Source of the DNA: Veillonellaceae bacterium
GTDB lineage: Bacteria; Bacillota; Negativicutes; Veillonellales; Negativicoccaceae
Assembly (NCBI GenBank): GCA_022771805.1
Contig: JALELM010000020.1
Coordinates: 1 to 64,000 of the forward strand
Reading direction: 5' to 3'
DNA: 64,000 nt
Shown here: positions 1 through 64,000 of the stretch, piece by piece
Position numbering within the stretch: the stretch's first letter is position 1
How the letters are laid out: each line of letters starts with the position of its first letter
Program-made: the position numbers and the translations under genes
Notes under the pieces: model-generated
Databases searched by the model: none
Told to the model about the DNA's origin: nothing
What the model saw: the letters and a program-made list of their open reading frames with translations, nothing else

Positions 1-664
1 GGGCGATACGCTGAATACCGCCGATGAAAATCGCGCCGGCAAATAGGGCAATGACGATGCCGATCGCAAGCGGCGGCAATTGGAATGCGTTTTCCACCGC
101 GCCGGCAATCGAGTTCGACTGTACCATGACGCCGATAAAGCCGAGGGCGATGATGATGGAAACGGCAAAGAACGCCGCGAGGAACCGCGCCGCACCGTCA
201 CCGAGGACGTGTTTCAGACCGCGTGAGATGTAGAACGCCGGGCCGCCGATGAAGCGGCCTTCCACTTCTTTGCGGTAGCGCTGGGCGAGCACCGCCTCGG
301 AAAAAATCGTGCTCATGCCGAACAGGGCGCTCAGCCACATCCAGAAAATAGCGCCCGGCCCGCCGGCCATGATCGCGGTGGCGACACCGGCGACATTGCC
401 TGTGCCGACCTGCGCGGAGATCGCGACGGCCAGTGCTTGGAAGGACGAAATCGTCCGTCCGTCACGATCCGTCGGATGTGTTTTATATAACTTGCCGAAG
501 ACTTGCCGTACCGCCGGTCCGAAACGAATGAACTGCGGCGCACCGAGATACAGCGTAAAGAAGATACCGACACCGACGAGGGCATACATCAGGACGTAGC
601 CCCACAGGACGTCATTCACTCCGTCCACAATCATTGTCAGCAGCCCCATGAATTGATCTGCCAT
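1..664 (-). CDS. Na+/alanine (AGCS family) symporter, N-terminal part
   Basis: Partial gene running off the left edge; it starts at the ATG complementary to 662-664 and is preceded by an AAGGAGG ribosome site. About 221 residues are visible. They read as hydrophobic helices with the AGCS hallmark QVGTGNIAGVATAI followed by [10 protein letters not shown] and [10 protein letters not shown], typical of AlsT/AgcS sodium-coupled alanine or glycine carriers in the inner membrane. Divergent from fumC. Family assignment is firm; the exact substrate (alanine or glycine) is inferred from the family. Confidence 0.93.
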
Positions 665-796
665 GATAACCTCCTTAAATAAGAACCGTAAAATTGGAAC
701 TATTTTACCACGCGCGGGAAGGAAAATCAAGAAAATGTTTTTCTCCGGCGGAAAAAAGTTTTTTCACAGTGGACATACGCGACGGCGGGAGCATGA

Positions 797-802
797 TATA
801 AT
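797..802 (+). promoter_or_regulatory. Extended -10 element for fumC
   Basis: TATAAT preceded by TGA (TGn extended -10), 31 bases before the fumC ATG. No good -35 at normal spacing; TGGACA at 770-775 is 21 bases upstream. Confidence 0.5.
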
Positions 803-833
803 GACGATAAGAACAATACAAAGGAGTGAGGGT

Positions 834-2219
834 ATGGAATTTCGTCTGGAGCACGATACGATGGGAGAAGTGCGCGTCCCCGCGGCGCATAAATGGGGCG
901 CACAGACACAGCGTTCGTACGAAAATTTCAAGATCGGCACGCAGCGGATGCCGGCGGAGATCATCCGGGCTTTTGCCGTGCTGAAAAAGTGCGCGGCCAA
1001 GACCAATGAAAAGCTGGGACGGCTGGATGCGGAGAAAGCGGCGATCATCGCGGAGGTTTGCGATGAGATCCTCGCCGGAAAGTGGCCGGACGAGTTCCCG
1101 CTGGTCATTTACCAGACCGGTTCGGGAACGCAGTCGAATATGAATATGAACGAAGTCATCGCCCATATCGCCAATGAAAAGTTGGCAGAGCGCGGTAGCA
1201 AGACGCATATTCATCCGAATGACGATGTCAACCGGTCGCAATCGTCCAATGATACCTTCCCGACGGCGATGCATATCGCGGCGGTGCAGGTGCTGCATGA
1301 ATACCTGTATCCGGCGGTGGAACGCCTGCGGGCGACATTGCAGGAAAAGAGCGATGCCTTTGCGGACATCGTGAAAATCGGCCGCACGCACTTGCAGGAT
1401 GCCACGCCGCTCACGCTCGGGCAGGAAATTTCCGCCTGGGTGGCGATGCTCACCGAAACGGCAGCCATGCTGCGGGAGAGCGAGCAAAAGCTGTACACGT
1501 TGGCCTTGGGCGGTACGGCGGTCGGTACGGGACTGAATGCCCCGCGCGGTTTCGCGGAGGAAGTGGCGGCGACGATTGCCGCGGAAACGGGGCACCCCTT
1601 CGTGACGGCGGCGAACAAGTTCCATGCGCTGACTTCGCACGATTCTTTCGTGTACAGCCACGGCGCGGTGGAAGCGTTGGCGATGAACGCGATGAAGCTG
1701 GCGAATGACGTGCGAATGCTGGCGTGCGGTCCTCGGGCGGGTATTCACGAGATCCTGATCCCGGAAAACGAGCCGGGCTCGTCGATTATGCCGGGCAAAG
1801 TCAATCCGACACAGTGCGAAGCGGTGACGATGGTGGCCGCGCGCGTGCACGGCAATGCGGCGACGATTTCGTTCGCGGCTTCGCAGGGGGCATTCCAGCT
1901 GAACGTGTACATGCCGGTGCTGATTGCGTCCTACATCGAGTCGGTTCGGCTGCTCGGCGATGCGCTGCATTCGTTCGATATTCACTGTGCTTTCGGCTTG
2001 GAAGCGAACCGCGCGCAGATCGAGGCGAATGTCCGCAACTCGCTGATGCTCGTCACGGCGTTGGCGCCGCATATCGGCTACGAAAAAGCGGCGGAAATTG
2101 CGAAAAAAGCGCATCGCGAAGAAAGCGATCTGAAGACGGCGGCGGTGGCTTTGGGCTATGTCACGGCGGAAGAATATGATCGGTATGTCGTGCCGGGCGA
2201 GATGATCGGGCCGAAGTAA
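834..2219 (+). CDS. fumC: Class II fumarate hydratase
   Basis: Interconverts fumarate and malate in the cytoplasm. The ATG at 834 follows the ribosome site AAGGAG and gives 461 residues, the usual FumC length; the longer upstream reading frame is not needed. Seen: [41 protein letters not shown] and the fumarase/aspartase signature [11 protein letters not shown] near residue 315. No iron-sulfur motif, as expected for class II. In anaerobic Negativicutes it would serve the malate-to-succinate branch, which fits the malic enzyme later in the window. Confidence 0.97.
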
Positions 2220-2232
2220 ATAGTATACACTA

Positions 2233-2285
2233 CAAGTCGTCATGTATAACCGAAACGGATATGTGCAAGACGACTTGCTTTTTTT
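2233..2285 (+). terminator. Terminator after fumC
   Basis: CAAGTCGTC (2233-2241) pairs with GACGACTTG (2269-2277) and is followed by a T-run. A compact alternative, GCAAG-ACGA-CTTGC at 2265-2278, uses the same T-run. Confidence 0.7.
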
Positions 2286-2314
2286 ACAACTGGAAAATAA
2301 ATCCGTTTTTCGGC

Positions 2315-2343
2315 TTGTTGGCGCGTAAATGCGGTGGTATAAT
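2315..2343 (+). promoter_or_regulatory. Promoter for ald
   Basis: TTGTTG (2315-2320), 17-base spacer, TATAAT (2338-2343) with TGG just before it as an extended -10. Lies 49 bases before the ald ATG. Confidence 0.65.
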
Positions 2344-2391
2344 AACAATGATCAATAGCGTACTCTATTTAACAAACAGGAGGTTCGGAGA

Positions 2392-3510
2392 ATGCGTATC
2401 GGTGTAGCAAAAGAAATAAAGAATAATGAATTTCGTGTCGGTCTGACTCCGGCGGGCGCACATGCTCTCATCGAAGCAGGTCATGAAGTGATGGTGGAAA
2501 AGAGCGCGGGCGAAGGCTCGTTCATTCCGGATTCGGAATACGAGGCCGTCGGTGCGAAAATCGTTGCGGATCGCAAGAAGTTGTTCGACGATGCGGAAAT
2601 GATTATTAAGGTAAAAGAGCCGATCGCGGAAGAATATGATCTCTTCCACGAAGGCCAGATTCTTTTCACCTACCTGCATCTCGCGGCGGAGCCGGAACTG
2701 ACGGCATCACTGCTCAAGAATAAAGTAGTCGGTATCGCTTACGAAACGGTAGTCGGCCGCGACGGTCGCAGCCTGCCGCTCCTGCAGCCGATGAGTGAAG
2801 TAGCCGGCCGGATGTCCATCCAGGTGGCGGCGCGTTTCCTCGAAAAGATCCACGGCGGCAAAGGCAAATTGATGGGCGGCGTTGCCGGTGTACTGCCGGC
2901 CAAAGTATGTATCGTCGGCGGTGGTACGGTCGGCACCAATGCGGCGAAAATGGCGGTCGGTATGGGCGCGGAAGTCACCATCATCGACAACAATTTGAAC
3001 CGTTTGCGCGAACTCGACGATATCTTCGGCGCACGTGTCCATACGCTCGCTTCGAACCCGCTGAATATCGCGCAGGCAGTCAAGGAAAGCGACGTCGTTA
3101 TCGGCTCGGTATTGATCCCGGGCGCGAAAACGCCGCAGCTCGTCACGACGGAAATGGTTAAGCAGATGAGCCCGGGCTCGGTGATCGTGGACGTTGCGAT
3201 CGACCAGGGCGGTGCGGTACAGTCCGTGGACGGCCCGACGACACACGAAGATCCGGTACGCATCAAGTATGATGTGGTACATTACTCCGTTGCCAATATG
3301 CCGGGCGCGGTTGCCAATACCTCGACCTACGCATTGACGAACGCGACCTTGCCGTATGCGCTGGCCATTGCCAACAAGGGCTGGCAGAAAGCGATTGCGG
3401 ACGATGCCGGCTTGGCGGAAGGTGTCAACACACTGGATGGTCACTGCACGTTCCGCGGTGTTGCGGAAGCGCTGCAACTGGAATACAAACCGGTTTCCGA
3501 ACTGATTTAA
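2392..3510 (+). CDS. ald: Alanine dehydrogenase
   Basis: NAD-dependent reversible deamination of L-alanine to pyruvate and ammonia. 372 residues, the family norm, starting [20 protein letters not shown] after AGGAGG. The Rossmann glycine motif [10 protein letters not shown] lies near residues 176-185; the VDVAIDQGG and [16 protein letters not shown] stretches are typical of Ald rather than of transhydrogenase PntA. It is monocistronic, between its own promoter and a strong terminator. With the AGCS symporter and the Ala T-box it suggests alanine is an important metabolite here (inference). Confidence 0.97.
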
Positions 3511-3516
3511 GAATAC

Positions 3517-3546
3517 AACGCCCGTCTTCGGACGGGCGTTTTTATT
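3517..3546 (+). terminator. Terminator after ald
   Basis: Perfect 10 bp stem AACGCCCGTC / GACGGGCGTT with a TTCG tetraloop (3517-3540), then TTTTATTTTTA. Confidence 0.95.
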
Positions 3547-3562
3547 TTTACGGGCGATATTC

Positions 3563-3590
3563 TTGCGGGAGATTGTTTGCGGGGTATAAT
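3563..3590 (+). promoter_or_regulatory. Promoter for pncB operon
   Basis: TATAAT at 3585-3590 with a weak -35 TTGCGG (3563-3568) 16 bases upstream; pncB begins 27 bases later. Confidence 0.5.
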
Positions 3591-3617
3591 AGTAGAAACA
3601 AGTCAGGAGGGATAGGG

Positions 3618-5069
3618 ATGCATAAAGGTTTGGTGACGGACTTTTACCAATTGACGATGGCGCAGGGTCTTTGGCGGATCGGCGCGCACAAGACGCGCTG
3701 CGTTTTCGATCGCACGTACCGGGAAAACCCGTTCGGCGGCGGCTATACGGTCGTCGCGGGACTGGAACATCTCGTTGATTTTATCGAGAATTTTACCTAC
3801 GGGCGGGAAGAGTTGGAATTTTTGCGGGCGCAGGGAGTGTTTGACGAGGCGTTTTTGGCGTGGCTGGCCGATTTTCATTTCAGCGGGGATATCTACGCCA
3901 TGCCGGAGGGAACGATCGCATTTCCGGGAGAAGTGCTGTTGCGAGTGGAAGCGCCGAAAGCGGAGGCGTTGCTGCTCGAAACGGGGCTGACGATGATCAT
4001 GAACCACGAGTCGCTGATCGCGACGAAAGCGCGGCGGCTGCGCAGCGTGGCGGGCGACGATTTCCTGATGGAGTTCGGCCTGCGGCGGGCGCAGGGCGAA
4101 TCGGCGGGACACTACGGTGCCCGCGCGACGGTGGTCGGCGGTTTCAATGCGACGAGCAATGTCGAAGCCGCGCGGCGTTTCGGCCTGTCGGCGGTCGGGA
4201 CGATGGCGCACAGCTGGGTGATGAGCTTTGCGGATGAACTGGAGGCCTTCCGTGAGTATGTGCGGCAGTACGACAATGCGACGCTGCTGGTCGATACGTA
4301 CAACACCTTGGAGTCGGGGGTGCCGCATGCCATTACCGTGTTTGAAGAGCTGCGCGCGGCCGGCCGGCTGCCGAAGCAGTACGGCATCCGTCTCGACAGC
4401 GGGGATCTGGCGTATCTCTCCTGCCGGGCACGGGAGATGCTGGACGCGGCGGGTTTCGCCGGCGCGAAAATTACCGCCTCCAATGATATCGACGAACACA
4501 TCGTGCAAAGCCTGAAAGCGCAAGGGGCGGCGATTGATGCCTGGGGGATCGGGACGAAGATCATCGCGGCAAACGGCACGCCCGCACTCGGCGGGATTTA
4601 CAAGCTGGCGGCACAGGAAGAAGACGGCCGGCTTGTACCGAAGATGAAATTTTCGGATAATCCGGAGAAAATGACCAACCCGGGTCGCAAGGATGTACGG
4701 CGTTTTTACCACCGGGATACGGGCAAGATGATCACGGATGTGCAATGTCTCGTCGATGAGGTGATCACGGCGGAGACCGGCTATGAGCTGATTTCGCATC
4801 CGTACTCGTGGCGGCGCAAGAAACTCGCACCGAACGAATTCTACGTGCGTAATATGCTGCGACCGATTTATCGCAACGGCAAGCTGGTATACGATTTGCC
4901 GAAGTTGAGTGAAATCGCGGCTTACGGCACAGAACAGTTTGAACGCTTGTGGCCGGAATATACCCGTTTGGACAGCCCGGAAATAATGGAGATCAATCTG
5001 TCGCCGGCCTTGGCCGCTCTGAAAGAAGAGCTGGTGCTGGCGCAGCTGGAAAGGGAGAAGACGAAATGA
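3618..5069 (+). CDS. pncB: Nicotinate phosphoribosyltransferase
   Basis: First step of the Preiss-Handler route: nicotinate plus PRPP to nicotinate mononucleotide. 483 residues, like Firmicute PncB. The ATG at 3618 follows CAGGAGG; MHKGLVTDFYQLTMAQG is the canonical start. Seen: FDRTYRENPFGGGYTVVAGL, GTMAHSWVMSF (the His near residue 198 is the phosphorylated one in the family), YGIRLDSGDLAYLS and GIGTKI. Its TGA stop overlaps the next ATG (ATGA), so a secreted protein of unknown role is translationally coupled to it. Confidence 0.96.
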   Translation: MHKGLVTDFYQLTMAQGLWRIGAHKTRCVFDRTYRENPFGGGYTVVAGLEHLVDFIENFTYGREELEFLRAQGVFDEAFLAWLADFHFSGDIYAMPEGTIAFPGEVLLRVEAPKAEALLLETGLTMIMNHESLIATKARRLRSVAGDDFLMEFGLRRAQGESAGHYGARATVVGGFNATSNVEAARRFGLSAVGTMAHSWVMSFADELEAFREYVRQYDNATLLVDTYNTLESGVPHAITVFEELRAAGRLPKQYGIRLDSGDLAYLSCRAREMLDAAGFAGAKITASNDIDEHIVQSLKAQGAAIDAWGIGTKIIAANGTPALGGIYKLAAQEEDGRLVPKMKFSDNPEKMTNPGRKDVRRFYHRDTGKMITDVQCLVDEVITAETGYELISHPYSWRRKKLAPNEFYVRNMLRPIYRNGKLVYDLPKLSEIAAYGTEQFERLWPEYTRLDSPEIMEINLSPALAALKEELVLAQLEREKTK

Positions 5070-6025
5070 AACAGGGGAAGGTAACGATCGCGGCAGCGAT
5101 TCTGGCGATCGGTTTGGCAGGTGCGGCAGGTGCGGAAGCGCCGGTATCTCTGCCGCCGGAAGTCGTTGCCGAGCAGGCGGCTGCGGCAATTCCGGCATCG
5201 CCGGGAAAGGCAGCGCGCGTGGCATATGTCGAGACGGTTGCGCCGGAACTCGTGCAGCTGCTGGCGGCGGACGGCAAGACGGACGTGCGGGCGGAACTGC
5301 CGCAAGCGTATCCCGTTTTGACACCGCTGACGGTGGGCGATCCGGATCGGTTGACGGTAATTTGGCGGGAGTATATCGATATGGGTATGTTGCCGCCGCT
5401 CAGTCCGGCCGTTTCCGCCGAAATATTGCAACGCTTTTGGCAGGCAAGCACGATCACCCGCCTGACTTGGCAGGAGCGGGACGGTGTCCATCACGGCGAG
5501 CTGTTGACGGCGACCTTGCCGCTGGCGGATCTTGCCCGCTACATCGGCATTTCCGCCGACGCCTGGCAGGCTGATTTCGCCGCGGGCGAAGCACCGGCGT
5601 TGCGGGAGTATCTGCGCATGTATCCGCCGACGCAGGAAGCCTGGCGGGCGCGAGCGGAGCGTTTGAGCCGGCTCGAAGCGGAGAGCCGGGAACGTGCGGC
5701 GTTGCGCGCTTGGGTGGAAGATTTGGCCGAGACGGACAGCATGATAACGGGAGCCGTGCAGCCGATGAGCGATTCGGTTCGGATCGAGGTGCAAGCGGCG
5801 GAACCGCCGGTACGACAGACCAAGCCGTTCCCGGCATACCGCGCACACTTTGCGCTCCTGGAGGTAAATGAGCGGGACGAGGGACTGGTCTTGATGCCCG
5901 CGATATACATTTGGCAGGATAGCGCACATCTGTACTTTGCGCTGCTGGTGCCGGATTTTACGGAAGGAGAGGCCTTGCTCGCGCAAGTGGGGTACACGCA
6001 ACAGGATCTGACCGAGCTGCAATGA
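5066..6025 (+). CDS. Secreted protein of unknown function
   Basis: 319 residues; the start shares ATGA with the pncB stop. The N-terminus (KQGK, then a hydrophobic stretch ending GAAGAEA) is a clear signal peptide with an Ala-x-Ala type cleavage near residue 23. The mature part is soluble-looking, Ala/Glu/Leu-rich, with no cysteine cluster and no motif I recognise; residues 200-230 could form a short coiled coil. Likely periplasmic in a diderm. No sign that it acts in NAD synthesis; the pairing with pncB may only reflect shared transcription. Confidence 0.75.
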   Translation: MKQGKVTIAAAILAIGLAGAAGAEAPVSLPPEVVAEQAAAAIPASPGKAARVAYVETVAPELVQLLAADGKTDVRAELPQAYPVLTPLTVGDPDRLTVIWREYIDMGMLPPLSPAVSAEILQRFWQASTITRLTWQERDGVHHGELLTATLPLADLARYIGISADAWQADFAAGEAPALREYLRMYPPTQEAWRARAERLSRLEAESRERAALRAWVEDLAETDSMITGAVQPMSDSVRIEVQAAEPPVRQTKPFPAYRAHFALLEVNERDEGLVLMPAIYIWQDSAHLYFALLVPDFTEGEALLAQVGYTQQDLTELQ

Positions 6026-6115
6026 GCGGGCGCCACTCCGGATCGGCTGCGGACGAAGGCGCGCGATTGTCACGGGCTTCGGTGCGGAAGTGTTGAGAAA
6101 AGAGAGGTGAATCGT

Positions 6116-6289
6116 ATGTGGCGGGCGTATATCAGAGAAGATGTAGTGTTGCCTCGAAAGAAATCCAAAGAAGTGCAGCGGCTGGTCGATACGATGGAGG
6201 AATTGTATAAAGAATTGCAAGCGATGGACCCGGATACGCCGGAGTATATGGAAAAATCTGGGAATTTAATCGAACAAATGAAGAGTTAG
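6116..6289 (+). CDS. Small hypothetical protein, probably the 5' half of a frameshifted gene
   Basis: 57 residues from ATG 6116 (ribosome site GAGAGGTGA ends five bases before it; an in-frame GTG at 6107 lies inside that site). Charged and helical: RKKSKEVQRLVDTMEELYKEL then DPDTPEYMEK. It ends 84 bases before the kinase gene. Adding one A to the A5 run at 6252-6256 would join it to an open frame ending at 6387 that overlaps the kinase start, giving about 91 residues. So it is either a broken gene, a sequencing error, or a -1 frameshift site. Family unknown. Confidence 0.55.
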   Translation: MWRAYIREDVVLPRKKSKEVQRLVDTMEELYKELQAMDPDTPEYMEKSGNLIEQMKS

Positions 6290-6387
6290 ATATTGCCGCG
6301 AAAGTAGACGATAATGTTGGACGCGTGGATTATGCAAAATACTGTTTTCGGTACTACATAGAGGTCGACGCGGATGCAGATGAATGA
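6253..6387 (+). other. Downstream reading frame likely continuing the small gene at 6116
   Basis: Open frame without its own start, beginning AAA ATC TGG GAA right after the A5 run and ending TGA at 6385-6387, 14 bases inside the kinase gene. It reads KIWEFNRTNEELD, then VDYAKYCFRYYIEVDADADE: charged and protein-like rather than random. The overlap with the kinase start is what an intact upstream operon gene would show. Confidence 0.45.
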
Positions 6388-7327
6388 TTTTACGCAGAAC
6401 AAGCCCTTGCCGGGCTATACGTATGGAGGTAAAACGGGAGAAAAATTATGTATATTGCATAATAATGCAATATGGTTTTTGAAATTTCCGCAAAAACTAG
6501 TTACGCAACAAGCAAAATTGTCGTATTCAACGGCAGCGGTTTCGGAATACTTAGGCTCTCACATATACAAGACGATTGGCGTAGATACCCATGAAACGGA
6601 ATTGGGTATTTATGCAGGCAAGCCTGTGACGGCATGTAAAGATTTTAACAAAACAAACAATCAGTTTTATGAGTTTGGGGGCTTACTCAATACATTGACT
6701 TCTCCGGGAGCGGTGTATTCGGCAAACTTCGGCGCGGGCAATAAAGGGCATTATGTAGAGCTTGCGGAAATATTTAGCCGCATGGAAAACAGTTTTTCGA
6801 CTGCGGTGCAAGAACAAATGAAAGAACGATTTTGGCAAATGTTTGTTGTAGACGCGTTTATTAACAATCCAGACCGCAATACCGGAAACTGGGGGTATTT
6901 TATGAATTTGACCGGCGGATTTGTAGGATTGGCGCCGGTATATGATAACGGCAGTTCTTTTTTTCCGAAAGCAGCGGAAGATAACATTCAGTCCGACAGT
7001 TTCTTTCATCAGGTTATCTATAATAGCGCTACGCCGTTTTGCTGCGAGGCGGACAAGGTAGATGCGATTGCTGCGATCCGGAGACTTCCCGGGGCGTTTC
7101 GGAATGACGATTGGAATCGGCGGCTTGAAAAGGCTGTCGTTCAAGTGGTGCCGTTGTTGTTAAATAATATAAACGCATTTCAAGATAGGATTTTTGATAT
7201 TCCTGTAGAATTCCAAGGCGTGAAAATAATTAGTGAAAAGCGAAAAGCGTTTTACGGACATTTCCTGTCAAAGCGATTGGAGTTAGTATTCGAGCCGGCG
7301 CTGGAAAAGGCACTGCGGCAGGCGTGA
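6374..7327 (+). CDS. HipA/CtkA-like serine/threonine kinase
   Basis: 317 residues with a compact HipA-type fold. Seen: nucleotide-binding Lys in WFLKFP (K37); catalytic loop INNPDRNTGNWG with D167 and N172; metal-binding motif GLAPVYDNGSSF (D191) in place of DFG. These match HipA and Helicobacter CtkA kinases. There is no HipB-like helix-turn-helix gene nearby; the upstream partner is the small frameshifted gene. The ATG at 6374 has GAGG nine bases upstream. Base composition is clearly AT-richer than the flanking genes, suggesting transfer. Substrate unknown; a toxin-like or regulatory kinase is plausible. Confidence 0.8.
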   Translation: MQMNDFTQNKPLPGYTYGGKTGEKLCILHNNAIWFLKFPQKLVTQQAKLSYSTAAVSEYLGSHIYKTIGVDTHETELGIYAGKPVTACKDFNKTNNQFYEFGGLLNTLTSPGAVYSANFGAGNKGHYVELAEIFSRMENSFSTAVQEQMKERFWQMFVVDAFINNPDRNTGNWGYFMNLTGGFVGLAPVYDNGSSFFPKAAEDNIQSDSFFHQVIYNSATPFCCEADKVDAIAAIRRLPGAFRNDDWNRRLEKAVVQVVPLLLNNINAFQDRIFDIPVEFQGVKIISEKRKAFYGHFLSKRLELVFEPALEKALRQA

Positions 7328-7343
7328 GAAAATACGGCGTTTT

Positions 7344-8084
7344 ATGTTTACAAAACTGCAGGGAAGGGAAGTTACGGAGGGAAAAGCGGTGGAGCGTTGC
7401 GCCAAGTTAAATTTTCCGGAGGAGTATTGGCAAGATTTTGTGGTGCGCATGGCACATCACAGCACGGCGATTGAAGGGAATCGTTTAACGCAGGACGAAG
7501 TGAAACGTATTTTACTGGATCGCGTGATTCCTCGCGCCATGGACGAACGGGAATATTATGAAGTGCTGAATTATCGCGCATACAGCACCTATTTGCGAGA
7601 AAACTACACGCGGCCGATCGATTTGGATGTAATAAAAGAAACACAGGCCATGTTGCTGGCGCATATTCGTGAGGATGCCGGCCGCTTCAAGCAAGCGGAG
7701 AACATTATTTTGGGCGCGTCGTTTGTTCCTTCCAAGCCGTACCAGGTTATTGAGCATCTCCGAAACTGGTCGGATAATCTGCAATACCGCCTGGCAAACG
7801 CAGCGGATACAGATGACAAAATACGAGCCGTTATGGAAAGCCATTTGTACTTTGAACGGATTCATCCGTTCCCGGACGGCAACGGTCGTACAGGCCGCGC
7901 CCTGATGGTGCACAGCTGCCTGCACGAGGGCATTCCGCCGATTGTGATCGAACAAGAACAACGGCATGAGTATATTTGCGCCCTTGATGCCGCCGATACC
8001 GATAAACTCTTTGCGTTAGGCCGTGCACTGAGTGAAAAAGAGGGAAAGGTCATTGCCGCTTGGGCAACGCCGGGGCGTGATTAG
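7344..8084 (+). CDS. Fic family protein (AMP-transferase)
   Basis: Fic proteins usually transfer AMP from ATP to a target hydroxyl. Seen: full active-site motif HPFPDGNGRTGR (residues 174-185) and, near the N-terminus, STAIEG (40-45), the S/TxxxE(G/N) inhibitory helix of class II Fic proteins, so the enzyme should be self-inhibited. 246 residues from ATG 7344, whose ribosome site is poor; an in-frame GTG at 7389 has a strong GGAGGG site seven bases before it and is a serious alternative (231 residues). It follows the kinase by 16 bases and ends at a shared bidirectional terminator. Target unknown. Confidence 0.93.
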   Translation: MFTKLQGREVTEGKAVERCAKLNFPEEYWQDFVVRMAHHSTAIEGNRLTQDEVKRILLDRVIPRAMDEREYYEVLNYRAYSTYLRENYTRPIDLDVIKETQAMLLAHIREDAGRFKQAENIILGASFVPSKPYQVIEHLRNWSDNLQYRLANAADTDDKIRAVMESHLYFERIHPFPDGNGRTGRALMVHSCLHEGIPPIVIEQEQRHEYICALDAADTDKLFALGRALSEKEGKVIAAWATPGRD

Positions 8085-8120
8085 CAAAGCACCCAAACTA
8101 TGATGAGTGAGCGGAATAGA

Positions 8121-8153
8121 AAAAAGATCGCAACTATGTTGCGATCTTTTTTA
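8121..8153. terminator. Bidirectional terminator between fic and folA
   Basis: AAAAAGATCGCAAC / GTTGCGATCTTTTT, a 14 bp stem with a 3-base loop, with A-run and T-run on opposite sides so it serves both strands. The folA stop codon lies inside it. Confidence 0.92.
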
Positions 8154-8630
8154 TCTGCGGCGATAGGTGAGAAAGCGATGGGGGAGCGGGTTGCTCTCGT
8201 CGACGGTGCCGAAGATGTCTTCGACCAATTCCCACTGCGCCGGGTCGAGGTCGGGGAAGAAGGTATCCGCTTCGGGGGTGCACCCCACGGCGGTGAGGTA
8301 CAGCGTGTCCGCATACGGCAGCAAGGCGCGGTAGATGCTGCCGCCGCCGATGACGAAGGCCTCTTCGCAAGCGGGTTCGGCGAGGACGGAGGCGATGTCG
8401 GCAAAGGTGCGGACGGCGGGATCCACGGAGTCGAGGCCGCGCCGGGTCAAGACCCAATGCGGCCGACCCGGCAAGATTCCGGGCAGGCTCTCGAATGTTT
8501 TGCGCCCCATGATGAGCGGGTGCCCCATGGTGAGACGTTTGAAATGCTGCAGATCGGCGGGTAAGTGCCAGAGCAGGCGGTTATCCTTGCCGATGGCGCC
8601 GTTCGCGGCGCGGGCGACAATCATTTTCAT
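8151..8630 (-). CDS. folA: Dihydrofolate reductase
   Basis: NADPH-dependent reduction of dihydrofolate to tetrahydrofolate. 159 residues, the standard bacterial length. Seen: MIVARAANGAIGKDNRLLWHLPADLQHFK, with the active-site Asp at residue 26; MGRKTFESLPG; the cofactor-binding FVIGGGSIYRALLP; and the C-terminal FLTYRRR. Last gene of the minus-strand recQ-thyA-folA operon; its ATG overlaps the thyA stop (TGATG), coupling the two enzymes of the thymidylate cycle. Confidence 0.97.
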   Translation of the reverse strand: MKMIVARAANGAIGKDNRLLWHLPADLQHFKRLTMGHPLIMGRKTFESLPGILPGRPHWVLTRRGLDSVDPAVRTFADIASVLAEPACEEAFVIGGGSIYRALLPYADTLYLTAVGCTPEADTFFPDLDPAQWELVEDIFGTVDESNPLPHRFLTYRRR

Positions 8631-9421
8631 CAGACGGACACCTCCATGGAAAGTTTGCCGAGGTGTTCGTAGCCTTCCAGGCGGATATCATCCGGCGTAA
8701 AGTCGTAGAAGGACGTGATCTCGGGGTTGAGTACGAGCCGCGGTGCGGGCAGTGCCTTGTCGCGACGGGCGAGTTGCGTGCGCATCGCATCCACGTGGTT
8801 GTCGTAAATGTGTGCATTGTTGATGACATGGGTGAACAGGCCGGGCTCTAAACCGGCATCGCGGGCGATCAGATGAACTAAAACGGCATATTGCGTCAAG
8901 TTGAAAGGAACGCCGAGCCCCATGTCGCCGGAACGCTGCACGAGCATGCAGTTCAGGCGGCCGTCGGCGACATCCCACATCGTCAGAAACGCGCAGGGGT
9001 ACAGGCTCATTTCCGGCAGATCTTCCACGTTCCAGAGGGAGACGACCATGCGCCGGCTCTCGGGATCCTCGCGCAAGGTGCGCAGGAGGGTATCCACCTG
9101 CCCGTATTTTTTCAGCTGGTAGCCGTAGGCCTTGCCGATCGTTCCGTCCGCCAGCATCCATTCGTCCCAGATGCGGCAATTCATCTCTTGCAGTTGGCGG
9201 ACATCATTGGACTGCATCTGCCAAATCCAGAGCAATTCTTTCACGGCGGTTTTGAACGCGACAAATTTCGTCGTGAGTATCGGAAATTCTTCCGCCAGGT
9301 CGAATTGCATGATTTGATGCGGCAATTTGTAGGCGGGCATGCCGGTGCGATTGTTGCCGTGGGTGCCGGTTGCGAGAATGCGCTCCGCCAGGGCGAGGTA
9401 TTGGATGTCTGCCATGCTCAT
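8630..9421 (-). CDS. thyA: Thymidylate synthase
   Basis: Methylates dUMP to dTMP using methylene-tetrahydrofolate, producing the dihydrofolate that FolA recycles. 263 residues. Seen: [18 protein letters not shown], the nucleophile Cys in [12 protein letters not shown] (C143), [13 protein letters not shown] and [10 protein letters not shown]. The start codon (M1 or M3) overlaps the end of recQ. It makes a ThyX-type enzyme unnecessary. The short ThyA form (about 264 residues, as in E. coli), not the long Bacillus form. Confidence 0.97.
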
Positions 9422-11235
9422 GTGCTGTTCCTCCGATGTTGTTGGATTATTTGTAAAAACTGTTTGCCGTAATGTTGCAGCTTGTAGGCGCCAATGCCTT
9501 TGATGCGGGACATTTCCGCCAACGTTTGCGGCAACTGTTGTGTCATTTCGCGCAGGGTTTCATTGCTGAAAATCATGTAGGGGCGTACGTGTTGTCGCTG
9601 TGCCAGGCGCAGGCGTTCCGTCCGCAAGGCTTCAAACAGGGCGGGGTCGGTCGGTTCGGGGCTGTTGCGGCGGGCGTTTTCCCGCGGCGGCTTGCGTTGC
9701 GACGATCCGCCGGTCGCACTCTGCGGAAGGTATACGTTTTCCTCGCCGGCCAAGGCGCGTTCTCCGGCTGCGGTGAGCGTAAGTGTCGGATAGCGCCCCG
9801 TCCCGGTTCGGGCGAGGAAACCGGCGGCAATGTAGGCGTGAATCTCCCGTTGCAAGCTTTTTTGCGAGTCGTGCGAGCGGGAACCGTAGTAGCGCAGGCT
9901 GCGTAATGCGGAGCGGGACTCCGGCAATTTGCCGCGGAGGATTCCGATCAGCGTGGTGATGCCGTAGCTGCGCGGCCATTCCGCAACGGTGCGGAATACA
10001 TGCCGAGCCTGCGGCGTGACGTCCGTCGGCGGATCTTGCCCGAGACAGCGGGCGCAGTTGCCGCAAGGGGGCGTTTCAACGCCGAAATGGTGCAAGAGGG
10101 TTTGCGGCAGGCATGCCGCGGTGCGGCAATAGCGGGTGATGGCAGTCAAGCCGGCCGTTGCTGCCGGGTCGTCGGGGCATTGTGCCAGCAAAAATTCACG
10201 AATGCGTACATCGTCCGCCGCATACAGTAATATGCATTCGGCTGGCAGACCGTCGCGCCCCGCCCGTCCCGCTTCCTGGCAGTACGCCTCGATGTTGCCC
10301 GGCAGCTGGTAGTGCAGGACGAACCGTACATCGGGCTTATCAATGCCCATGCCGAACGCATTGGTGGCGACGATAACTCGGACGCGGTCGTAAATGAAAT
10401 CCTCGTAGGCCTGTTGCCGCTGCTCTGCCGTCAGGCCGGCATGGTAGGGCGCGGCGGCAACGCCGCAATTCTGCAAGAAGCGGCTGAGTTCGTCCACGGC
10501 TTTGCGCGTGGCGCAGTAAATAATACCGCTCTCCGCGGGGCGGTCGTGCAGATATTGCTCCAGGTAGGCCGTCTTTTCCCGTTCTTCGTAAATAGGAACG
10601 ACAGACCAATAGAGGTTGGCGCGAAGAGAGTCGCCTTGAAACACTGCCGGCGAAACCAAAGCCAGCCGCGCGGAGATGTCCTCTTGCACCTGCTGCGTGG
10701 CCGTGGCCGTAAAGGCGGCGACAACGGGGCGCGCGGGCAATTCCGCCAGCGCTTCCGCGATACGCAGGTATTCCGGCCGAAAGCGATGCCCCCATTCGCT
10801 GATGCAATGCGCCTCATCGACAACGCAAAGCGAGAGGGGCAATTGCGCCAAGAAACGGCGGAAATACGGTGCCGCCAGGCGTTCGGGAGAAATGTAGAGC
10901 AGGCGGTACTCGCCGCGCAGCAGAGCCCGCCGCCGGTTGCTCTGCAGTGTGAAGTCGAGCGATGCGTGCAGGCAGGTCGCCGGGATGCCCAACTCGGTGA
11001 GCCCGGCAACCTGATCCTCCATCAGCGCCACTAACGGAGAAACGACGAGCGTCAGCCCCGGCAACAGTAATGCGGGGAGCTGGTAGCAAAGCGATTTGCC
11101 GCCGCCGGTCGGCAGGACGGCCAGCACATCGCGACCGGCGAGCAACGCGGTGATGATTTCGCGTTGCAGCGGGCGAAACGTATCAAAGCCGAAGTATTGT
11201 TGTAATGCGAGATGTAAATCCTTATCTATCCTCAT
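9418..11235 (-). CDS. recQ: ATP-dependent DNA helicase RecQ
   Basis: 3'-5' helicase of recombination and replication repair. 605 residues with all RecQ parts in order: Walker A TGGGKS (43-48), [15 protein letters not shown] box ([13 protein letters not shown]), FTATAT, GRAGRDG, the zinc-binding cysteines CRTAAC...CGNCARC around 370-395, and a C-terminal HRDC domain (ending with [20 protein letters not shown]). Ribosome site AAGGAG. First gene of the operon with thyA and folA, an unusual partnership that I read as transcriptional convenience rather than function. Confidence 0.96.
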
Positions 11236-11252
11236 GCCGACTCCTTTCCGTT

Positions 11253-11258
11253 ATTATA
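11253..11258 (-). promoter_or_regulatory. -10 element for the recQ operon
   Basis: TATAAT on the minus strand, about 20 bases before the recQ ATG; no convincing -35 partner, and the region upstream contains the tandem repeat. Confidence 0.4.
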
Positions 11259-11428
11259 ACACGTAATATATTCGCCGCTGCAGACCGCGCGGGGGAATTA
11301 TGAACGGCAGCGTGGTAAGGGGAGAAAAACAAAAAGCCGAGAACACCCGGCGAAGTAAATAAAAGAACGTATTCAGCGGCGCGGCAATCGGCAAAAGAAG
11401 TAAGGAAAAGAACGAATCCGGTTGAGCG

Positions 11429-11521
11429 GCAAGAAAAAGTGCAAGAAAAAGTGCAAGAAAAAGTGCAAGAAAAAGTGTAAGAAAAAAGCAAGAAAAAAGC
11501 AAGAAAAAAGCAAGAAAAAAA
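11429..11521. repeat. Tandem repeat of GCAAGAAAAAGT-like units
   Basis: Eight head-to-tail units: four of GCAAGAAAAAGT (12 bases, 11429-11476), then GTAAGAAAAAA and two GCAAGAAAAAA (11 bases each), then a last unit running into the terminator hairpin. Purine-only strand apart from the single C/T of each unit. Read on the minus strand it would encode Ser-Cys-Thr-Phe or Phe-Leu-His-Phe repeats, but I do not believe it is coding. Confidence 0.9.
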
Positions 11522-11543
11522 GAGCATCTGCATGCTCTTTTTC
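11514..11543. terminator. Bidirectional hairpin next to the repeat
   Basis: AGAGCAT-CTGC-ATGCTCT (11521-11538) flanked by an A-run and a T-run. No gene obviously ends here, which is odd for a terminator. Confidence 0.65.
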
Positions 11544-12157
11544 TCCGCTTATCTTATGCCCAAACTCATTATAACATTGCCGCCCTTCCTTTTGCAATAT
11601 ATAGGCATAATATTTATATATTTGATACGTTTGTTTTTGGTATTCCGCCCGGAACACGATGCTCGGATTGTTTCTCGCGCAGTCGATACGACGACACGAG
11701 GCCGCTTTGCAAGGCGGAGAGTTCGGCCGAGCGGAAGCCGGCAGCAGGGAAAGTGGGGATTCTAATTAACCGCAAAGAATTATGCCTGCGGTAAAGAAAA
11801 CCGTCGTTGCTGCCGACGGTCAAAAAAGGCTGTGTTCTCTTCTGCGTTGCCGATCCGGAAAAATGTTCTAATATTTCCGGCGATTTCAGGCGAGAATTAT
11901 GAGAAAATCCGAATTGTTGCCTCTCGATAATACAGCGGAAAAATGAAAAATGTTTATTTGGTAAAAATACAGTATATTTTTGGGGAGTAAACAGGCCTCA
12001 AAGAGGGGAGAAAACAATAATGCGAAAGAGAAGAAAATGCCGAGGATATCGTCAGAAATAGCCGCAATCCTTTGTAAGCAGGGAAACGGGTGAGTCGGAT
12101 CGACTGCGCGAGCATCCGTGAGATTTTCTAATAATTACGAGGGGAGGGGGTATAGGA

Positions 12158-12186
12158 TTGAAATTAACAAAACTTTTCGCTATAGT
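12158..12186 (+). promoter_or_regulatory. Promoter for the two-component operon
   Basis: TTGAAA (12158-12163), 17-base spacer, TATAGT (12181-12186): close to the sigma-70 consensus. The leader to the ATG at 12258 contains a small AGGC-GAAAT-GCCT hairpin. Confidence 0.75.
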
Positions 12187-12257
12187 AAGAGTAGGCGAAA
12201 TGCCTGCCTAAAACGAAAAAATCGCACACCATGTGTATCTGAACAAGGAGGGGTATT

Positions 12258-12941
12258 ATGATGAAAGGAAGAATTCTCATCGTAGAGGACGAAAAGAAGA
12301 TTGCCCGTTTTCTGCAGTTGGAGTTGGAGCATGAAGGATATGAATGCGTTCTTGATTTCACCGGCGGCGAAGTGATTGATCACATCGGACAGGGCTATTT
12401 TGATTTGATTCTGCTCGACCTGATGTTGCCGGAAGAAGACGGTTTCTCGATTTGTAAGCGCGTTCGTGAAATGAGCAATATCCCGATTTTGATTTTGTCG
12501 GCAAAAGACGATGTGGACTCCAAAGTAAAAGGATTGGATCTCGGCGCGGACGATTATCTGGCCAAGCCGTTTTCCAGCAAAGAGTTGTTTGCCCGTATTC
12601 GCGCGTTGCTGCGTAAAAAAGTCGGCGGCGATAAATTGAATGAATCGTCTTACCACATCAAAGATTTGTACATTTTCCCGGAACGGCATGAGGTGCAGGT
12701 CGGGAATACCATCATTAACCTGACGAAGAAAGAGTTTGAACTCTTGACGTACTTGGCAAAGAATAAAAATATTGTTCTGAGCCGGAATCGTATTTTGGAA
12801 GACGTTTGGGGTTATGATTATGTCGGCGATACGAATATCGTGGACGTATACATTCGCTACCTGCGCAGCAAGGTCGATGAAGTAGTCGGCAAGAAGTACA
12901 TCCACACGGTGCGAGGCATCGGCTATGTGGCTCGCGATTAA
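12258..12941 (+). CDS. OmpR-family response regulator (ArlR-like)
   Basis: 227 residues: receiver domain (1-120) with acidic pair E10/D11-12, phosphorylation site D54 in LILLDLMLP and K103 in AKPF, then a winged-helix DNA-binding domain (about 130-227) ending in the YIRYLRSKVD...VRGIGYV signature. AAGGAGG ribosome site. It overlaps the histidine kinase gene by 17 bases, so the two form a cognate pair. Most similar in layout to ArlRS/CovRS systems of Firmicutes; the stimulus cannot be read from sequence. Confidence 0.95.
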   Translation: MMKGRILIVEDEKKIARFLQLELEHEGYECVLDFTGGEVIDHIGQGYFDLILLDLMLPEEDGFSICKRVREMSNIPILILSAKDDVDSKVKGLDLGADDYLAKPFSSKELFARIRALLRKKVGGDKLNESSYHIKDLYIFPERHEVQVGNTIINLTKKEFELLTYLAKNKNIVLSRNRILEDVWGYDYVGDTNIVDVYIRYLRSKVDEVVGKKYIHTVRGIGYVARD

Positions 12942-14373
12942 GCAATACCATGAAAAACTGAAAAAACTGAGACATTCGTTGTCGGTTCGACTGACATTGG
13001 TGTATGTGGGCATTATGCTCCTGATTTCGCTGTTTACCACGTTTTTGGCAATCGGCAGCGTGCACTATTTGTTGATGCGACAACTCCAAGTTGACGTGCG
13101 CGTAAGTGCACGTCAAACTCTTTTGCACTTGGATTATTACGGCCGGATGGATGCGAGCGTATTTCACGGTCAGAATATTTTGCGCGACGTGCAGCTGATC
13201 GTATATGACGATGACGGCGAGCCGCTGATGGACAATATCACACGGTATGAGAAGGGAGCGCCGCTGCCGCTCTCGCAGCGCAAGATCATTCGTGCGACGG
13301 CGAACTCGGAGCTGTTCGAGGTGGATGAGACGCCGGAAGATTTGTCCTACCGCTACCTGAAGTACTGGCAGGCGTCGGACGGCACGGGCTACTATCTGCA
13401 ATTCGTCCGCAATGCGGCGCGCGAGCGGCATTTCATCTACCTGCTCATTCGGCAAATCCTCATTACGTTGCTGGCGAGTCTGGTAGTCATGTTCTTGGCC
13501 GGCGTGGCGTTTACGCGCGAGGTGCTCTCGCCGTTGCGGGCGATGAAGGAGCCGTTGCGGCGGATTGAAGTCAACGAGCTCGGCTACCGGGTTCCGTTGC
13601 CGGAAAATCGGGACGAGTTGTACGATTTGGCGACCACGCTCAATCGGGCGCTGGATCGCTTGGAGAGCGGCGTTGCCCAGCAGCAGCAATTCGTCAGCGA
13701 TGCGTCGCATGAACTGCGGACGCCGATCACGGTCATCCAAGGCTATACCGATCTGCTGATCCGCTGGGGCGCAAGAGACGAGGAAACCTTGCAGGAAAGT
13801 CTGGATGCGATCCGCGCGGAAACCGAGTATATGCGGATGCTGATCGAGCAGCTGCTATATGTGGCGCGGGCGTCGGCGGGAGCGGTGGAAATACATCGCC
13901 GGGTGCTGGATGTCAGCGAATTGATCCGTGAGGTCTGGCGGGGTGTGGAGATTACGAATACGCCGCCGAATGCACATCGCTGTGTTCTGGAAGCGAATGA
14001 GCCGGCGCTGCTGCTGGCCGACGAGAGTATGTTCAAGCAATTGTTGCGGATTTTTATCGACAATGCGAGGAAATATACGCCGGCGGGTAAAGGAATCTGT
14101 CTCGCCGGGCGGCGGCAGGGCGATCGGTATGTCATTTCCGTTCGCGATGAGGGGGTCGGGATTCCGGAAGCGGATTTCGAGCGGATTTTCACTCGTTTCT
14201 ATCGCGTAGACTCGTCACGCACCCGCGCTACGGGAGGAACCGGTCTGGGTTTGGCGATTGCCAAGGACATCGTGGATCGGCATGACGGGAAGATCTCGGT
14301 CGAGTCGGTACTGGGTGAAGGATCCGTCTTTTCGCTGGACTTCCCCTTGGCCGCCGAAGACGAGGACGAATAA
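12925..14373 (+). CDS. Membrane sensor histidine kinase (ArlS-like)
   Basis: 482 residues: membrane segment at about 24-48, an extracytoplasmic domain of about 120 residues, second membrane segment at about 172-197, HAMP linker, HisKA domain with the phospho-acceptor in SDASHELRTP (H262), then HATPase with N box FIDNARKYTP, G1 DEGVGIP and G2 GGTGLGLAIAKDIV. The start overlaps the regulator. It ends just before a strong terminator, so the operon is two genes. Confidence 0.95.
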   Translation: MWLAIKQYHEKLKKLRHSLSVRLTLVYVGIMLLISLFTTFLAIGSVHYLLMRQLQVDVRVSARQTLLHLDYYGRMDASVFHGQNILRDVQLIVYDDDGEPLMDNITRYEKGAPLPLSQRKIIRATANSELFEVDETPEDLSYRYLKYWQASDGTGYYLQFVRNAARERHFIYLLIRQILITLLASLVVMFLAGVAFTREVLSPLRAMKEPLRRIEVNELGYRVPLPENRDELYDLATTLNRALDRLESGVAQQQQFVSDASHELRTPITVIQGYTDLLIRWGARDEETLQESLDAIRAETEYMRMLIEQLLYVARASAGAVEIHRRVLDVSELIREVWRGVEITNTPPNAHRCVLEANEPALLLADESMFKQLLRIFIDNARKYTPAGKGICLAGRRQGDRYVISVRDEGVGIPEADFERIFTRFYRVDSSRTRATGGTGLGLAIAKDIVDRHDGKISVESVLGEGSVFSLDFPLAAEDEDE

Positions 14374-14378
14374 CGGAT

Positions 14379-14408
14379 AAAAAAGAAGGATGCGCATCCT
14401 TCTTTTTT
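14379..14408 (+). terminator. Terminator after the two-component operon
   Basis: AAAAAAGAAGGAT-GCGC-ATCCTTCTTTTTT, near-perfect inverted repeat with terminal T-run; could work in both directions. Confidence 0.92.
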
Positions 14409-14479
14409 ATTTTGCCATTGTCGCTAAAAATAAGCGGCTTTGTGTTACAATTAAAAGAAGTGAAAAAGGGGAGGAAATG

Positions 14480-15325
14480 ATGACGGATTCACTGATGTTT
14501 GATCTCCGCGCCGTATCGCACGCGTATACGGACGAAGAAGGCCGGCAGGGATATGCATTGCGTGATGTGACGCTGCAGATTCCGCGAGGGCAATTCGTGG
14601 CGATTATCGGTACGAACGGCAGCGGGAAGTCGACACTGGCAAAGCATCTGAACGTCCTGCTGGAACCGACGGAGGGCGATATCCTGGTTGACGGCATGTC
14701 AGTACACGATGCTTCGCATCTTTGGGATATCCGCAGCCGTGTGGGCATGGTGTTTCAAAACCCGGACAATCAGATTGTGGCGGCGGTCGTGGAAGAAGAT
14801 GTGGCGTTCGGGCCGGAAAATCTCGGCGTGCCGCGCGAGGAATTGCGGGAGCGGGTGACGCAGGCGTTGGCGACGGTCGGCATGGAGAGCTATCGCAAGC
14901 ATGCGCCGCATATGCTTTCCGGCGGGCAGAAACAACGCGTGGCGATTGCCGGCGTTCTTGCGATGCAGCCGGAATGCATCGTGCTGGACGAGCCGACTGC
15001 CATGCTGGATCCGCGGGGGCGGGAAGAAGTGCTGCGGACCGTGCATGAACTGCATGACCGTTTCGGTTTGACGGTGGTCTATATTACCCATTTTATGGAA
15101 GAGGCCGTGACGGCGGACCGGGTGTTGGTCATGCATCGGGGGCGGCTGATTATGGACGGCACGCCGCGGGATATTTTTCCGCAGGTCGAAGCGCTGAAGG
15201 AGGGCGGGCTCGACGTGCCCGTCGCCGCCGAAGTGGCACGGGATCTGCGCCGAGCGGGCGTGCCGCTGCCGGAAGATATTATTACGAATGAGGAGTTGGC
15301 GGACGCACTATGTCGATTCAATTAA
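14480..15325 (+). CDS. ecfA1: ECF transporter ATPase EcfA1
   Basis: Energises vitamin and micronutrient uptake with EcfA2, EcfT and interchangeable S components. 281 residues from ATG 14480, five bases after GGGGAGG (ATG 14477 is a close alternative). Seen: Walker A GTNGSGKST, Q-loop QNPDNQIV, signature LSGGQKQRVAIAG, Walker B CIVLDEPTAMLDP. The C-terminal tail is typical of the CbiO group. Ends inside the start of ecfA2 (16-base overlap). Confidence 0.95.
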   Translation: MTDSLMFDLRAVSHAYTDEEGRQGYALRDVTLQIPRGQFVAIIGTNGSGKSTLAKHLNVLLEPTEGDILVDGMSVHDASHLWDIRSRVGMVFQNPDNQIVAAVVEEDVAFGPENLGVPREELRERVTQALATVGMESYRKHAPHMLSGGQKQRVAIAGVLAMQPECIVLDEPTAMLDPRGREEVLRTVHELHDRFGLTVVYITHFMEEAVTADRVLVMHRGRLIMDGTPRDIFPQVEALKEGGLDVPVAAEVARDLRRAGVPLPEDIITNEELADALCRFN

Positions 15326-16194
15326 GCGGTGTGGAGTATACATACGGTGCGAATACGCCGTATGAAAAACAGGCGCTGCGTAATATCAATCTGGAAATCC
15401 GCGAAGGTGAGTTCGTCGGGATCATCGGTCATACGGGCTCGGGGAAGTCAACGTTGGTTCAGCATCTGAACGGGTTGCTTCTGCCGACAAAGGGTGAGGC
15501 GCGCGTGGACGGGATCAATTTGGCGGACAAGACGGAAGCCGCGAGGCAGGCTCGCCACAGTGTCGGGATGGCCTTCCAGTATCCGGAGCATCAGCTTTTC
15601 GAGGAGACGATTGCGGCGGATATCGCGTTCGGGCCGAAGAATCTCAACCTGTCCGAGGAAAAAATCGAAGAGCGCGTGCGCGTGGCGATGCACTTTGTCG
15701 GCTTGCCTTATGAGGACTTTGCGGAACGGTCGCCCTTCCATCTGTCCGGCGGGCAGCAGCGGCGGGTGGCGATTGCCGGCGTGATTGCGATGCATCCGAA
15801 GTATCTCGTATTGGACGAACCCTCGGCAGGGCTGGATCCGATCGGGCGGCAGGACATTTTCGACCGCATTCGCGAGTGGCACGAACAGAAGCGGTTTACG
15901 GTGATCTTGGTCTCGCACAATATGGAAGACATTTCCCGCTTGGCTTCGCGCGTTATCGTGATGAATAAAGGGGAAATTTTGCTCGACGGGGCGCCGCTGG
16001 ATATTTTCATCCGGCGGCGGGCGGAACTGGCGCAAGCCGGTGTCGAAGCACCGCCCGTTTCGCGCCTGCTTGCGCTCTTGAAAGAGCGGGGACTGGCGGT
16101 AGACGAGCATGCCGTGGAACCGGAGGATGCCGCGGCGAATATTCTGGCGGCTCTGCCGGCGGCAGGAAGGAAGGTGAAGACGGATGCTCGGTAA
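15310..16194 (+). CDS. ecfA2: ECF transporter ATPase EcfA2
   Basis: Second ATPase of the ECF energising module. 294 residues. Seen: Walker A GHTGSGKST, FQYPEHQLFEETI, signature LSGGQQRRVAIAG, Walker B YLVLDEPSAGLDP. Overlaps ecfA1 upstream and ecfT downstream (11 bases). No S component gene lies here, so the module probably serves substrate-binding subunits encoded elsewhere (group II ECF arrangement). Confidence 0.95.
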   Translation: MSIQLSGVEYTYGANTPYEKQALRNINLEIREGEFVGIIGHTGSGKSTLVQHLNGLLLPTKGEARVDGINLADKTEAARQARHSVGMAFQYPEHQLFEETIAADIAFGPKNLNLSEEKIEERVRVAMHFVGLPYEDFAERSPFHLSGGQQRRVAIAGVIAMHPKYLVLDEPSAGLDPIGRQDIFDRIREWHEQKRFTVILVSHNMEDISRLASRVIVMNKGEILLDGAPLDIFIRRRAELAQAGVEAPPVSRLLALLKERGLAVDEHAVEPEDAAANILAALPAAGRKVKTDAR

Positions 16195-16984
16195 TATTAC
16201 GGTCGGGCAGTACTATCCGGGGGACTCCGTGATTCACCGGCTGGATCCGCGCGCCAAAATTCTCTGCACGATGATTTTTATCGTCGGGATCTTTTTCGCT
16301 GACTCTTGGCCGGCCTACGGTGCCGTCGCGGCCTTCACGATTGCGGTGACGGTGCTTTCCCAATTGCCGCCGCTCCTCGTGTGGAAAGCGGTGAAGCCGC
16401 TGTGGGTCATTATCGTTTTTACCTTGTTTATTCATATCTTCACGACCCCGGGGACGTTGGTCTGGGAATGGAAATTTCTTCAGGTGACGGAAGAAGGCTT
16501 GCGCCAGGGCGGGATGATGACCGCGCGGCTGGTATTTCTGATTTCTTTTTCCGCCCTGTTGACGTATACGACGAGCCCGATCGTGCTGACGGACGGGATT
16601 GAGCAACTGCTGAATCCGTTCAAGCGCATCGGGGTGCCGGCACATGAACTGGCAATGATGATGACCATTGCGCTGCGCTTCATTCCTACCTTGCTGCAGG
16701 AAACGGAGCGGATCATGAAAGCGCAGAAGGCGCGCGGCGCGGATTTTGAATCGGGGAATCTGCTGCGCCGGGGTAAGGCGCTGGTACCGCTGATGGTGCC
16801 GCTTTTCGTCAGCGCTTTTCGCCGGGCGGACGAATTGGCGACGGCCATGGAGGCGCGCTGCTATCGCGGCGGCGAGGGGCGGACGCGCTTGCACGAGTTG
16901 CGCTATCGAGGTCGTGACGCGGCGGCATTCGCGGTGACTTCCGCCGTGGTAATCGGCTTGGCTGGGGCGCGATGGTTGCTCTGA
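16184..16984 (+). CDS. ecfT: ECF transporter transmembrane subunit EcfT
   Basis: 266-residue integral membrane protein coupling the two ATPases to S components. Seen: N-terminal GQYYPGDSVIHRLDPRAK typical of EcfT, several hydrophobic helices, and the two cytoplasmic coupling motifs ending in Ala-Arg-Gly (KAQKARGADF near residue 187) and AMEARCYRG near residue 227. Overlaps truA by 13 bases. Confidence 0.95.
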   Translation: MLGNITVGQYYPGDSVIHRLDPRAKILCTMIFIVGIFFADSWPAYGAVAAFTIAVTVLSQLPPLLVWKAVKPLWVIIVFTLFIHIFTTPGTLVWEWKFLQVTEEGLRQGGMMTARLVFLISFSALLTYTTSPIVLTDGIEQLLNPFKRIGVPAHELAMMMTIALRFIPTLLQETERIMKAQKARGADFESGNLLRRGKALVPLMVPLFVSAFRRADELATAMEARCYRGGEGRTRLHELRYRGRDAAAFAVTSAVVIGLAGARWLL

Positions 16985-17811
16985 GGAATGTTCATTTGAC
17001 GCTTTGTTACGACGGCGCGCCGTTTGTCGGTTTTCAACGGCAGGCGAACGGGCTGGCGGTGCAGGAAGTCATCGAACAGGCGTTGGAGCGCATTTTGGGC
17101 GTGCCGACGACGCTTTATTTTGTGGCGCGGACGGATTCGGGCGTGCATGCCTGGGCGCAGGAATGTACGTTTTATACGACGGGACGCATCCCCGCCGAAC
17201 GTTTCGTACAGGCGCTGAATGCGTTATTGCCGCCGGCGATTCGAATTCGGCGGGCGCGGGAAGTGGCGGAAGATTTCAGCGTGCGGCGGACGAATACGGG
17301 AAAGACCTATGTCTACCAAGTTTTGCGCGGGCACGAGGACAATCCGTTTTTGCGGCGTTATGTCTGGCGGCCGGGATACACGCTGGACTTGGCGGCCATG
17401 CGGGAAGCGGCGCAGGTGTTTATCGGCACGCATGATTTTACTTCGTTGCGCGGCAATAACTCCGTGCCGGCCGATCCGGTGCGAACGGTATATGATGTGC
17501 GGTTGGTCGAGTGCGCCGAGCTGTTGCGGATTTACGTGACGGGCGACGGCTTTTTGTACAAAATGGTACGCAATATTGCCGGCGCGTTGGTCGATGCGGG
17601 GCGCGGTCACACGACAGCGGCGGCGTTGCGGCAGGTGCTGGCGGCGAAAGACCGGCGGCAGCTCGGTCGCACGGCGCCGGGAAGCGGGCTGTGCCTGTTG
17701 CATGTGTACTTCTCGCCGTTGAGCGAAGCGGTGCAGCGGGAGGCGTTGGCGGAGAATGTTCCCTGCTGGCATGATGCGGCGGCCTATCTGCGGACATATG
17801 GCGCGGAATAA
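16972..17811 (+). CDS. truA: tRNA pseudouridine(38-40) synthase TruA
   Basis: 279 residues. Seen: YDGAPFVGFQRQ at the N-terminus, the catalytic Asp in ARTDSGVHAWAQ, and GDGFLYKMVRNIAG. ecfA1-ecfA2-ecfT-truA is the classic Firmicute order, but the usual following rplM-rpsI genes are absent: truA is followed by a short gap and a bidirectional terminator. Confidence 0.96.
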   Translation: MVALRNVHLTLCYDGAPFVGFQRQANGLAVQEVIEQALERILGVPTTLYFVARTDSGVHAWAQECTFYTTGRIPAERFVQALNALLPPAIRIRRAREVAEDFSVRRTNTGKTYVYQVLRGHEDNPFLRRYVWRPGYTLDLAAMREAAQVFIGTHDFTSLRGNNSVPADPVRTVYDVRLVECAELLRIYVTGDGFLYKMVRNIAGALVDAGRGHTTAAALRQVLAAKDRRQLGRTAPGSGLCLLHVYFSPLSEAVQREALAENVPCWHDAAAYLRTYGAE

Positions 17812-17891
17812 GCGGAGAACGGCGCCGGGAAGCGGGCGATTCGCACGGCGTAAGAAGAAAAGAAAGCCGAACAAATATATTTACGAATAAA

Positions 17892-17922
17892 AAATGAGCG
17901 GAACCGACGGTTCCGCTCATTT
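17892..17922. terminator. Bidirectional terminator after truA
   Basis: AAATGAGCGGAACC-GAC-GGTTCCGCTCATTT, a perfect 14 bp stem between convergent genes. Confidence 0.9.
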
Positions 17923-17928
17923 CAATAT

Positions 17929-18654
17929 TCAAGTAATGGTCAACAGCGCTTCGCGGCAGCGAAGGACGGCGACAAGATCGCGTCCCCGGAAGTTTGCGGC
18001 TTGTAACAAACGGTAGAGCAGAGGAAAGCGGCGCAAACCGCGGGCAACTTCCTGCCAACGCCGCTCGCCTCCGGCAGCCCGATAGGCGGCAACCGTAGCG
18101 CGGGCGAGTTCCGCTGCATCGGTAAAATCCCGCTCCCGGAAATAGCTGTGACACAGCACGAGTAAATCCCAACGTTGGTAGCGAGTGATATCGGTACGGC
18201 GCGATTGCATTTCAAAATCCAGAAAGCCGAGGCCGAATTCGGGCGTGTAGGTAAGGTCGCGCAAGGCCGGCCTGCCGTGGAACAGATCGCGCTTGTGAAG
18301 CACGGCCAAGCCCGCACCGGCGTTAGCGGCAAGCTGCTGCCGCGTCGGCTCACCCGGCGACAGGTTGCGAAGCAGGTCACTGAGGGTCGGGCCGGTATCG
18401 CTCAACAGCAGGGCGGTTTCCGTCCGTGCGAGGACTTGCGGCACATGCAGCCCGCGTTCCCGAAACAGAGTAAGGGCAGCCCGTTCCCGGCGGCAAAGTT
18501 TGGCGGGAGTGCCGGCAAAATAATCGCGAAATCCGCGCACGGCAAAATTTTTCACCCAATAGACCGTTTGATTTTCTACATAGCGAATCGTCCGCTGTTC
18601 AGGCTGTGCGCAAATCAGGTCGCGCAACAACTCTTCCGCATTTCGGTTTGGCAT
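17929..18654 (-). CDS. Lipopolysaccharide-kinase-like (Bud32/Kdo kinase family) protein
   Basis: 241 residues resembling the small kinases grouped with Kdo/heptose kinases and InaA. Seen: WVKNFAVRGFRDYFAG (nucleotide Lys region), RRERAALTLFRERGLHVPQVL, and a catalytic-loop-like LHKRDLFHGRPALRDLTY followed by GFLDFEM, where DFE sits where DFG is expected. In a diderm Firmicute the likely role is phosphorylation of LPS core sugar, but the neighbours give no direct support. Ribosome site GAAGGAG; TATAAT-like -10 on the minus strand at 18675-18680. Confidence 0.7.
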   Translation of the reverse strand: MPNRNAEELLRDLICAQPEQRTIRYVENQTVYWVKNFAVRGFRDYFAGTPAKLCRRERAALTLFRERGLHVPQVLARTETALLLSDTGPTLSDLLRNLSPGEPTRQQLAANAGAGLAVLHKRDLFHGRPALRDLTYTPEFGLGFLDFEMQSRRTDITRYQRWDLLVLCHSYFRERDFTDAAELARATVAAYRAAGGERRWQEVARGLRRFPLLYRLLQAANFRGRDLVAVLRCREALLTIT

Positions 18655-18772
18655 GGTTTCTCCTTCAGGCTTTTATTATACACTACGCCCGAAGTTTCGC
18701 GTAAGAAACGGAAAGGGATCGTGCAAGGAAGCGGCGCCAAAAGAACGGGTGCAAAAGAAGGGACGGCTGTAT

Positions 18773-18778
18773 TATAAT
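18773..18778 (+). promoter_or_regulatory. -10 element for korAB
   Basis: TATAAT 24 bases before the korA TTG start codon; no clear -35. Confidence 0.4.
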
Positions 18779-18801
18779 GGAGGAAATAAGGGGGGAGTCT
18801 G

Positions 18802-20550
18802 TTGCAAACGAGAGAGGATTTTATTTGGAAGATGGGCGGCCAACAGGGCGAAGGCATCGAGTCCGGCGGAGAGATTCTGGCACGTGTCCTGGCGGCACGC
18901 GGCTACTCGCTGTTCAGTCAACGTCTGTTCGCATCGCGCATCAAGGGCGGTCACACCACGTTTGCCTTGCGTATCGCCAGTAAAAAAATCGGGACTATCG
19001 GGGAAGCGGTGGACAATCTGATCGCGCTCGACCAAGAGACGATCAACCTGCACGCGCATGAAATGCGGGCGGGAGGGGTCATCATCGCCGATGCGAAGTT
19101 CAAGCCGCAGGCGGATATTCTGCCGGACGGGGTGACATTGCTCGCCTTGCCGATTACCGACACGGCGAAGGAATGCGGCTCGTTGCAGATGAAGAACATT
19201 GTGGCGCTGGGGATGTCGGTCGCATTTCTCGGCTTTCCGCGCGAAAATTTCGTGCAGGCGATCGCCGCGCGTTTCGCCACGAAGACACAGGAAGTCATCG
19301 CGGCCAATGTTCGCGCGTTTCAGGAAGGGGCGCGGCTTGTCGACGAGCAGAAAGAGCATTTCGTCTCGCCGGGAACGCTGCCGGAACCGCCGGAGGCGGA
19401 CTTGGTCTTCATGATGGGGAATGAAGCGATCGCGCTCGGCGCATTGGCGGCCGGGGCGCGCTTCATGGCAAGTTATCCGATCACGCCGGCATCGGAGATC
19501 ATGGAATACATGATCTCGGCGGTGGATCGTGTGGACGGAGCCGTCGTGCAGACGGAAGACGAATTGGCGGCCTGCATGATGGCACTCGGGGCAAACTATG
19601 CCGGTGTCCGCGCCTTTACGGCGACATCGGGACCGGGGCTCTCGCTGATGGCGGAGACGATTTCGCTGGCCTCCATCGCCGAGATTCCGTTGGTTATTAT
19701 TGATGTCATGCGTGCCGGCCCGTCAACGGGAATGCCGACGAAGATCGAGCAGAGCGATATCCTGGCGGCGATTCACTCCGCGCACGGGGATCGTTGCAAG
19801 ATCGTCATCGCGCCGACTTCGATGGACGAGTGTTTTTATGTCACGGCGGAAGCATTTAATCTGGCGGAAATCTACCAATGCCCGGTCATCGTCCTGGCGG
19901 ATTTGCAGCAAGGCTTGAACAAGCAGAGTATTCCGGCCTTGGATATCGAGCGGGTGCGGATTGACCGCGGCGAATTGCGGACGGAAGGTTTGCCGGAGCT
20001 GACGCGGCCGGATTATTTCGAACGTTTTGCCGTGACGGAGTCCGGCATCTCGCCGCGGACGATTCCGGGCGTACCGAACGGAATGTTCCTTTCCACGGGT
20101 TTGGAACACGATCTGATCGGCAAACCGGCGGAAGCGGCCTACATGCGGATCGATCAGATGGATAAACGATTGCGTAAATTGAGCACGGTGACGGAACGGG
20201 TCGAGCCGTTCCAGGCGGATACGCCGTATGAAGAAGCGGATATATTGTTGGTCGGCATCAACTCGACGGGCGGCGCGATTGAAGAAGCGACGGAAGTGTT
20301 GCGGGCGGAAGGTATACGAGCCAACCATGTGCAGCTGCGCCTGATCGAGCCGTTCCCGACGGAGGCGCTGCGCAAGGAAGTTGCCAAGGCGAAGAAGGTG
20401 CTCATCGTCGAGCACAATGCGACGGCACAATTGGCCTCTATCTTCACACAGCATCTGCCGGAATTTGCGCCGTATGAATCTCTGTTGCGGTACGACGGCC
20501 TGACGATTGTAGGCTCCGCCGTCGCGGCACGTGTGCGGGAGGTGTTGTAA
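18802..20550 (+). CDS. korA: 2-oxoacid:ferredoxin oxidoreductase, fused gamma-alpha subunit
   Basis: Oxidatively decarboxylates a 2-oxoacid (probably 2-oxoglutarate) to the CoA ester with reduction of ferredoxin, working with KorB. 582 residues; the start is a TTG at 18802 behind GGGGGGAG. Residues 1-190 are the gamma domain (MGGQQGEGIESGGEILARVL, SRIKGGHTTFALRI), the rest the alpha domain (MGNEAIALGALAAGARFMASYPITPASEIMEY, ATSGPGLSLMAE, GPSTGMPTKIEQSD). A typical KorA fusion. Its stop overlaps the korB ATG. Confidence 0.94.
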   Translation: MQTREDFIWKMGGQQGEGIESGGEILARVLAARGYSLFSQRLFASRIKGGHTTFALRIASKKIGTIGEAVDNLIALDQETINLHAHEMRAGGVIIADAKFKPQADILPDGVTLLALPITDTAKECGSLQMKNIVALGMSVAFLGFPRENFVQAIAARFATKTQEVIAANVRAFQEGARLVDEQKEHFVSPGTLPEPPEADLVFMMGNEAIALGALAAGARFMASYPITPASEIMEYMISAVDRVDGAVVQTEDELAACMMALGANYAGVRAFTATSGPGLSLMAETISLASIAEIPLVIIDVMRAGPSTGMPTKIEQSDILAAIHSAHGDRCKIVIAPTSMDECFYVTAEAFNLAEIYQCPVIVLADLQQGLNKQSIPALDIERVRIDRGELRTEGLPELTRPDYFERFAVTESGISPRTIPGVPNGMFLSTGLEHDLIGKPAEAAYMRIDQMDKRLRKLSTVTERVEPFQADTPYEEADILLVGINSTGGAIEEATEVLRAEGIRANHVQLRLIEPFPTEALRKEVAKAKKVLIVEHNATAQLASIFTQHLPEFAPYESLLRYDGLTIVGSAVAARVREVL

Positions 20551-21410
20551 TGGCTAAAACAGCGGAATACAAAAATGCCATTCGGCCGAACTGGTGTCCG
20601 GGCTGCGGCGACTTCGGTATTCAGATGGCAATCCAGGAAGCCGCGTCCCGGCGGGACATTCCCTTTGAAAAATTGGCACTAATTTCCGGGATCGGCTGTT
20701 CGAGTCGTATCGGCGGCTATCTCTACTGCTACGGGGCGCATACGACGCATGGCCGGGCGCTGCCTTTTGCACAGGGGGTAAAGCTGGCCAATCGAGATTT
20801 GGAAGTGGTGTGCTGTTCCGGCGACGGTGATGCGTATGCGATCGGTATGGGGCATACGATTCATGCGATCAAACGCAATATCAATATTACCTACATCGTT
20901 TTCGACAACCATGTCTACGGCTTGACGAAGGGGCAGACCTCCCCGCGCAGCAGTGTCGGTTTCGTAACGAATACGACGCCGCACGGCAATGTGGAGACGC
21001 CGCTGGCGGTCACGGCGATGGCGATTGCGGCGGGTGCCGGCTTCGTTGCGCAGGGTTATGCGTTGCACCGGGCGGAACTGGTCGACTTGATCGTGCGGGG
21101 GATGGAACACAAGGGTTTTTCGTTTATCAACGTGTTTACGCCCTGCGTTACCTACAATAAATACAATACGTATGACTGGTTCAAAGAAAACTTGCCTTCG
21201 TTGGCTGCGGTGGAGGGTTACGATGCGAGCGACAAGCTGCAGGCGCTGACTAAGCTGACGGAAACGGACGGTCTCGTCACGGGGCTGATTTATGAGCAGG
21301 AAAGCCCGAGCTACGAAGAGTTGTCCAATTTGCCCGAAGAGCCGCTGGCGCGCCGGGCGGAGCGTATGAGTGAGGCGGAATTTACCAACTTGATACAGGC
21401 GTTTCGTTGA
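20550..21410 (+). CDS. korB: 2-oxoacid:ferredoxin oxidoreductase beta subunit
   Basis: 286 residues; carries the thiamine diphosphate site. Seen: WCPGCGDFGIQ, SGIGCSSRIGGY, HTTHGRALPFAQGVKLANRDL, CCSGDGDAYAIGMGH (the GDG motif for thiamine diphosphate and Mg) and NHVYGLTKGQTSPRS. It lacks its own ferredoxin (delta) subunit here. Overlaps korA (TAATG), so the pair is co-translated. Specificity for 2-oxoglutarate over pyruvate is inferred from the KorAB architecture. Confidence 0.94.
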   Translation: MAKTAEYKNAIRPNWCPGCGDFGIQMAIQEAASRRDIPFEKLALISGIGCSSRIGGYLYCYGAHTTHGRALPFAQGVKLANRDLEVVCCSGDGDAYAIGMGHTIHAIKRNINITYIVFDNHVYGLTKGQTSPRSSVGFVTNTTPHGNVETPLAVTAMAIAAGAGFVAQGYALHRAELVDLIVRGMEHKGFSFINVFTPCVTYNKYNTYDWFKENLPSLAAVEGYDASDKLQALTKLTETDGLVTGLIYEQESPSYEELSNLPEEPLARRAERMSEAEFTNLIQAFR

Positions 21411-21417
21411 TCGGGGT

Positions 21418-21459
21418 GACGTATTGTCCTGCTTGCGGGCAGGGCAATGCGTCTTTTTT
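21418..21459 (+). terminator. Terminator after korB
   Basis: 15 bp stem GACGTATTGTCCTGC / GCAGGGCAATGCGTC (two G-T pairs) with a 6-base loop, then TTTTTT. Confidence 0.9.
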
Positions 21460-21532
21460 ATACAGTTGTTGAAATATGCACGGACAGGACGCAGAATATG
21501 ATAAAATAGGCATATGTGAAAGGAGGCTTCCC

Positions 21533-22297
21533 GTGTACGCTTTTTTGACGGATCTCGGCCGGACAACGCTATATATCTTTGCGCAGATCGGTGCGACCGT
21601 ACAGCTGTTGGTTGCGGCCTGGCGGCGCGTGGGGCAGGCTTCCCGGCGCCAGACTGTCGAGCAGATGTACCTGCTCGGTGTCGGGTCATTCCCGATTGTT
21701 GCGCTGACCTTACTGTTTACGGGAATGGTTATGACCTTGCAGATTGCTTCCGAGTTGTCGCGATACGGCGCGGAGTTTTCCATCGGTGCCATCGTTTCGT
21801 TTGCGCTCGGGCGCGAGTTGGGACCGGTGCTGTGCGGTGTCGTGCTTGCCGGGCGCGGCGGCGCGGCAATTACCGCCGAGCTGGGCACGATGAAAGTCAC
21901 GGAACAGATTGATGCATTGCGCTGCCTGGCGACGGATCCGGTCACCTACCTGGTAGTGCCGCGGATGCTTGCCTGTATGTTGATGCTGCCCTTGCTGAAT
22001 GTGCTCGGTCTGGTCATCGGCGTATTCGGCGGGATGTTGGTATGCACATTGGTGAACGGGATTTCCGCGTATACGTTTTGGCATTCGATCGAAACCTTTG
22101 TCGGGCCGAGCGATGTCTACCTCGGCATGATCAAGACGATCATCTTCGGCATGATTGTCGCGGTCGTAGGCTGTCAGCGCGGGATGACTTCACGCGCAGG
22201 CGCGGCGGGGGTCGGAAAAGCGACGACACAGACGGTGGTATATTCGATTATCATGATTTTTGCGGTCAACTACTTGTTGTCCGAAATTCTTTTTTAG
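21533..22297 (+). CDS. mlaE: MlaE-type lipid ABC transporter permease
   Basis: 254 residues from GTG 21533, which follows AAAGGAGG; the earlier in-frame ATG at 21476 has no ribosome site. Membrane permease of the Mla phospholipid system. Seen: FPIVALTLLFTGMVMTLQIASELSRYGAE, FALGRELGPVLCGVVLAGRGGAAITAELGTMKVTEQIDAL (the MlaE hallmark), and C-terminal helices. First gene of mlaE-mlaF-mlaD-tolC-tamB. Confidence 0.95.
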   Translation: MYAFLTDLGRTTLYIFAQIGATVQLLVAAWRRVGQASRRQTVEQMYLLGVGSFPIVALTLLFTGMVMTLQIASELSRYGAEFSIGAIVSFALGRELGPVLCGVVLAGRGGAAITAELGTMKVTEQIDALRCLATDPVTYLVVPRMLACMLMLPLLNVLGLVIGVFGGMLVCTLVNGISAYTFWHSIETFVGPSDVYLGMIKTIIFGMIVAVVGCQRGMTSRAGAAGVGKATTQTVVYSIIMIFAVNYLLSEILF

Positions 22298-22305
22298 AGG
22301 TGGCC

Positions 22306-23049
22306 ATGCTTGAATTGCGAGATGTGACTGTGCGTTTCGGCGAGCGGACGATTTTGGACGGGGTGAACCTGTGCGTGCGCGAGCGGGATACGCTGGTAAT
22401 TCTCGGGGCATCCGGCAGCGGTAAGTCGACGATTTTGCGTGTACTGATCGGGCTGGTGCGGCCGACTGCCGGACGGGTATATATCGGCGGTGAAGATGTC
22501 ACGGATTTCAGCGAAGAGGAATGGAATCGGGTGCGGGAAAAGATGGGCTTCGTCTTCCAGTATTCCGCGCTGTTCGATTCCATGACGGTAGGGGAAAACG
22601 TGGCATTTGCTCTGCGCCGGCGCGGCGGTCTGAGCGAAGCGGAAATCGCCGCCCGGGTAGCGGAGAAATTGGAGTTGGTCGGTTTGTCCGGCCGCGAGTA
22701 TCTGTTGCCGGAAAATCTGTCCGGCGGGATGAAGAAGCGGGTCGGCCTGGCCCGCGCGATCGTCACGGATCCGGCGGTGGTACTGTATGACGAACCGACA
22801 GCGGGTCTGGATCCGATTCGCTCGGCGACGGTGGATCGGCTGATCCGCACGGCGCAGGAGCGCCTGCACACGACATCCGTCGTGGTGACACATGAACTCG
22901 CCTCGGCTTGGCGAGTGGCGGATCGCTTGGCGTTTCTGCATCGCGGCAAGTTTATTCTGGAAGGGCCGGCGGCAACGTTTCGGACGACGACGAATTCGGT
23001 TGTGAGAGCGTTTTTGGACGGAGACGAAAGCGGGGAGGAAACGGAATGA
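22306..23049 (+). CDS. mlaF: MlaF-type lipid ABC transporter ATPase
   Basis: 247 residues. Drives MlaE. Seen: Walker A GASGSGKST, Q-loop FQYSALFDSMTVGENV (typical MlaF), signature LSGGMKKRVGLARAI, Walker B VVLYDEPTAGLDP, H-loop VVTHEL. The start ATG 22306 follows GAGGTGGCC. Its stop overlaps the mlaD ATG (ATGA). Confidence 0.95.
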   Translation: MLELRDVTVRFGERTILDGVNLCVRERDTLVILGASGSGKSTILRVLIGLVRPTAGRVYIGGEDVTDFSEEEWNRVREKMGFVFQYSALFDSMTVGENVAFALRRRGGLSEAEIAARVAEKLELVGLSGREYLLPENLSGGMKKRVGLARAIVTDPAVVLYDEPTAGLDPIRSATVDRLIRTAQERLHTTSVVVTHELASAWRVADRLAFLHRGKFILEGPAATFRTTTNSVVRAFLDGDESGEETE

Positions 23050-24164
23050 AGTGGAATACGGAGGCGAAGGTCGGCGCATTCACCCTGGCGGGATTGATTG
23101 TGTTGGCAATTGTACTCGCACAACTTTCGAGTCTCGTCCTCTTCGGGAAGAAAGGGTACATCGTACACGGTGTTTTCCCCGAGGTCGGCGGTCTCGTGAC
23201 CGGGAATGCGATTCGGTACCGCGGGGTGGAAGTCGGCCGCGTGGACGAGGTGCATTTTACCGGCACGGCGGCGGCGGTCGAGATGCGTATCTATGACGGG
23301 ATCGGGATCCCGCGCGATGCACAATTTGCCGTTGACTCCGAGGGTATTTTGGGAGAAAAGTTTATTCGCATTCAGGACGGGAATCCGGCAACCGGCCTCC
23401 TGAAGGAAAATGATACCGTGGCGGGTGGCCTGCCGATCGGCATGGATGCGCTCGTCCGCCAGACCAATGAACTGCTGGTCGATACGCAGGCGACCTTGCG
23501 GGCGGTGCAGGGGATCGTTGCGGATCCCGAACTGCAGCGTTCCTTGCGGGCAACCATTGCGAATGCGGAAACCGTTTCCGGACAGATGATCGGTCTGACC
23601 GCCACCTTGCAGACGTTGGGCGATCGCCTGGATGCCGTAGTGTATCGCTTGGACGGCGACGGCCGGCTTTCTGCGGACGTGCGCGCCATCGCGGAGAATT
23701 TCCGGGTGAGCAGCGAGCGCATCCGGCGGGTGGCCGGCGGCGTGGGCGGTTTGCGGGACAAAAAGTTGCAGATGCCCGGGCAATGGGAAGTGTTGTATAA
23801 TACAGATAAGCATCGGACGTCACTTAACGCACAGTGGCGGATCGGCGCGGAAGGAAATTCGGGCTTCGGTGTTGTCGGCGTGGAAGAATTCGGCAACGGC
23901 TCGTTGTTTGATTTGCAACTTGGACGGGAAAGAGGGCCGTTCGGTTTGCGTGCGGGATTGATTCGCGGCAAAGTCGGTGTCGGTGCGGATTACCGGATCG
24001 GCGCGACGGCCTGGACACTGGATGTATATGATTTGGATGAGCCGGAATACCGTTTCCGCGGGAACTGGCACATCAAAAATGACTGGTCGCTGGTCGGGCA
24101 GGCCATCTTCCCGAGGGGGCATGAATACGGCGGCAATTATTTCGGTATCAACCATACGTTTTAG
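23046..24164 (+). CDS. mlaD: MlaD-like MCE protein with C-terminal beta-barrel-like domain
   Basis: 372 residues: N-terminal membrane anchor (about 10-32), one MCE domain (about 38-115, FPEVGGLVTGNAIRYRGVEVGRV ... GILGEKFIRI), a long helical stretch (about 135-235), then about 125 residues of alternating aromatic/hydrophobic strands ending in Phe (NYFGINHTF), as in outer-membrane beta-barrels. MlaD of Veillonella parvula is known to have the same MCE-helix-barrel layout, bridging both membranes. So this protein probably forms a one-piece envelope bridge, replacing MlaA/MlaC, which are not seen here. Confidence 0.9.
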   Translation: MKWNTEAKVGAFTLAGLIVLAIVLAQLSSLVLFGKKGYIVHGVFPEVGGLVTGNAIRYRGVEVGRVDEVHFTGTAAAVEMRIYDGIGIPRDAQFAVDSEGILGEKFIRIQDGNPATGLLKENDTVAGGLPIGMDALVRQTNELLVDTQATLRAVQGIVADPELQRSLRATIANAETVSGQMIGLTATLQTLGDRLDAVVYRLDGDGRLSADVRAIAENFRVSSERIRRVAGGVGGLRDKKLQMPGQWEVLYNTDKHRTSLNAQWRIGAEGNSGFGVVGVEEFGNGSLFDLQLGRERGPFGLRAGLIRGKVGVGADYRIGATAWTLDVYDLDEPEYRFRGNWHIKNDWSLVGQAIFPRGHEYGGNYFGINHTF

Positions 24165-24181
24165 GTAAGAGGAGAGAGAAG

Positions 24182-25696
24182 ATGAAGAAGTTGGAATCGC
24201 TGCTGACGGCAGCATTGGTATGCGGTACGATGTGTGCGGCGGTGCAAGCGGCCGAGATGTCCGCAACGGCAGAGCCGATCCGGCTCGGGATGCCGGTGCA
24301 GGCGGAGCAGCCGGTGGTACGGCTGACGTTGACCGAGGCGGTAAATCGTGCGCTGGCAACGAACTATGCCATCGGGATTGCGGCGGAAAAACAGGCGCAG
24401 GCGGCCGCTCAGGTCAGCGAAGTGGCGGCGAATAAGAACCCGTCTCTCAGCTATAGTTTCGGCACATCCAAATTCAAAGAGCAGATGCAGACGGTCGGGA
24501 TCCCGATCGATCGGGTGATGCCGGGCGCGAGCGCAAATATCGAGGCCGCTCTGGCGGGATTGCCGCTGGATGCACAGACGCTCGCGCTGCTGAAACAGAC
24601 ATCGTTTTGGCAGCAGCTGAACACGATCCCGTATCGAGTACAGGTGGATCACGGCTACCAGAACAGCGTTTCTCTGAAGTGGCCGTTATGGACGGGCGGT
24701 CGTGTCGAGCACGGCATCGAGGCGGCTCGCATCGGCCGAGACGTCGCCGAATGGGAAGTGTACAGACAGGAAGCGGATGTGAAATACCAGGTTACCGAGG
24801 GGTTTTACAAGCTGATCGAGGCTCGGAATCTGCTGGCGATCGCGGACGAAGCCGTTGCGAATCTGCAGGAACATGTGCGGATCGTCGGCGCCCATTATGA
24901 TGCCGGCACGGTGGCGAAAATAGACGTATTGAGTTCGCGTGTCGCGCTGGCGAATGCACAGGAACAGCAAATTCAGGCGCAAAACGGTACCGATCTCGCC
25001 CGGACGAACCTGAATACCTTACTGCGCCAGCCGACAAACACCCAAATCGAGCCGGTGTCCGATGATACGGAATTGGAACCGTTGAACCGAACCTTGCCGG
25101 AAGCGATCGCGTATGCGGATACGCATCGTTGGGAATTGCAGCAGGCGCGCTTGGCCGTACAAGCGGCCAAAGAACAGCTGGGGGTCGCCAAGGCCGGTTA
25201 TCTGCCGACGGTTGCCGTTCAGGCGAGCATGAACTGGCAGGATCGGGACTTCCCGGGCTTCAAGAATGAAGATTGGAGCGTGGCGGGCGGGATCAGCTGG
25301 TCGCTCTTCGACGGCGGCGCGACGGGGGCGAAGGTCACCGGTGCCAAGTCCGCCGTGCGTGAAGCCGAGCTGACAGCCGAGCAGGCCGCGGCAAATATCG
25401 AGCTGGATGTGACGAATGCATATCTTGCGACCGTGGCGGCGGAAAAACGGATCCGTACGACAAGTGAAGCGGTCAATGAAGCGCTGGAAGCGTACAAGAT
25501 TGCCACCGTCCGGTATCGCGCCGGCGTCGGCATCAACTTGGACGTACTGGACGCGCAGTTGAAACTGAATCAGGCGCGGACGAACTACGTTACGGCCCTC
25601 TATGACTACCATGTCAGCATGGCGCGGCTGGAACAGGCGATAGGGGTACCCGCTGCGGAACCTACGCCGGTACGACCCGTCGACACCGAACGCTGA
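24182..25696 (+). CDS. tolC: TolC-family outer membrane efflux protein
   Basis: 504 residues with signal peptide (about 1-23, cleavage after VQA). Seen: LTLTEAVNRALATNYAIGIAAE at the start of the mature OEP repeat, a second repeat with TLPEAIAYADTHRWELQQARLAVQAAKEQLGVAKAGYLPTVAV, and a long alpha-helical C-terminal hairpin. It lies between mlaD and tamB with short gaps, so it is co-transcribed with the lipid transport genes. The inner-membrane partner may be the HlyD/ABC exporter at 48.6-52.2 kb, but that is a guess. Confidence 0.92.
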   Translation: MKKLESLLTAALVCGTMCAAVQAAEMSATAEPIRLGMPVQAEQPVVRLTLTEAVNRALATNYAIGIAAEKQAQAAAQVSEVAANKNPSLSYSFGTSKFKEQMQTVGIPIDRVMPGASANIEAALAGLPLDAQTLALLKQTSFWQQLNTIPYRVQVDHGYQNSVSLKWPLWTGGRVEHGIEAARIGRDVAEWEVYRQEADVKYQVTEGFYKLIEARNLLAIADEAVANLQEHVRIVGAHYDAGTVAKIDVLSSRVALANAQEQQIQAQNGTDLARTNLNTLLRQPTNTQIEPVSDDTELEPLNRTLPEAIAYADTHRWELQQARLAVQAAKEQLGVAKAGYLPTVAVQASMNWQDRDFPGFKNEDWSVAGGISWSLFDGGATGAKVTGAKSAVREAELTAEQAAANIELDVTNAYLATVAAEKRIRTTSEAVNEALEAYKIATVRYRAGVGINLDVLDAQLKLNQARTNYVTALYDYHVSMARLEQAIGVPAAEPTPVRPVDTER

Positions 25697-25712
25697 GGCG
25701 GGGGGAATTGGA

Positions 25713-28700
25713 GTGAGAGGGTGGCTTTTAACGGCGGCGGCGGTGGCGGTTATCGGTGCCGGAGCAGGCCAATGGGTGCTCAAACCGATGGCGCTGGAGG
25801 CCGCGCCGGAGCTCATTGCGCAGGCGGCCGGAGAGAATTTGAACGGGACGCTCGTCTATCGCGATTTGGCAATTGATTGGCTGGGAAATCCCCGGCTGAC
25901 GGGAGTCGAATTGCGTGATGCGGCCGGGCGGACTGTGGCGACGATCGCCTCGACCGAAGTGAGCTGGAGTTTCTGGCGCGTGCTGGAATATCTGGCGGGC
26001 TATCGGCCGGCCGTCGGCGTGGTAGACGGAATTACGCTGAATCGGCCGGAAGTGTATCTGCGGGAAGAGGCGGATCGTTCCTGGAACGTGTCGCATCTTC
26101 TGCGGACTTCGGATACGCCGACGGAAATGGATTTGCGGGCAAAAATTATCATCAACCACGGCACGGCTCATTTGACTTTCTTGGATGAGCCGGTTTTGCA
26201 TGTGCAAAACATAACGGCGCGGCTGGATTTGAACAAGTACCCCGAAATCGGCGGCGATGCCGATATGACATATGAAGGTCGCCCGTTGTCGGTCGGCGGC
26301 TTCTATACCGAAGCAAATAATTTCGGCGTACAAATAACGGCGGAACGCCTGCCGCTGACCTGGCTGGAACGCTTTTTGCCGGAACAGGCTGCGGAATTGC
26401 GTGTCCGCGGCGGCGAAATACGGAATGTCCGCGTCCATGTCGCCGGTACGCCGCACGGACTCGACTACCGCGGCACGGGCGAGGCGGTCGATGTCGCTTT
26501 GGTCTATGACAACTATGAAGTACGGCATTTGGCGGGGAAAATACAGGCGGAAACGGGGCAGGTCGCATTCAGCGAAACAAGCGGTCTGGTGAATGATCAA
26601 CCATTCCGCGCACAGGGGACGATCGGTTTGGTCGCGGATCCCGTTTTGGCTTTGGATATTTCGACGGAGGGCATGGAAACCTCCCGCTTGTACGACAGCG
26701 GCCTGACCGGCTTGCTGGCGGCGAAAGTACATATTGGCGGGACCGTGGTTCGTCCCGTGGCGGAAGGCGTAGCGGCGCTGGCCTCGGGCGCATACCGGGG
26801 AACACCGTTGCAACGCCTGTTTGCGCGTTTCGTCTATCGTGACGGCGTGGCGACACTGCCGGACGTGGCGGCCGGCCTGGGGCAGGGGAATGTCCGGGGC
26901 AGCGGTTATTATAATTTGAAGACGGGTAGCGGCGAATTCGGCTTGCGGGCGGAAAACGCCGATTTGTCATATGTTCCCGTGGCGGACGGTGTAAGCGGTA
27001 CGGTAAACGGCTCGGGAACCGTACGGCTCGCCGCTAATGATTTGGCGGAGATACGGTTCACCGGTCAAGGGAGCGACTTTGCCGCGGCGGGGCTGGTTGC
27101 GGACAGCTGGACGGGGAGTTTCGGCTATCGCGACGGTTGGTATGTAGATTATCTTAACGGTACAATGGGAGGCGGTACGTTTACGCTGTCCGGCAAGGAG
27201 CGCTCGGCCGAGGGCTTTACCTTTGCGGTGCAGGACATACCGTTGGCGTATATAAGCGGAGTGGCCGGCGTGCCGGCGACGGGGACGCTTTCCGGCGCGG
27301 GAAACTGGACCGGCGGGATCGATTCGCCCGTCGTCACGGCTAATTTCGCTGCAAGCGACGGCTCGGTTCACGACCTTGCCTTTGAGCGAGTGACGGGCGG
27401 TTTGCGTTATGCGGCGGATCGACTGCAGCTGGATGATGTCGTCTGGCTGGATAAGGAAGGCTATCACCGCGTGGACGGCAGCGCCGGTTTAGGCGAAAAC
27501 GCACCGCTGGATTTGCGTGTTCGCAGTGAGCGCGTGCGTCTGGAAGATTTGTTGCGGGCGGCGGACTTGCCGGTGGAAGCGACGGGCTGGGCGGAACAGG
27601 AAATGCACGTGACCGGAACCTTGCAAGCGCCGCTGACGACGGGACATGTGCGTCTGTATGACGGCTCCGTCTTCGGTGAGCTGTATCAGGAAGCCGTCGC
27701 CGATTATCGCTACGGCGGAGATACGCTGTATCTCGATACGGCGACGGCGCATGTATATAACGGCACGGTGACCGCGCAGGGAACTGTTCACGCGGACGGT
27801 ATGCAGGTTGCGGTGCAGGCGCGGCATATTGATGTGGATCGTATTCTGCGGGAGAAGAACAGCTATCGCCTGCAGGGGTATGTGGACGGGGAAGGAAGCC
27901 TGAGCGGCACGCCGAGCGATCCCGAACTGCATTTGCATTTTACGGGAACGGATATGAGCGTCAACGGCGAACCGGTGGAACGGGTAAGCGGCGACCTGGC
28001 GTATCGCGGCGATCAAGTCGTCCTCGAACGGGCGGAAATTCAGCAGCGTGACGGCAGTTACCAGGTCAGCGGTCGCTACAATTGGCGAAGCGGCGAGGTT
28101 GTCGGCCGCGGCCGCGTTACCGGCGCGGAGCTGGCTACATTGCTGCGTTGGGCGGATGTGCCCGTGGGCAATCTTACGGGGCGCCTGGAAGGCCAAGTGG
28201 AAATAGCGGGCAATCTGGACGATACGCGTTGGAGCGTGACCGGTGAGCTGCATGAAGGCGCGGTCGACGGGAAGCCGATCGGTATTACCGAGCTGGATGT
28301 CAGTTATCGTAACCGGGTGTTTGATGTCCGCAAATTGCGGATGCCGATCGGTGACGGTTTGCTTGCGGCGCAGGGCAGCGCGGCATTGGACGGCGATATC
28401 GACTTGCAGGTAGCGGCACGAAAGGTGGATGTATCCTACTTGCCGGCGTTGGCCGGCCGGGAACTTGACGTAACCGGATTGTTGGACGCCAGCGCCGTTT
28501 TGCGCGGTAAAACCGCACGCCCGGAAGCGGATATTTCTTTCGATTGGTCGCAAGGCAGCTATGCCGGAGCACAGTTCGACCATTTGCTCGGGCTGCTTAA
28601 TTTGCGCGATAATATCATTGAAGTAAATCAAACCTTGCTGCAAAAAGAACAATACCAAATGAGCGTGTACGGCACCGTGCCGCTGGCGGCGCTGACCAAG

Positions 28701-29966
28701 CACGGCCGGGCACAGGGCGGCAGCGATGAGATGAATCTGCAGTTCCGCTTGGACAAAGCGGACTTGGATCTGTTGCGGGCGTTTTCGCCTTACATCAAAA
28801 CCGCAAGCGGTGAAACGCGCGGCCGGGTCACCGTGACAGGAACGTTGGAAGATCCGCTGATCAACGGACGAATCGACATCCCGACGGGACGGATGACGGT
28901 GGAAACAATGAAAAACCCCGTTGAAGATATTCGGCTGGCTATCCAATTCACCGGCAGGGAAGCGACCTGGAAACTCGGCGCAAAAATCGGTGACGGGACG
29001 GCGGAAAGCGAGGGTACGTGGAGTCGGACGCAAACGGCGGCGGGATACTCCGGCCGTTTGCGTGTGAAGGACGCCAATCCGCGCAGCACCTATTTCGACG
29101 GGCCGTTGCAGGCGGACTTGGAACTGGTTTCGCAGGCGGGAGTACCGTTGGTACGGGGAAAAATCGACCTTGCCGACACGAAGTTGGACATTCCGCTCGC
29201 GGTATCCGGCGACGGAGAGTTGCCGCTGATCTATCTCGATATCGATGTGCATCTCGGCGATAAAGTGCGCTTGTACAATTCGTACCTGTATGACCTGCAA
29301 TTACTCGGCGACGTCCATGCGGGAGGCTCGACACAAGACCCGTCGATGAGCGGCAAAGTGGAAGTACAAAAGGGCTACCTGAAGTACCTCAGCAACAAAT
29401 TCCGCGTGGAACTGGGTGTGGCGGATTTCACCGGCGGCGAGGGTTTCCTGCCGAACTTGAGCGTGGAATCGTCAACCAAGTTCAATCGCTACCATATCCG
29501 CCTGAATGCGACGGGGCTGCCGACGGATTTGCGCGTGGATCTGAGCTCCGAGCCGAGCCTTTCGCAGGAGGAGATCGTTACGATGCTCACCTTGCACACG
29601 CAAGGCGATATCAACGACCTCGGCAGTGAGGCGGCCAATGCGGTGCTCGCCTCCGCGGCGCAGATGTTGATCCTCGGCTCGCTGGAAGGGCGCTTGCAAG
29701 ATGTGCTCGGTTTGGATATGATTCATATAACGACGGGATCGATCGATCCGTTCGAGACGACGACGGTCGCCAATCAAAGTTTCTACAATTTGGAAATCGG
29801 AAAGTATCTCTTCGACGACTTCATGTTTGTCCTGACGACCGGTGTAAACAACGATCAGAAGAGTGTCGGCTTCCGGTATGATTTGAGTCAGAATTTCAAC
29901 GCTACGGCTTGGCGCAATGATGAGGGGAATTACTACGTGGGCGCCAATTGGCAGTATCGTTTCTAG
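25713..29966 (+). CDS. tamB: TamB-like AsmA-family translocation/lipid transport protein
   Basis: 1417 residues from a GTG start behind a GGGGG site. An N-terminal membrane anchor (about 3-20) is followed by a very long run of beta strands, with the conserved DUF490/TamB domain in the last 350 residues (VEVQKGYLKYLSNKFRVELG, FLPNLSVESSTKF, LSSEPSLSQEEIVTMLTL). Such proteins form a periplasmic lipid-conducting groove between the two membranes. No TamA partner is next to it; in Negativicutes TamB is thought to work with BamA. It sits in the Mla operon, which supports a lipid transport role. Confidence 0.94.
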   Translation: MRGWLLTAAAVAVIGAGAGQWVLKPMALEAAPELIAQAAGENLNGTLVYRDLAIDWLGNPRLTGVELRDAAGRTVATIASTEVSWSFWRVLEYLAGYRPAVGVVDGITLNRPEVYLREEADRSWNVSHLLRTSDTPTEMDLRAKIIINHGTAHLTFLDEPVLHVQNITARLDLNKYPEIGGDADMTYEGRPLSVGGFYTEANNFGVQITAERLPLTWLERFLPEQAAELRVRGGEIRNVRVHVAGTPHGLDYRGTGEAVDVALVYDNYEVRHLAGKIQAETGQVAFSETSGLVNDQPFRAQGTIGLVADPVLALDISTEGMETSRLYDSGLTGLLAAKVHIGGTVVRPVAEGVAALASGAYRGTPLQRLFARFVYRDGVATLPDVAAGLGQGNVRGSGYYNLKTGSGEFGLRAENADLSYVPVADGVSGTVNGSGTVRLAANDLAEIRFTGQGSDFAAAGLVADSWTGSFGYRDGWYVDYLNGTMGGGTFTLSGKERSAEGFTFAVQDIPLAYISGVAGVPATGTLSGAGNWTGGIDSPVVTANFAASDGSVHDLAFERVTGGLRYAADRLQLDDVVWLDKEGYHRVDGSAGLGENAPLDLRVRSERVRLEDLLRAADLPVEATGWAEQEMHVTGTLQAPLTTGHVRLYDGSVFGELYQEAVADYRYGGDTLYLDTATAHVYNGTVTAQGTVHADGMQVAVQARHIDVDRILREKNSYRLQGYVDGEGSLSGTPSDPELHLHFTGTDMSVNGEPVERVSGDLAYRGDQVVLERAEIQQRDGSYQVSGRYNWRSGEVVGRGRVTGAELATLLRWADVPVGNLTGRLEGQVEIAGNLDDTRWSVTGELHEGAVDGKPIGITELDVSYRNRVFDVRKLRMPIGDGLLAAQGSAALDGDIDLQVAARKVDVSYLPALAGRELDVTGLLDASAVLRGKTARPEADISFDWSQGSYAGAQFDHLLGLLNLRDNIIEVNQTLLQKEQYQMSVYGTVPLAALTKHGRAQGGSDEMNLQFRLDKADLDLLRAFSPYIKTASGETRGRVTVTGTLEDPLINGRIDIPTGRMTVETMKNPVEDIRLAIQFTGREATWKLGAKIGDGTAESEGTWSRTQTAAGYSGRLRVKDANPRSTYFDGPLQADLELVSQAGVPLVRGKIDLADTKLDIPLAVSGDGELPLIYLDIDVHLGDKVRLYNSYLYDLQLLGDVHAGGSTQDPSMSGKVEVQKGYLKYLSNKFRVELGVADFTGGEGFLPNLSVESSTKFNRYHIRLNATGLPTDLRVDLSSEPSLSQEEIVTMLTLHTQGDINDLGSEAANAVLASAAQMLILGSLEGRLQDVLGLDMIHITTGSIDPFETTTVANQSFYNLEIGKYLFDDFMFVLTTGVNNDQKSVGFRYDLSQNFNATAWRNDEGNYYVGANWQYRF

Positions 29967-29979
29967 TGTGGTGAGATCT

Positions 29980-30609
29980 ATGTTGCAAGCGTACTTACAA
30001 GCGGTCAGTGAAATCGAACTGTTGACGCCGGAGGCGGAGCAGGCTCTTTGGCAAGCCTATGCCGCCGGTGACGGAACCGCCCGCCAGGAGCTGATCGAGC
30101 ATTATCAGCCGCTGGTGGTGAAAGAAGTGGTACGCTTCCACGGCCAAGAGGCATTACTTCTGGATTTGGTGCAGGAAGGTGCGGTCGGTCTGATGGAGGC
30201 GGTGGAACGCTACAACCGCGAGCGGGGCGTCGCCTTTTCCCTGTTTGCGAAGCATCGGATTCGCGGCCGGATGTTGGACTATCTGTATAAAAACGGTCAC
30301 GATATCCCCGTCCCGGAAGAGTCCTGGGCGGCAGGCAGGGAACGTTTCGACGGACTGCTGGCAGCTGCGGAAGATGCGTTTGAGATAACCGACCGCAAGC
30401 TGCTGTGGGAGCAGGTGCGTAAAGCGGTATTACGCCTGCCGGAAAAAGAAAGGCTGGTCGTTGCGGGTATTTATCTCGGGGAACGCGAACCGAAGGAAGT
30501 TGCGGCAGAAATGTCCTGCAGCAAGGCCTATGTCTACAAATTGCAAAAAACGGGCATTCGGCGTTTGCGCGGCATGCTCAGTCGCGTAATGCAAGAACGG
30601 AAAGAGTAA
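29980..30609 (+). CDS. Sigma-70 family RNA polymerase sigma factor
   Basis: 209 residues from ATG 29980, 13 bases after tamB. Region 2: LVQEGAVGLMEAVERYNRERGVAFSLFAKHRIRGRMLDYLY. Region 4: LRLPEKERLVVAGIYLGEREPKEVAAEMSCSKAYVYKLQKTGIRRLRGML. Shape resembles FliA/SigB-type factors rather than ECF factors: region 2 is of the FSLFAKHRIRG kind and a region 3 linker is present. No anti-sigma gene adjoins it unless the next membrane protein plays that role (speculation). Its position in the envelope cluster hints at control of envelope genes. Confidence 0.85.
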   Translation: MLQAYLQAVSEIELLTPEAEQALWQAYAAGDGTARQELIEHYQPLVVKEVVRFHGQEALLLDLVQEGAVGLMEAVERYNRERGVAFSLFAKHRIRGRMLDYLYKNGHDIPVPEESWAAGRERFDGLLAAAEDAFEITDRKLLWEQVRKAVLRLPEKERLVVAGIYLGEREPKEVAAEMSCSKAYVYKLQKTGIRRLRGMLSRVMQERKE

Positions 30610-30730
30610 AATAAGCAAGAAAAGAAACGAAATCAAAAGGATACGAGAGAACGGGGAAGGAAACGGAAAGTACGGGAGGTTCTATTTCCCGTAGCCGAAA
30701 GCGAATATATAGTATGGAAAGGAGGTACCT

Positions 30731-31270
30731 ATGGCATTATCCAAGGAAGAACTTTGTGAGCGCGTACGTTCCACTCGCACCTGGCTGGAAAAAGCGGAGC
30801 GGGCATTGCACGGACGCACGCCGTGGCAAGGTGAACTGCAGCTGATGCTGGCTCAGGCGGAAATGCAGAAACTCCGTGAAGCGCGTCGCGGAACATTGTA
30901 TGACGAACGCTACTGGCAGCGCGGTTTGGCGGCCATGGCGGCCGTGCTGCTTTGCGCCGGTGTTTGGTGGTGGCAGCAGCCGGCCGAGGTACCTTCTGCG
31001 GCGACGGCGCCGCTCCCCGTGCGGGAAGCAGCGGTGCCGCAGCCGCCCGAGGTGAAAGAACGCTCGCTCGAGCCGATCGGCAAAGCGGCGGAACCGGTTC
31101 CCGTCGAACCGGAGCCGGCGGCGATTGCCGCCGTACCGGCCGCTCCTCCGCGGGAGGAGGCGGTAACGGCGGAACCCGTCGTGCAGCATGCGACACCGGT
31201 GGCGCTCAGCCCCGGTGAATTGCAGGCGGCGGTTGCCGATGCGGCGCAGACCTTGCGTAAGGGTCGATAA
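30731..31270 (+). CDS. Single-span membrane protein with Pro/Ala/Glu-rich tail
   Basis: 179 residues; the ATG follows AAAGGAGG. A charged cytoplasmic N-terminus (about 1-65, helical), one membrane segment (GLAAMAAVLLCAGVWWW, about 66-82), then a low-complexity Pro/Ala/Glu/Val-rich periplasmic stretch. No catalytic motif. TonB-like linkers look similar, but the TonB C-terminal domain is missing. Sits between the sigma factor and bamA. Function unknown; an anti-sigma or envelope spacer role cannot be excluded. Confidence 0.7.
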   Translation: MALSKEELCERVRSTRTWLEKAERALHGRTPWQGELQLMLAQAEMQKLREARRGTLYDERYWQRGLAAMAAVLLCAGVWWWQQPAEVPSAATAPLPVREAAVPQPPEVKERSLEPIGKAAEPVPVEPEPAAIAAVPAAPPREEAVTAEPVVQHATPVALSPGELQAAVADAAQTLRKGR

Positions 31271-31341
31271 TCAAGTACACTATATTACATACCTGCGAGC
31301 GAATCAGCCTCGTGAGGAAAAAGCAAGGAGGAACTCAATTT

Positions 31342-33582
31342 ATGAAGCAATCCGGTCAGGCAAAGCGTTGGCTTGTCGCAGCAGTAGTACTCGCAACATT
31401 CGGTGCAAGCAGCCAAGTGTATGCGGAGGTTACGACAGTCAGCAACGAACAGATGAAATTCACCGAGCCGGCGGTCGGTGTTGCTGTTTCGTCGCAAGAT
31501 GCGACGGTAACACAGGGACGTGAGGCGGAGTTAGCAGAGCGCGGTTTGGTGAATAACCCCGCGCTGCTTGTTTTGCCGAACGCAGCGACGAGTGCGGTAA
31601 GCGGACAGGCACTCTATACATCCGGTGTGGACAGCGCGGCAGTGGAAGCGCAGGTCGGCAAAGTGGTAACGGCAATTCAGGTTGCCGGCGTACCGGCGGA
31701 GCTGGAGGCGCCGTTGCTCGCCCGTTTGACGACGAAAGTCGGCGACAAGGTGACGACGGAAGGTATTGCGGCGGACATTGACGCTTTGGGGAATACCGGC
31801 GTGTTTGCGCGGGTGACGCCCGTCTTTACCGCGGTGCCGGAAGGCGTGCGCCTGACCTATGAAGTGGTGCAGAACCCGGTCGTGCAGCAGGTGCGTTTCG
31901 AGGGCGTGACCGCTTTCAATGCGGACTATCTGGCACAAATGATGGCCATTCCGAAAAACAGCGTGCTGAACACGGTGACGGTCAGCGAAAAAATTCGTGA
32001 AATTGAAAAATTATACTTGGATCAGGGCTATATCCTGGCCTCTGTCGGCGATGTGCAGGTTTCGCCGGAAGGTGTATTGACCGTTCAAGTCGATGAAGGG
32101 ATTATCGAGGATATCGTCTTGAAAGGAAACAAAAAGACACGCGATTATGTCATTACCCGCGAGCTTCGTTTCCAAAAAGGACAGCCTTTCAACAAATTCC
32201 TGGCGCAACGCAGCTTGGAACGTCTCTACAACCTCGGATATTTTGAAGATGTCAACGTGCGGCTTCTCCCGGGGCAACAGGATCGCCATGTCATCGTGGA
32301 AATCGATATGCTCGAACAGAAAACGGGTGTTGTAACGCTCGGTGCGGGCTACTCGAAGTCGGACGGATTCGTCGGTATCGTGGAATTCGGTGAGAACAAC
32401 TTCCGCGGTACGGGGGACAAGATCAATGTCCACTGGGAATTCGGCGGCAACGGCGGGAACAAGAACTATCAGATCTCCTACACTCGCCCGTGGCTCGATT
32501 CCAAAGGTACGTCGCTCGGGTTCTCCTTCTATGATCGTGTCGTGGAATACAGCGACTACAACGAATCCGGGGAAACGGTTGCCACATATGATAAGCGGCG
32601 CAAAGGCTACAGCCTGACGCTCGGGCGAACCCAGGGCGAATATCGCATGACGACGCTCACTTGGGAAAGCCGGAAGGACTCCTACCAAGATTATAAGGGC
32701 GGGTATGATTATGGCGAGAATGCGTTCAAGCTGGGCTTTGTTACCTACAAAAAGAACGATGCGGGCGAATTTGAACTGGATGCGTCGGGTAAGAAGCAAC
32801 CGATTGCCGTTTATTTTACAAATGACGGAAAAGAGACATTGTTGCCCTCTACGGATGCAAGCGGCAATCCGTTGACTATGCCGCCTGCGCCGGCGATGAC
32901 CGGGGATGAAGCGAAAGATCAGGCGGCGATGGATCAATGGGCAAAAGATATTCGGGCCAAACTCGTTAACTTGCCGGCAGCGGAAGGGCTGTATAATTTC
33001 AAGGATATGGACTATATCGGCAAGAATTTCGGTCGGACGAACAGCCTGAGCATCACGCATGTCTTCGACAATCGCGACAACTATTTCAATCCGTCGCGGG
33101 GCTATCGCTACTCGGTTACGGGTCAATGGGCGGGACACGGTCTCGGCGGCGACTTTGACTTCTACAAATTCTCGGCGGAAGCCCGGGCGTACAAGAAGAT
33201 CGGCTCGCGCAATGTGCTTGCGTTGCGGCTCATGGGCGGGTTCAGCACCGGCGAAGTCGGCTACTCCGAACTCTTCAGTCTGGGCGGTGCGTACAACCTG
33301 CGCGGGTTCGAAGACGATCAGTTCAAGGGTACTCGGATGTATGCGGCGACCTTGGAATTCCGCACGCCGATCGTGAAGAAAGTGGACGGGGTCCTCTTCA
33401 CGGATGTCGGTAACGCTTGGAATATTGATAACGCGCGTATTCCCTGGTACCATGACAGCAATAAAGTGCACTGGTCGGTCGGTGCGGGTCTGCGTATTCA
33501 GACGCCGATCGGACCGATTCGTTTGGACTATGCACACGGGGACAAGAACAAGTTCCACTTCAGCTTCGGCGGTCAGTTCTGA
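31342..33582 (+). CDS. bamA: Outer membrane protein assembly factor BamA
   Basis: Inserts beta-barrel proteins into the outer membrane. 746 residues from ATG 31342 (site GCAAGGAGG). Signal peptide to about residue 28 (SSQVYA|E), an Ala/Val-rich spacer, about three POTRA repeats (VQQVRFEGVTAFNADYL, IEDIVLKGNKKTRDYVITRELRFQKGQPFN), then the 16-strand barrel with the LRGFEDDQFKGTRM motif and C-terminal FHFSFGGQF. An insertion of about 95 residues (470-563, rich in Ala, Asp and Pro) interrupts the barrel, probably as a surface loop. Fewer POTRA domains than the five of E. coli, as usual in Negativicutes. Confidence 0.96.
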   Translation: MKQSGQAKRWLVAAVVLATFGASSQVYAEVTTVSNEQMKFTEPAVGVAVSSQDATVTQGREAELAERGLVNNPALLVLPNAATSAVSGQALYTSGVDSAAVEAQVGKVVTAIQVAGVPAELEAPLLARLTTKVGDKVTTEGIAADIDALGNTGVFARVTPVFTAVPEGVRLTYEVVQNPVVQQVRFEGVTAFNADYLAQMMAIPKNSVLNTVTVSEKIREIEKLYLDQGYILASVGDVQVSPEGVLTVQVDEGIIEDIVLKGNKKTRDYVITRELRFQKGQPFNKFLAQRSLERLYNLGYFEDVNVRLLPGQQDRHVIVEIDMLEQKTGVVTLGAGYSKSDGFVGIVEFGENNFRGTGDKINVHWEFGGNGGNKNYQISYTRPWLDSKGTSLGFSFYDRVVEYSDYNESGETVATYDKRRKGYSLTLGRTQGEYRMTTLTWESRKDSYQDYKGGYDYGENAFKLGFVTYKKNDAGEFELDASGKKQPIAVYFTNDGKETLLPSTDASGNPLTMPPAPAMTGDEAKDQAAMDQWAKDIRAKLVNLPAAEGLYNFKDMDYIGKNFGRTNSLSITHVFDNRDNYFNPSRGYRYSVTGQWAGHGLGGDFDFYKFSAEARAYKKIGSRNVLALRLMGGFSTGEVGYSELFSLGGAYNLRGFEDDQFKGTRMYAATLEFRTPIVKKVDGVLFTDVGNAWNIDNARIPWYHDSNKVHWSVGAGLRIQTPIGPIRLDYAHGDKNKFHFSFGGQF

Positions 33583-33589
33583 TTAGTGA

Positions 33590-33617
33590 ACAGGCGACAG
33601 GGATCCCTGTCGCCTGT
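33590..33617 (+). terminator. Perfect 28-base palindrome after bamA
   Basis: ACAGGCGACAGGGA / TCCCTGTCGCCTGT with no loop, centred on GGATCC, followed by CATTGTTTTA, a weak T-run. Starts eight bases after the bamA stop and ends 26 bases before the next gene. Likely an intrinsic terminator or attenuator. Confidence 0.7.
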
Positions 33618-33643
33618 CATTGTTTTAGGAAATGAGGAAGGCT

Positions 33644-34921
33644 ATGCGACATGGTCGAGTTGCCCGTGTATTGGCAGCCGTTGCGCTGGCCGGCAGTCTG
33701 CATGCGGCGGCATCGGCTGCGCCGATCGAGCAGATCGAGACGGTTCTGCATACGCCGCAGGGGACGCCGCAGGCTACGGTTACGGAGCGTATCCGGGCGG
33801 GAGTGGAGGTCATTGCGCAGCACGTACTCGCGGCGAAAGACAGCGAGGAAGTGGCGGCGCAGCGTACCGCGTACGGCCGACTGATAGCGGATGTGGCGGG
33901 GCGCGTCGTGGCGGGATACATCGTTCTGGATGCGGAGGTCACGCCGGGCGCGACAACCCGGATCGATTTGACGCTGGTGCCTTACGGCAAGCTGGTGGAA
34001 GAGGTGGAAACGACCGTCGATTACGGCAGTCTCAGCGCGGAGGCGCGCGCACTGGTCGCCGCCGAACCGGCACTTGCCGGCAATCGGGCGGAAGAATTGC
34101 TTGTCGGCTTGCCGCTCGGTGCATTGGACTGGGTGGGCAGTATAGCGATACCGATCTTGCAGCATGAAATCGAATCGCGCCTGCCGGAGTTTACCGCACA
34201 GATCGTGATCGAGCCCGAGCGCAGGACAGCGGTACGAATTTACCTCATTCCTCGCGGTGAAACCGTGCGGACGACAACGGTCGAGATCACGGGTGAAGAT
34301 ATTCCGTACCTGTTTCTGAACGGGGCGGCAAGCCGGGTGGAGGAGTGCCTGGCTGATTATGTCGGCTTACCGACGGCATACGTGGCGCGGCAGCAGGAGG
34401 CGATCGAATCTCGTCTGGCGGCTGCGGCGACAGCGGACGGTTTCGTGCGGCGCTATGATATTCACCCGACGGGGAAACTGTATCCCGGTGCGGATTTGCG
34501 ATATGACCTAACCGCAAAAACAGGCATGTGGGTCATCGGTGCACAAGCATCTCTCGATCTCGGTAAAGACGAAAAAAATATGCATTTGCGGGCGGAAATC
34601 GGACGGCGATTTACCTCGCGTGATATAATTTACTTACGAACGGACTTTTTCCCGCATGCCGTGGAGTGGGATGTGTATCTGGGGTACACGCATCGCTTCG
34701 GCACGGGAACACGTCTCGGCTGGCAGTATGAGCTGACCGAGCGCCGCCGGGAAGTATTGGCGGAACAGGATCTCGGCGGACGCTGGTACCTGCGCTGGGA
34801 GCACGACTTGACGAACGAAGAGGATACGGGTGCCGTCGGCTATCGTTTCCGCGACCGGCTCCGCGCGGAATATGTGGTTACAAATACGGAGCAATGGTTG
34901 CGGCTGACCGGCCGCTTGTAA
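33644..34921 (+). CDS. Unrecognised outer membrane protein following bamA
   Basis: 425 residues from ATG 33644 (GAGG six bases upstream; ATG 33632 is an alternative). Signal peptide ending AAASAA. The middle (about 55-260) alternates strands and helices, including VRIYLIPRGETVRTTTVEI, reminiscent of POTRA-like repeats; the last 130 residues are amphipathic strands rich in Tyr/Trp/Arg (LRAEIGRRFTSRDIIYLRTDFF, WDVYLGYTHRFGTGTRLGW) that look like part of a barrel. The final residues WLRLTGRL do not show the usual terminal Phe. I do not recognise the family; it may be a Negativicutes-specific partner of Bam. Confidence 0.7.
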   Translation: MRHGRVARVLAAVALAGSLHAAASAAPIEQIETVLHTPQGTPQATVTERIRAGVEVIAQHVLAAKDSEEVAAQRTAYGRLIADVAGRVVAGYIVLDAEVTPGATTRIDLTLVPYGKLVEEVETTVDYGSLSAEARALVAAEPALAGNRAEELLVGLPLGALDWVGSIAIPILQHEIESRLPEFTAQIVIEPERRTAVRIYLIPRGETVRTTTVEITGEDIPYLFLNGAASRVEECLADYVGLPTAYVARQQEAIESRLAAAATADGFVRRYDIHPTGKLYPGADLRYDLTAKTGMWVIGAQASLDLGKDEKNMHLRAEIGRRFTSRDIIYLRTDFFPHAVEWDVYLGYTHRFGTGTRLGWQYELTERRREVLAEQDLGGRWYLRWEHDLTNEEDTGAVGYRFRDRLRAEYVVTNTEQWLRLTGRL

Positions 34922-34940
34922 TGAAGGAGTGGATTGTAAA

Positions 34941-35444
34941 ATGATGCGAGCTTTGCGTAATGAGCACAATGTCAAAACGGTGTCGTTCATCGTCGCCGTG
35001 GTATTTGTTTTAGGGATTGCGGCCTATGCCCTGATGGGTTCGGGTAATATTGCCCAAGCGGCACCGACTTCGTCGATCGGCGTGGTGGATCAGTCGATGA
35101 TCATCGAGCAGACGGCGACGCTCGGCCAACAGTTCCAGGAACAGATGGCGGCGGCCGCAAGCGAATTGCAGAAAGAGTTTGACGAAAAATCGGTCAATAT
35201 GTCCGAGGCGGAAAAGCAACAGTATTTCCAGTCGATGCAGGAAAAATTCAGCGCCAAACAGGCTGAAATCCAAAAGAATATTCAAGGTAAAATCGACAAT
35301 GCGGTAAAACAGGTCGCAGAAAAGAAAAGTCTGAACCTGGTTGTCGATAAAAATGCCGTGCTCTATGGCGGTGTCGACATCACTTCGGAAGTGCAAACCG
35401 CGTTGAATGCGGCGCTGGAAAAAGAAGCCGCAGCGAATAAATAA
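34941..35444 (+). CDS. OmpH/Skp-like periplasmic chaperone (copy 1)
   Basis: 167 residues with an N-terminal membrane segment (about 14-35) that serves as signal or anchor, then IGVVDQSMIIEQ (the usual OmpH start of the core), a long Gln/Glu/Lys-rich coiled coil, and the OmpH tail KSLNLVVDKNAVLYGGVDITSEV. Skp proteins hold unfolded barrel proteins on their way to BamA. First of three consecutive related genes; its stop overlaps the next ATG. Confidence 0.9.
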   Translation: MMRALRNEHNVKTVSFIVAVVFVLGIAAYALMGSGNIAQAAPTSSIGVVDQSMIIEQTATLGQQFQEQMAAAASELQKEFDEKSVNMSEAEKQQYFQSMQEKFSAKQAEIQKNIQGKIDNAVKQVAEKKSLNLVVDKNAVLYGGVDITSEVQTALNAALEKEAAANK

Positions 35445-36403
35445 TGCGAAGTCGAATGAAAACGGGCGTTACCGGTTGCTTGCTGCTCGGCACGCTGTTG
35501 CTGAGCGGGTGCGGTATCGGTGGTTGCGGTCGGACGGAAGCGCCGGCGCAGGAACCGGTATATGCCGTCGCCGATACGGAGCAATTGTTCCGGGCGCACC
35601 CGGACTATGCAGTCTATTTAGAGGCGGAAGAAGCGTATCGCAACTTGGCGGCGGAGTACGAGGCAGACACGCAGCGACTGATTCACACGGCGGCGCAAGC
35701 GGAGCGCGAATTGCATGAGCAATTGAGCTCCGGGGCGATCGAAAAAGAGTTGAATGAAAAATTCCGCGCGAGCATGCAAGTCCGTGAGGCGGAATGGAAT
35801 ACGAAACTCGAGCTGCTGTATCGTGAATTGCTGCAGAATGCGGACGAGCCGCTGCCGCCGACGACGGAAACGGATCTGCGCATCGTCAATTTGCAGTTGC
35901 AGTTGCGAGCCTTGCAATTGAGCGCGGCGGAGCGCCAGGAGAAAGAAGAAGAACTGGCGGCGCTCCTGGCCGGAAAAACCGCTGCAATGCGGCCGGAAGC
36001 GGAGTTGGGAGCGGAAGCACAGGCGCGTCTGGCGGCGCTGAAAGCGGAAGCGGAACAGGATCTGGAAGCCTATGCGGCGGAGTTGACGGAGACCTTGCGC
36101 GCGGAACGGGACGAGGCGCAACAGCGACTGTACGAAGCGGCGGAGCGGCGTCTGATGCCCGCGGACGGAGAAAGCAGGAATGCCGAGTGGCGGCAACGTC
36201 TGCTGGCGAAGAAAAAAGAACTCACCGAGCGGGAGGACGCCATCCGCAAGGATGTGGAAGTGGCCGCCGCGGCAGTCGGTGAAAGCGAACATATTACGAT
36301 GATTTTCGGCAAGTATCGGACGAATCTTACCGCTCGTGACGTGACGGCGGAGATTGCGACGAAACTGCGCGAAATAAAGGGAGGAAAGCCAAGTGGGACA
36401 TAA
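35444..36403 (+). CDS. Coiled-coil lipoprotein, Skp-like relative (copy 2)
   Basis: 319 residues. Lipoprotein signal with lipobox LLSGC (Cys 23), giving a lipid-anchored protein. The mature part is mostly charged coiled coil (Glu, Ala, Arg, Gln) with VYAVADTEQLFRAHPDYAVY at its start, resembling the OmpH core, and EHITMIFGKYRTNLTARDVTAEIATKL at its end, like the OmpH tail. It is about twice the usual OmpH length, so I call it an enlarged relative. Overlaps the genes on both sides. Confidence 0.75.
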   Translation: MRSRMKTGVTGCLLLGTLLLSGCGIGGCGRTEAPAQEPVYAVADTEQLFRAHPDYAVYLEAEEAYRNLAAEYEADTQRLIHTAAQAERELHEQLSSGAIEKELNEKFRASMQVREAEWNTKLELLYRELLQNADEPLPPTTETDLRIVNLQLQLRALQLSAAERQEKEEELAALLAGKTAAMRPEAELGAEAQARLAALKAEAEQDLEAYAAELTETLRAERDEAQQRLYEAAERRLMPADGESRNAEWRQRLLAKKKELTEREDAIRKDVEVAAAAVGESEHITMIFGKYRTNLTARDVTAEIATKLREIKGGKPSGT

Positions 36404-36908
36404 GTGGTGGTGCCGGGCGCTCGTCGTGAGTATGGCGGCCTTTGCGCTGGTCTTGGGCGGCTGCGGCAGTGAGGACAAAGTCGGTACGGTGGATTTTGGC
36501 CGCATTGCACAGGAAAGCACGCAGGCAAAGCAAATTGCCCAAGATATTCAGGCGAAACAGGCGGAGATTATCGCCCGTCTGTCGGAAGCGGAACAAAATC
36601 AAAGCGCGGAAGAATTTGCCGTGACGGAACAAAAAGCACGGCGTGAAATGCAGATTTTCCAAATGGGCAAGAAACAGCAGTTTGAGGCGTTGGTGGAAAG
36701 CCAAGCGGCCTTGCTTGCAAAAGATAAAAAGCTCAGCATCATCATGCACAAAGATGCCGTTCATTACCAAGGCACGGATGTGACCGAGGATCTGCTCGCC
36801 CGCCTGAAAGCGGCTGCCGATCAGAGCGCAGCGGCACAAAAGGAGAGTGCGGCGGATAAGCAGGAAACGCCGGCCAAGCCGGCAGAACAGCAGGCAAAAA
36901 ATGGTTAA
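36393..36908 (+). CDS. OmpH/Skp-like lipoprotein (copy 3)
   Basis: 171 residues from GTG 36393 (GGGAGGAAAG site). Lipobox LVLGGC (Cys 24). Then VGTVDFGRIAQESTQAKQIAQ, a coiled coil, and KKLSIIMHKDAVHYQGTDVTEDLLARLK, the OmpH-type ending, plus a low-complexity Ala/Lys/Pro/Gln tail. Overlaps lpxD by eight bases. A lipid-anchored Skp-like chaperone, presumably in the periplasm. Confidence 0.82.
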   Translation: MGHKWWCRALVVSMAAFALVLGGCGSEDKVGTVDFGRIAQESTQAKQIAQDIQAKQAEIIARLSEAEQNQSAEEFAVTEQKARREMQIFQMGKKQQFEALVESQAALLAKDKKLSIIMHKDAVHYQGTDVTEDLLARLKAAADQSAAAQKESAADKQETPAKPAEQQAKNG

Positions 36909-37920
36909 AACGGCAGGCGAGCTGGCGACACGTCTCGGCGGTACATTGTACGGAAATCCGGCGACACCCGTTCACGGTGTTGCCGGTGCGGATACCGCCG
37001 GCAGCGGCGAGGCGACGTTTTTGTTGGACGAATTTGCCGACCGTCTCGGCATGGTACAGGCGGATCTCGTTTTGATGGCGCATCTGCCGGATGATCGTCG
37101 GGGGAAAAACATCCTGGTCGTCGATAACCCGAAATTGGCTGCGACGGCATTGATCCAGATGTTTGTGCCGCCGATCGAGTATCCTGCGGGGGTGCATCCG
37201 ACGGCGGTTGTCGATCCGACGGCGGTTGTCGATCCGAGCGCAACGGTATTGCCGTATGCCGTGATCGGGCCGCAGGCTACGATCGGCGCGCGCACGATTA
37301 TCCACCCGCATGTCACTGTCGGAGCACAGGTCGCCGTTGCGGAAGACTGCGAGATTTATGCCGGGGCGGTATTGCACGAACGTACGCAAATCGGCGCGCG
37401 CAGTGTGGTGCGAGCGAATGCGGTCATCGGCGGCGAGGGCTTCGGCTTTGCCACGAATGAAGGGCGTCATACGCGCGTTCCGCAGATCGGCCGGGTACGG
37501 CTGGGCGAGGATGTGGAGGTCGGTGCCTGCACGACCATTGATAATGCGACATTTGGAGAAACCGCCGTGGGACGCGGAACGAAAATCGACAATCTTGTCC
37601 ACCTCGGGCACAATGTCCGGGTCGGAGAGGATTGCTTCCTGATCGCCCAAGTCGGCGTGGCCGGCTCGACCGTCATCGGCAATCATGTCGTGCTGGCGGG
37701 ACAGACCGGCGTTACCGGTCACATTACCATTGCGGATCATGTGACTTGTGGCGGCAAGACGGGCGTGGTCGGCAGTATCAAGGAAAGCGGGACGTATGTC
37801 GGCTTTCCTGCCCGGCCGCATCGGCAATGGGGGCGCATCGAAGGCGTCCTGAATCACTTGCCGGAATTGTATAAACGCGTCAAAAAACTGGAAAAGGCGC
37901 TTGCCGAACGGGACGCATAA
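36901..37920 (+). CDS. lpxD: UDP-3-O-acylglucosamine N-acyltransferase LpxD
   Basis: Third step of lipid A synthesis: adds the second acyl chain to UDP-3-O-acylglucosamine. 339 residues, normal length, from ATG 36901. N-terminal uridine-binding domain (about 1-100), then a left-handed beta helix of hexapeptide repeats (YPAGVHPTAVVDPTAVVDPSATV ... VIGPQATIG), with the catalytic-region HLGHNVRVGEDCF and GHITIADHV, and a C-terminal helix. Its presence requires an LPS outer membrane. Confidence 0.96.
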   Translation: MVKTAGELATRLGGTLYGNPATPVHGVAGADTAGSGEATFLLDEFADRLGMVQADLVLMAHLPDDRRGKNILVVDNPKLAATALIQMFVPPIEYPAGVHPTAVVDPTAVVDPSATVLPYAVIGPQATIGARTIIHPHVTVGAQVAVAEDCEIYAGAVLHERTQIGARSVVRANAVIGGEGFGFATNEGRHTRVPQIGRVRLGEDVEVGACTTIDNATFGETAVGRGTKIDNLVHLGHNVRVGEDCFLIAQVGVAGSTVIGNHVVLAGQTGVTGHITIADHVTCGGKTGVVGSIKESGTYVGFPARPHRQWGRIEGVLNHLPELYKRVKKLEKALAERDA

Positions 37921-37948
37921 AAACACCGTCGCGAGACGGTGTTTTTTA
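37919..37948 (+). terminator. Terminator after lpxD
   Basis: AACACCGTC-GCGA-GACGGTGTT (37922-37943) then TTTTTA; precedes the ribosome site of lpxL. Confidence 0.9.
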
Positions 37949-37958
37949 CGGAGGTAGT

Positions 37959-38888
37959 ATGTACGGATTTATGCGGCTCTTGAGCCGATGGGCCTGTACG
38001 CTTTCCGAGCCGGCTGCGGCACGGTGGGGGAAGCGTTTGGGGAAAATCTTCTGGCGGCTGATGCCGGCGCGGCGCCGGCGCTTGGCGGTGGAGAATTTAC
38101 TGCTGACCGATCTTTGCAAGGATCGGGAAGAGGCGGAAACTATCGCACGCCGCTCGGCGCAACGGTTCGGGCCGATGGCTATGGAAGTATTGCGCTTTCC
38201 TCTCGGCAAAGACGGCAGTCTGCTTGCGCGAATCGATTGGCACGGCGCGGAAATTCTGGACGAAATCGCAGCTTCCGGGCGCGGTTGCGTTCTGGCGGCC
38301 GGTCATACGGACAATTGGGAAGTGCTCGGGGCGGCGGTCGGCAGTCGCTGGCCGGATAAGGTGCTTGCCGTCGGCCTGCATCAGGAAAACAGCGGCTTCG
38401 ACCGCTTCATTCGCGAAGCGCGGCGGAGTATGCACCAAGAGACTATTTACTCGACGGAAGTGCGGCTCATGTATCGCAGTCTGCAACAGGGAAAATGGCT
38501 GGCGCTCCTCTATGATCAGAATAATGCCCACGGCATTTTGGCGCCGCTGTTAAACACACAGGCTCTTACGTCAACGGGGCCGGCTTTTTTCAGTCGGCAA
38601 CGCGACGTGGAGATCGTTCCCGTCCATATTTACACGACGGGGGATCGTTTTCGGGTGCAAATATTGCCGCCGCGCAAGACGGATCGAGATCTGCCGCGCG
38701 ACGAAGCGATCGCCGTGATGACGGCCGAATTGAATGATATTCTCTCGGAACGTATTCGGGAACGGCCGGAAGATTGGTTCTGGCTGCACAATCGTTGGAA
38801 AAGTACCCGGCGTCTTTACGGAGATCCGCGTACATTGGCGCCGAATGCGCCGTTGAAGGAGGAACACCATGTTGGCACCGTTGATTGA
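37959..38888 (+). CDS. lpxL: Lipid A acyltransferase, LpxL/HtrB family
   Basis: 309 residues; transfers a late acyl chain to Kdo-lipid A. The catalytic HX4E motif reads HTDNWE (H116-E121), preceded by GRGCVLAAG; also YSTEVRLMYRSLQQGKWLALLYDQN and RPEDWFWLHNRWK at the C-terminus, all family hallmarks. A membrane-associated N-terminus is likely though no strong span is seen. GGAGGTAGT site. Ends 20 bases inside deoC. Which chain it adds cannot be read from sequence. Confidence 0.93.
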   Translation: MYGFMRLLSRWACTLSEPAAARWGKRLGKIFWRLMPARRRRLAVENLLLTDLCKDREEAETIARRSAQRFGPMAMEVLRFPLGKDGSLLARIDWHGAEILDEIAASGRGCVLAAGHTDNWEVLGAAVGSRWPDKVLAVGLHQENSGFDRFIREARRSMHQETIYSTEVRLMYRSLQQGKWLALLYDQNNAHGILAPLLNTQALTSTGPAFFSRQRDVEIVPVHIYTTGDRFRVQILPPRKTDRDLPRDEAIAVMTAELNDILSERIRERPEDWFWLHNRWKSTRRLYGDPRTLAPNAPLKEEHHVGTVD

Positions 38889-39525
38889 CCATACTTTACT
38901 TGCGCCGGCTGCGACGGCGAAGGATATTGATAAACTTTGTGACGAAGCCGTCCGCTACGGCTTTGCATCCGTTTGTGTGCAGCCGTATCGTGTCGCTCAA
39001 GCTGCGGCGGCATTGGCCGGGACGGCGGTCAAGGTGTGCACCGTCGTCGGATTTCCGCACGGCGCAAACGGCGCTTCGGCCAAAGCGCATGAAGCCGCGG
39101 AAGCGATTGCGGCGGGAGCAACGGAGATCGATATGGTGCAAAATCTCGGCGCGGTAAAAGATGGCGCGTGGGATATTGTTGCGAAAGAAATTCGCGCGGT
39201 ACGCGCCGCTTGCGGAGACACCATCCTCAAAGTCATTTTGGAAACGGCAATCCTGACCGATGAAGAGATCCGGAAAGCCTGTCGTCTCTGTGTCGAGGTG
39301 GGCGTACATTTTGTGAAAACTTCGACGGGATTTACCGGCGGTGGGGCAACCGTGCATGCGGTGCGTCTGCTGCGGGAACATGTTCCCGCTTCCATGGGCG
39401 TCAAAGCGTCCGGCGGCATTCGCGACTACGCAACGGCAAAGGAGATGATCGAAGCCGGAGCCGATCGGCTCGGCTGCAGCGCCGGGGTGGCCATTTGCGA
39501 TGAGGAAGCGGCACAAACGAAATAA
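38869..39525 (+). CDS. deoC: Deoxyribose-phosphate aldolase
   Basis: Cleaves deoxyribose 5-phosphate to glyceraldehyde 3-phosphate and acetaldehyde. 218 residues, normal. Seen: LIDHTLLAP, CTVVGFPHGAN, GATEIDMVQNLG, KVILETAIL, the Schiff-base Lys in FVKTSTGF (K150) and VKASGGIRDYATA. AAGGAGG site; overlaps lpxL by 20 bases although the functions are unrelated. Confidence 0.96.
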   Translation: MLAPLIDHTLLAPAATAKDIDKLCDEAVRYGFASVCVQPYRVAQAAAALAGTAVKVCTVVGFPHGANGASAKAHEAAEAIAAGATEIDMVQNLGAVKDGAWDIVAKEIRAVRAACGDTILKVILETAILTDEEIRKACRLCVEVGVHFVKTSTGFTGGGATVHAVRLLREHVPASMGVKASGGIRDYATAKEMIEAGADRLGCSAGVAICDEEAAQTK

Positions 39526-39530
39526 GGAAG

Positions 39531-39559
39531 AAAAAACGCCTGCTCGACAGGCGTTTTTT
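39531..39559 (+). terminator. Terminator after deoC
   Basis: AAAAAACGCCTG-CTCGA-CAGGCGTTTTTT, 12 bp stem with T-run. Confidence 0.92.
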
Positions 39560-39599
39560 CATACCCGACAACGAGCCGGGACAGCAAGTGCAGGTGTGA

Positions 39600-39629
39600 T
39601 TGGCGCAAGCGACCGGCTTGTGGTATACT
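39600..39629 (+). promoter_or_regulatory. Promoter for typA
   Basis: TTGGCG (39600-39605), 18-base spacer, TATACT (39624-39629) preceded by TGG (extended -10). Confidence 0.6.
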
Positions 39630-39656
39630 GGTACGGTTAAGAAACAGGAGGGTATT

Positions 39657-41468
39657 ATGTTACGTAATGATATACGCAATGTCGCGATCATCGCGCACGT
39701 CGATCACGGTAAAACAACGCTGGTTGACGCCATGTTGCGGCAAAGCCATGTGTTCCGTGAGAACGAACGGGTGGCGGATCGGGTCATGGACTCCAACGAT
39801 CTCGAACGGGAACGCGGGATCACCATTTTGTCGAAAAATACGGCCGTGCTGTACAACGGTACGAAAATCAATATCGTCGATACGCCGGGGCACGCGGATT
39901 TCGGCGGCGAAGTGGAACGCATCCTGAACATGGTGGACGGTGTCGTGCTGCTGGTCGATGCGTTTGAGGGGCCGATGCCGCAGACGAAGTATGTGTTGCG
40001 GAAAGCGTTGGAGCAGCATCTCAAGCCGATTGTCGTCATCAATAAAATCGACCGCCCGGATCAACGGGTCGAAGAAGTCGAAAATGAAGTGCTGGAGCTG
40101 TTCATCGAGTTGGATGCGAATGACGAGCAACTGGATTTCCCGGTTATTTACGCCTCCGCCCGCGCCGGCCTGGCGCGGCTGTCCATGACGGATACGAATA
40201 CGGATCTGGAGCCGCTGCTGCGCACGCTGGTCGAAACGATTCCGGCGCCGGAAGGCGATATGGAAGCGCCGCTGCAAATCATGGTAACGACGCTCGACTA
40301 TGACGAATATGTCGGCAAAATCGCGATCGGCCGGATTGTCCGCGGCTTCGTCCGCGCGGGGCAGGCGGTGGCGATTATGAACGGTGATCGCGTACGGCAG
40401 GATAAAATCGGCCGTCTGTACACGTATACCGGGCTGAAACGCTTGGAAACGAACGACGCGCATATGGGCGACATCGTAGCGATCACGGGCTTCAAAGATA
40501 TCAATATCGGCGAGACAATTACGGATCCGGAACATCCGGAGGCATTGCCGGCCATTAATATTGACGAACCGACGCTGGCGATGGTGTTCTCGGTCAACGA
40601 TTCCCCCTTTGCCGGCAAGGACGGGGAATACATCACGAGCCGCCATTTGCGGGCGCGCTTGCTGAAAGAAGTGCAGACGAATGTCGCCATGCGAGTGGAA
40701 GAAACCGAATCCGTCGATGCCTTCAAGGTGTCCGGCCGCGGCGAGTTGCATCTGTCGATCCTCATCGAAACGATGCGCCGGGAAGGCTACGAACTGCAGG
40801 TCGGCAAACCGACGGTAATTATGAAGACGATCAACGGGCAGCTGTGCGAACCGTTGGAACGTCTGAACGTCGATGTGCCGCAGGAGTTCATGGGAACGGT
40901 AATGGAAGGTCTCGGGCCGCGTAAAGCGGAATTGACGAGCATGACGGAACTGGCCGGCTATTTACGCATGGAATTTATCATTCCGGCGCGCGGCTTGATC
41001 GGTTTCCGCAACGAGTTTCTCACCCAGACAAAGGGGAACGGGGTCATGTACCATGTCTTCCACGGCTATGCGCCGTATAAGGGCGAAATTCCGATGCGGA
41101 CGCGCGGGGCGCTGGTTGCCTTTGAAGCGGGAGAAACGACGGCGTACGGCCTGAATAATGTCGAAGAACGCGGCACGCTGTTCCTGGGACCGAATGAAGC
41201 GGTCTACGAAGGGATGATCGTCGGCGAAAACTCTCGCGAAAACGACATGGATGTCAATCCGTGCAAGAAGAAGCATGTATCCAATATGCGGGCATCCGGC
41301 TCGGACGAAGCGATTCGCCTGACGCCGCCGCGTCGCTTTACGTTGGAAGAAGCGCTGGAGTGGATCAACGAGGACGAAACGGTCGAAGTGACGCCGCTGG
41401 CGATTCGTCTGCGTAAGCGGATTCTGGCCAAGCAGGCACGCTACAAGGCGATGAAGAATAAGAAATAA
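39657..41468 (+). CDS. typA: Ribosome-associated translational GTPase TypA/BipA
   Basis: 603 residues from ATG 39657 (CAGGAGG site). G1 AHVDHGKT (13-20), switch region [12 protein letters not shown]3 [15 protein letters not shown]4 NKID. Domains II, III, V and a C-terminal TypA-specific domain follow. It is an EF-G-like GTPase that helps 50S assembly and stress adaptation. Own promoter and terminator, so monocistronic. Confidence 0.97.
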
Positions 41469-41473
41469 CAGTG

Positions 41474-41517
41474 GCAATAAAAAACGGACTGCTAAAGCAG
41501 TCCGTTTTTTATTGCCG
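41474..41517. terminator. Bidirectional terminator between typA and the DUF4405-like gene
   Basis: Perfect 20 bp stem (41474-41493 with 41498-41517) and a TAAA loop; poly-A and poly-T flanks in the stem make it work in both directions. Confidence 0.95.
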
Positions 41518-42144
41518 TTTGCGAGCGATGCTGCGCAGATACCGGTCATGAAGGATTGCCGTCAGCACGGCAAAAGCGATCAGAATACAAAGATAGTCCC
41601 AAAAAAAGAGCAGTGCGCTCGGCTCGGGTTTGGGGTGTTTCAGATACAGCGCGGCCAGCTTCAGGTAAAAATTGCGAGCGCCGGCAATGTAGAGACCATA
41701 GGCGGTCATTGCGCCGAGAGCAAGCCGCACTGCCCGGGCGGGCAGTCGCCGCAGAAACCGGCGAAACACGTGGCGGTACAAGCCCAGATGCACGCCGAGC
41801 AGCAGGTACCACCAGGCGGCGGAGCAAATGTGGATATACTTGCACCAACGCAGGAATTCTCTGCCGGGATGCGGGATGAGCGATGAAAACGCGAAGCCGC
41901 TCAGGAAACAGATCACGGTAACCGCGAGAAAGAGCAGGTTGGCGATGCTGTATATACGCAAAGCCGGGGCTTGCCGCCGCCGAAACAGCTGCGGTAAACG
42001 GGTTCGAGCCACGTAGAGGTGGATGAGGATCAGCGCCGTCAGTGCGTAAGCGGCCCATTCGTGGCCGGCGAGTTTTGTCAGCGGGAACGCCATCGTCGCC
42101 GCCGTGGCGATGAGAAGCGCCGGGATGAGTTGTCGTTGCGTCAT
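41509..42144 (-). CDS. DUF4405-like membrane protein (putative b-type cytochrome)
   Basis: 211 residues from the ATG complementary to 42142-42144 (GGAGG site). Four or five membrane helices. Histidines sit inside helices in the DUF4405 pattern: PLTKLAGHEW (H28), LILIHLYVARTRL (H42), KYIHICSAAWWYLLLGVHLGLYRHV (H105 and H119), giving possible axial ligands for two b hemes. That family includes flavinylation-associated cytochromes, but no FMN-binding or ApbE gene is near. Role in electron transfer is inference. Confidence 0.7.
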   Translation of the reverse strand: MTQRQLIPALLIATAATMAFPLTKLAGHEWAAYALTALILIHLYVARTRLPQLFRRRQAPALRIYSIANLLFLAVTVICFLSGFAFSSLIPHPGREFLRWCKYIHICSAAWWYLLLGVHLGLYRHVFRRFLRRLPARAVRLALGAMTAYGLYIAGARNFYLKLAALYLKHPKPEPSALLFFWDYLCILIAFAVLTAILHDRYLRSIARKRQ

Positions 42145-42248
42145 GCAAGCCTCCGGGAATACAACGGGTTTACTTTGCCTCATTATACACCTCGGGGAGA
42201 AAACCGACAAAGCGATACCGTATATGCGGCGAGACGGAAGCGATATGC

Positions 42249-42254
42249 TATAAT
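42249..42254 (+). promoter_or_regulatory. Extended -10 element for the yihY-like gene
   Basis: TGC-TATAAT, 29 bases before the start codon. Confidence 0.5.
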
Positions 42255-42282
42255 AAACGCAACAGAAGAGAAAGGAAAGTCT

Positions 42283-43224
42283 ATGACAAAGAAAACTCCG
42301 AAGTGGCGGCAGCATCCGCGTGTGCAGCGGATCTTGCGCTCGCGCTCGTTCTACCTGGGCAAGCGGCTGTATGAACGTTACCTGGAAGACGATGTGGGCG
42401 GTTTGGCAGCCGAGGCTACGTACTATCTGATCTTGGCAATGGTGCCCTTCCTGGTGTTCGTTGTCAACGTCCTGCTGTTTTTTGCAGCGGCGCAACTGGA
42501 TATGGTCATAGCATACCTGCAATACTTGCCGGGAGAAGCGCCGACGACATTGACGCCGATCGTGGAGCAAATCGTAGCCGGGCGTAGCCGGGCGGTGCTT
42601 TCCGTCGGTTTGCTGTTTGCGCTTTGGTCGTCTTCCAAGGGGATGGATACGCTGATTCGCGCAACGGATCAGGCTTTCGGCACGCAGAAGAACAGCCAGT
42701 CCTGGTTCGTTGTGAAGCTCAAGTCCGTACTGTTCACGCTGATGATTGTCGGCACGATGTTGGCCTCGCTGGGCTTGACGGTATTCGGTAATGCGCTGGT
42801 GAAATTCGTGTCGCGCATTTTCTTTATCGATAAAGGGCTCCTTCTGCTTTGGCGGGTGGCGACGTACTTCATTCCGTTTGTTGCGATGGTCATTGCGATC
42901 GCGGTGTTCTATCGGTATGCGCCGCGCTTTGTCGAGCACGAAGGACGGACGCCTTGGCGGTATACCCTGACGAGCGCCGGTATCGTGACGACGTTGTGGC
43001 TGATCATGACGGCCGGCTACGGTTACTATGTCGGCAATATTGCCAATATGGGGGCGACATACGGCTCGCTGGTCGGCCTGATGATTCTGTTCATCTGGCT
43101 GAATTTTACATCCGTTATTCTGGTGATGGGAGCCGAATTCATTGCCGCTTTCGACGACATGAAACTTTATTTTGCAACGCCGCGCCGGCGCGACTATCAA
43201 ACGGATACCATGCGTATCGTGTGA
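42283..43224 (+). CDS. YihY/virulence factor BrkB family membrane protein
   Basis: 313 residues with about six membrane helices. Seen: DDVGGLAAEATYYLILAMVPFLVFVVNVLLFF (the YihY start), LWSSSKGMDTLIRATDQAFGT, and the C-terminal ANMGATYGSLVGLMILFIWLNFTSVILVMGAEF. Once called RNase BN in error; true function uncertain (envelope integrity or transport). ATG follows AAAGGAAAG. Monocistronic. Confidence 0.92.
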   Translation: MTKKTPKWRQHPRVQRILRSRSFYLGKRLYERYLEDDVGGLAAEATYYLILAMVPFLVFVVNVLLFFAAAQLDMVIAYLQYLPGEAPTTLTPIVEQIVAGRSRAVLSVGLLFALWSSSKGMDTLIRATDQAFGTQKNSQSWFVVKLKSVLFTLMIVGTMLASLGLTVFGNALVKFVSRIFFIDKGLLLLWRVATYFIPFVAMVIAIAVFYRYAPRFVEHEGRTPWRYTLTSAGIVTTLWLIMTAGYGYYVGNIANMGATYGSLVGLMILFIWLNFTSVILVMGAEFIAAFDDMKLYFATPRRRDYQTDTMRIV

Positions 43225-43244
43225 GCCCGCACGGGCTCTTTTTC
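43223..43244 (+). terminator. Terminator after the yihY-like gene
   Basis: GAGCCC-GCAC-GGGCTC then TTTTTC. The stop codon is inside the stem. Confidence 0.88.
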
Positions 43245-43245
43245 A

Positions 43246-43274
43246 TTGGCGGTCGCGCAGGAATATGGTACAAT
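43246..43274 (+). promoter_or_regulatory. Promoter for trmL operon
   Basis: TTGGCG (43246-43251), 17-base spacer, TACAAT (43269-43274) with TGG before it. Confidence 0.6.
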
Positions 43275-43305
43275 AAATTGAAAGATATAAATATAGGAGG
43301 CGATC

Positions 43306-43800
43306 ATGCATATCGTCTTGGTGGAGCCGGAAATCCCGGGGAATACGGGCAATATTTCGCGTTTGTGTGCGGCCAATTCGTTCACGCTGCATCTCGTGGA
43401 GCCGCTCGGGTTTTCTTTGGCGGACAAATATTTGAAACGGGCGGGTCTGGATTACTGGGACTTGCTCGATCTGCATGTACATCCCGATTACGAGGCGCTT
43501 ACGCGTGCGTTGGCGGGGAAGCGGTTTTGGTACAGTACGACGAAAGCGGCGCGGGCGTACAGTGACGTGGCGTATACCGAGGAGGATGTATTGGTCTTCG
43601 GCAAGGAGACGCGGGGGTTGCCGGAGGAACTGTTGGCGGCGCATCCCGAGTCGTGCATCCGCATTCCGATGCGGGCACAGGCGCGTTCACTGAATTTGTC
43701 GAACGCGGTAGCGATTGTTTCGTACGAAGCACTGCGGCAGCTGGGATTTCCTCAGCTGACACAGGCGGCGGTAAAGGAGGGGCAGCATGAATTTGTATGA
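43306..43800 (+). CDS. trmL: tRNA (cytidine/uridine-34-2'-O)-methyltransferase TrmL
   Basis: 164 residues, SPOUT fold. Methylates the wobble ribose of certain tRNA-Leu. Seen: MHIVLVEPEIPGNTGNISRLCAAN (motif 1), LVFGKETRGLPEEL (motif 2) and the knot-forming IPMRAQARSLNLSNAVAIVSYEALRQ (motif 3). Overlaps the ylbF-like gene by 14 bases; first of four densely packed genes. Confidence 0.95.
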   Translation: MHIVLVEPEIPGNTGNISRLCAANSFTLHLVEPLGFSLADKYLKRAGLDYWDLLDLHVHPDYEALTRALAGKRFWYSTTKAARAYSDVAYTEEDVLVFGKETRGLPEELLAAHPESCIRIPMRAQARSLNLSNAVAIVSYEALRQLGFPQLTQAAVKEGQHEFV

Positions 43801-44140
43801 CAAGGCACATGAACTGGCGCGAGCGTTGGAAGCAAGCGAGGAAATGCGGCAATTGCTGCAGGCCAAAGAAGCCCTGGCGGGTGATGAGGCGGCGGCGAAG
43901 ATGGTGCGGGAGTTTCTGAATTTGCAGGTACAGGCGGAGTATCATCAGTTGCTCGGCAAGGAAGGCGAATTTGAAGGTGCGGCGCAGTTGCAGCAACTGG
44001 GCGTGCTCGTACAGAATAACCATGTTGCGCGGGAATATCTGGAGGCTTTCATGCGTTGGCAACGGACGGCGGCGGATATCCAAAAAATCATCGGCGACGT
44101 GCTCGGTCGCGGCTTGCCGGAAACGGACGCGCAGGCATGA
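43787..44140 (+). CDS. YlbF/YmcA family protein
   Basis: 117 residues, all-helical: NLYDKAHELARALEASEEMRQLLQAKEAL and FLNLQVQAEYHQLLGKEGEFE match the YlbF/YmcA (former DUF964) pattern. In Bacillus these proteins join the Y-complex that affects RNase Y and mRNA decay; here only one member is present. The stop overlaps the murB start (ATGA). Confidence 0.85.
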   Translation: MNLYDKAHELARALEASEEMRQLLQAKEALAGDEAAAKMVREFLNLQVQAEYHQLLGKEGEFEGAAQLQQLGVLVQNNHVAREYLEAFMRWQRTAADIQKIIGDVLGRGLPETDAQA

Positions 44141-45075
44141 ATCGTAAGTATTGGGAAAAACTGTTCGGCGGTATTGTTCCTTTGTCGAATCTGCATTTCG
44201 AGGAACCGATGGCCCGGCATACGACATTTGCCATCGGGGGGCCTGCAGATTTGTACATCGAGCCGGAAACGGAGGCGGAGCTGGCCGGCGTTCTCCGGGT
44301 GGCGACGGCGGAAGATTTGCCGGTGAGCGTGCTCGGCGGCGGGGCGAACGTGCTCGTCCGTGACGGCGGCATTCGCGGCTTGACGATCGGGCTGAGCCGC
44401 CTGGTGCGGCCGCTCTATGTGGAAGGTACGACACTCATCGCGGCGGGGGGCGTGCGGCTGACGCAAGTGTCCCGCAAGGCGGCAGCGGCCGGGCTGACGG
44501 GTCTCGAGTTTGCTTGCGGGATCCCGGGAACGATCGGCGGTGCGGTCTGGATGAATGCGGGAGCATACGGCGGCGAGATGTGCCAGATCGTCACCGGCGT
44601 GACGGCGCTGACTCCCGCGGGCGAACGGGTGGAGTACGATCGGGAAGAACTGGCATTCGGCTATCGGAAAAGTCGTTTTCAGGAAACCGGCGACATCGTG
44701 ACCGAAGTGCGGTTGGCGCTGCAGGAGGGTGAGTCGGAAGCAATTCGCCAAGCGATGGCGCAGTATAACGAGCAGCGGCGGCATAAACAACCGCTGGATC
44801 ATCCGAGCGCGGGCTCGACCTTTAAGCGGCCGCCGGGAAACTATGCAGGCACGCTGATCGATCGGACGGGGCTGAAGGGGTTGGCGGTCGGCGGCGCGGC
44901 GGTCTCGACGCTGCATGCCGGGTTCATTGTGAATCGCGGCGGCGCCACGGCGAAAGACGTCTTAACGTTGATTGCGGAAATCCGGCGGCGGGTGTATGAC
45001 GCACATGGTGTGGATTTGGAACCGGAAGTACGGATTTTCGGTGAGGATTTACAGGAAACGGAGGGCGGGGCATGA
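44137..45075 (+). CDS. murB: UDP-N-acetylenolpyruvoylglucosamine reductase
   Basis: FAD/NADPH-dependent second step of UDP-MurNAc synthesis. 312 residues, type IIa by length. Seen: [61 protein letters not shown] (FAD site), [19 protein letters not shown] with the catalytic Ser, and [14 protein letters not shown]. Overlaps ylbF and the next gene by four bases each. Confidence 0.96.
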
Positions 45076-46430
45076 CAATGCGGACAGACGGGCGGCAAAA
45101 TGAGGAAATTCGGCCGCTTCGAATCGAGCGCGGCGTGAATCGGTATGCGGAAGGATCGGCACTGATTACCGTCGGTAATACGAAAGTGCTCTGCACGGCG
45201 ACGGTGCAGACAAAAGTGCCGCCCTTTATGCGTGGCGAGGGGCGCGGCTGGGTAACGGCGGAATATGCCATGCTCCCGCGGGCGACACAGGATCGTACGG
45301 CACGTGAAGCGGCGCGCGGCAAACAGACGGGGCGGACACATGAAATACAGCGGCTGATCGGCCGCGCACTGCGCGCGGCGGTAGATATGGAAGCGCTGGG
45401 CGAGCGGGCGATCCTGCTCGACTGTGATGTGCTGCAGGCGGACGGAGGTACACGGACGGCTTCGATTACGGGAGCCTATGTCGCATTGGTGGAGGCGATC
45501 GCTTCCGTCTGGGACGGACGCGGGCTGTTTCCCGTGCGGGATTATTGCGCGGCGGTCAGTGTCGGCAAGGATGCTGCCGGGGAGCTGCTGCTGGATCTGT
45601 GCTATACGGAAGATCGGGATGCGGAAGTGGATATGAATGTCGTCATGCTGGCGGGCGGCGGTCTGGTCGAGGTGCAGGGAACGGGCGAAGAGGCGACCTT
45701 TACCCGCAAGGAACTGGCAGCCATGCTCGACTTGGCCGAGGGCGGAATCCGCGAACTTGCGGCAGCGCAGGAGGAAGCGCTCGGCGAATTGGCGGATCTT
45801 GTCGGCAGCGAAGGCCGACCCTGCATTTTGCTGGCAACACACAATGAAGGAAAAATCCGAGAGTTTCAGGAAGTGTTGGCACAGGCGGGCTATATCGGCA
45901 TTCCCGTACGAGAAGTTGCCGACGTGCCGGAGCCGGAAGAAACGGGCAAGAGTTTCGCGGAAAACGCGTTGTTGAAAGCGCGCTATTATATGGAAAAAAC
46001 GGGCATGGCGGCTCTGGCGGACGATTCGGGGCTTTCGGTCGCCGCGTTGGGCGGTGCGCCGGGCGTGTATTCCGCGCGCTATGCGGGGACGCATGGCGAT
46101 GACGCGGCAAATAATCGCAAACTGATTGCCGAATTGGCGGAAGTGCCGTTCGAAAAACGCTACGCACGCTACATCTGCGAACTGGCGCTGGTCTTTCCCG
46201 GCGGCGAGGTGCTGACGGCCAAAGGCGATTGCCGCGGTCTGATCCAGGACGAGGCGCGCGGCACGGAAGGATTCGGCTATGATCCGCATTTTTACCTGCC
46301 GGATTTTGACAAGACGGTAGCGGAAATTTCCCTGCAGGAAAAAAACGCCATCAGTCATCGCGGCAAGGCACTGCGTGCTTTGTTGGAAAAACTGTGCGAC
46401 GCCGATAAAGACAATCAGACTGTGCTATAA
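45072..46430 (+). CDS. Fused RNase PH and RdgB/HAM1 nucleotide pyrophosphatase
   Basis: 452 residues made of two enzymes. Residues 1-245: RNase PH, trimming tRNA 3' ends with phosphate ([73 protein letters not shown]). Residues about 250-440: dITP/XTP pyrophosphatase that cleans noncanonical purine nucleotides ([60 protein letters not shown]). The frame is open throughout, so the fusion is real. Similar fusions occur in some Firmicutes. Overlaps murB. Confidence 0.95.
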
Positions 46431-46432
46431 TG
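46427..46432 (+). promoter_or_regulatory. Extended -10 element for speD
   Basis: TGC-TATAAT overlapping the stop codon of the upstream fusion gene; 26 bases before the speD GTG. Confidence 0.5.
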
Positions 46433-46457
46433 AGTAAAAAAGAAAGCGAGCATATCA

Positions 46458-47231
46458 GTGAAATCGAGCAAACGGAAACTGGAGCTGCAGGGTTTCAATA
46501 ATCTGACGAAATCGCTGAGCTTTAACATGTATGATATTTGCTACGCGCAGACTCCGGAACATCAGGCGCGGTACATCGAATACATCGATGAAGTGTACAA
46601 TGCGCAACGTCTCACGGAAAAACTGCAGGACGTGGCGGATATCATCGGGGCGCATGTATTGAATGTCGCCTCGCAGGACTACGATCCGCAAGGGGCGAGC
46701 GTGACCATTCTGATCGCGGAAGGCCGCCCGGAAAAACAGGATGTCGTCGCACATCTCGACAAAAGCCATCTTACCGTGCATACCTATCCCGACGTGCACC
46801 CGCACAAAGGGATCTGCACGTTTCGGGCGGATATTGACGTCTCGACCTGCGGCGAAATCTCACCGCTCAACGCGCTGAATTACCTCTTGCGTAATTTTGA
46901 AGCGGATATCGCGATTATGGATTATCGCGTGCGCGGGTTCACGCGTGACGTCAGCGGGAAGAAAATCTATATGGATCATCGGATGCATTCCATTGCGAAT
47001 TATATCGACAGCCGGATCCGGCATCAGTACAATATCGTAGACGTGAATGTATTTCAGGAGAATATTTTCCATGCGAAAATGATGCTGAAAGAATTCGATC
47101 TGGATAATTACCTCTTCGATGTAACGGCAGCAGAATTGTCGCGCGAAGAACAGCAACGCATCCGACGGAAATTACGGCAGGAAATGGCGGAGATTTTTTA
47201 CGGCCGGAACCTGCCGGCAATAAAAATATAA
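46458..47231 (+). CDS. speD: S-adenosylmethionine decarboxylase proenzyme, E. coli type
   Basis: Makes decarboxylated SAM for spermidine synthesis. 257 residues from GTG 46458. Matches the long E. coli-type Spe[24 protein letters not shown], then [17 protein letters not shown], where self-cleavage between K102 and S103 would generate the pyruvoyl group, then [53 protein letters not shown] and FYGRNLPA. Most Firmicutes carry the short form. No speE is in the window. Confidence 0.95.
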
Positions 47232-47253
47232 AGACAGGGGGAGGAGACAGAAC

Positions 47254-48450
47254 ATGGATTTGAAGCAGGAATCGATGGAAATGCGTCGCCGACACGGGGG
47301 GATCCTCACGACGCAGTTGAAAGTGCCGATGAATGATCGGCATGACTTGGCAGTGGCGTATACGCCGGGGGTTGCGGAACCCTGCCTGCATATCAAAGAT
47401 GAGGAAGACTTAAGCTTCTCGCTGACTCTGCGGGGCAATGTCATCGCGGTCATCTCGGACGGAACTCGCGTGCTCGGCCTCGGGGATATCGGTGCCGCCG
47501 CGGCGATTCCGGTCATGGAAGGCAAATCGGCGATTTACCGGCGTTTTGCGGGGATTGACGCCTTGCCGGTGGTAATCGACACGAAAGATCCGGAAGAATT
47601 TATTCGCACGGTAAAATTGCTTGAAAAGAATTATGCGGGGATCAACCTGGAAGACATCTCCTCGCCGAAATGCTATGATATCGAGGATCGTCTGATCGAG
47701 GAAATGAACATTCCGGTATTTCATGACGACCAGCACGGTACGGCGATTGCCGCTCTGGCGGCGGTTCTCGGCGGCTTGCGTTTCGTCAAAAAAGAGTTGT
47801 CCCGGGTGAAGATTGTCATCAACGGCGCCGGCGCGGCGGGCACGGCGATTGCCAATATGCTGCTGGCGGCGGGGGCAAAAAATATGACCATGCTGAACAG
47901 CAAAGGGATTCTTCATGATGACGGACGGCTGAACCGCGTGCAAAAGGACATCGTCGAGCGGATCAATCCGGAAGGGCGTACCGGCACGTTCCGCGATGCG
48001 ATCGAGGGCGCGGATGTGCTACTCGGCATTTCGACGGCCAATGCGTTCAAGCCGGAAGACATGAAGTTACTCGCGGCCGACAGCATCGTCTTCGCGATGG
48101 CCAATCCGGTACCGGAAATTATGTACGACGATGCACTGGCGGCGGGTGTCAAAGTTTGCGGCACCGGGCGCAGCGATATGCCGAACCAGGTCAACAACTC
48201 CAGCGTATTCCCGGGGTTGTTCCGCGGGGCGATCGACGTGCGTTCGCGGCGGATCAATATGGAAATGAAATTGGCGGCGGCGTATGCCCTGGCCGATCTT
48301 GTCAGCGACGATGAACTGCGGGCGGATAATGTGGTCGTCGATGTATTTGACGAGCGCGTACCGAAAGCGGTAGCCAAAGCGGTAGCCGAAGCGGCGATCC
48401 AAACGGGTGTGGCGCGGCTGACCGAACTTCCCGAAACCTATCGGGACTGA
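47254..48450 (+). CDS. NAD(P)-dependent malic enzyme
   Basis: Oxidative decarboxylation of malate to pyruvate. 398 residues, the short bacterial form. Seen: HDLAVAYTPGVAEPC, GTRVLGLGDIGAAAAIPVMEGK, LEDISSPKCYDIE, IPVFHDDQHGTAIAALAA, INGAGAAGTAIANMLLAAGA (cofactor fold), VFAMANPVPEI and DMPNQVNNSSVFPGLFRG. Ribosome site GGGGGAGGAG. With fumC it links malate, fumarate and pyruvate pools. Follows speD by 22 bases, so may be co-transcribed. Confidence 0.95.
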   Translation: MDLKQESMEMRRRHGGILTTQLKVPMNDRHDLAVAYTPGVAEPCLHIKDEEDLSFSLTLRGNVIAVISDGTRVLGLGDIGAAAAIPVMEGKSAIYRRFAGIDALPVVIDTKDPEEFIRTVKLLEKNYAGINLEDISSPKCYDIEDRLIEEMNIPVFHDDQHGTAIAALAAVLGGLRFVKKELSRVKIVINGAGAAGTAIANMLLAAGAKNMTMLNSKGILHDDGRLNRVQKDIVERINPEGRTGTFRDAIEGADVLLGISTANAFKPEDMKLLAADSIVFAMANPVPEIMYDDALAAGVKVCGTGRSDMPNQVNNSSVFPGLFRGAIDVRSRRINMEMKLAAAYALADLVSDDELRADNVVVDVFDERVPKAVAKAVAEAAIQTGVARLTELPETYRD

Positions 48451-48470
48451 ATTCAAAATAAAGCGTAATA

Positions 48471-48496
48471 AAAAGCTCTCTTCGGAGAGCTTTTTT
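48471..48496 (+). terminator. Terminator after malic enzyme gene
   Basis: AAAAGCTCTC-TTCG-GAGAGCTTTTTT, 10 bp stem, tetraloop and T-run. Confidence 0.95.
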
Positions 48497-48579
48497 GTGT
48501 GCCGTTTCGGGGGCTTGCCGGGCGCCGTTTCTTGCGCAAAAGAAGTAATGTGTGTAATATGTAGGCAAAGGAGGAGCCT

Positions 48580-49554
48580 ATGGAACGAAAGCGAATGGTA
48601 TGGATCGGAATTACCGCGGCCGTGCTGCTGGTCGTTTTGTGGTGGCAGTTCGCACCGCGTGAAGATACACGGTTACGGGCGACGGGAACGGCGGAAGCGA
48701 CCATGGTGGATGTGACGGCAAAGGTGCCGGGTTACGTGCGTGATCTGCAGCGCGAACCGGGGACGGAAATCCAAGCCGGGGATGTCGTGTGTCGTATCGA
48801 AAGAAATGATCTGACCGCGCAGGTACTGGCGGCGGAAGCGGGTCTGGCGGCGGCGCGGGCGCGACTGGCGGATATCGAGGCAGGCGCGCGTTCGGAGGAG
48901 TTGCGTGCGGCGCAGGCGGAAGTCGCTTCGGCACAGGCTCGCGCAGAGCAGGCGGAAAGCGACCGGGCACGGTATGCTGCATTGTACGAGGCGGATGCGA
49001 TCGCCGCGCAGCAATATGAGGCGGCTCGGACACAGGCCGAAGTGGCTCGGCAGCAGTTGTCTGTGGCGCAGGAACAGCTGACCTTGTTGACTTCGGGAGC
49101 CCGCTCGCAGCAAGTAGCGGCACAACGATCCGAGGTCGAGCGGCTGCAGGCGCAGCTGGATGCCCAGCGCAGCCTGGCGGAAGAAACGCAAATTATCAGC
49201 CCCGCCGCCGGCGTTGTGCTCAGCCGCAACTTTGAGAACAATGAATTCGTACCTGCCGGGGTGCCGATTATTACCATCGGCGATTTGACGCACCCGTATG
49301 TGCGCGTGTATGTTTCGAGCGAAGACTTGAGTCGGGTCACGCTCGGCGGGGAAACGAAAGTGTACGTCGATGCGGAACCGAACCGTCCCCTGCGCGGACA
49401 CATCGAGGAGATCGGGCAGCGGGCGGAGTTCACTCCGCGCCAGAGCATTACGGCGCGCGAACGGGCGAACTTGGTATTTGCCGTGAAGATCCGGATCGAC
49501 GATCCCGAAGGTATCGTTAAACCCGGGATGCCGGCGGATGTGGTTTGGCCATGA
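48580..49554 (+). CDS. HlyD-family membrane fusion protein
   Basis: 324 residues: N-terminal membrane anchor (about 7-24), lipoyl-like halves (ATMVDVTAKVPGYVRDLQREPGTEIQAGDVVCRIE and IISPAAGVVLSRNFENNEFVPAGVPIITIGD), between them a long Ala/Glu-rich helical hairpin (about 75-195), and a beta-barrel domain. Periplasmic adaptor of an ABC exporter, resembling YbhG. It overlaps the following ATPase gene (ATGA), so the exporter is one operon. Would need a TolC-type channel such as the one at 24182. Confidence 0.93.
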   Translation: MERKRMVWIGITAAVLLVVLWWQFAPREDTRLRATGTAEATMVDVTAKVPGYVRDLQREPGTEIQAGDVVCRIERNDLTAQVLAAEAGLAAARARLADIEAGARSEELRAAQAEVASAQARAEQAESDRARYAALYEADAIAAQQYEAARTQAEVARQQLSVAQEQLTLLTSGARSQQVAAQRSEVERLQAQLDAQRSLAEETQIISPAAGVVLSRNFENNEFVPAGVPIITIGDLTHPYVRVYVSSEDLSRVTLGGETKVYVDAEPNRPLRGHIEEIGQRAEFTPRQSITARERANLVFAVKIRIDDPEGIVKPGMPADVVWP

Positions 49555-50258
49555 TCGATTTTTGCGGCGTGACGAAACATTTTGAAGATGTTCGCGCTTT
49601 GCATGACGTGACATTTCATATCGAGCGCGGCGAGGTGTTCGGTCTGGTCGGTGCCGACGGGTCCGGCAAGACGACACTGTTGCGTATACTGCTCGGCCTG
49701 TTGCGCCCCGATGCGGGGGAGGTGCGGGTTGCCGGCGGCGCTCCCGGCAGCGTGCCCGTGGGCTATGTGGCGCAGCAGTTCAGCCTCTACCCGACCTTGA
49801 CGGCGCGGGAAAATATGGAGCTGATGGGGCAGCTGTACGGGCTTTCCGCCGGAAAGGCGGCCGAACGGGCGCGGAGCCTGCTTGATTTCGTCGGCTTGAC
49901 GGCGGCGGCGGATCGGCAGGCCGGCGGTTTTTCCGGCGGCATGAAACAAAAACTGGCGTTGGCTGCCGCTTGGACACATGAGCCGGATTACTTGGTGCTC
50001 GACGAGCCGACGACAGGCGTCGATGCCATTTCCCGCAGAGAATTCTGGCAACTGCTGTACCGCACGCAGGAAGCGAGGGCGACGGTTGTCATTGCCACGC
50101 CCTATCTCGAGGAAGCGGCGTATTGCCATCGGCTGACTTTTCTCGACCGGGGCGAAGCGCTGGCTGTCGGGACGCCGGCGGAAATTGCGGCGTATGGCGG
50201 CGAAGATGCGACACTGGCGGGCGCGTTCCGGACATTGCATCGGGAGGACGAGGAATGA
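49551..50258 (+). CDS. ABC exporter ATPase 1
   Basis: 235 residues. Seen: Walker A GADGSGKTT, Q-loop VAQQFSLYPTLTARENMEL, signature FSGGMKQKLALAAA, Walker B YLVLDEPTTGVDAISRREFW. Same layout as the first half of YbhF, which is a fused double ATPase; here the two halves are separate overlapping genes. Drug- or metabolite-export type (ABC-2). Confidence 0.92.
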   Translation: MIDFCGVTKHFEDVRALHDVTFHIERGEVFGLVGADGSGKTTLLRILLGLLRPDAGEVRVAGGAPGSVPVGYVAQQFSLYPTLTARENMELMGQLYGLSAGKAAERARSLLDFVGLTAAADRQAGGFSGGMKQKLALAAAWTHEPDYLVLDEPTTGVDAISRREFWQLLYRTQEARATVVIATPYLEEAAYCHRLTFLDRGEALAVGTPAEIAAYGGEDATLAGAFRTLHREDEE

Positions 50259-51124
50259 ATGCGATAGAAACGCGCGACCTGACCTGCCGGTTCGGTGATT
50301 TTACGGCGGTGGATCGCTTGAATTTATGTGTGCGGGAAGGCGAAATTTACGGTCTGCTCGGAGCCAACGGCTCGGGGAAATCAACGACGATCCGGATGCT
50401 CTGCGGCGTCTTGCCGCCGACGGCGGGAACGGCGCGGATACTCGGGCATGATTTACATACGGAGTCGCAGCAAATAAAAGCGAAACTCGGCTATATGTCG
50501 CAAAAATTCAGTCTGTATCCGGATTTGACGGTGGGAGAGAATTTGGAGTTTTATGCGTCACTGTACGGGCTGGACGAAGAGGCGGCGGCCGAGCGCATTG
50601 CAACGAGTCTTGCCGAAGTCGGCGCGACGAAGTACCGCCAGACTCGCGTGCGGGCATTGGCCGGCGGCTGGCGGCAGCGATTGGCTTTGGCGGCGGCACT
50701 TTTGCATCGGCCGCGCCTGCTGTTTCTTGATGAGCCGACGAGCGGCGCGGATCCCGCGGCACGGGAGCGATTTTGGCAAATCATTCGCGAATTGGCCGCC
50801 GGGGGAACGACGATTGTCGTCACAACGCACTTCATGGATGAAGGCGAATACTGCGACCGGATCGGCCTCATGCAGGCGGGGTGCATGATTGCCGAAGGCA
50901 GCCCGGCGGAACTGGTCGCCGGGATTCCCGGAACGATCTGGGTGTGGCCGGGGGCGGCGCAACCGTTGCCGACACATTTGCCTGCGGGGGTCTACGTCTA
51001 CGGGGCGGATTTGCGCCTGCAGGCGGATGCACCGCCGGCGGATTGGCCGGAGACGGAGCTTGTCACGGTCGAGCCGAATCTGGAGGATGCGTTTATTTAC
51101 TATTTACGACGGGAGGAAGCATGA
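50255..51124 (+). CDS. ABC exporter ATPase 2
   Basis: 289 residues. Seen: Walker A GANGSGKSTT, Q-loop MSQKFSLYPDLTVGENLEFYASLYG, a signature motif reading LAGGWRQRLALAAAL (LAGGW instead of LSGGQ), Walker B LLFLDEPTSGADPAARERFW, H-loop VTTHFMDE, and a C-terminal extension of about 70 residues. Matches the second half of YbhF. Overlaps its neighbours by four bases each. Confidence 0.92.
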   Translation: MNAIETRDLTCRFGDFTAVDRLNLCVREGEIYGLLGANGSGKSTTIRMLCGVLPPTAGTARILGHDLHTESQQIKAKLGYMSQKFSLYPDLTVGENLEFYASLYGLDEEAAAERIATSLAEVGATKYRQTRVRALAGGWRQRLALAAALLHRPRLLFLDEPTSGADPAARERFWQIIRELAAGGTTIVVTTHFMDEGEYCDRIGLMQAGCMIAEGSPAELVAGIPGTIWVWPGAAQPLPTHLPAGVYVYGADLRLQADAPPADWPETELVTVEPNLEDAFIYYLRREEA

Positions 51125-52245
51125 GACGTTTGCGAGCCATGCTGGTCAAAGAATTTATCCAAATGCGCCGCGATCCGGCGACGGTATCGCTGATGATCAT
51201 CATTCCGATTATTCAGCTGCTGCTGTTCGGTTTTGCCGTGCACACGGAAGTCAAGCATATGCCGACCGTCGTTTTCGATCAATCCCGCCAAGCGGAAAGT
51301 CGGGAGCTGCTGGATACGTTTACGGGAACCGGCTATTATGACATCCGGTATGTGGCGGACAGCTACAAGGAAGTGCAGTGGGTTATCGATTCCGGTGAGG
51401 CTCAGGTCGGTATTATTTTCCCGCCGGATTTTGCCGAACAGATTCGTCACGGCCGACCGACGGCGGTGCAGGTCATCGTCGATGCCAGTGACAATATGAC
51501 GGCGGCCTCGGCTATTTCCACGGCGGAATTCATCGGCCGTCTGCAGGCGGAGAAAGCCATGCGCGTGCAGATTCTCGCGCAGACGGGACGGGTGTGGGAG
51601 CCGCCGTACGAGGTGCGGGTGCGACCGTGGTACAATCCCGACCTGGTCAGCGAATTTTTCATGGTGCCGGGGATTATGGGGATCGTCCTGACCATGACAC
51701 TGGTGGTGGCGACATCCATGGCGATCGTGCGGGAGCGGGAGCAGGGAACACTCGAGCAGTTGCTCGTCACGCCGCTGGCGACGACGGAACTGATGCTCGG
51801 GAAGATCATTCCCTATGTATTCATCGGCTATATCCAGATCACGCTCATTCTGATCTTGGGGAAATTGGTGTTTGACGTTTCCTTTGCCGGCTCCGTGGTG
51901 CTGTTTTATCTGTTGGCGACACTGTTTGTGGTGGGGCTGTTGTCCTTGGGGATATTGATCTCCACCATAGCCAAAAGCCAAATGCAGGCGATGCAGATGT
52001 CCACCTTCATCTTCATGCCGAGCATGCTGCTTTCCGGTTTCGTGTTTCCGATTGCCGCCATGCCGGATGCATTCCGCTACCTGAGTCAGGTGATCCCGAT
52101 GACACATTTTCTGCAGGTGGTGCGGGGAATTATGCTGAAAGGGATCGGCTTTGCGGATTTATGGTGGCCGACACTTGCCCTGTTGGTGTTTACGGTGGTC
52201 TCGCTGTCACTGGCGGTATCGCGGTTTCGGCGGTCCTTGCAGTAA
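51121..52245 (+). CDS. ABC-2 type permease
   Basis: 374 residues: N-terminal helix, a large extracytoplasmic loop (about 45-175), then five helices in the C-terminal half. Seen: [62 protein letters not shown] and the ending [24 protein letters not shown] variant typical of YbhR/YhhJ. YbhGFSR-like systems normally have two permeases; only one follows here, so it may act as a homodimer. Confidence 0.93.
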
Positions 52246-52265
52246 GGGTTCGGTAAAAAAGCAAC

Positions 52266-52297
52266 AAAAAAGCGACCTGCGGTCGCTTTTTTATTTT
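52266..52297 (+). terminator. Terminator after the ABC exporter operon
   Basis: AAAAAAGCGACC-TGC-GGTCGCTTTTTT, 12 bp stem, then TATTTTAT; could also end the minus-strand tRNA-Pro transcript. Confidence 0.92.
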
Positions 52298-52302
52298 ATA
52301 GC

Positions 52303-52379
52303 TGGTCGGAGCAGCAGGATTTGAACCTGCGACCCCTTGGTCCCGAACCAAGTGCGCTACCAAACTGCGCTATGCCCCG
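52303..52379 (-). tRNA. tRNA-Pro (CGG anticodon)
   Basis: 77 bases on the minus strand with encoded CCA end. Acceptor CGGGGCA/TGCTCCG (one G-T pair), D arm GCGC...GCGC, anticodon stem CTTGG/CCAAG with loop TTCGGGA (anticodon CGG), T arm GCAGG-TTCAAAT-CCTGC. C at position 1 is normal for bacterial tRNA-Pro. Confidence 0.96.
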
Positions 52380-52517
52380 AACAAAACGTATTTTAGCACA
52401 TGAATTTCTGTTTGTCAAATCCGACAACCGGACGGAATGTGAAAACGCCGGTGTCGAAACGAGGGGTATGAGTGGGGAATACATCGTGTAAAATTCGGAT
52501 GTTTGATATAAAAATAA

Positions 52518-52546
52518 GTGACAAGAGCGGGAAAGTTTGCTATAAT
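52518..52546 (+). promoter_or_regulatory. Promoter for tRNA-Gly
   Basis: GTGACA (52518-52523), 17-base spacer, TATAAT (52541-52546), 14 bases before the tRNA. Confidence 0.8.
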
Positions 52547-52560
52547 AGTTACGTTACCTT

Positions 52561-52634
<74 letters not shown>

Positions 52635-52643
52635 AAAGTCAAG

Positions 52644-52672
52644 AACGATCCGATCTGTCGGATCGTTTTTTT
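52644..52672 (+). terminator. Terminator after tRNA-Gly
   Basis: AACGATCCGA-TCTG-TCGGATCGTT, 10 bp stem, then TTTTTG. Confidence 0.93.
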
Positions 52673-52754
52673 GTATTCATCGGGCATACGGAACCGCTTT
52701 TTACTGCGCGGTACGCAGCGGTATAGTATAATGAAGAAAAGAAAGGGGCCGACT

Positions 52755-53237
52755 ATGAAGACGACGGGGGATTTGGTGAGCGAGTATCGCCTCTGTGCGA
52801 TGGAATATGTCCGCTGGCTGGAAACGGCGGCGGAGCGCTTCGGGCAGGTGCCCGGGTTGGGCGAGTTGTTGGTGCGGATGCAGGCGGATAGCTCGTTGTA
52901 CGGCTGGCTGAGCCAGAAGGGTTTGTACCAATATCGGGTGCGTCTGGATCCGGAAATCTGGGGCGAGCTGCAGCGGCGCTATGAGAAAGACCGGCCGCAA
53001 CTGGAGGCGCTCGCCGCAACGGCCGAATGGACGGCGAACGAGCGGGCGGAGTGGAATTATATCGCCGGGCAGATGCGGCAGTACCATGAAGGGCTGACCC
53101 GCGCGGCGGAGGGCTGGTTTTTCCGTGAGCGGTTGAAAGAGGAGCGGCGCAAGGAGCGGGGCGGCTGCTTGGGGATTTTCGGCGCATTTGTCGTGGTGTT
53201 TGCCGTGCCGCTTATCGGTTGGTATTATTGGTTTTAA
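52755..53237 (+). CDS. Small protein with C-terminal membrane anchor, unknown function
   Basis: 160 residues from ATG 52755 (AAAGGGG site; ATG 52731 is a weaker option that would sit on the -10 element TATAAT at 52727-52732). Mostly helical and charged (Trp, Glu, Arg-rich) with a short basic stretch RERLKEERRKERGG, then one membrane segment at the C-terminus (CLGIFGAFVVVFAVPLIGWYYWF). Tail-anchored layout. I recognise no family. It lies directly upstream of the SCIFF gene but has a separate promoter downstream of it. Confidence 0.7.
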   Translation: MKTTGDLVSEYRLCAMEYVRWLETAAERFGQVPGLGELLVRMQADSSLYGWLSQKGLYQYRVRLDPEIWGELQRRYEKDRPQLEALAATAEWTANERAEWNYIAGQMRQYHEGLTRAAEGWFFRERLKEERRKERGGCLGIFGAFVVVFAVPLIGWYYWF

Positions 53238-53258
53238 TTTCTTTTCGCGCAATCGGTA

Positions 53259-53267
53259 TGGTATAAT
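53259..53267 (+). promoter_or_regulatory. Extended -10 promoter for the SCIFF gene
   Basis: TGG-TATAAT, 41 bases before the SCIFF ATG; no clear -35, as allowed for extended -10 promoters. Confidence 0.55.
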
Positions 53268-53307
53268 GACCGTACCGAGGAAGTGAGCAAGAAGGGGGTA
53301 CATTCCA

Positions 53308-53463
53308 ATGGCGAAACATATCCGTACACTCAACCCGGTATCGTTGCAGATGACGGCCAAGCACGGCGGTTGCGGCGAATGCCAAACGTCCTGCCAGTCG
53401 GCTTGCAAGACGAGCTGCACGATCGGTAATCAGGTGTGCAAACAGCAGGAACAGAAACGGTAA
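53308..53463 (+). CDS. scfA: SCIFF ranthipeptide precursor
   Basis: 51 residues (six cysteines in forty-five residues): leader MAKHIRTLNPVSLQM, then a core with cysteines at 22, 25, 29, 33, 37 and 44 in CGECQTSCQSACKTSC. This is the near-invariant SCIFF sequence of Clostridia and relatives. Its radical SAM partner forms thioether links from the cysteines to neighbouring residues. Ribosome site AAGGGGG. A GC-rich hairpin with T-run separates it from the maturase gene, which should make more peptide than enzyme. No exporter or protease gene is next to it. Confidence 0.95.
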   Translation: MAKHIRTLNPVSLQMTAKHGGCGECQTSCQSACKTSCTIGNQVCKQQEQKR

Positions 53464-53471
53464 CGGCTGAG

Positions 53472-53494
53472 GCCCTCCGCGCGGGGGGCTTTTT
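53472..53494 (+). terminator. Attenuator-like hairpin between SCIFF and maturase
   Basis: GCCCTCCGC (53472-53480) can pair with GCGGGGGGC (53481-53489), followed by TTTTT. The maturase has no separate promoter that I can see, so this is probably a partial terminator. Confidence 0.75.
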
Positions 53495-53514
53495 GCTTGG
53501 AAAGGACAGGTACT

Positions 53515-54909
53515 ATGCAGGTTCAACCTTTGATTCATAAATTTTATTTGAACGGCTGTTACATCGTGATGGATGTCAACAGCGGTTGCGTGCACTTGCC
53601 GGATAAGATGACCTACGATCTGCTCGACGTATACGACGGGACGAACCGTACGGAGGCTCTGGCGGCCATGGCGGAGCGCTATCCGCGAGCCGAAGTGGAA
53701 GCCGCCATGGATGAAGTGGACGAATTGATCGCGCAGGGCTTGCTGTATGCGAAAATGGATCCGCAATTTGCCGTCGCTTTGGAAGAAAAACCGATCATCA
53801 AAGCGCTTTGTCTGAATATTGCTCATGATTGCAATTTGCGCTGCAAGTATTGTTTTGCGGGGCAGGGCGGCTACGGGCAGTGGCGGGAGCTCATGAGTTT
53901 CGATACGGCGCGGCGGGCGGTGGATTTTCTCATCGCTCACAGCGGCCCGCGCAAGCATTGCGAGATCGACTTTTTTGGCGGCGAGCCGCTGCTGAATTAC
54001 CATGTCGTACGGCAGACGATTGCGTATGTACGGGAGATGGAAAAAAAGCACGACAAAATTTTCAAGTTGACGTTGACGACAAACGGCATGCTGCTGGATA
54101 AACGCAAGGTGCAGTATTTTAACGACAATCATGTGTCGCTGGTGCTGAGTCTCGACGGGCGGGAGGAAGTGCATGATGCCATGCGTCCGGGCGTGCACGG
54201 CGAAGGAACGTACCGGCAGATCCGTGACAATCTGCAGCATGCGGTCACGCATCGCGAAGGCGAAGAATACTATGTCCGCGGCACGTTTACCTCGCAGAAT
54301 CTAGATTTTACGAAGGACGTACTGGACATGGTCGATCAGGGCTTTACGGAGCTGTCGATGGAGCCGGTGGTCGGGGAGGACGATGCCTTCGCCATTCGGG
54401 AGGAGCATTTGCCGCAAGTGTTTGCCGAGTACGAAAAATTGGCGGAGGCATACTTGGAGCGACAGGCGCAGGGGCGTCCGTTTACGTTCTTCCATTTCAA
54501 TATGGATCTGTATCGCGGACCCTGTTTGCAAAAGCGTCTGCGCGGCTGCGGCGCGGGTCACGAGTACATGGCGGTCGTGCCGAACGGGGACATCTATCCC
54601 TGTCACCAATTCGTAGGGCGCGACGGCTATGTGATCGGCAATGTGCGGACCGGGTTGACGGATATGCGTACGCCGCGGGATTTTCGCGAGAATCATGTCT
54701 TGCAGAAAGAGGCCTGCCACGATTGCTGGGCGAAGTTTTATTGCTCCGGAGGCTGTCATGCCAATAACGAGACCTTTGCCGGGGATATTCACGTACCGTA
54801 TGATGTCAGTTGCCGGATCCAGCGCAAACGGATCGAGTGCGCCCTGATGATTCAGGCGAAGACGGCCTTGGCGGAAATGGCGGCGCAGGAAGAGCGGGAG
54901 AACGCGTAA
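53515..54909 (+). CDS. scfB: SCIFF radical SAM maturase
   Basis: 464 residues from ATG 53515 (GGAAAGGACAGG site). N-terminal peptide-recognition domain (about 1-90), radical SAM domain with the 4Fe-4S motif CNLRCKYCF (C106, C110, C113), FFGGEPLLNY and TTNGMLL, and a C-terminal SPASM domain with many cysteines (CLQKRLRGCGAGHEYMAV, GDIYPCHQF, ACHDCWAKFYCSGGC) for two auxiliary clusters. Family members install thioether crosslinks in SCIFF. Directly downstream of the peptide gene. Confidence 0.96.
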   Translation: MQVQPLIHKFYLNGCYIVMDVNSGCVHLPDKMTYDLLDVYDGTNRTEALAAMAERYPRAEVEAAMDEVDELIAQGLLYAKMDPQFAVALEEKPIIKALCLNIAHDCNLRCKYCFAGQGGYGQWRELMSFDTARRAVDFLIAHSGPRKHCEIDFFGGEPLLNYHVVRQTIAYVREMEKKHDKIFKLTLTTNGMLLDKRKVQYFNDNHVSLVLSLDGREEVHDAMRPGVHGEGTYRQIRDNLQHAVTHREGEEYYVRGTFTSQNLDFTKDVLDMVDQGFTELSMEPVVGEDDAFAIREEHLPQVFAEYEKLAEAYLERQAQGRPFTFFHFNMDLYRGPCLQKRLRGCGAGHEYMAVVPNGDIYPCHQFVGRDGYVIGNVRTGLTDMRTPRDFRENHVLQKEACHDCWAKFYCSGGCHANNETFAGDIHVPYDVSCRIQRKRIECALMIQAKTALAEMAAQEERENA

Positions 54910-54932
54910 AGAAAATAAAAGCGTGCTGTTCG

Positions 54933-54961
54933 TTGTAGTCTGCGGCAAGATAAAGTATAAT
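54933..54961 (+). promoter_or_regulatory. Promoter for the secreted protein at 54992
   Basis: TTGTAG (54933-54938), 17-base spacer, TATAAT (54956-54961). Confidence 0.65.
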
Positions 54962-54991
54962 AAGGACAGACAGCTGAAAGGAGTGAATGTC

Positions 54992-55444
54992 ATGCAAAAT
55001 AAAACGAAGCGGCTTGTTTCGTCTCTTTTGGTGGCAACGTTGCTTGCCGGGAGTGCAGCAGCCACGACGAGTGCGTTTGATTTGGGGCGCGTATTGGGCG
55101 GTGTTGTCAAGGTCGGCGGGATCGGTTATGTGGTGGATCGCTTTTCCGACCAGCTCAACAGTTTTATCAATAAGCTCATGTTGAAAAATAACGTGGAAAC
55201 GGAATATGCGACGAAGGTGGTGCCGATCATCAGTTTCGGTGATTCCGGCTATATCGGTGCGGCGCAAGTTATCGGACCGCAGTCCTTGGTAGAACAGGTC
55301 GAAGCGGTCGCGCAGGTGGAAGCCAACTTTAACGACCGGCTCTTCCGAATCAAAGGTCTGGTTCCGGTGGACAGCAAGAATCCGACGAATTTGAGTCGGG
55401 TGGACGGTGTAGGCGTGTCTGCGGTGATCGACGTACGTTTCTGA
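54992..55444 (+). CDS. Small secreted protein of unknown function
   Basis: 150 residues from ATG 54992 (AAAGGAG site). Signal peptide to about residue 28 (LLVATLLAGSAAATTSA|F). The mature part begins FDLGRVLGGVVKVGGIGYVVDRFSDQLNSFINKL (amphipathic) and ends in a strand-rich half. No cysteines. I recognise no family. Own promoter and terminator, so its position after the SCIFF genes may be chance. Confidence 0.75.
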   Translation: MQNKTKRLVSSLLVATLLAGSAAATTSAFDLGRVLGGVVKVGGIGYVVDRFSDQLNSFINKLMLKNNVETEYATKVVPIISFGDSGYIGAAQVIGPQSLVEQVEAVAQVEANFNDRLFRIKGLVPVDSKNPTNLSRVDGVGVSAVIDVRF

Positions 55445-55452
55445 TTGATGGT

Positions 55453-55484
55453 GAACCGTCCTGCCTTGCGGGGCGGTTCTTTTG
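55453..55484 (+). terminator. Terminator after the secreted protein gene
   Basis: GAACCG...CGGTTC stem with inner C/G pairs and TTTTG; precedes the AGGAGGG site of the next gene. Confidence 0.7.
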
Positions 55485-55499
55485 TTAGGAGGGAAGAGC

Positions 55500-56801
55500 A
55501 TGCGGAAAATTTGGGCGGCGACGGTAGCGGCCTGCCTGCTGACAAGCGCCTGGTCGTTTGCGGCGGCACCGACGGTGGCGGATAAAGCGGCGGCAGTGGA
55601 GACGGCCGTGTACGGACAGGAACAGACCGGCGCGCTGCTGGAACGGGTCGAGCAGGCGGAGCGCACGGTATACGGCGGTACATTGCGTGAAGAAGGTCTG
55701 GCGGAGCAGGTGGACTCGCTCTACGGCGACGTGATCATCGGGGAGGCAAATGAACCGTCTCTGGTGACGAAACTGAACACATTGGAATGGCAGCTGCATA
55801 ACGAGATTTCGCATGTGGCGTTGCTGACGCGGGTGGAATCGCTGGAAAATTCCGTTTACGGCGAGGTGAAGCAAGGTTCGCTGCGTGAACGGATCGGTGC
55901 GTTGGAAGTCAGCGTGTATCGCAACCGCCATTTCGAGCTGCGTGAACTGACCATGCCGGCAAATACCGTGTTCCCGATCCGCTTGGAGGAGGCGGTGGGA
56001 ACCGAAACGAGTCAGGTGGGCGATGTGGTCAACTTCTCCGTGGCAACGGATGTGTTTGTTGATGATGTCCTGGTTTTGCCGCGCGGCGCCAAGGGCGAAG
56101 GCGTGATCACGAAGGTGAAAAAGCCGCGCCGCTTCGGCCGTCAGGGAGAGTTGGAAATTTCCTTCGATCAGGTGTTCGCCATTGACGATCAGCCGATAGC
56201 GACCGTGCTCGGACCGGAAGCGAAAGAAAAGCTGAAACGTGAAGCGGCGGCGATCGGCGCTTCGGCGGCGGGAGCCATGATCCTCGGGCCGATCGGGCTG
56301 GTCGGCGGTCTTTTCATCCGCGGCAGCGAGGTGGAAATGCCGGCGGGGACGGAACTGTATATTCAAGTACAGGAGGCCGTACAGACGCACGGCGTTGTCG
56401 CCGTGGACGGTGCACCGCAAATGCGGGAAAAGGATATCGTCGTCGACAGTCGGCAACGGGCAGGCGAACTGAATGCGGAAAGCAAGGAACGGGCGCGGGA
56501 AAAAACGAAGTCCGATCTGAAAGAGACAAAAGAGCAGGTAGCGGAAGATACGGCGGATGTACGCGAGGAAGCGGCCGATAAAGCGGAAGAGGCAAAGGAT
56601 AATCTTGCCGCCAAGGCAGAGGAAGTGAAAGAGAACGCTTCGACTAAAGCCGCCGACTTGCAGGAAGAAGCAAAAGAAAAAGCGGCGGAGGTAAAAGACC
56701 GTGCCGCAGAAAAGAAAGACGAAGCGGTTGTCAAAATTGAAAAAATTGAAGAAGACAACGATGAGGAACATTTGCCCGTTGTGGTTATTCGACAGGAGTA
56801 A
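55500..56801 (+). CDS. Exported protein with LEA-like coiled C-terminus
   Basis: 433 residues; the ATG follows AGGAGGG. Signal peptide ending FAAA. Residues 30-145 hold three or four copies of a VYG...LxERVE..E unit (TAVYGQEQTGALLERVEQAERTVYGG, ENSVYGEVKQGSLRERIGALEVSVYRN). Middle: a strand-rich domain and a glycine-zipper-like helix AAAIGASAAGAMILGPIGLVGGLF (about 247-270). C-terminal 120 residues are Ala/Glu/Lys 11-mer-type repeats like LEA or apolipoproteins. Looks envelope-linked; function unknown. Followed three bases later by the LptD-like gene. Confidence 0.75.
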   Translation: MRKIWAATVAACLLTSAWSFAAAPTVADKAAAVETAVYGQEQTGALLERVEQAERTVYGGTLREEGLAEQVDSLYGDVIIGEANEPSLVTKLNTLEWQLHNEISHVALLTRVESLENSVYGEVKQGSLRERIGALEVSVYRNRHFELRELTMPANTVFPIRLEEAVGTETSQVGDVVNFSVATDVFVDDVLVLPRGAKGEGVITKVKKPRRFGRQGELEISFDQVFAIDDQPIATVLGPEAKEKLKREAAAIGASAAGAMILGPIGLVGGLFIRGSEVEMPAGTELYIQVQEAVQTHGVVAVDGAPQMREKDIVVDSRQRAGELNAESKERAREKTKSDLKETKEQVAEDTADVREEAADKAEEAKDNLAAKAEEVKENASTKAADLQEEAKEKAAEVKDRAAEKKDEAVVKIEKIEEDNDEEHLPVVVIRQE

Positions 56802-56804
56802 ACT

Positions 56805-58205
56805 ATGCGGTATTTGCCGATAGCCGGCGTGACGCTGGGCGTATTGCTGACGGTGCAGGGAACAGCTGCGGCTGCTCCCGCCGCGCCGCAACAGCCGACC
56901 GAGATGCGGATTGATGCCGACCGGATGACATATGAAGATTTGACGGGAGCGGTGACCGCGACCGGCGCTGTCGATGTGCATTACGGTACCTCACGTTGGC
57001 AGGCGGAGGAGTTGCGCGGGAATTACCGGGAGAAACGGTACTACCTGCCGCAAGTTCGGTGGACGGATGAGGCGCGCACGCTGGCGTTGGATCTGGAAGA
57101 ACTTCATTACCGGGCGGATACGGACGAGGCGCATTTCAAGCAGGTCGCCGGACGGATGGATCGGGTATATATTCTCCGAGCCGAAGACGGAATCTATGAT
57201 CACGGCAAGGGGGAAAGCCGGCTCTCGCAGGCCGCGCTGACGACACCCTCGGCCGTGGCGAAAGTGCCGGACTATCGGCTGGAAGCGCGGAACATCGTCG
57301 TCCGTCCGGGCGAGGAAGCCGTGGCGGAAGATGTGGATTTCTATATCAAAAACACGCGCATCCTGCATTTGAACCGCTATAAAACATCACTGCGGCAAGA
57401 CGGGAGCGGCGGCGGAATCATGAGCTTTATTCCGCGACCGGCGTACCGCCACCATGACGGTTTCGGCCTGAAAGCGCGTTGGCGCTATCCGCTGGGCTCA
57501 CGGGCGGAGGCGTTTTTGAATTATGCTTGGTATGCGAAATCGGGGTTCAAGCCGGATGTCGGTTTCCGGTACTACCTGCCTTGGGGAGAAATGGTACTGC
57601 ATTACGCCAAGGAATCTTCTCAGGTGAATGATAACGGCGGCTGGTTGGAAAAGCGGCCGGAGTTTATCCTGCAAACGAAGCGGTTCTATTTCGGCGCCCA
57701 ACCGGTATATGTCCGAGGGGAAATGTCTTTCGGAACATGGCATGAGGGAGATGTCCGCGGCTCGCACCGGGCATACAATGCATCGCTCGAGACGGATCCG
57801 TTGCCGCTCGGACGGCACTGGCAACTGCGGCCGTATATCGGTTACCGGCAGGATCGGTACGGCTATACGGAAACGCAGCGGAATGATTTTTACTACGGCG
57901 CGCGGGCGACATACGAAGCGGGTCGCTTTGCCTGGTGGACCGGCGCGGACATTCATCGTCTCCACGGGGAAACGCCGTATCGTTTCGATCGGTATGATAT
58001 CGCCCGGTCCGCTTTGGCGGGGGTAAAATATCAAGTCGACCGTTTGAACGGGATCGGCGTGGAGTATATCTGGGATTTGGAAAACGGCTCGTTGCGACAT
58101 GTCGATTATACTTGGTATCGAGATATGCACTCGTTTGCGGGTACGGTCACCTATCGAGCCAAGGGTCGGGAATGGCGCGTCGATATTTGGGCGAAGGATT
58201 TCTAG
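56805..58205 (+). CDS. LptD-like LPS assembly outer membrane protein
   Basis: 466 residues: signal peptide (AAAA near 24), an OstA/LptA-like N-terminal domain (EMRIDADRMTYEDLTGAVTATG, AEELRGNYREKRYYL, VPDYRLEARNIVVRPGEEAVAEDVDFYIKNTRILHLNRY), then about 260 residues of aromatic beta strands ending REWRVDIWAKDF, with a terminal Phe as in barrels. Much shorter than E. coli LptD (784), so the barrel has fewer or shorter strands. No LptE seen. Probably inserts LPS in the outer leaflet; the assignment rests on domain order. Confidence 0.78.
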   Translation: MRYLPIAGVTLGVLLTVQGTAAAAPAAPQQPTEMRIDADRMTYEDLTGAVTATGAVDVHYGTSRWQAEELRGNYREKRYYLPQVRWTDEARTLALDLEELHYRADTDEAHFKQVAGRMDRVYILRAEDGIYDHGKGESRLSQAALTTPSAVAKVPDYRLEARNIVVRPGEEAVAEDVDFYIKNTRILHLNRYKTSLRQDGSGGGIMSFIPRPAYRHHDGFGLKARWRYPLGSRAEAFLNYAWYAKSGFKPDVGFRYYLPWGEMVLHYAKESSQVNDNGGWLEKRPEFILQTKRFYFGAQPVYVRGEMSFGTWHEGDVRGSHRAYNASLETDPLPLGRHWQLRPYIGYRQDRYGYTETQRNDFYYGARATYEAGRFAWWTGADIHRLHGETPYRFDRYDIARSALAGVKYQVDRLNGIGVEYIWDLENGSLRHVDYTWYRDMHSFAGTVTYRAKGREWRVDIWAKDF

Positions 58206-58215
58206 GACGAAAAGT

Positions 58216-58722
58216 ATGGTGGACGAAGAGAAAAAGGAACACCCCGCCTCGCTCGGCAGTCGGCTGCAAGGCCGGCGCCGCTACGTGTTGGCGGGGCTTG
58301 TTCTTGTCGGGATAGCGGGTTTGGGATTGCTGCCCGCGCCGGAGCGGGAGGAGCCGCAGCCGCTGTACCGCCCCGCAGAACAGGAGACGGCGGCGGTTAC
58401 GGGAGCGCTTGTGCCGGTGCGGCGGTCGCAGGCATTGCGGAATCCGTTTGCCGCACGTACGGTGACGGCGGAAGAGGCAAAGGAGCCCGTTGCGGCGGAC
58501 GCGGAGCCGGCAGCGGTCGAAGCGGCGCCGGCATTGCCGCGGTGGCGGGGTGTATTACAGGGGAAGACGGAGACGTTGGTATTGCTCGAATACGAAGGCG
58601 TGAGTCGGGCGCTCGGCAGAGGGGAAAATGTCGGGCCGTACACGGTACGGGCAATTGCCGCGGACACCGTCAGCGTCGTTTGCAATGGTGCGGAATATGT
58701 TCTGTACCGAACGGAGGAATAA
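58216..58722 (+). CDS. PilP/GspC-like inner membrane protein
   Basis: 168 residues: cytoplasmic N-terminus, one membrane span (VLAGLVLVGIAGLGLLP, about 25-41), a Pro/Ala/Glu-rich linker, and a C-terminal beta domain (PRWRGVLQGKTETLVLLEYEGVSRALGRGENVGPYTVRAIAADTVSVV) like the HR domain of GspC/PilP, which docks on secretins. The secretin gene begins one base after its stop, which strongly supports the pairing. Sequence match to either family is loose. Confidence 0.7.
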   Translation: MVDEEKKEHPASLGSRLQGRRRYVLAGLVLVGIAGLGLLPAPEREEPQPLYRPAEQETAAVTGALVPVRRSQALRNPFAARTVTAEEAKEPVAADAEPAAVEAAPALPRWRGVLQGKTETLVLLEYEGVSRALGRGENVGPYTVRAIAADTVSVVCNGAEYVLYRTEE

Positions 58723-58723
58723 C

Positions 58724-60049
58724 ATGAAATACCGACGAAGTACGGCAGCTGTGCTGGCGGTGCTGTTGGCGGGTGCGAGTATACCGACATTTGCGGCGGA
58801 ACCGGCGGAGGAGACGGTAACGATTCAGGCGGAGAATGCATCTCTGCGTGAACTGCTGACCGGGATCGCGCGCTTGGGCGGGTACAACCTGATTGTGCCG
58901 GCGGAGTTGGAACGGCGGGTCAGCGTGCGTTTGTGCGATGTCACGCCGACCGAGGCGTTGGCAGGTGTGGCGGCCGCCGCGGATCTGGTCGTGGAAGAAC
59001 AGGGCAATCTGCGCATCGTGCGTGCGGAAATGACGGACAAGGCGCCGCGCCTGTCGGAGACGTTTTCCTTGCAACATGCAACACCGGCCGAGGTGGAACG
59101 GAGCCTGGCAGCGATTCTGCCGGCGGAGCACGTGCGCGCGCATGCCGCGAGCAACAGTGTCACCGTCTACGGCCACCCGCGCGAACTCGCCGCGGCGCGG
59201 CAAACCGTTGCGGCGTTGGATCGGGAGCAGCAACAGGTAAAAGTGGAAGTGGAAATTATCGCGGTGCGGCAGGAAAAGATGCAGGAGCTGGGGATCGATT
59301 GGGATTGGCAAAGTCTCACCGGCAGCGCCCGCTACAATCGCACGACACGGACGGACAGCGTGCCGCGGCGGGATGCGAACGGCAACCTGATGTACGACAG
59401 TGCGGGGCGCTTGCGGACGACGGAAGTGCATCACAGCGGCTGGCAGGTGGAAGCGCCGGAGGGGTTCGGCTCCATTCGTTTCGGGCGTACCGTGGCCGGC
59501 TTCCCGCATGCGTTCTTCTTCCGAGCGCAGCTGAAGGCGCTGCTTGCACAGGGCGATGCCAAGATTATCGCGCGACCGAATATTGTCACGCTGAACGGAC
59601 GCGAGGCGAAAATTCTCATCGGGGACAGAATTCCCGTGCAGACGGAGCAGGTTGTCAACGGCGCTAAAGTGGTCACGACGGAATACCGCGATGCGGGTAT
59701 CCGCCTGCTGTACACGCCGCAAATAAACGAGGATGGCGATATTACCGCCCGCATTCGTGCCGAAGTGGCCACACCCTACCTGGTACCGGAGATGCACGCC
59801 TATCGGATTATGACCCGGGAGGCGGAGACCACCGTGCGCGTCCATGACGGTGAGACGCTGACCGTCGGCGGCCTGGTCGATCGGGAATGGCAGGAAAATG
59901 AACGCAAAGTGCCGTTTCTGAGCGAACTGCCGTTGATCGGGCATTTCTTCCGCAGCAAGACGAAGACTGCCGGCGATGTGGAGATCATCATCGCGATCCG
60001 GGCGGAATTGGTCACGCCGGAGCGGGAGGGCACAATACATAAGGAGTAA
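58724..60049 (+). CDS. Secretin (GspD/PilQ family)
   Basis: 441 residues from ATG 58724 (ACGGAGGAAT site). Signal peptide ending TFAAE; N0-like domain (VTIQAENASLRELLTGIARLGGYNLIVPAEL), one N1-like domain (FSLQHATPAEVERSLAAIL, VTVYGHPRELAAARQTVAAL), then the secretin core with LLAQGDAKIIARPNIVTLNGREAKILIGDRIPVQT and VGGLVDREWQENERKVPFLSELPLIGHFF. Smaller than a typical PilQ or GspD. Channel in the outer membrane for pilus or protein secretion. No other pilus gene is in the window. Confidence 0.92.
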   Translation: MKYRRSTAAVLAVLLAGASIPTFAAEPAEETVTIQAENASLRELLTGIARLGGYNLIVPAELERRVSVRLCDVTPTEALAGVAAAADLVVEEQGNLRIVRAEMTDKAPRLSETFSLQHATPAEVERSLAAILPAEHVRAHAASNSVTVYGHPRELAAARQTVAALDREQQQVKVEVEIIAVRQEKMQELGIDWDWQSLTGSARYNRTTRTDSVPRRDANGNLMYDSAGRLRTTEVHHSGWQVEAPEGFGSIRFGRTVAGFPHAFFFRAQLKALLAQGDAKIIARPNIVTLNGREAKILIGDRIPVQTEQVVNGAKVVTTEYRDAGIRLLYTPQINEDGDITARIRAEVATPYLVPEMHAYRIMTREAETTVRVHDGETLTVGGLVDREWQENERKVPFLSELPLIGHFFRSKTKTAGDVEIIIAIRAELVTPEREGTIHKE

Positions 60050-60062
60050 AGGAGCGAGCCGG

Positions 60063-62006
60063 ATGGCAAGTATTCGCGTCACCGATTTGTCGAAAGCATT
60101 CGGCAGCGAGACGGTTTTTGAAAAGATCACATTTACCCTGAACGAAGGTGAACGGCTGGGGTTAGTCGGGCGCAACGGCGCGGGGAAATCGACGCTGTTG
60201 CGCTGTCTGATCGGTGAAGAGGAAGCGGACGGCGGCAGTATTACGGTCACCGATCAGGCGACGGTCGGCTATTTGCGCCAACAGATCGATTTCGGGGCGG
60301 CGACGATCCGGGAGGAAATTCATGCCGCCTGGGCGGATGTACACGCGTTGCAGGCGGAACTGGACGAGGTGCGCCGCCGCTTGACGCAAACGCCGCACGA
60401 TGAATTGCTCCTGGCGCGGTATGCGAAACTGGAAGAACGGTTTGAACGGCTCGGCGGCTACGAATATGAGGCGATGACACGTCGGATTTTGCACGGACTC
60501 GGGTTTTCGGAGGCGGATTGGGATCGCCCCGCAACAGAATTTTCCGGCGGGCAGAAAACGCGGGTGAATTTGGCGCGGGCTCTCGTGCGGCGGCCGGATT
60601 TTCTGATCTTGGACGAGCCGACGAACCATCTCGATATCGCCATGACGGAATGGCTGGAAGACTATTTACGCAGTTACCGCGGCGGCATTTTGCTGGTCTC
60701 GCATGACCGGTATTTTCTGGATGCGCTAACTACCGGGATTTTGGATTTGTCGCAGGGACATCTGACGCAATATCGCGGGAACTATACGGAATTTACGGAA
60801 AAGAAGGCGGCTCGCACGGCCGCAGCGCGGAAAGCGTACGAGCAGCAGCAGGAGGAAATCGCGGCGACCGAAGAATATATTCGCCGCTACAAAGCCGGTA
60901 TCAAGGCCAAGCAGGCGCGCGGCAGACAAAGCCGGCTCAGCCGTATGGAGCGGTTGCAGAAACCGGTTACGGAGACGACGCTGGCATTTCATTTCCGGCC
61001 GGCGACCGGCACGGCGGAGCGGGTCCTGACGGCAAAGGAACTGTCGGCAAAGTACGGCGAGCGGGAAGTGTTTCGGGATGTCTCCCTGCTGATCCGGCAG
61101 GGGGATACGGTCGGAATCATCGGCCCGAACGGGATCGGCAAGTCCACACTCCTGCATATTTTGGCGGGAGAGGCGGCACCCGCCGCGGGGACGGTACAAA
61201 TCGGCAATCGAGTACGGCTCGGCTATTATTCGCAGGAACATATCCGTCTGCACAACGAGCGCACGGTGCTCGCGGAAGTCATGTATGAATACGGTTGCGG
61301 CGAAGATGAAGCGTGGCAGATTCTGGGAGGTTTTCTGTTCCGCGGCGACGATGTGTATCGGGAAGTCGGCAGGCTTTCCGGCGGGGAACGCGCGCGGCTG
61401 GCGTTGCTGTTGCTGCTGTTGGAAGAGCCGAATGTATTGATCCTCGACGAGCCGACGAATCACCTGGATATTGCAACGCGGGAAATGATGGAGGATGCCC
61501 TGCTGGCTTTCGGCGGCACCTATGTGGTGGTATCGCATGACCGTTACCTGCTCGACAGGCTTGCGACACGCATATTTTCCTTTGAAGACGGAACCGTGCG
61601 CGAATACCTCGGAAATTATTCGTACTGGAAAGAAAAGCGGCAGGAACTGCTGGATACGGGGCGTTTGCAGCCGGGGGAAGCGGCGGAAACGGAAGCGGTG
61701 CGGAGGCCGGCTGCGGAACATAATTTGCCGGTCGCAACAAATCCGGCCGCCGCGTTGTCGCCGAGGACGGGCACGCCGCCGTCGACACCGGCCGGCAGTG
61801 AACGGCTGCGGCGCAAGTTGGCGGAATTGGAACAGGAAATCGCTCGCAGCGAAGCGACGGTACAGATGTATCAGGCGCAGATTGCTGCGGCGGATCCGAG
61901 CGATGCGACGGCCTTGACCGAATTGGCCGCGGCATTGGCGGCGGAAGAGGCGCATTTGCAGCAACACTACACCGCTTGGGAAGCGTATGCGGAACAGCTG
62001 GAATAA
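60063..62006 (+). CDS. ABC-F family ATPase
   Basis: 647 residues from ATG 60063 (AAAGGAGCGAG site). Two ABC domains without membrane spans: Walker A GRNGAGKST and GPNGIGKST, signatures FSGGQKTRVNLARAL and LSGGERARLALLL, both with DEPTNHLD, a linker helix between them (ARKAYEQQQEEIAATEEYIRRYKAGIKAKQARGRQSRLSRME in outline), and a coiled-coil C-terminus (about 575-647). Such proteins act on the ribosome E site (EttA/Uup/resistance types); length and C-terminal coiled coil fit Uup/YdiF. Not evidently a resistance gene. Confidence 0.94.
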   Translation: MASIRVTDLSKAFGSETVFEKITFTLNEGERLGLVGRNGAGKSTLLRCLIGEEEADGGSITVTDQATVGYLRQQIDFGAATIREEIHAAWADVHALQAELDEVRRRLTQTPHDELLLARYAKLEERFERLGGYEYEAMTRRILHGLGFSEADWDRPATEFSGGQKTRVNLARALVRRPDFLILDEPTNHLDIAMTEWLEDYLRSYRGGILLVSHDRYFLDALTTGILDLSQGHLTQYRGNYTEFTEKKAARTAAARKAYEQQQEEIAATEEYIRRYKAGIKAKQARGRQSRLSRMERLQKPVTETTLAFHFRPATGTAERVLTAKELSAKYGEREVFRDVSLLIRQGDTVGIIGPNGIGKSTLLHILAGEAAPAAGTVQIGNRVRLGYYSQEHIRLHNERTVLAEVMYEYGCGEDEAWQILGGFLFRGDDVYREVGRLSGGERARLALLLLLLEEPNVLILDEPTNHLDIATREMMEDALLAFGGTYVVVSHDRYLLDRLATRIFSFEDGTVREYLGNYSYWKEKRQELLDTGRLQPGEAAETEAVRRPAAEHNLPVATNPAAALSPRTGTPPSTPAGSERLRRKLAELEQEIARSEATVQMYQAQIAAADPSDATALTELAAALAAEEAHLQQHYTAWEAYAEQLE

Positions 62007-62031
62007 AAAGACCGTACGATTTATAAAATGA

Positions 62032-62060
62032 TTGACAGACCGTCTCTTCTTTGCTAAAAT
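62032..62060 (+). promoter_or_regulatory. Promoter for the T-box operon
   Basis: TTGACA (62032-62037), 17-base spacer, TAAAAT (62055-62060): near-consensus sigma-70. Confidence 0.85.
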
Positions 62061-62069
62061 ATTGCTTAA

Positions 62070-62285
62070 TACCATACAGGCAAGGACAGGGACGCATCGA
62101 AGCGGAGATTTCTCCAGAGAGCCGGCGGGGCTGAGAGCCGGTGAAATCGCAACGATGAGATCACCCGAGAGCCGCAGGCGTGAATTCAGTAGCGCCCGCC
62201 GCCGCCGGCGTTAACGGATAATGAAGTGATAAATAGGGTGGTACCGCGCACTGCGCCCCTGCAGATACTGCAGGGGCTTTTTGTT
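62070..62285 (+). promoter_or_regulatory. T-box riboswitch, specifier read as GCA (Ala)
   Basis: Leader of the aminotransferase gene. Conserved T-box AGGGTGGTACCGCG at 62235-62248, with TGGT as tRNA acceptor-binding bulge, then terminator stem GCCCCTGCAG/CTGCAGGGGC (62255-62277) and T-run. Stem I: CATCG (62095-62099) pairs with CGATG (62153-62157), GATTTC (62107-62112) with GAAATC (62143-62148); the 3' side of the internal loop between them is GCAA (62149-62152), so the specifier codon is GCA followed by the usual A. Apical AGAGAG and GCCGGC...GCCGG are also present. Uncharged tRNA-Ala would switch the operon on. Confidence 0.85.
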
Positions 62286-62385
62286 ATTAAGAAAAAGTGA
62301 GGTGGGGAATGTGGTCGAAGGCGAGATTAGCCGATTGTGCAATACGGAGGAAACAGATCAGAGAAAGCAGAAAGGAACGAACAGT

Positions 62386-63738
62386 ATGAATACACAGACA
62401 GTCAAACGATCGACAGAACTAATCGCCGCGGAGAAGGAATTCTTTGCACCCTGTGCCCGGATTCCCTACTATCCGTTGATGCTGGATCATGCACACGGGT
62501 CAACGCTGACGGATGTGGACGGCAAGAGTTATTTGGACTTGCTGACCAGTGCCAGCGCACTGAATGTCGGGCACACGCCGGAGCCGATAGTGGAGGCGAT
62601 CATTGCACAGGTGCGCAAGATGATTCACTATACGCCGGCGTATATGTACCACGAGCCGTTGGTACACTTGGCGAAAAAGATGTGCGAAATTACGCCGGGA
62701 GATTTTCCGAAAAAAGTGATCTTCGGCTTGACGGGCTCGGATTCCAACGATGCTCTGATCAAGTTTGCGCGCGGATATACGGGACGGCAGCATATGATTT
62801 CTTTTATCAATGCATACCACGGATCCACGTACGGCTCGCTGTCGCTTTCGGCAATCAGCGCCAATATGCGGCGCAAAATCGGACCGCTTTTGCCGGGCTG
62901 CCATCATGTGACGTTCCCGGACAGTTACCGCGGTCTGTACGGCAATCCCGAACCGGCGACGGTGGACGAATACCTGGCGCCGCTGCGCGAAATGTTGGCA
63001 AGTTATGTGCCCGCCGATGAAGTGGCCTGTATCGTGGTGGAAACCCTGCAGGGCGACGGCGGTCTGCTCGAAGCGGTACCCGGTTACTTCCGGGCGTTGC
63101 GCGAGCTTTGCGACGAACACGGGATTCTGCTTGCGGTCGATGATGTCCAGCAGGGACTCGGGCGAACGGGAACCTGGTGCTCGTTGGAACACTATGATGT
63201 GGTGCCGGATCTTGTCGTGTACGGTAAGTCGCTGGCGGCGGGGCTGCCGCTTTCGGCATTGGTCGGTCGGGCGGAAATTATGGACAGCCTGGCGGCGCCC
63301 GCGCATTTGTTCACGACGGGAGCCAATCCCGTGTGCTGTGCCGCGGCGTTGGCGACATTGCAATATATCGAGGACAATGATCTGCTGGCGGAAAGTCGCC
63401 GCAAAGGCGAGCTGGCGAAAGAACGGATGCAAGGCTGGGTGGAACGTTTCGACTGCGTCGGCGATGTTCGCGGCTTGGGCTTGTCTCTCGGGGTCGATAT
63501 CGTCAGCGACAAGGTCGCCAAGACGAAGGATCCGGAAGCCGCACTGAAGATCTGTAATCGCTGTTTCGAACGCGGTTTGGTCATGATTGCATTTGCGGGC
63601 AGCGTGTTGCGCTTCCAGCCGCCGTTGGTCATTACGGATGAAGAATTGACGACGGTATTGGACACGATCGAAGGTGTCCTGGAGGAATGGGAAGCGGGCG
63701 AGCTGGCCGATTATGAAGTCAGCGGTCAGGGCTGGTAA
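62386..63738 (+). CDS. Class III PLP-dependent aminotransferase
   Basis: 450 residues from ATG 62386 (AAAGGAAC site; GTG 62311 with GAGGTGGGG is an alternative). Seen: GKSYLDLLTSASALNVGHTPE, GLTGSDSNDALIKFARGYTGR, FINAYHGSTYGSLSLSA, VVETLQGDGGLL, AVDDVQQGLGRTGTWCS, the PLP Lys in VVYGKSLAAGLPLSALVG (K281) and HLFTTGANPVCCAAALATL. GABA-aminotransferase group, which also holds omega-amino-acid:pyruvate enzymes and amino acid racemases. The Ala T-box suggests alanine is its product or donor (inference). Confidence 0.9.
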   Translation: MNTQTVKRSTELIAAEKEFFAPCARIPYYPLMLDHAHGSTLTDVDGKSYLDLLTSASALNVGHTPEPIVEAIIAQVRKMIHYTPAYMYHEPLVHLAKKMCEITPGDFPKKVIFGLTGSDSNDALIKFARGYTGRQHMISFINAYHGSTYGSLSLSAISANMRRKIGPLLPGCHHVTFPDSYRGLYGNPEPATVDEYLAPLREMLASYVPADEVACIVVETLQGDGGLLEAVPGYFRALRELCDEHGILLAVDDVQQGLGRTGTWCSLEHYDVVPDLVVYGKSLAAGLPLSALVGRAEIMDSLAAPAHLFTTGANPVCCAAALATLQYIEDNDLLAESRRKGELAKERMQGWVERFDCVGDVRGLGLSLGVDIVSDKVAKTKDPEAALKICNRCFERGLVMIAFAGSVLRFQPPLVITDEELTTVLDTIEGVLEEWEAGELADYEVSGQGW

Positions 63739-63749
63739 GGAGGTACGAT

Positions 63750-64000
63750 ATGGGACAAGTCAGCGTAAAAAATGTAGTTAAACTCAGCGGCGCATACATC
63801 GCCTACCTGATCGGTTCCGGCTTTGCAACCGGGCAGGAAGTGCTGCAGTTTTTCGTGTCCTACGGGACCAACGGTTTCTACGGTGCTCTGATTTCGTTGG
63901 TGCTGTTTTGCAGTGTCGGCGCCGTCCTGATGATGAAGGGTCATGAGCTGCAGCTCAAGCAGCCGGCGCTCATCTTCCGGCATTATTGCGGCAATGTCAT
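63750..64000 (+). CDS. YkvI family membrane transporter, N-terminal part
   Basis: Cut by the right edge; 83 residues visible from ATG 63750 (AAGGAGG site, 11 bases after the aminotransferase). Seen: KLSGAYIAYLIGSGFATGQEVLQFFVSYG and a following membrane helix, the hallmark start of YkvI (COG3949) proteins, distant relatives of amino acid permeases. Under the same Ala T-box as the aminotransferase, so an alanine or related amino acid carrier is a fair guess. Confidence 0.88.
   Translation, partial: MGQVSVKNVVKLSGAYIAYLIGSGFATGQEVLQFFVSYGTNGFYGALISLVLFCSVGAVLMMKGHELQLKQPALIFRHYCGNV

What the first reader, a model, noticed from the sequence alone, without database searches (positions are those of the whole stretch)
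6116..6387. Frameshifted or recoded small gene upstream of a HipA-like kinase
The 57-residue frame at 6116-6289 and an open frame at 6253-6387 join into one protein of about 91 residues if the A5 run at 6252-6256 gains one A. The joined product would overlap the kinase start by 14 bases, as operon genes do. Either the gene is broken in this strain, the assembly lost an A in a homopolymer, or the ribosome slips -1 at GAA AAA.
Basis: seen in the sequence. Interest (0 to 1): 0.72.

Follow-up and report, generated by a model that had tools for sequence, protein, structure and literature searches.

The report
Frameshifted partner gene of CtkA-like kinase
A small gene sitting just before a HipA/CtkA-like kinase gene is broken by a one-base frameshift here, while two related copies in a neighbouring bacterium are whole, so this is most likely an ordinary recent gene breakage (or a sequence error) and not a programmed ribosome slip.

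Summary
The 57-codon frame (6116-6289) and the -1 open frame (6253-6387) are parts of one gene. Negativicoccus massiliensis, same family, has two loci with this gene uninterrupted directly before the same kinase. The N-terminal part is 70% identical to one of them (E 1e-21), the C-terminal part 60% (E 2e-14). Both parts and the kinase show the same amino-acid-changing divergence (pN 0.21, 0.24, 0.21; synonymous sites saturated), so the break is recent or a sequence error. Programmed slippage is unsupported: no slippery heptamer, no unusual downstream fold (z +0.92), no frame change in either relative. The sampled assembly is not rich in frameshifts: 2 candidates in 162 aligned genes including this one, 1 of 135 in reverse. 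That favours a real mutation without proving it. The kinase keeps its conserved residues and is CtkA-like (3akj, E 7.6e-28). A small gene precedes such kinases at 22 of 30 loci read, three with an apparent helix-turn-helix. The likely role, an antitoxin-like inhibitor, is inferred. Overall an ordinary pseudogene or sequence error.

The parts
6116..6289 (+). N-terminal part of the frameshifted small gene (57 codons plus stop; about the first 46-47 codons are homologous, the rest is out-of-frame tail)
   Evidence: translation; 70% identity to L003 residues 1-44, E 1.15e-21; A2 profile hit 6116-6250, E 8e-13
6252..6256 (+). A5 run at which the homologous reading passes to the -1 frame
   Evidence: sequence; position of the switch
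6253..6387 (+). C-terminal part of the same gene, in the -1 frame; it holds no ATG
   Evidence: translation; 60% identity to L003 residues 48-90, E 2.4e-14; pN 0.24 against 0.21 for the N-terminal part
6374..7327 (+). HipA_C/CtkA-like kinase, 317 aa, conserved motifs intact; the conserved start may be ATG 6380
   Evidence: Pfam HipA_C E 2.2e-10; PDB 3akj CtkA E 7.6e-28; alignment A1
6380..6387 (+). 8-base overlap ATGAATGA between the end of the small gene and the conserved kinase start, identical in N. massiliensis L003
7344..8084 (+). Fic/DOC-family protein directly downstream; neighbour, not shown to be part of the unit
   Evidence: Pfam Fic E 1.1e-16; PADLOC PDC-S04 E 5.4e-67

Best explanation
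The locus is a two-gene unit, a small partner gene followed by an overlapping CtkA-like (HipA_C) kinase gene, on a low-GC patch of a contig of a bacterium in the family of Negativicoccus. In this strain the partner gene has suffered a recent one-base frameshift at an A5 run. The product stops after 57 residues and loses the C-terminal half, which in a moderate-confidence model of the intact homologue holds most of the second helix, the third helix and the closing strand. By analogy with HipA-type modules the intact partner probably binds and restrains the kinase (inferred). The break also ends translation 84 bases before ATG 6374, which should weaken coupled translation of the kinase. This could be how the cell tolerates losing the restraint (inferred).
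For: Two intact single-frame homologues before the same kinase in N. massiliensis. Both halves match them in order. Equal pN in both halves and in the kinase, with saturated pS, so selection kept the C half as protein until recently. The sampled assembly is not frameshift-rich: 2 candidates in 162 aligned reference genes, one of them this gene (its homologue was put in on purpose), against 1 of 135 in the reverse direction; 370 homopolymer runs of 5 or more lie in 145,656 aligned bases, and by my reading the one other candidate is not a homopolymer slip. Kinase motifs intact. A small gene sits directly upstream at 22 of 30 distinct kinase loci read, three of them with an apparent helix-turn-helix part (by eye).
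Against: No reads and no second strain of this species could be examined, so a sequencing or assembly error is not excluded. A broken antitoxin beside an intact kinase is biologically unexpected; in N. massiliensis the second locus shows the opposite decay (intact small gene, truncated kinase). The antitoxin role rests on position only; 8 of the 30 kinase loci lack an adjacent small ORF. The intact partners have only weak, sub-cutoff hits in Pfam and NCBIfam and none in PHROGs or, for L003, PADLOC, and homology to partners in other genera is unproven (hhalign probability 26%).
Confidence: 0.6

Rival explanations
1. Sequence or assembly error: the A run is misread in the consensus by one base, and the gene is intact in the organism.
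For: The break is a single-base change at a homopolymer; there is no further decay in the C half and the downstream frame is open to the end; the kinase beside it is intact, as expected if the partner were intact too. The genome is a 20-contig draft, 95% complete.
Against: A5 is short; 78 A5 runs and 38 longer A runs lie in the window. In the sampled part of the assembly only one other frameshift candidate was found in 162 aligned genes, and by my reading it is not a homopolymer slip. This bounds the error rate only loosely.
Confidence: 0.32
2. Programmed -1 ribosomal frameshifting at GAA AAA makes a full-length partner alongside a 57-residue form.
For: A lone AAA codon inside A5 can re-pair one base back, and a GGAG lies at 6241-6244, some 9 bases before it. 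The C half is conserved as protein.
Against: No X XXY YYZ heptamer (sequence). The downstream 84 bases fold no better than shuffles: z +0.92, 166 of 200 shuffles fold at least as well (pseudoknots not modelled). Both homologues found are single-frame.
Confidence: 0.04
3. The 57-residue product is the true, complete partner and the C-terminal frame is unrelated.
For: It has a good ribosome-binding site (AGAGGTG before ATG 6116) and an open frame.
Against: Neither homologue found ends there; the C frame has its own homology (E 2.4e-14 and 4.9e-7) and is under the same constraint.
Confidence: 0.03

Closest known systems
CtkA (JHP0940) of Helicobacter pylori, PDB 3akj, HipA_C fold kinase
   Same: The kinase matches over residues 5-202 (E 7.6e-28) and keeps the residues conserved across the family alignment.
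   Different: H. pylori CtkA is described as a pro-inflammatory kinase whose activity needs the Tfs3 secretion system (PMC5536186: start of the abstract in a listing, and six passages). Nothing I looked at here bears on secretion, and the unit here has a small upstream partner; I did not look at what precedes ctkA in H. pylori.
HipA-family kinase toxin-antitoxin modules (Gerdes 2021, PMC8262856: abstract, opening paragraphs and sections 5, 9, 10, 11, 13, 16 read)
   Same: Short core-kinase protein in a compact operon with a small partner; its 317 aa lie within the 279-321 aa given there for HipG/I/J/M kinases.
   Different: The parts read describe partners with HTH, HipS, HipS-HIRAN, Stl-like or resolvase-like domains. 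The intact Negativicoccus partners matched no Pfam family above its cutoff, HTH families included. The window kinase was not placed in that paper's tree.
N. massiliensis loci L003 and L004 (the nearest relatives found)
   Same: The same small gene directly followed by the same kinase gene.
   Different: The small gene is intact in both; the kinase is intact in L003 and truncated at 96 codons in L004.

Membership tests
CtkA-like / HipA_C kinase | HipA_C domain above curated cutoff | tested here: met
   PF07804, 41 bits against cutoff 30.5
CtkA-like / HipA_C kinase | Sequence match to a solved CtkA | tested here: met
   3akj, E 7.6e-28
CtkA-like / HipA_C kinase | Conserved catalytic residues | tested here: met
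   D167, N172 and D191 nearly invariant in the 11-row alignment and present in the window; their assignment as catalytic is recalled
CtkA-like / HipA_C kinase | Kinase activity and toxicity | not testable with these tools
   needs experiment
Two-gene toxin-antitoxin module | Small partner gene directly upstream of, or overlapping, the kinase | tested here: met
   22 of 30 distinct loci; in the window the partner is present but broken
Two-gene toxin-antitoxin module | Partner neutralises the kinase | not testable with these tools
   no experiment; inferred from position
HipS antitoxin (HipA N-subdomain-1-like) | Detectable similarity to HipS or HipA N-terminal domain | tested here: inconclusive
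   no Pfam match above cutoff for the L003 or L004 partner; best PDB sequence match E 0.96, not Hip-related; no fold match with E <= 0.001 from a moderate model; no direct comparison with a HipS was run
HipB / HipR HTH antitoxin | Helix-turn-helix domain in the partner | tested here: not met
   no HTH family in the intact L003 and L004 partners; partners with an HTH-like part, read by eye, occur at L016, L023, L075
Programmed -1 frameshift gene | X XXY YYZ slippery heptamer | tested here: not met
   sequence ATG GAA AAA TCT
Programmed -1 frameshift gene | Downstream stimulatory structure | tested here: not met
   z +0.92; pseudoknots not modelled
Programmed -1 frameshift gene | Frame change conserved in relatives | tested here: not met
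   0 of 2 homologues have it

The most novel reading that the evidence does not exclude
CtkA-like kinases outside Helicobacter generally form two-gene inhibitor-kinase modules whose partner is either a small HTH-less protein or the same kind of domain fused behind an HTH. The window would then show a natural case where the inhibitor is lost but the kinase is kept, tolerated because the same frameshift uncouples kinase translation.
Probability: 0.25. Interest if true: 0.45.

Novelty: new member of a known kind. Interest (0 to 1): 0.22.

Why it matters
If the break is real, it is a natural test of whether CtkA-like kinases need their small partner. If it is a sequence error, the locus is just one more intact kinase-partner pair. 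Either way, the Negativicoccus partner reached no curated cutoff in the libraries searched, so such broken copies are easily missed by annotation.

Tried and rejected
Programmed slippage: rejected for lack of a heptamer, of structure and of a frame change in the two homologues. Internal start for the C half: the frame holds no ATG.

Other strains of the same species: no match to the junction pattern in viral contigs. Close relatives of the window kinase and of the partner profile were not found in viral contigs; the kinase profile A1 found 4 loci there. The L003 partner had no match in plasmids or phages. In 380 genomes of the class, 3 had a partner match at E 0.01: the window's own, N. massiliensis, and G085 (E 0.006, two stops inside), which is probably chance. 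In 398 genomes drawn from the phylum only the window's own genome matched; N. massiliensis, which matches, was evidently not in that draw. The genome-contig scan with the kinase gave one locus, N. massiliensis.

Deep homology of the Negativicoccus partner to partners of other genera: not shown (hhalign 26%; a profile of the other partners gave at best E 0.001 in a four-sequence test; two other partner groups match each other at 85%). Fold search of the moderate model (pLDDT 70.5): no match with E <= 0.001. CapK (PMC13373217) was checked as a possible relative: HipA and CtkA do not occur in its main text. Paper searches were read as listings; none showed a paper on this partner, but none was aimed at it alone. 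Promoter and terminator scan: nothing above shuffles. A first, smaller frameshift count (1 in 87 and 1 in 82) was replaced; one search did not recover the window pair, I think through its overlap filter. The reverse candidate differs, whose filters and samples differ.

Rows left out: plasmid hits H5 and H6 were not opened, so 4 of 6 plasmid hits and 2 of 2 phage hits were read. L022 duplicates L011 and L007 duplicates L003; both were left out of the 30. L009/L010 and L026/L027 are near-identical pairs counted separately.

Full report
What is there. In the window a 57-codon frame (6116-6289) is followed by a -1 open frame (6253-6387) and then by a kinase ORF at 6374-7327. The kinase has a HipA_C domain, matches CtkA of the PDB (3akj, E 7.6e-28), and in an 11-row alignment keeps the residues that are invariant or nearly so, among them D167, N172 and D191 (their catalytic role is recalled). 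A Fic-family gene follows at 7344-8084. The stretch 6116-7327 has 43.7% GC against 56.3% for the sampled genome (profile), which points to horizontal acquisition (inference).

Is it one gene? The nearest kinase relative is in G002, 56% identical, which is Negativicoccus massiliensis by the named record LT700188.1 of the same length. Directly before that kinase lies an uninterrupted 92-codon gene (L003 1233-1511). A second N. massiliensis locus, L004, has an uninterrupted 91-codon gene before a kinase cut at 96 codons. Searched separately, the window's first part is 70% identical to L003 residues 1-44 (E 1.15e-21) and the second part 60% identical to residues 48-90 (E 2.4e-14); L004 gives 38% and 34% (E 6.5e-8 and 4.9e-7). 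So 2 of 2 homologues found are single-frame and contain both parts. The overlap with the kinase start is shared between the window and L003: ATGAATGA in both.

How old is the break? Nei-Gojobori counts against L003 give pN 0.21 for the first 45 codons, 0.24 for 37 codons of the second part and 0.21 for the first 95 kinase codons, with pS 0.72, 0.86 and 0.76, i.e. saturated. The second part was therefore under the same protein-level constraint as the rest over nearly all of the divergence, and the frameshift is recent or is not in the organism at all.

Error or mutation? No second strain of the species and no reads were in reach. As a substitute I aligned reference ORFs from 783,501 bases of G002 to 345,654 bases of the window's genome. 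Of 162 ORFs with a clear match, 2 show a frameshift: this gene (its homologue put in on purpose through L005) and one on L037, where my reading of the DNA shows a gap in a poorly conserved linker and no homopolymer slip. In the reverse direction 1 of 135 shows one. In the 145,656 aligned bases there are 370 homopolymer runs of 5 or more (164 genes by its slightly different filter). The assembly is thus not visibly rich in homopolymer indels. This favours a real mutation but would still allow some errors in the whole genome.

Recoding? There is no X XXY YYZ heptamer. The downstream 84 bases fold no better than shuffles (z +0.92; pseudoknots not modelled). Neither homologue has a frame change. 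A GGAG at 6241-6244 and the AAA codon inside the A run are the only features in its favour.

What does the small gene do? A small ORF lies directly upstream of the kinase at 22 of 30 distinct loci read (duplicates L007 and L022 removed; 2 of 6 plasmid hits not opened). At three of them (L016, L023, L075) the partner carries an N-terminal helix-turn-helix-like part (read by eye; no profile search was run on those three). The 8 without are L008, L015, L017, L019, L026, L027, L074 and L076. The Negativicoccus version reaches no curated cutoff and could not be linked convincingly to the others. Its model has the order strand-helix-helix-helix-strand with moderate confidence (pLDDT 70.5, two sequences only), and the break falls in the second helix. 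Position and HTH-fused neighbours in the kinase family suggest an inhibitor of the kinase, as in HipA-type modules (PMC8262856, sections 5, 9, 10, 11, 13, 16 read). This is inference. In the window the short product ends 84 bases before ATG 6374, so translational coupling should be weakened (inference), although an AGAGG lies before that ATG (6360-6364).

Verdict. What may be new is only the partner family, so the interest is low.

Noticed in passing
L004 109-687 and 1489-1779: Second N. massiliensis locus: the small partner is intact but the kinase is cut at 96 codons; the gene upstream looks like a TIR-type protein (by eye).
   Followed up: partly
L003 92-3920: Apparent defence/TA island: resolvase-like ORF, an orphan partner-like ORF (543-734), a nucleotidyltransferase-like ORF (759-1130, PADLOC PDC-S09 E 1.3e-20), the kinase pair, and a zeta-toxin-like ORF on the other strand (by eye).
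   Followed up: partly
L008 (G033), reverse complement 1314-1514 and 1639-2268: A CtkA-like kinase that appears split over two ORFs, possibly a broken copy.
   Followed up: no
L037 5212-6268: The one other frameshift candidate in the sampled genome, near the C-terminus of a protein with a hydrophobic tail.
   Followed up: partly
L074 586-2859: In a viral contig a 757-aa ORF that looks like a GHKL-type ATPase (by eye) precedes a CtkA-like kinase.
   Followed up: no
window 7344-8084: Fic-family gene beside the kinase; a Fic gene also lies near the Megamonas plasmid kinase (L011), and a passage of PMC5536186 reports a fic-like gene as a rare alternative occupant of the ctkA site in H. pylori.
   Followed up: partly

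Follow-up and report, generated by a model that had tools for sequence, protein, structure and literature searches.

A long MlaD protein with a predicted ten-stranded C-terminal barrel in a Negativicoccus relative, orthologous to MlaD of Veillonella parvula

RESULTS AND DISCUSSION

The mla operon and its neighbors

The stretch of DNA that was analyzed (64,000 nucleotides, here called the window) comes from a relative of Negativicoccus and carries, on the forward strand, the genes mlaE-mlaF-mlaD-tolC-tamB in that order. The ABC permease gene mlaE (positions 21476 to 22297; PF02405, E = 1.2e-79; above the cutoff of TIGR00056), the ABC ATPase gene mlaF (22294 to 23049), and mlaD (23046 to 24164) overlap at their ends. 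The PF00005 match of mlaF (E = 1.2e-33) was obtained on a longer open reading frame that contains the gene, and its best NCBIfam match was MlaF, below the cutoff of that model. The gap between mlaD and the gene for a TolC-family outer-membrane factor (24182 to 25696; PF02321, E = 1.3e-62) is 17 bases, and tolC is followed by tamB (25713 to 29966; PF04357, E = 6.7e-36), which encodes an AsmA-like protein of 1417 amino acids. The genes mlaE, mlaF, mlaD, and tolC were found in this order in all 37 of the Veillonellales loci compared. tamB was also present in 36 of them; the one locus without it, L040, is on a short contig that does not reach beyond tolC.

Downstream of tamB are a sigma factor gene, a short open reading frame, and bamA. 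The sigma factor (29917 to 30609, forward strand) belongs to the sigma-70 family, and the short frame (30731 to 31270, forward strand) encodes a protein with one likely transmembrane helix and no Pfam match. Both are retained in Negativicoccus, Dialister, Megasphaera, and some Veillonella, yet neither was detected at the corresponding position in V. parvula or its close relatives. After bamA, a gene on the forward strand (33632 to 34921) codes for 429 residues with a likely signal peptide, a strand-rich C-terminal half, and no Pfam match. Two further forward-strand genes (35444 to 36403 and 36393 to 36908) encode lipobox-like signal sequences (LLSGC and LVLGGC) and adjoin an OmpH/Skp gene; the product of the first is itself a weak OmpH match. 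These proteins are of interest because no outer-membrane lipoproteins have been identified so far in V. parvula (PMC10665443).

Domain architecture of MlaD

The mlaD reading frame translates into 372 codons with no internal stop and was the sole MCE gene found in the genome of the window. Its full-length product was modeled with AlphaFold2 from an alignment of 34 homologues. The model contains an N-terminal transmembrane helix (amino acids 5 to 32; positions 23058 to 23141), the strands of an MCE domain (amino acids 37 to 128; 23154 to 23429), a helical linker (amino acids 129 to 244; 23430 to 23777), and a C-terminal region (amino acids 245 to 372; 23778 to 24161) in which ten strands were predicted within residues 245 to 371. 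The MCE assignment is supported by a PF02470 match (amino acids 37 to 112; E = 3.3e-19) and by superposition of this part on E. coli MlaD (5uw8; VIA-align Z, 16.1; 1.7 Å over 96 residues). The score against TIGR04430, the family of proteobacterial short MlaD proteins, was 77.7 bits, under the curated equivalog cutoff of 135. The initial annotation, which had described an MCE domain followed by a long helix and a barrel-like C-terminal domain, was thus borne out by the Pfam match and the model.

Linker helices were predicted, with low confidence, at residues 134 to 155, 161 to 200, and 208 to 231, and pLDDT was below 50 across most of residues 131 to 237. This region aligned co-linearly with that of relatives. 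The gap between the second and third helices (residues 201 to 207) contains an Asp-Gly pair (D205 and G206; 23658 to 23663) that was invariant in 34 of 34 sequences. A repeat profile located one copy of a helical DP-x-x-Q motif at amino acids 156 to 183 (23511 to 23594), the proximal copy; the distal copy is absent. A 3.4-residue periodicity peak was present in the linkers of several sequences and absent from others.

MCE proteins form hexamers. The assembly to be modeled is therefore a hexamer rather than the trimer that had been proposed earlier.

A predicted barrel of the outer-membrane type

When the last 129 residues of MlaD were modeled alone, the prediction was a ten-stranded barrel with a pLDDT of 95.8 and a pTM of 0.85. 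A predicted C-terminal fold other than a set of barrel strands had been named beforehand as grounds for refuting the barrel proposal; a set of barrel strands was what the prediction returned. The best match of a structural aligner among solved structures was the omptin Pla (Z, 15.3; 2.2 Å over 123 residues), followed by BFA1 and the designed ten-stranded transmembrane barrel TMB10 (Z, 13.1 each), and E. coli OmpT gave a Z of 11.3. Soluble barrels also fitted: ten-stranded nitrobindin reached a Z of about 11.5, nitrobindin-type proteins reached up to 11.8, and nitrobindin and fatty-acid-binding proteins together ranged from 8.5 to 11.8. A Foldseek search with the barrel yielded nothing below an E value of 0.001. 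The likeness to omptins is one of fold alone, with 7 to 8% identity, and an omptin protease active site in the MlaD barrel is unlikely, given strands of 8 to 12 residues, loops of 2 to 7 residues, and no sequence similarity.

The fold by itself does not decide between a membrane barrel and a soluble one. Alternation of hydrophobicity in the C-terminal domain exceeded that of shuffled sequences (P of about 0.003 to 0.006), in contrast to the MCE domain (P = 0.54), and most of the predicted strands have a hydrophobic and aromatic face opposite a polar one. The claim that the last 125 residues are alternating strands ending in Phe was upheld by both the predicted strands and the shuffle test. The final residue is Phe, with an invariant glycine (G367) five residues upstream. 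The number of strands is even, so both ends of the barrel lie on the same side. The loops assigned to the periplasm have 2 to 4 residues; of the five assigned to the surface, four have 4 to 7 and the fifth has 2. The barrels of AT-rich relatives are rich in Arg and poor in Lys, and the remainder of each protein is Lys-rich, as in V. parvula MlaD (11 Arg and 5 Lys in the barrel, 6 Arg and 23 Lys in the remainder).

The barrel sequence was conserved across 30 aligned relatives. The barrel was also found in 119 of 120 Negativicutes genomes, with a single match in each that always fell within an open frame of at least the size of MlaD; retention on this scale is far beyond chance. Together these features support the prediction of a ten-stranded barrel of the outer-membrane type.

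Relationship to MlaD of V. parvula and other MCE proteins

A protein of the same type, with ten strands, the same operon, and MlaA and MlaC missing, has been described in V. parvula, and the arrangement was called conserved in all Negativicutes (Grasekamp et al. 2023, PMC10665443). On fractionation, the barrel of V. parvula MlaD goes with the outer membrane, and mutants in mla show detergent sensitivity and hypervesiculation (PMC10665443). The ancestral status of the bridge is an inference of the same study.

The MlaD of the window is a co-linear, syntenic orthologue of MlaD of V. parvula SKV38 (L069; 419 amino acids), to which it aligns end to end at about 28% identity. The two share the transmembrane helix, the MCE domain, the long helix, and the ten-stranded barrel, as well as the mlaEFD-tolC-tamB operon in a genome in which MlaA and MlaC were not found. 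They differ in that the linker is 116 residues in the window and 164 in V. parvula and in that the window protein lacks the distal DP-x-x-Q repeat and an extra segment before the barrel. The nearest named relative, from Negativicoccus massiliensis (L036; 370 amino acids; 55% identity), belongs to a different genus and has an equally short linker and the same operon; our literature search found no study of it.

Searches of the window genome, which is 95% complete, gave no match to MlaA (PF04333), MlaC (PF05494), or a STAS-2/MlaB-type domain (PF13466), and the positive controls gave matches. The outcome of this genome-wide search for mlaA, mlaB, and mlaC, which had been proposed with the original claim, agrees with its suggestion of a bridge that does without MlaA and MlaC. 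E. coli MlaD, part of MlaFEDB, has the same transmembrane helix and MCE domain but is 183 amino acids long, has neither the long linker nor a barrel, and works with MlaA, MlaB, and MlaC as partners. MpcD of Brucella abortus resembles the window protein in that its MlaD-like domain leads into a long helical extension, which has been proposed as an envelope bridge; unlike the window protein, MpcD has a C-terminal part reported to be alpha-helical and a separate partner, MpcA (PMC12436622).

All features of the V. parvula type that are open to computation (transmembrane helix and MCE domain, helices, barrel, operon, and lack of MlaA and MlaC) are supported for the window protein. By analogy with the fractionation of the V. 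parvula orthologue (PMC10665443), we infer that it may span both membranes. The co-linear alignment, synteny, and orthology support the earlier suggestion of a further instance of the Veillonella bridge. MCE genes were present in 294 of 300 Negativicutes genomes; the window mlaD is a standard gene of this class, and the bridge interpretation holds and is already published (PMC10665443). With these results, the envelope bridge made of one protein that was published earlier gains a further family, and its uniformity across the class is confirmed. No match was obtained when viral contigs were searched with the window MlaD.

Proposed mechanism and alternatives

The window MlaD very probably provides the MCE component of a minimal lipid importer, MlaEFD, that would bridge the two membranes and replace MlaA and MlaC. 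A ring of six MCE domains would sit on an inner-membrane MlaE2F2 ABC transporter, and the helices of the six copies would come together as a hydrophobic tube that crosses the periplasm. The ten-stranded barrels would be inserted into the outer membrane via BamA and anchor the tube there. Stray outer-membrane phospholipids would then return to the inner membrane, inside the tube or along it, at the expense of ATP, and the tube would stand in for MlaA and MlaC. The domain layout, predicted folds, operon, lack of MlaA, MlaC, and STAS-2 matches, and V. parvula orthology were obtained here; the outer-membrane location of the barrel, the retrograde direction, and the antagonism with TamB come from the V. 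parvula orthologue (PMC10665443); the hexamer, the course of the tube, and the way lipid enters it are proposals. Several points weigh against this scheme. The linker pLDDT is too low for the model to show a tunnel, and the linker would reach at most 17.4 nm with 116 residues, versus 24.6 nm for the 164 of V. parvula. The V. parvula authors themselves pointed out that a phospholipid would not fit the narrow barrel and that no ring of six barrels has been described so far (PMC10665443). Soluble ten-stranded nitrobindin also fits the predicted fold.

There is a nearly even chance that the barrel serves as an outer-membrane tether for MlaD rather than as a conduit, in which case lipid would reach the tube straight from the inner leaflet or by way of a different protein. 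This possibility is a refinement of the importer explanation, not an alternative to it. Ten strands with very short loops would suit a tether, and the V. parvula authors judged the barrel too narrow for a phospholipid and noted that most long MlaD proteins have no barrel (PMC10665443). Nothing found here is decisive against a tether, because retention of the barrel across the class is compatible with both functions.

It is improbable that the helical tip of MlaD docks on the neighboring TolC in the manner of MacA, with TolC as the outer-membrane partner. The conserved position of tolC directly after mlaD and the single, weak OEP match elsewhere in the window genome would favor such docking. 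However, MlaD already has a barrel predicted for the outer membrane beyond its helices, and TolC-family proteins in general serve efflux pumps.

Least likely, by a slight degree, is a soluble periplasmic lipid-binding barrel of the nitrobindin or lipocalin kind in the role of MlaC, which the nitrobindin and fatty-acid-binding matches would allow but which fits poorly with the clearly better match to Pla, the Arg-rich and Lys-poor composition, the even strand number with tight turns on one side, the C-terminal aromatic residue with its invariant glycine, and the outer-membrane fractionation of the V. parvula barrel.

Variation in linker length

The length of the linker varies among lineages: 116 residues in the window and 116 to 118 in Negativicoccaceae, 129 to 136 in the Dialister group, 156 to 163 in Megasphaera and its relatives, and 164 to 189 in Veillonella and its relatives. 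The DP-x-x-Q motif, of about 28 residues, occurs once in Negativicoccaceae and the Dialister group and twice in Megasphaera and Veillonella. With a profile trained on Veillonellales sequences alone, the distal copy was detectable in all 31 of the scored loci (27 genomes) outside this order, although in 3 of them the sole distal-repeat match sits nearer the MCE domain (residues 227 to 253). Read from the matches of that profile, this distribution suggests that both short-linker groups lost the distal repeat. The short linker without the distal repeat in Negativicoccaceae and the Dialister group is a small new point.

The reaches of 17.4 and 24.6 nm given above are maxima for a straight helix, and the periplasm of V. 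parvula is 24.2 nm wide (PMC10665443). TamB lengths ranged from 1417 to 1476 and did not correlate with linker length (Spearman coefficient, −0.16; P = 0.36; 33 sequences). OmpM-type (SLH) proteins, considered as an alternative ruler, occurred in many copies per genome with scattered open-frame lengths and gave no clear trend. Because the linker is shorter without a matching change in TamB, the published match between tunnel length and periplasm width is not simply transferable. Two readings fit: a narrower periplasm in the short-linker lineages, or a tube that does not simply span the periplasm by matching its width. A tentative and rather unlikely reading is that Negativicoccaceae and the Dialister group have a shortened bridge that lost the distal repeat while TamB kept its length; the tube may then be under stretch, may bend, or may occur just where the two membranes come close to each other. 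Because linkers vary from 116 to 189 residues and TamB is nearly constant, species comparison is an inexpensive way to test for a straight MlaD tunnel across the periplasm.

An apparent large insert in the barrel of a 705-residue MlaD from Dialister micraerophilus (L035; G006:C1:251885-253993) was rejected, because consecutive N characters in the assembled sequence produce the false frame of that length. Short MlaD proteins have been described as restricted to Proteobacteria (PMC10665443). A second, short MCE protein (about 158 to 178 amino acids; transmembrane helix and MCE domain only) was found in several Dialister-group genomes (genus g4). No ABC partner was seen beside its gene at two loci (L032:7406-7882 and L034:7014-7502), and further matches were present in three genomes (G015, G030, and G036).
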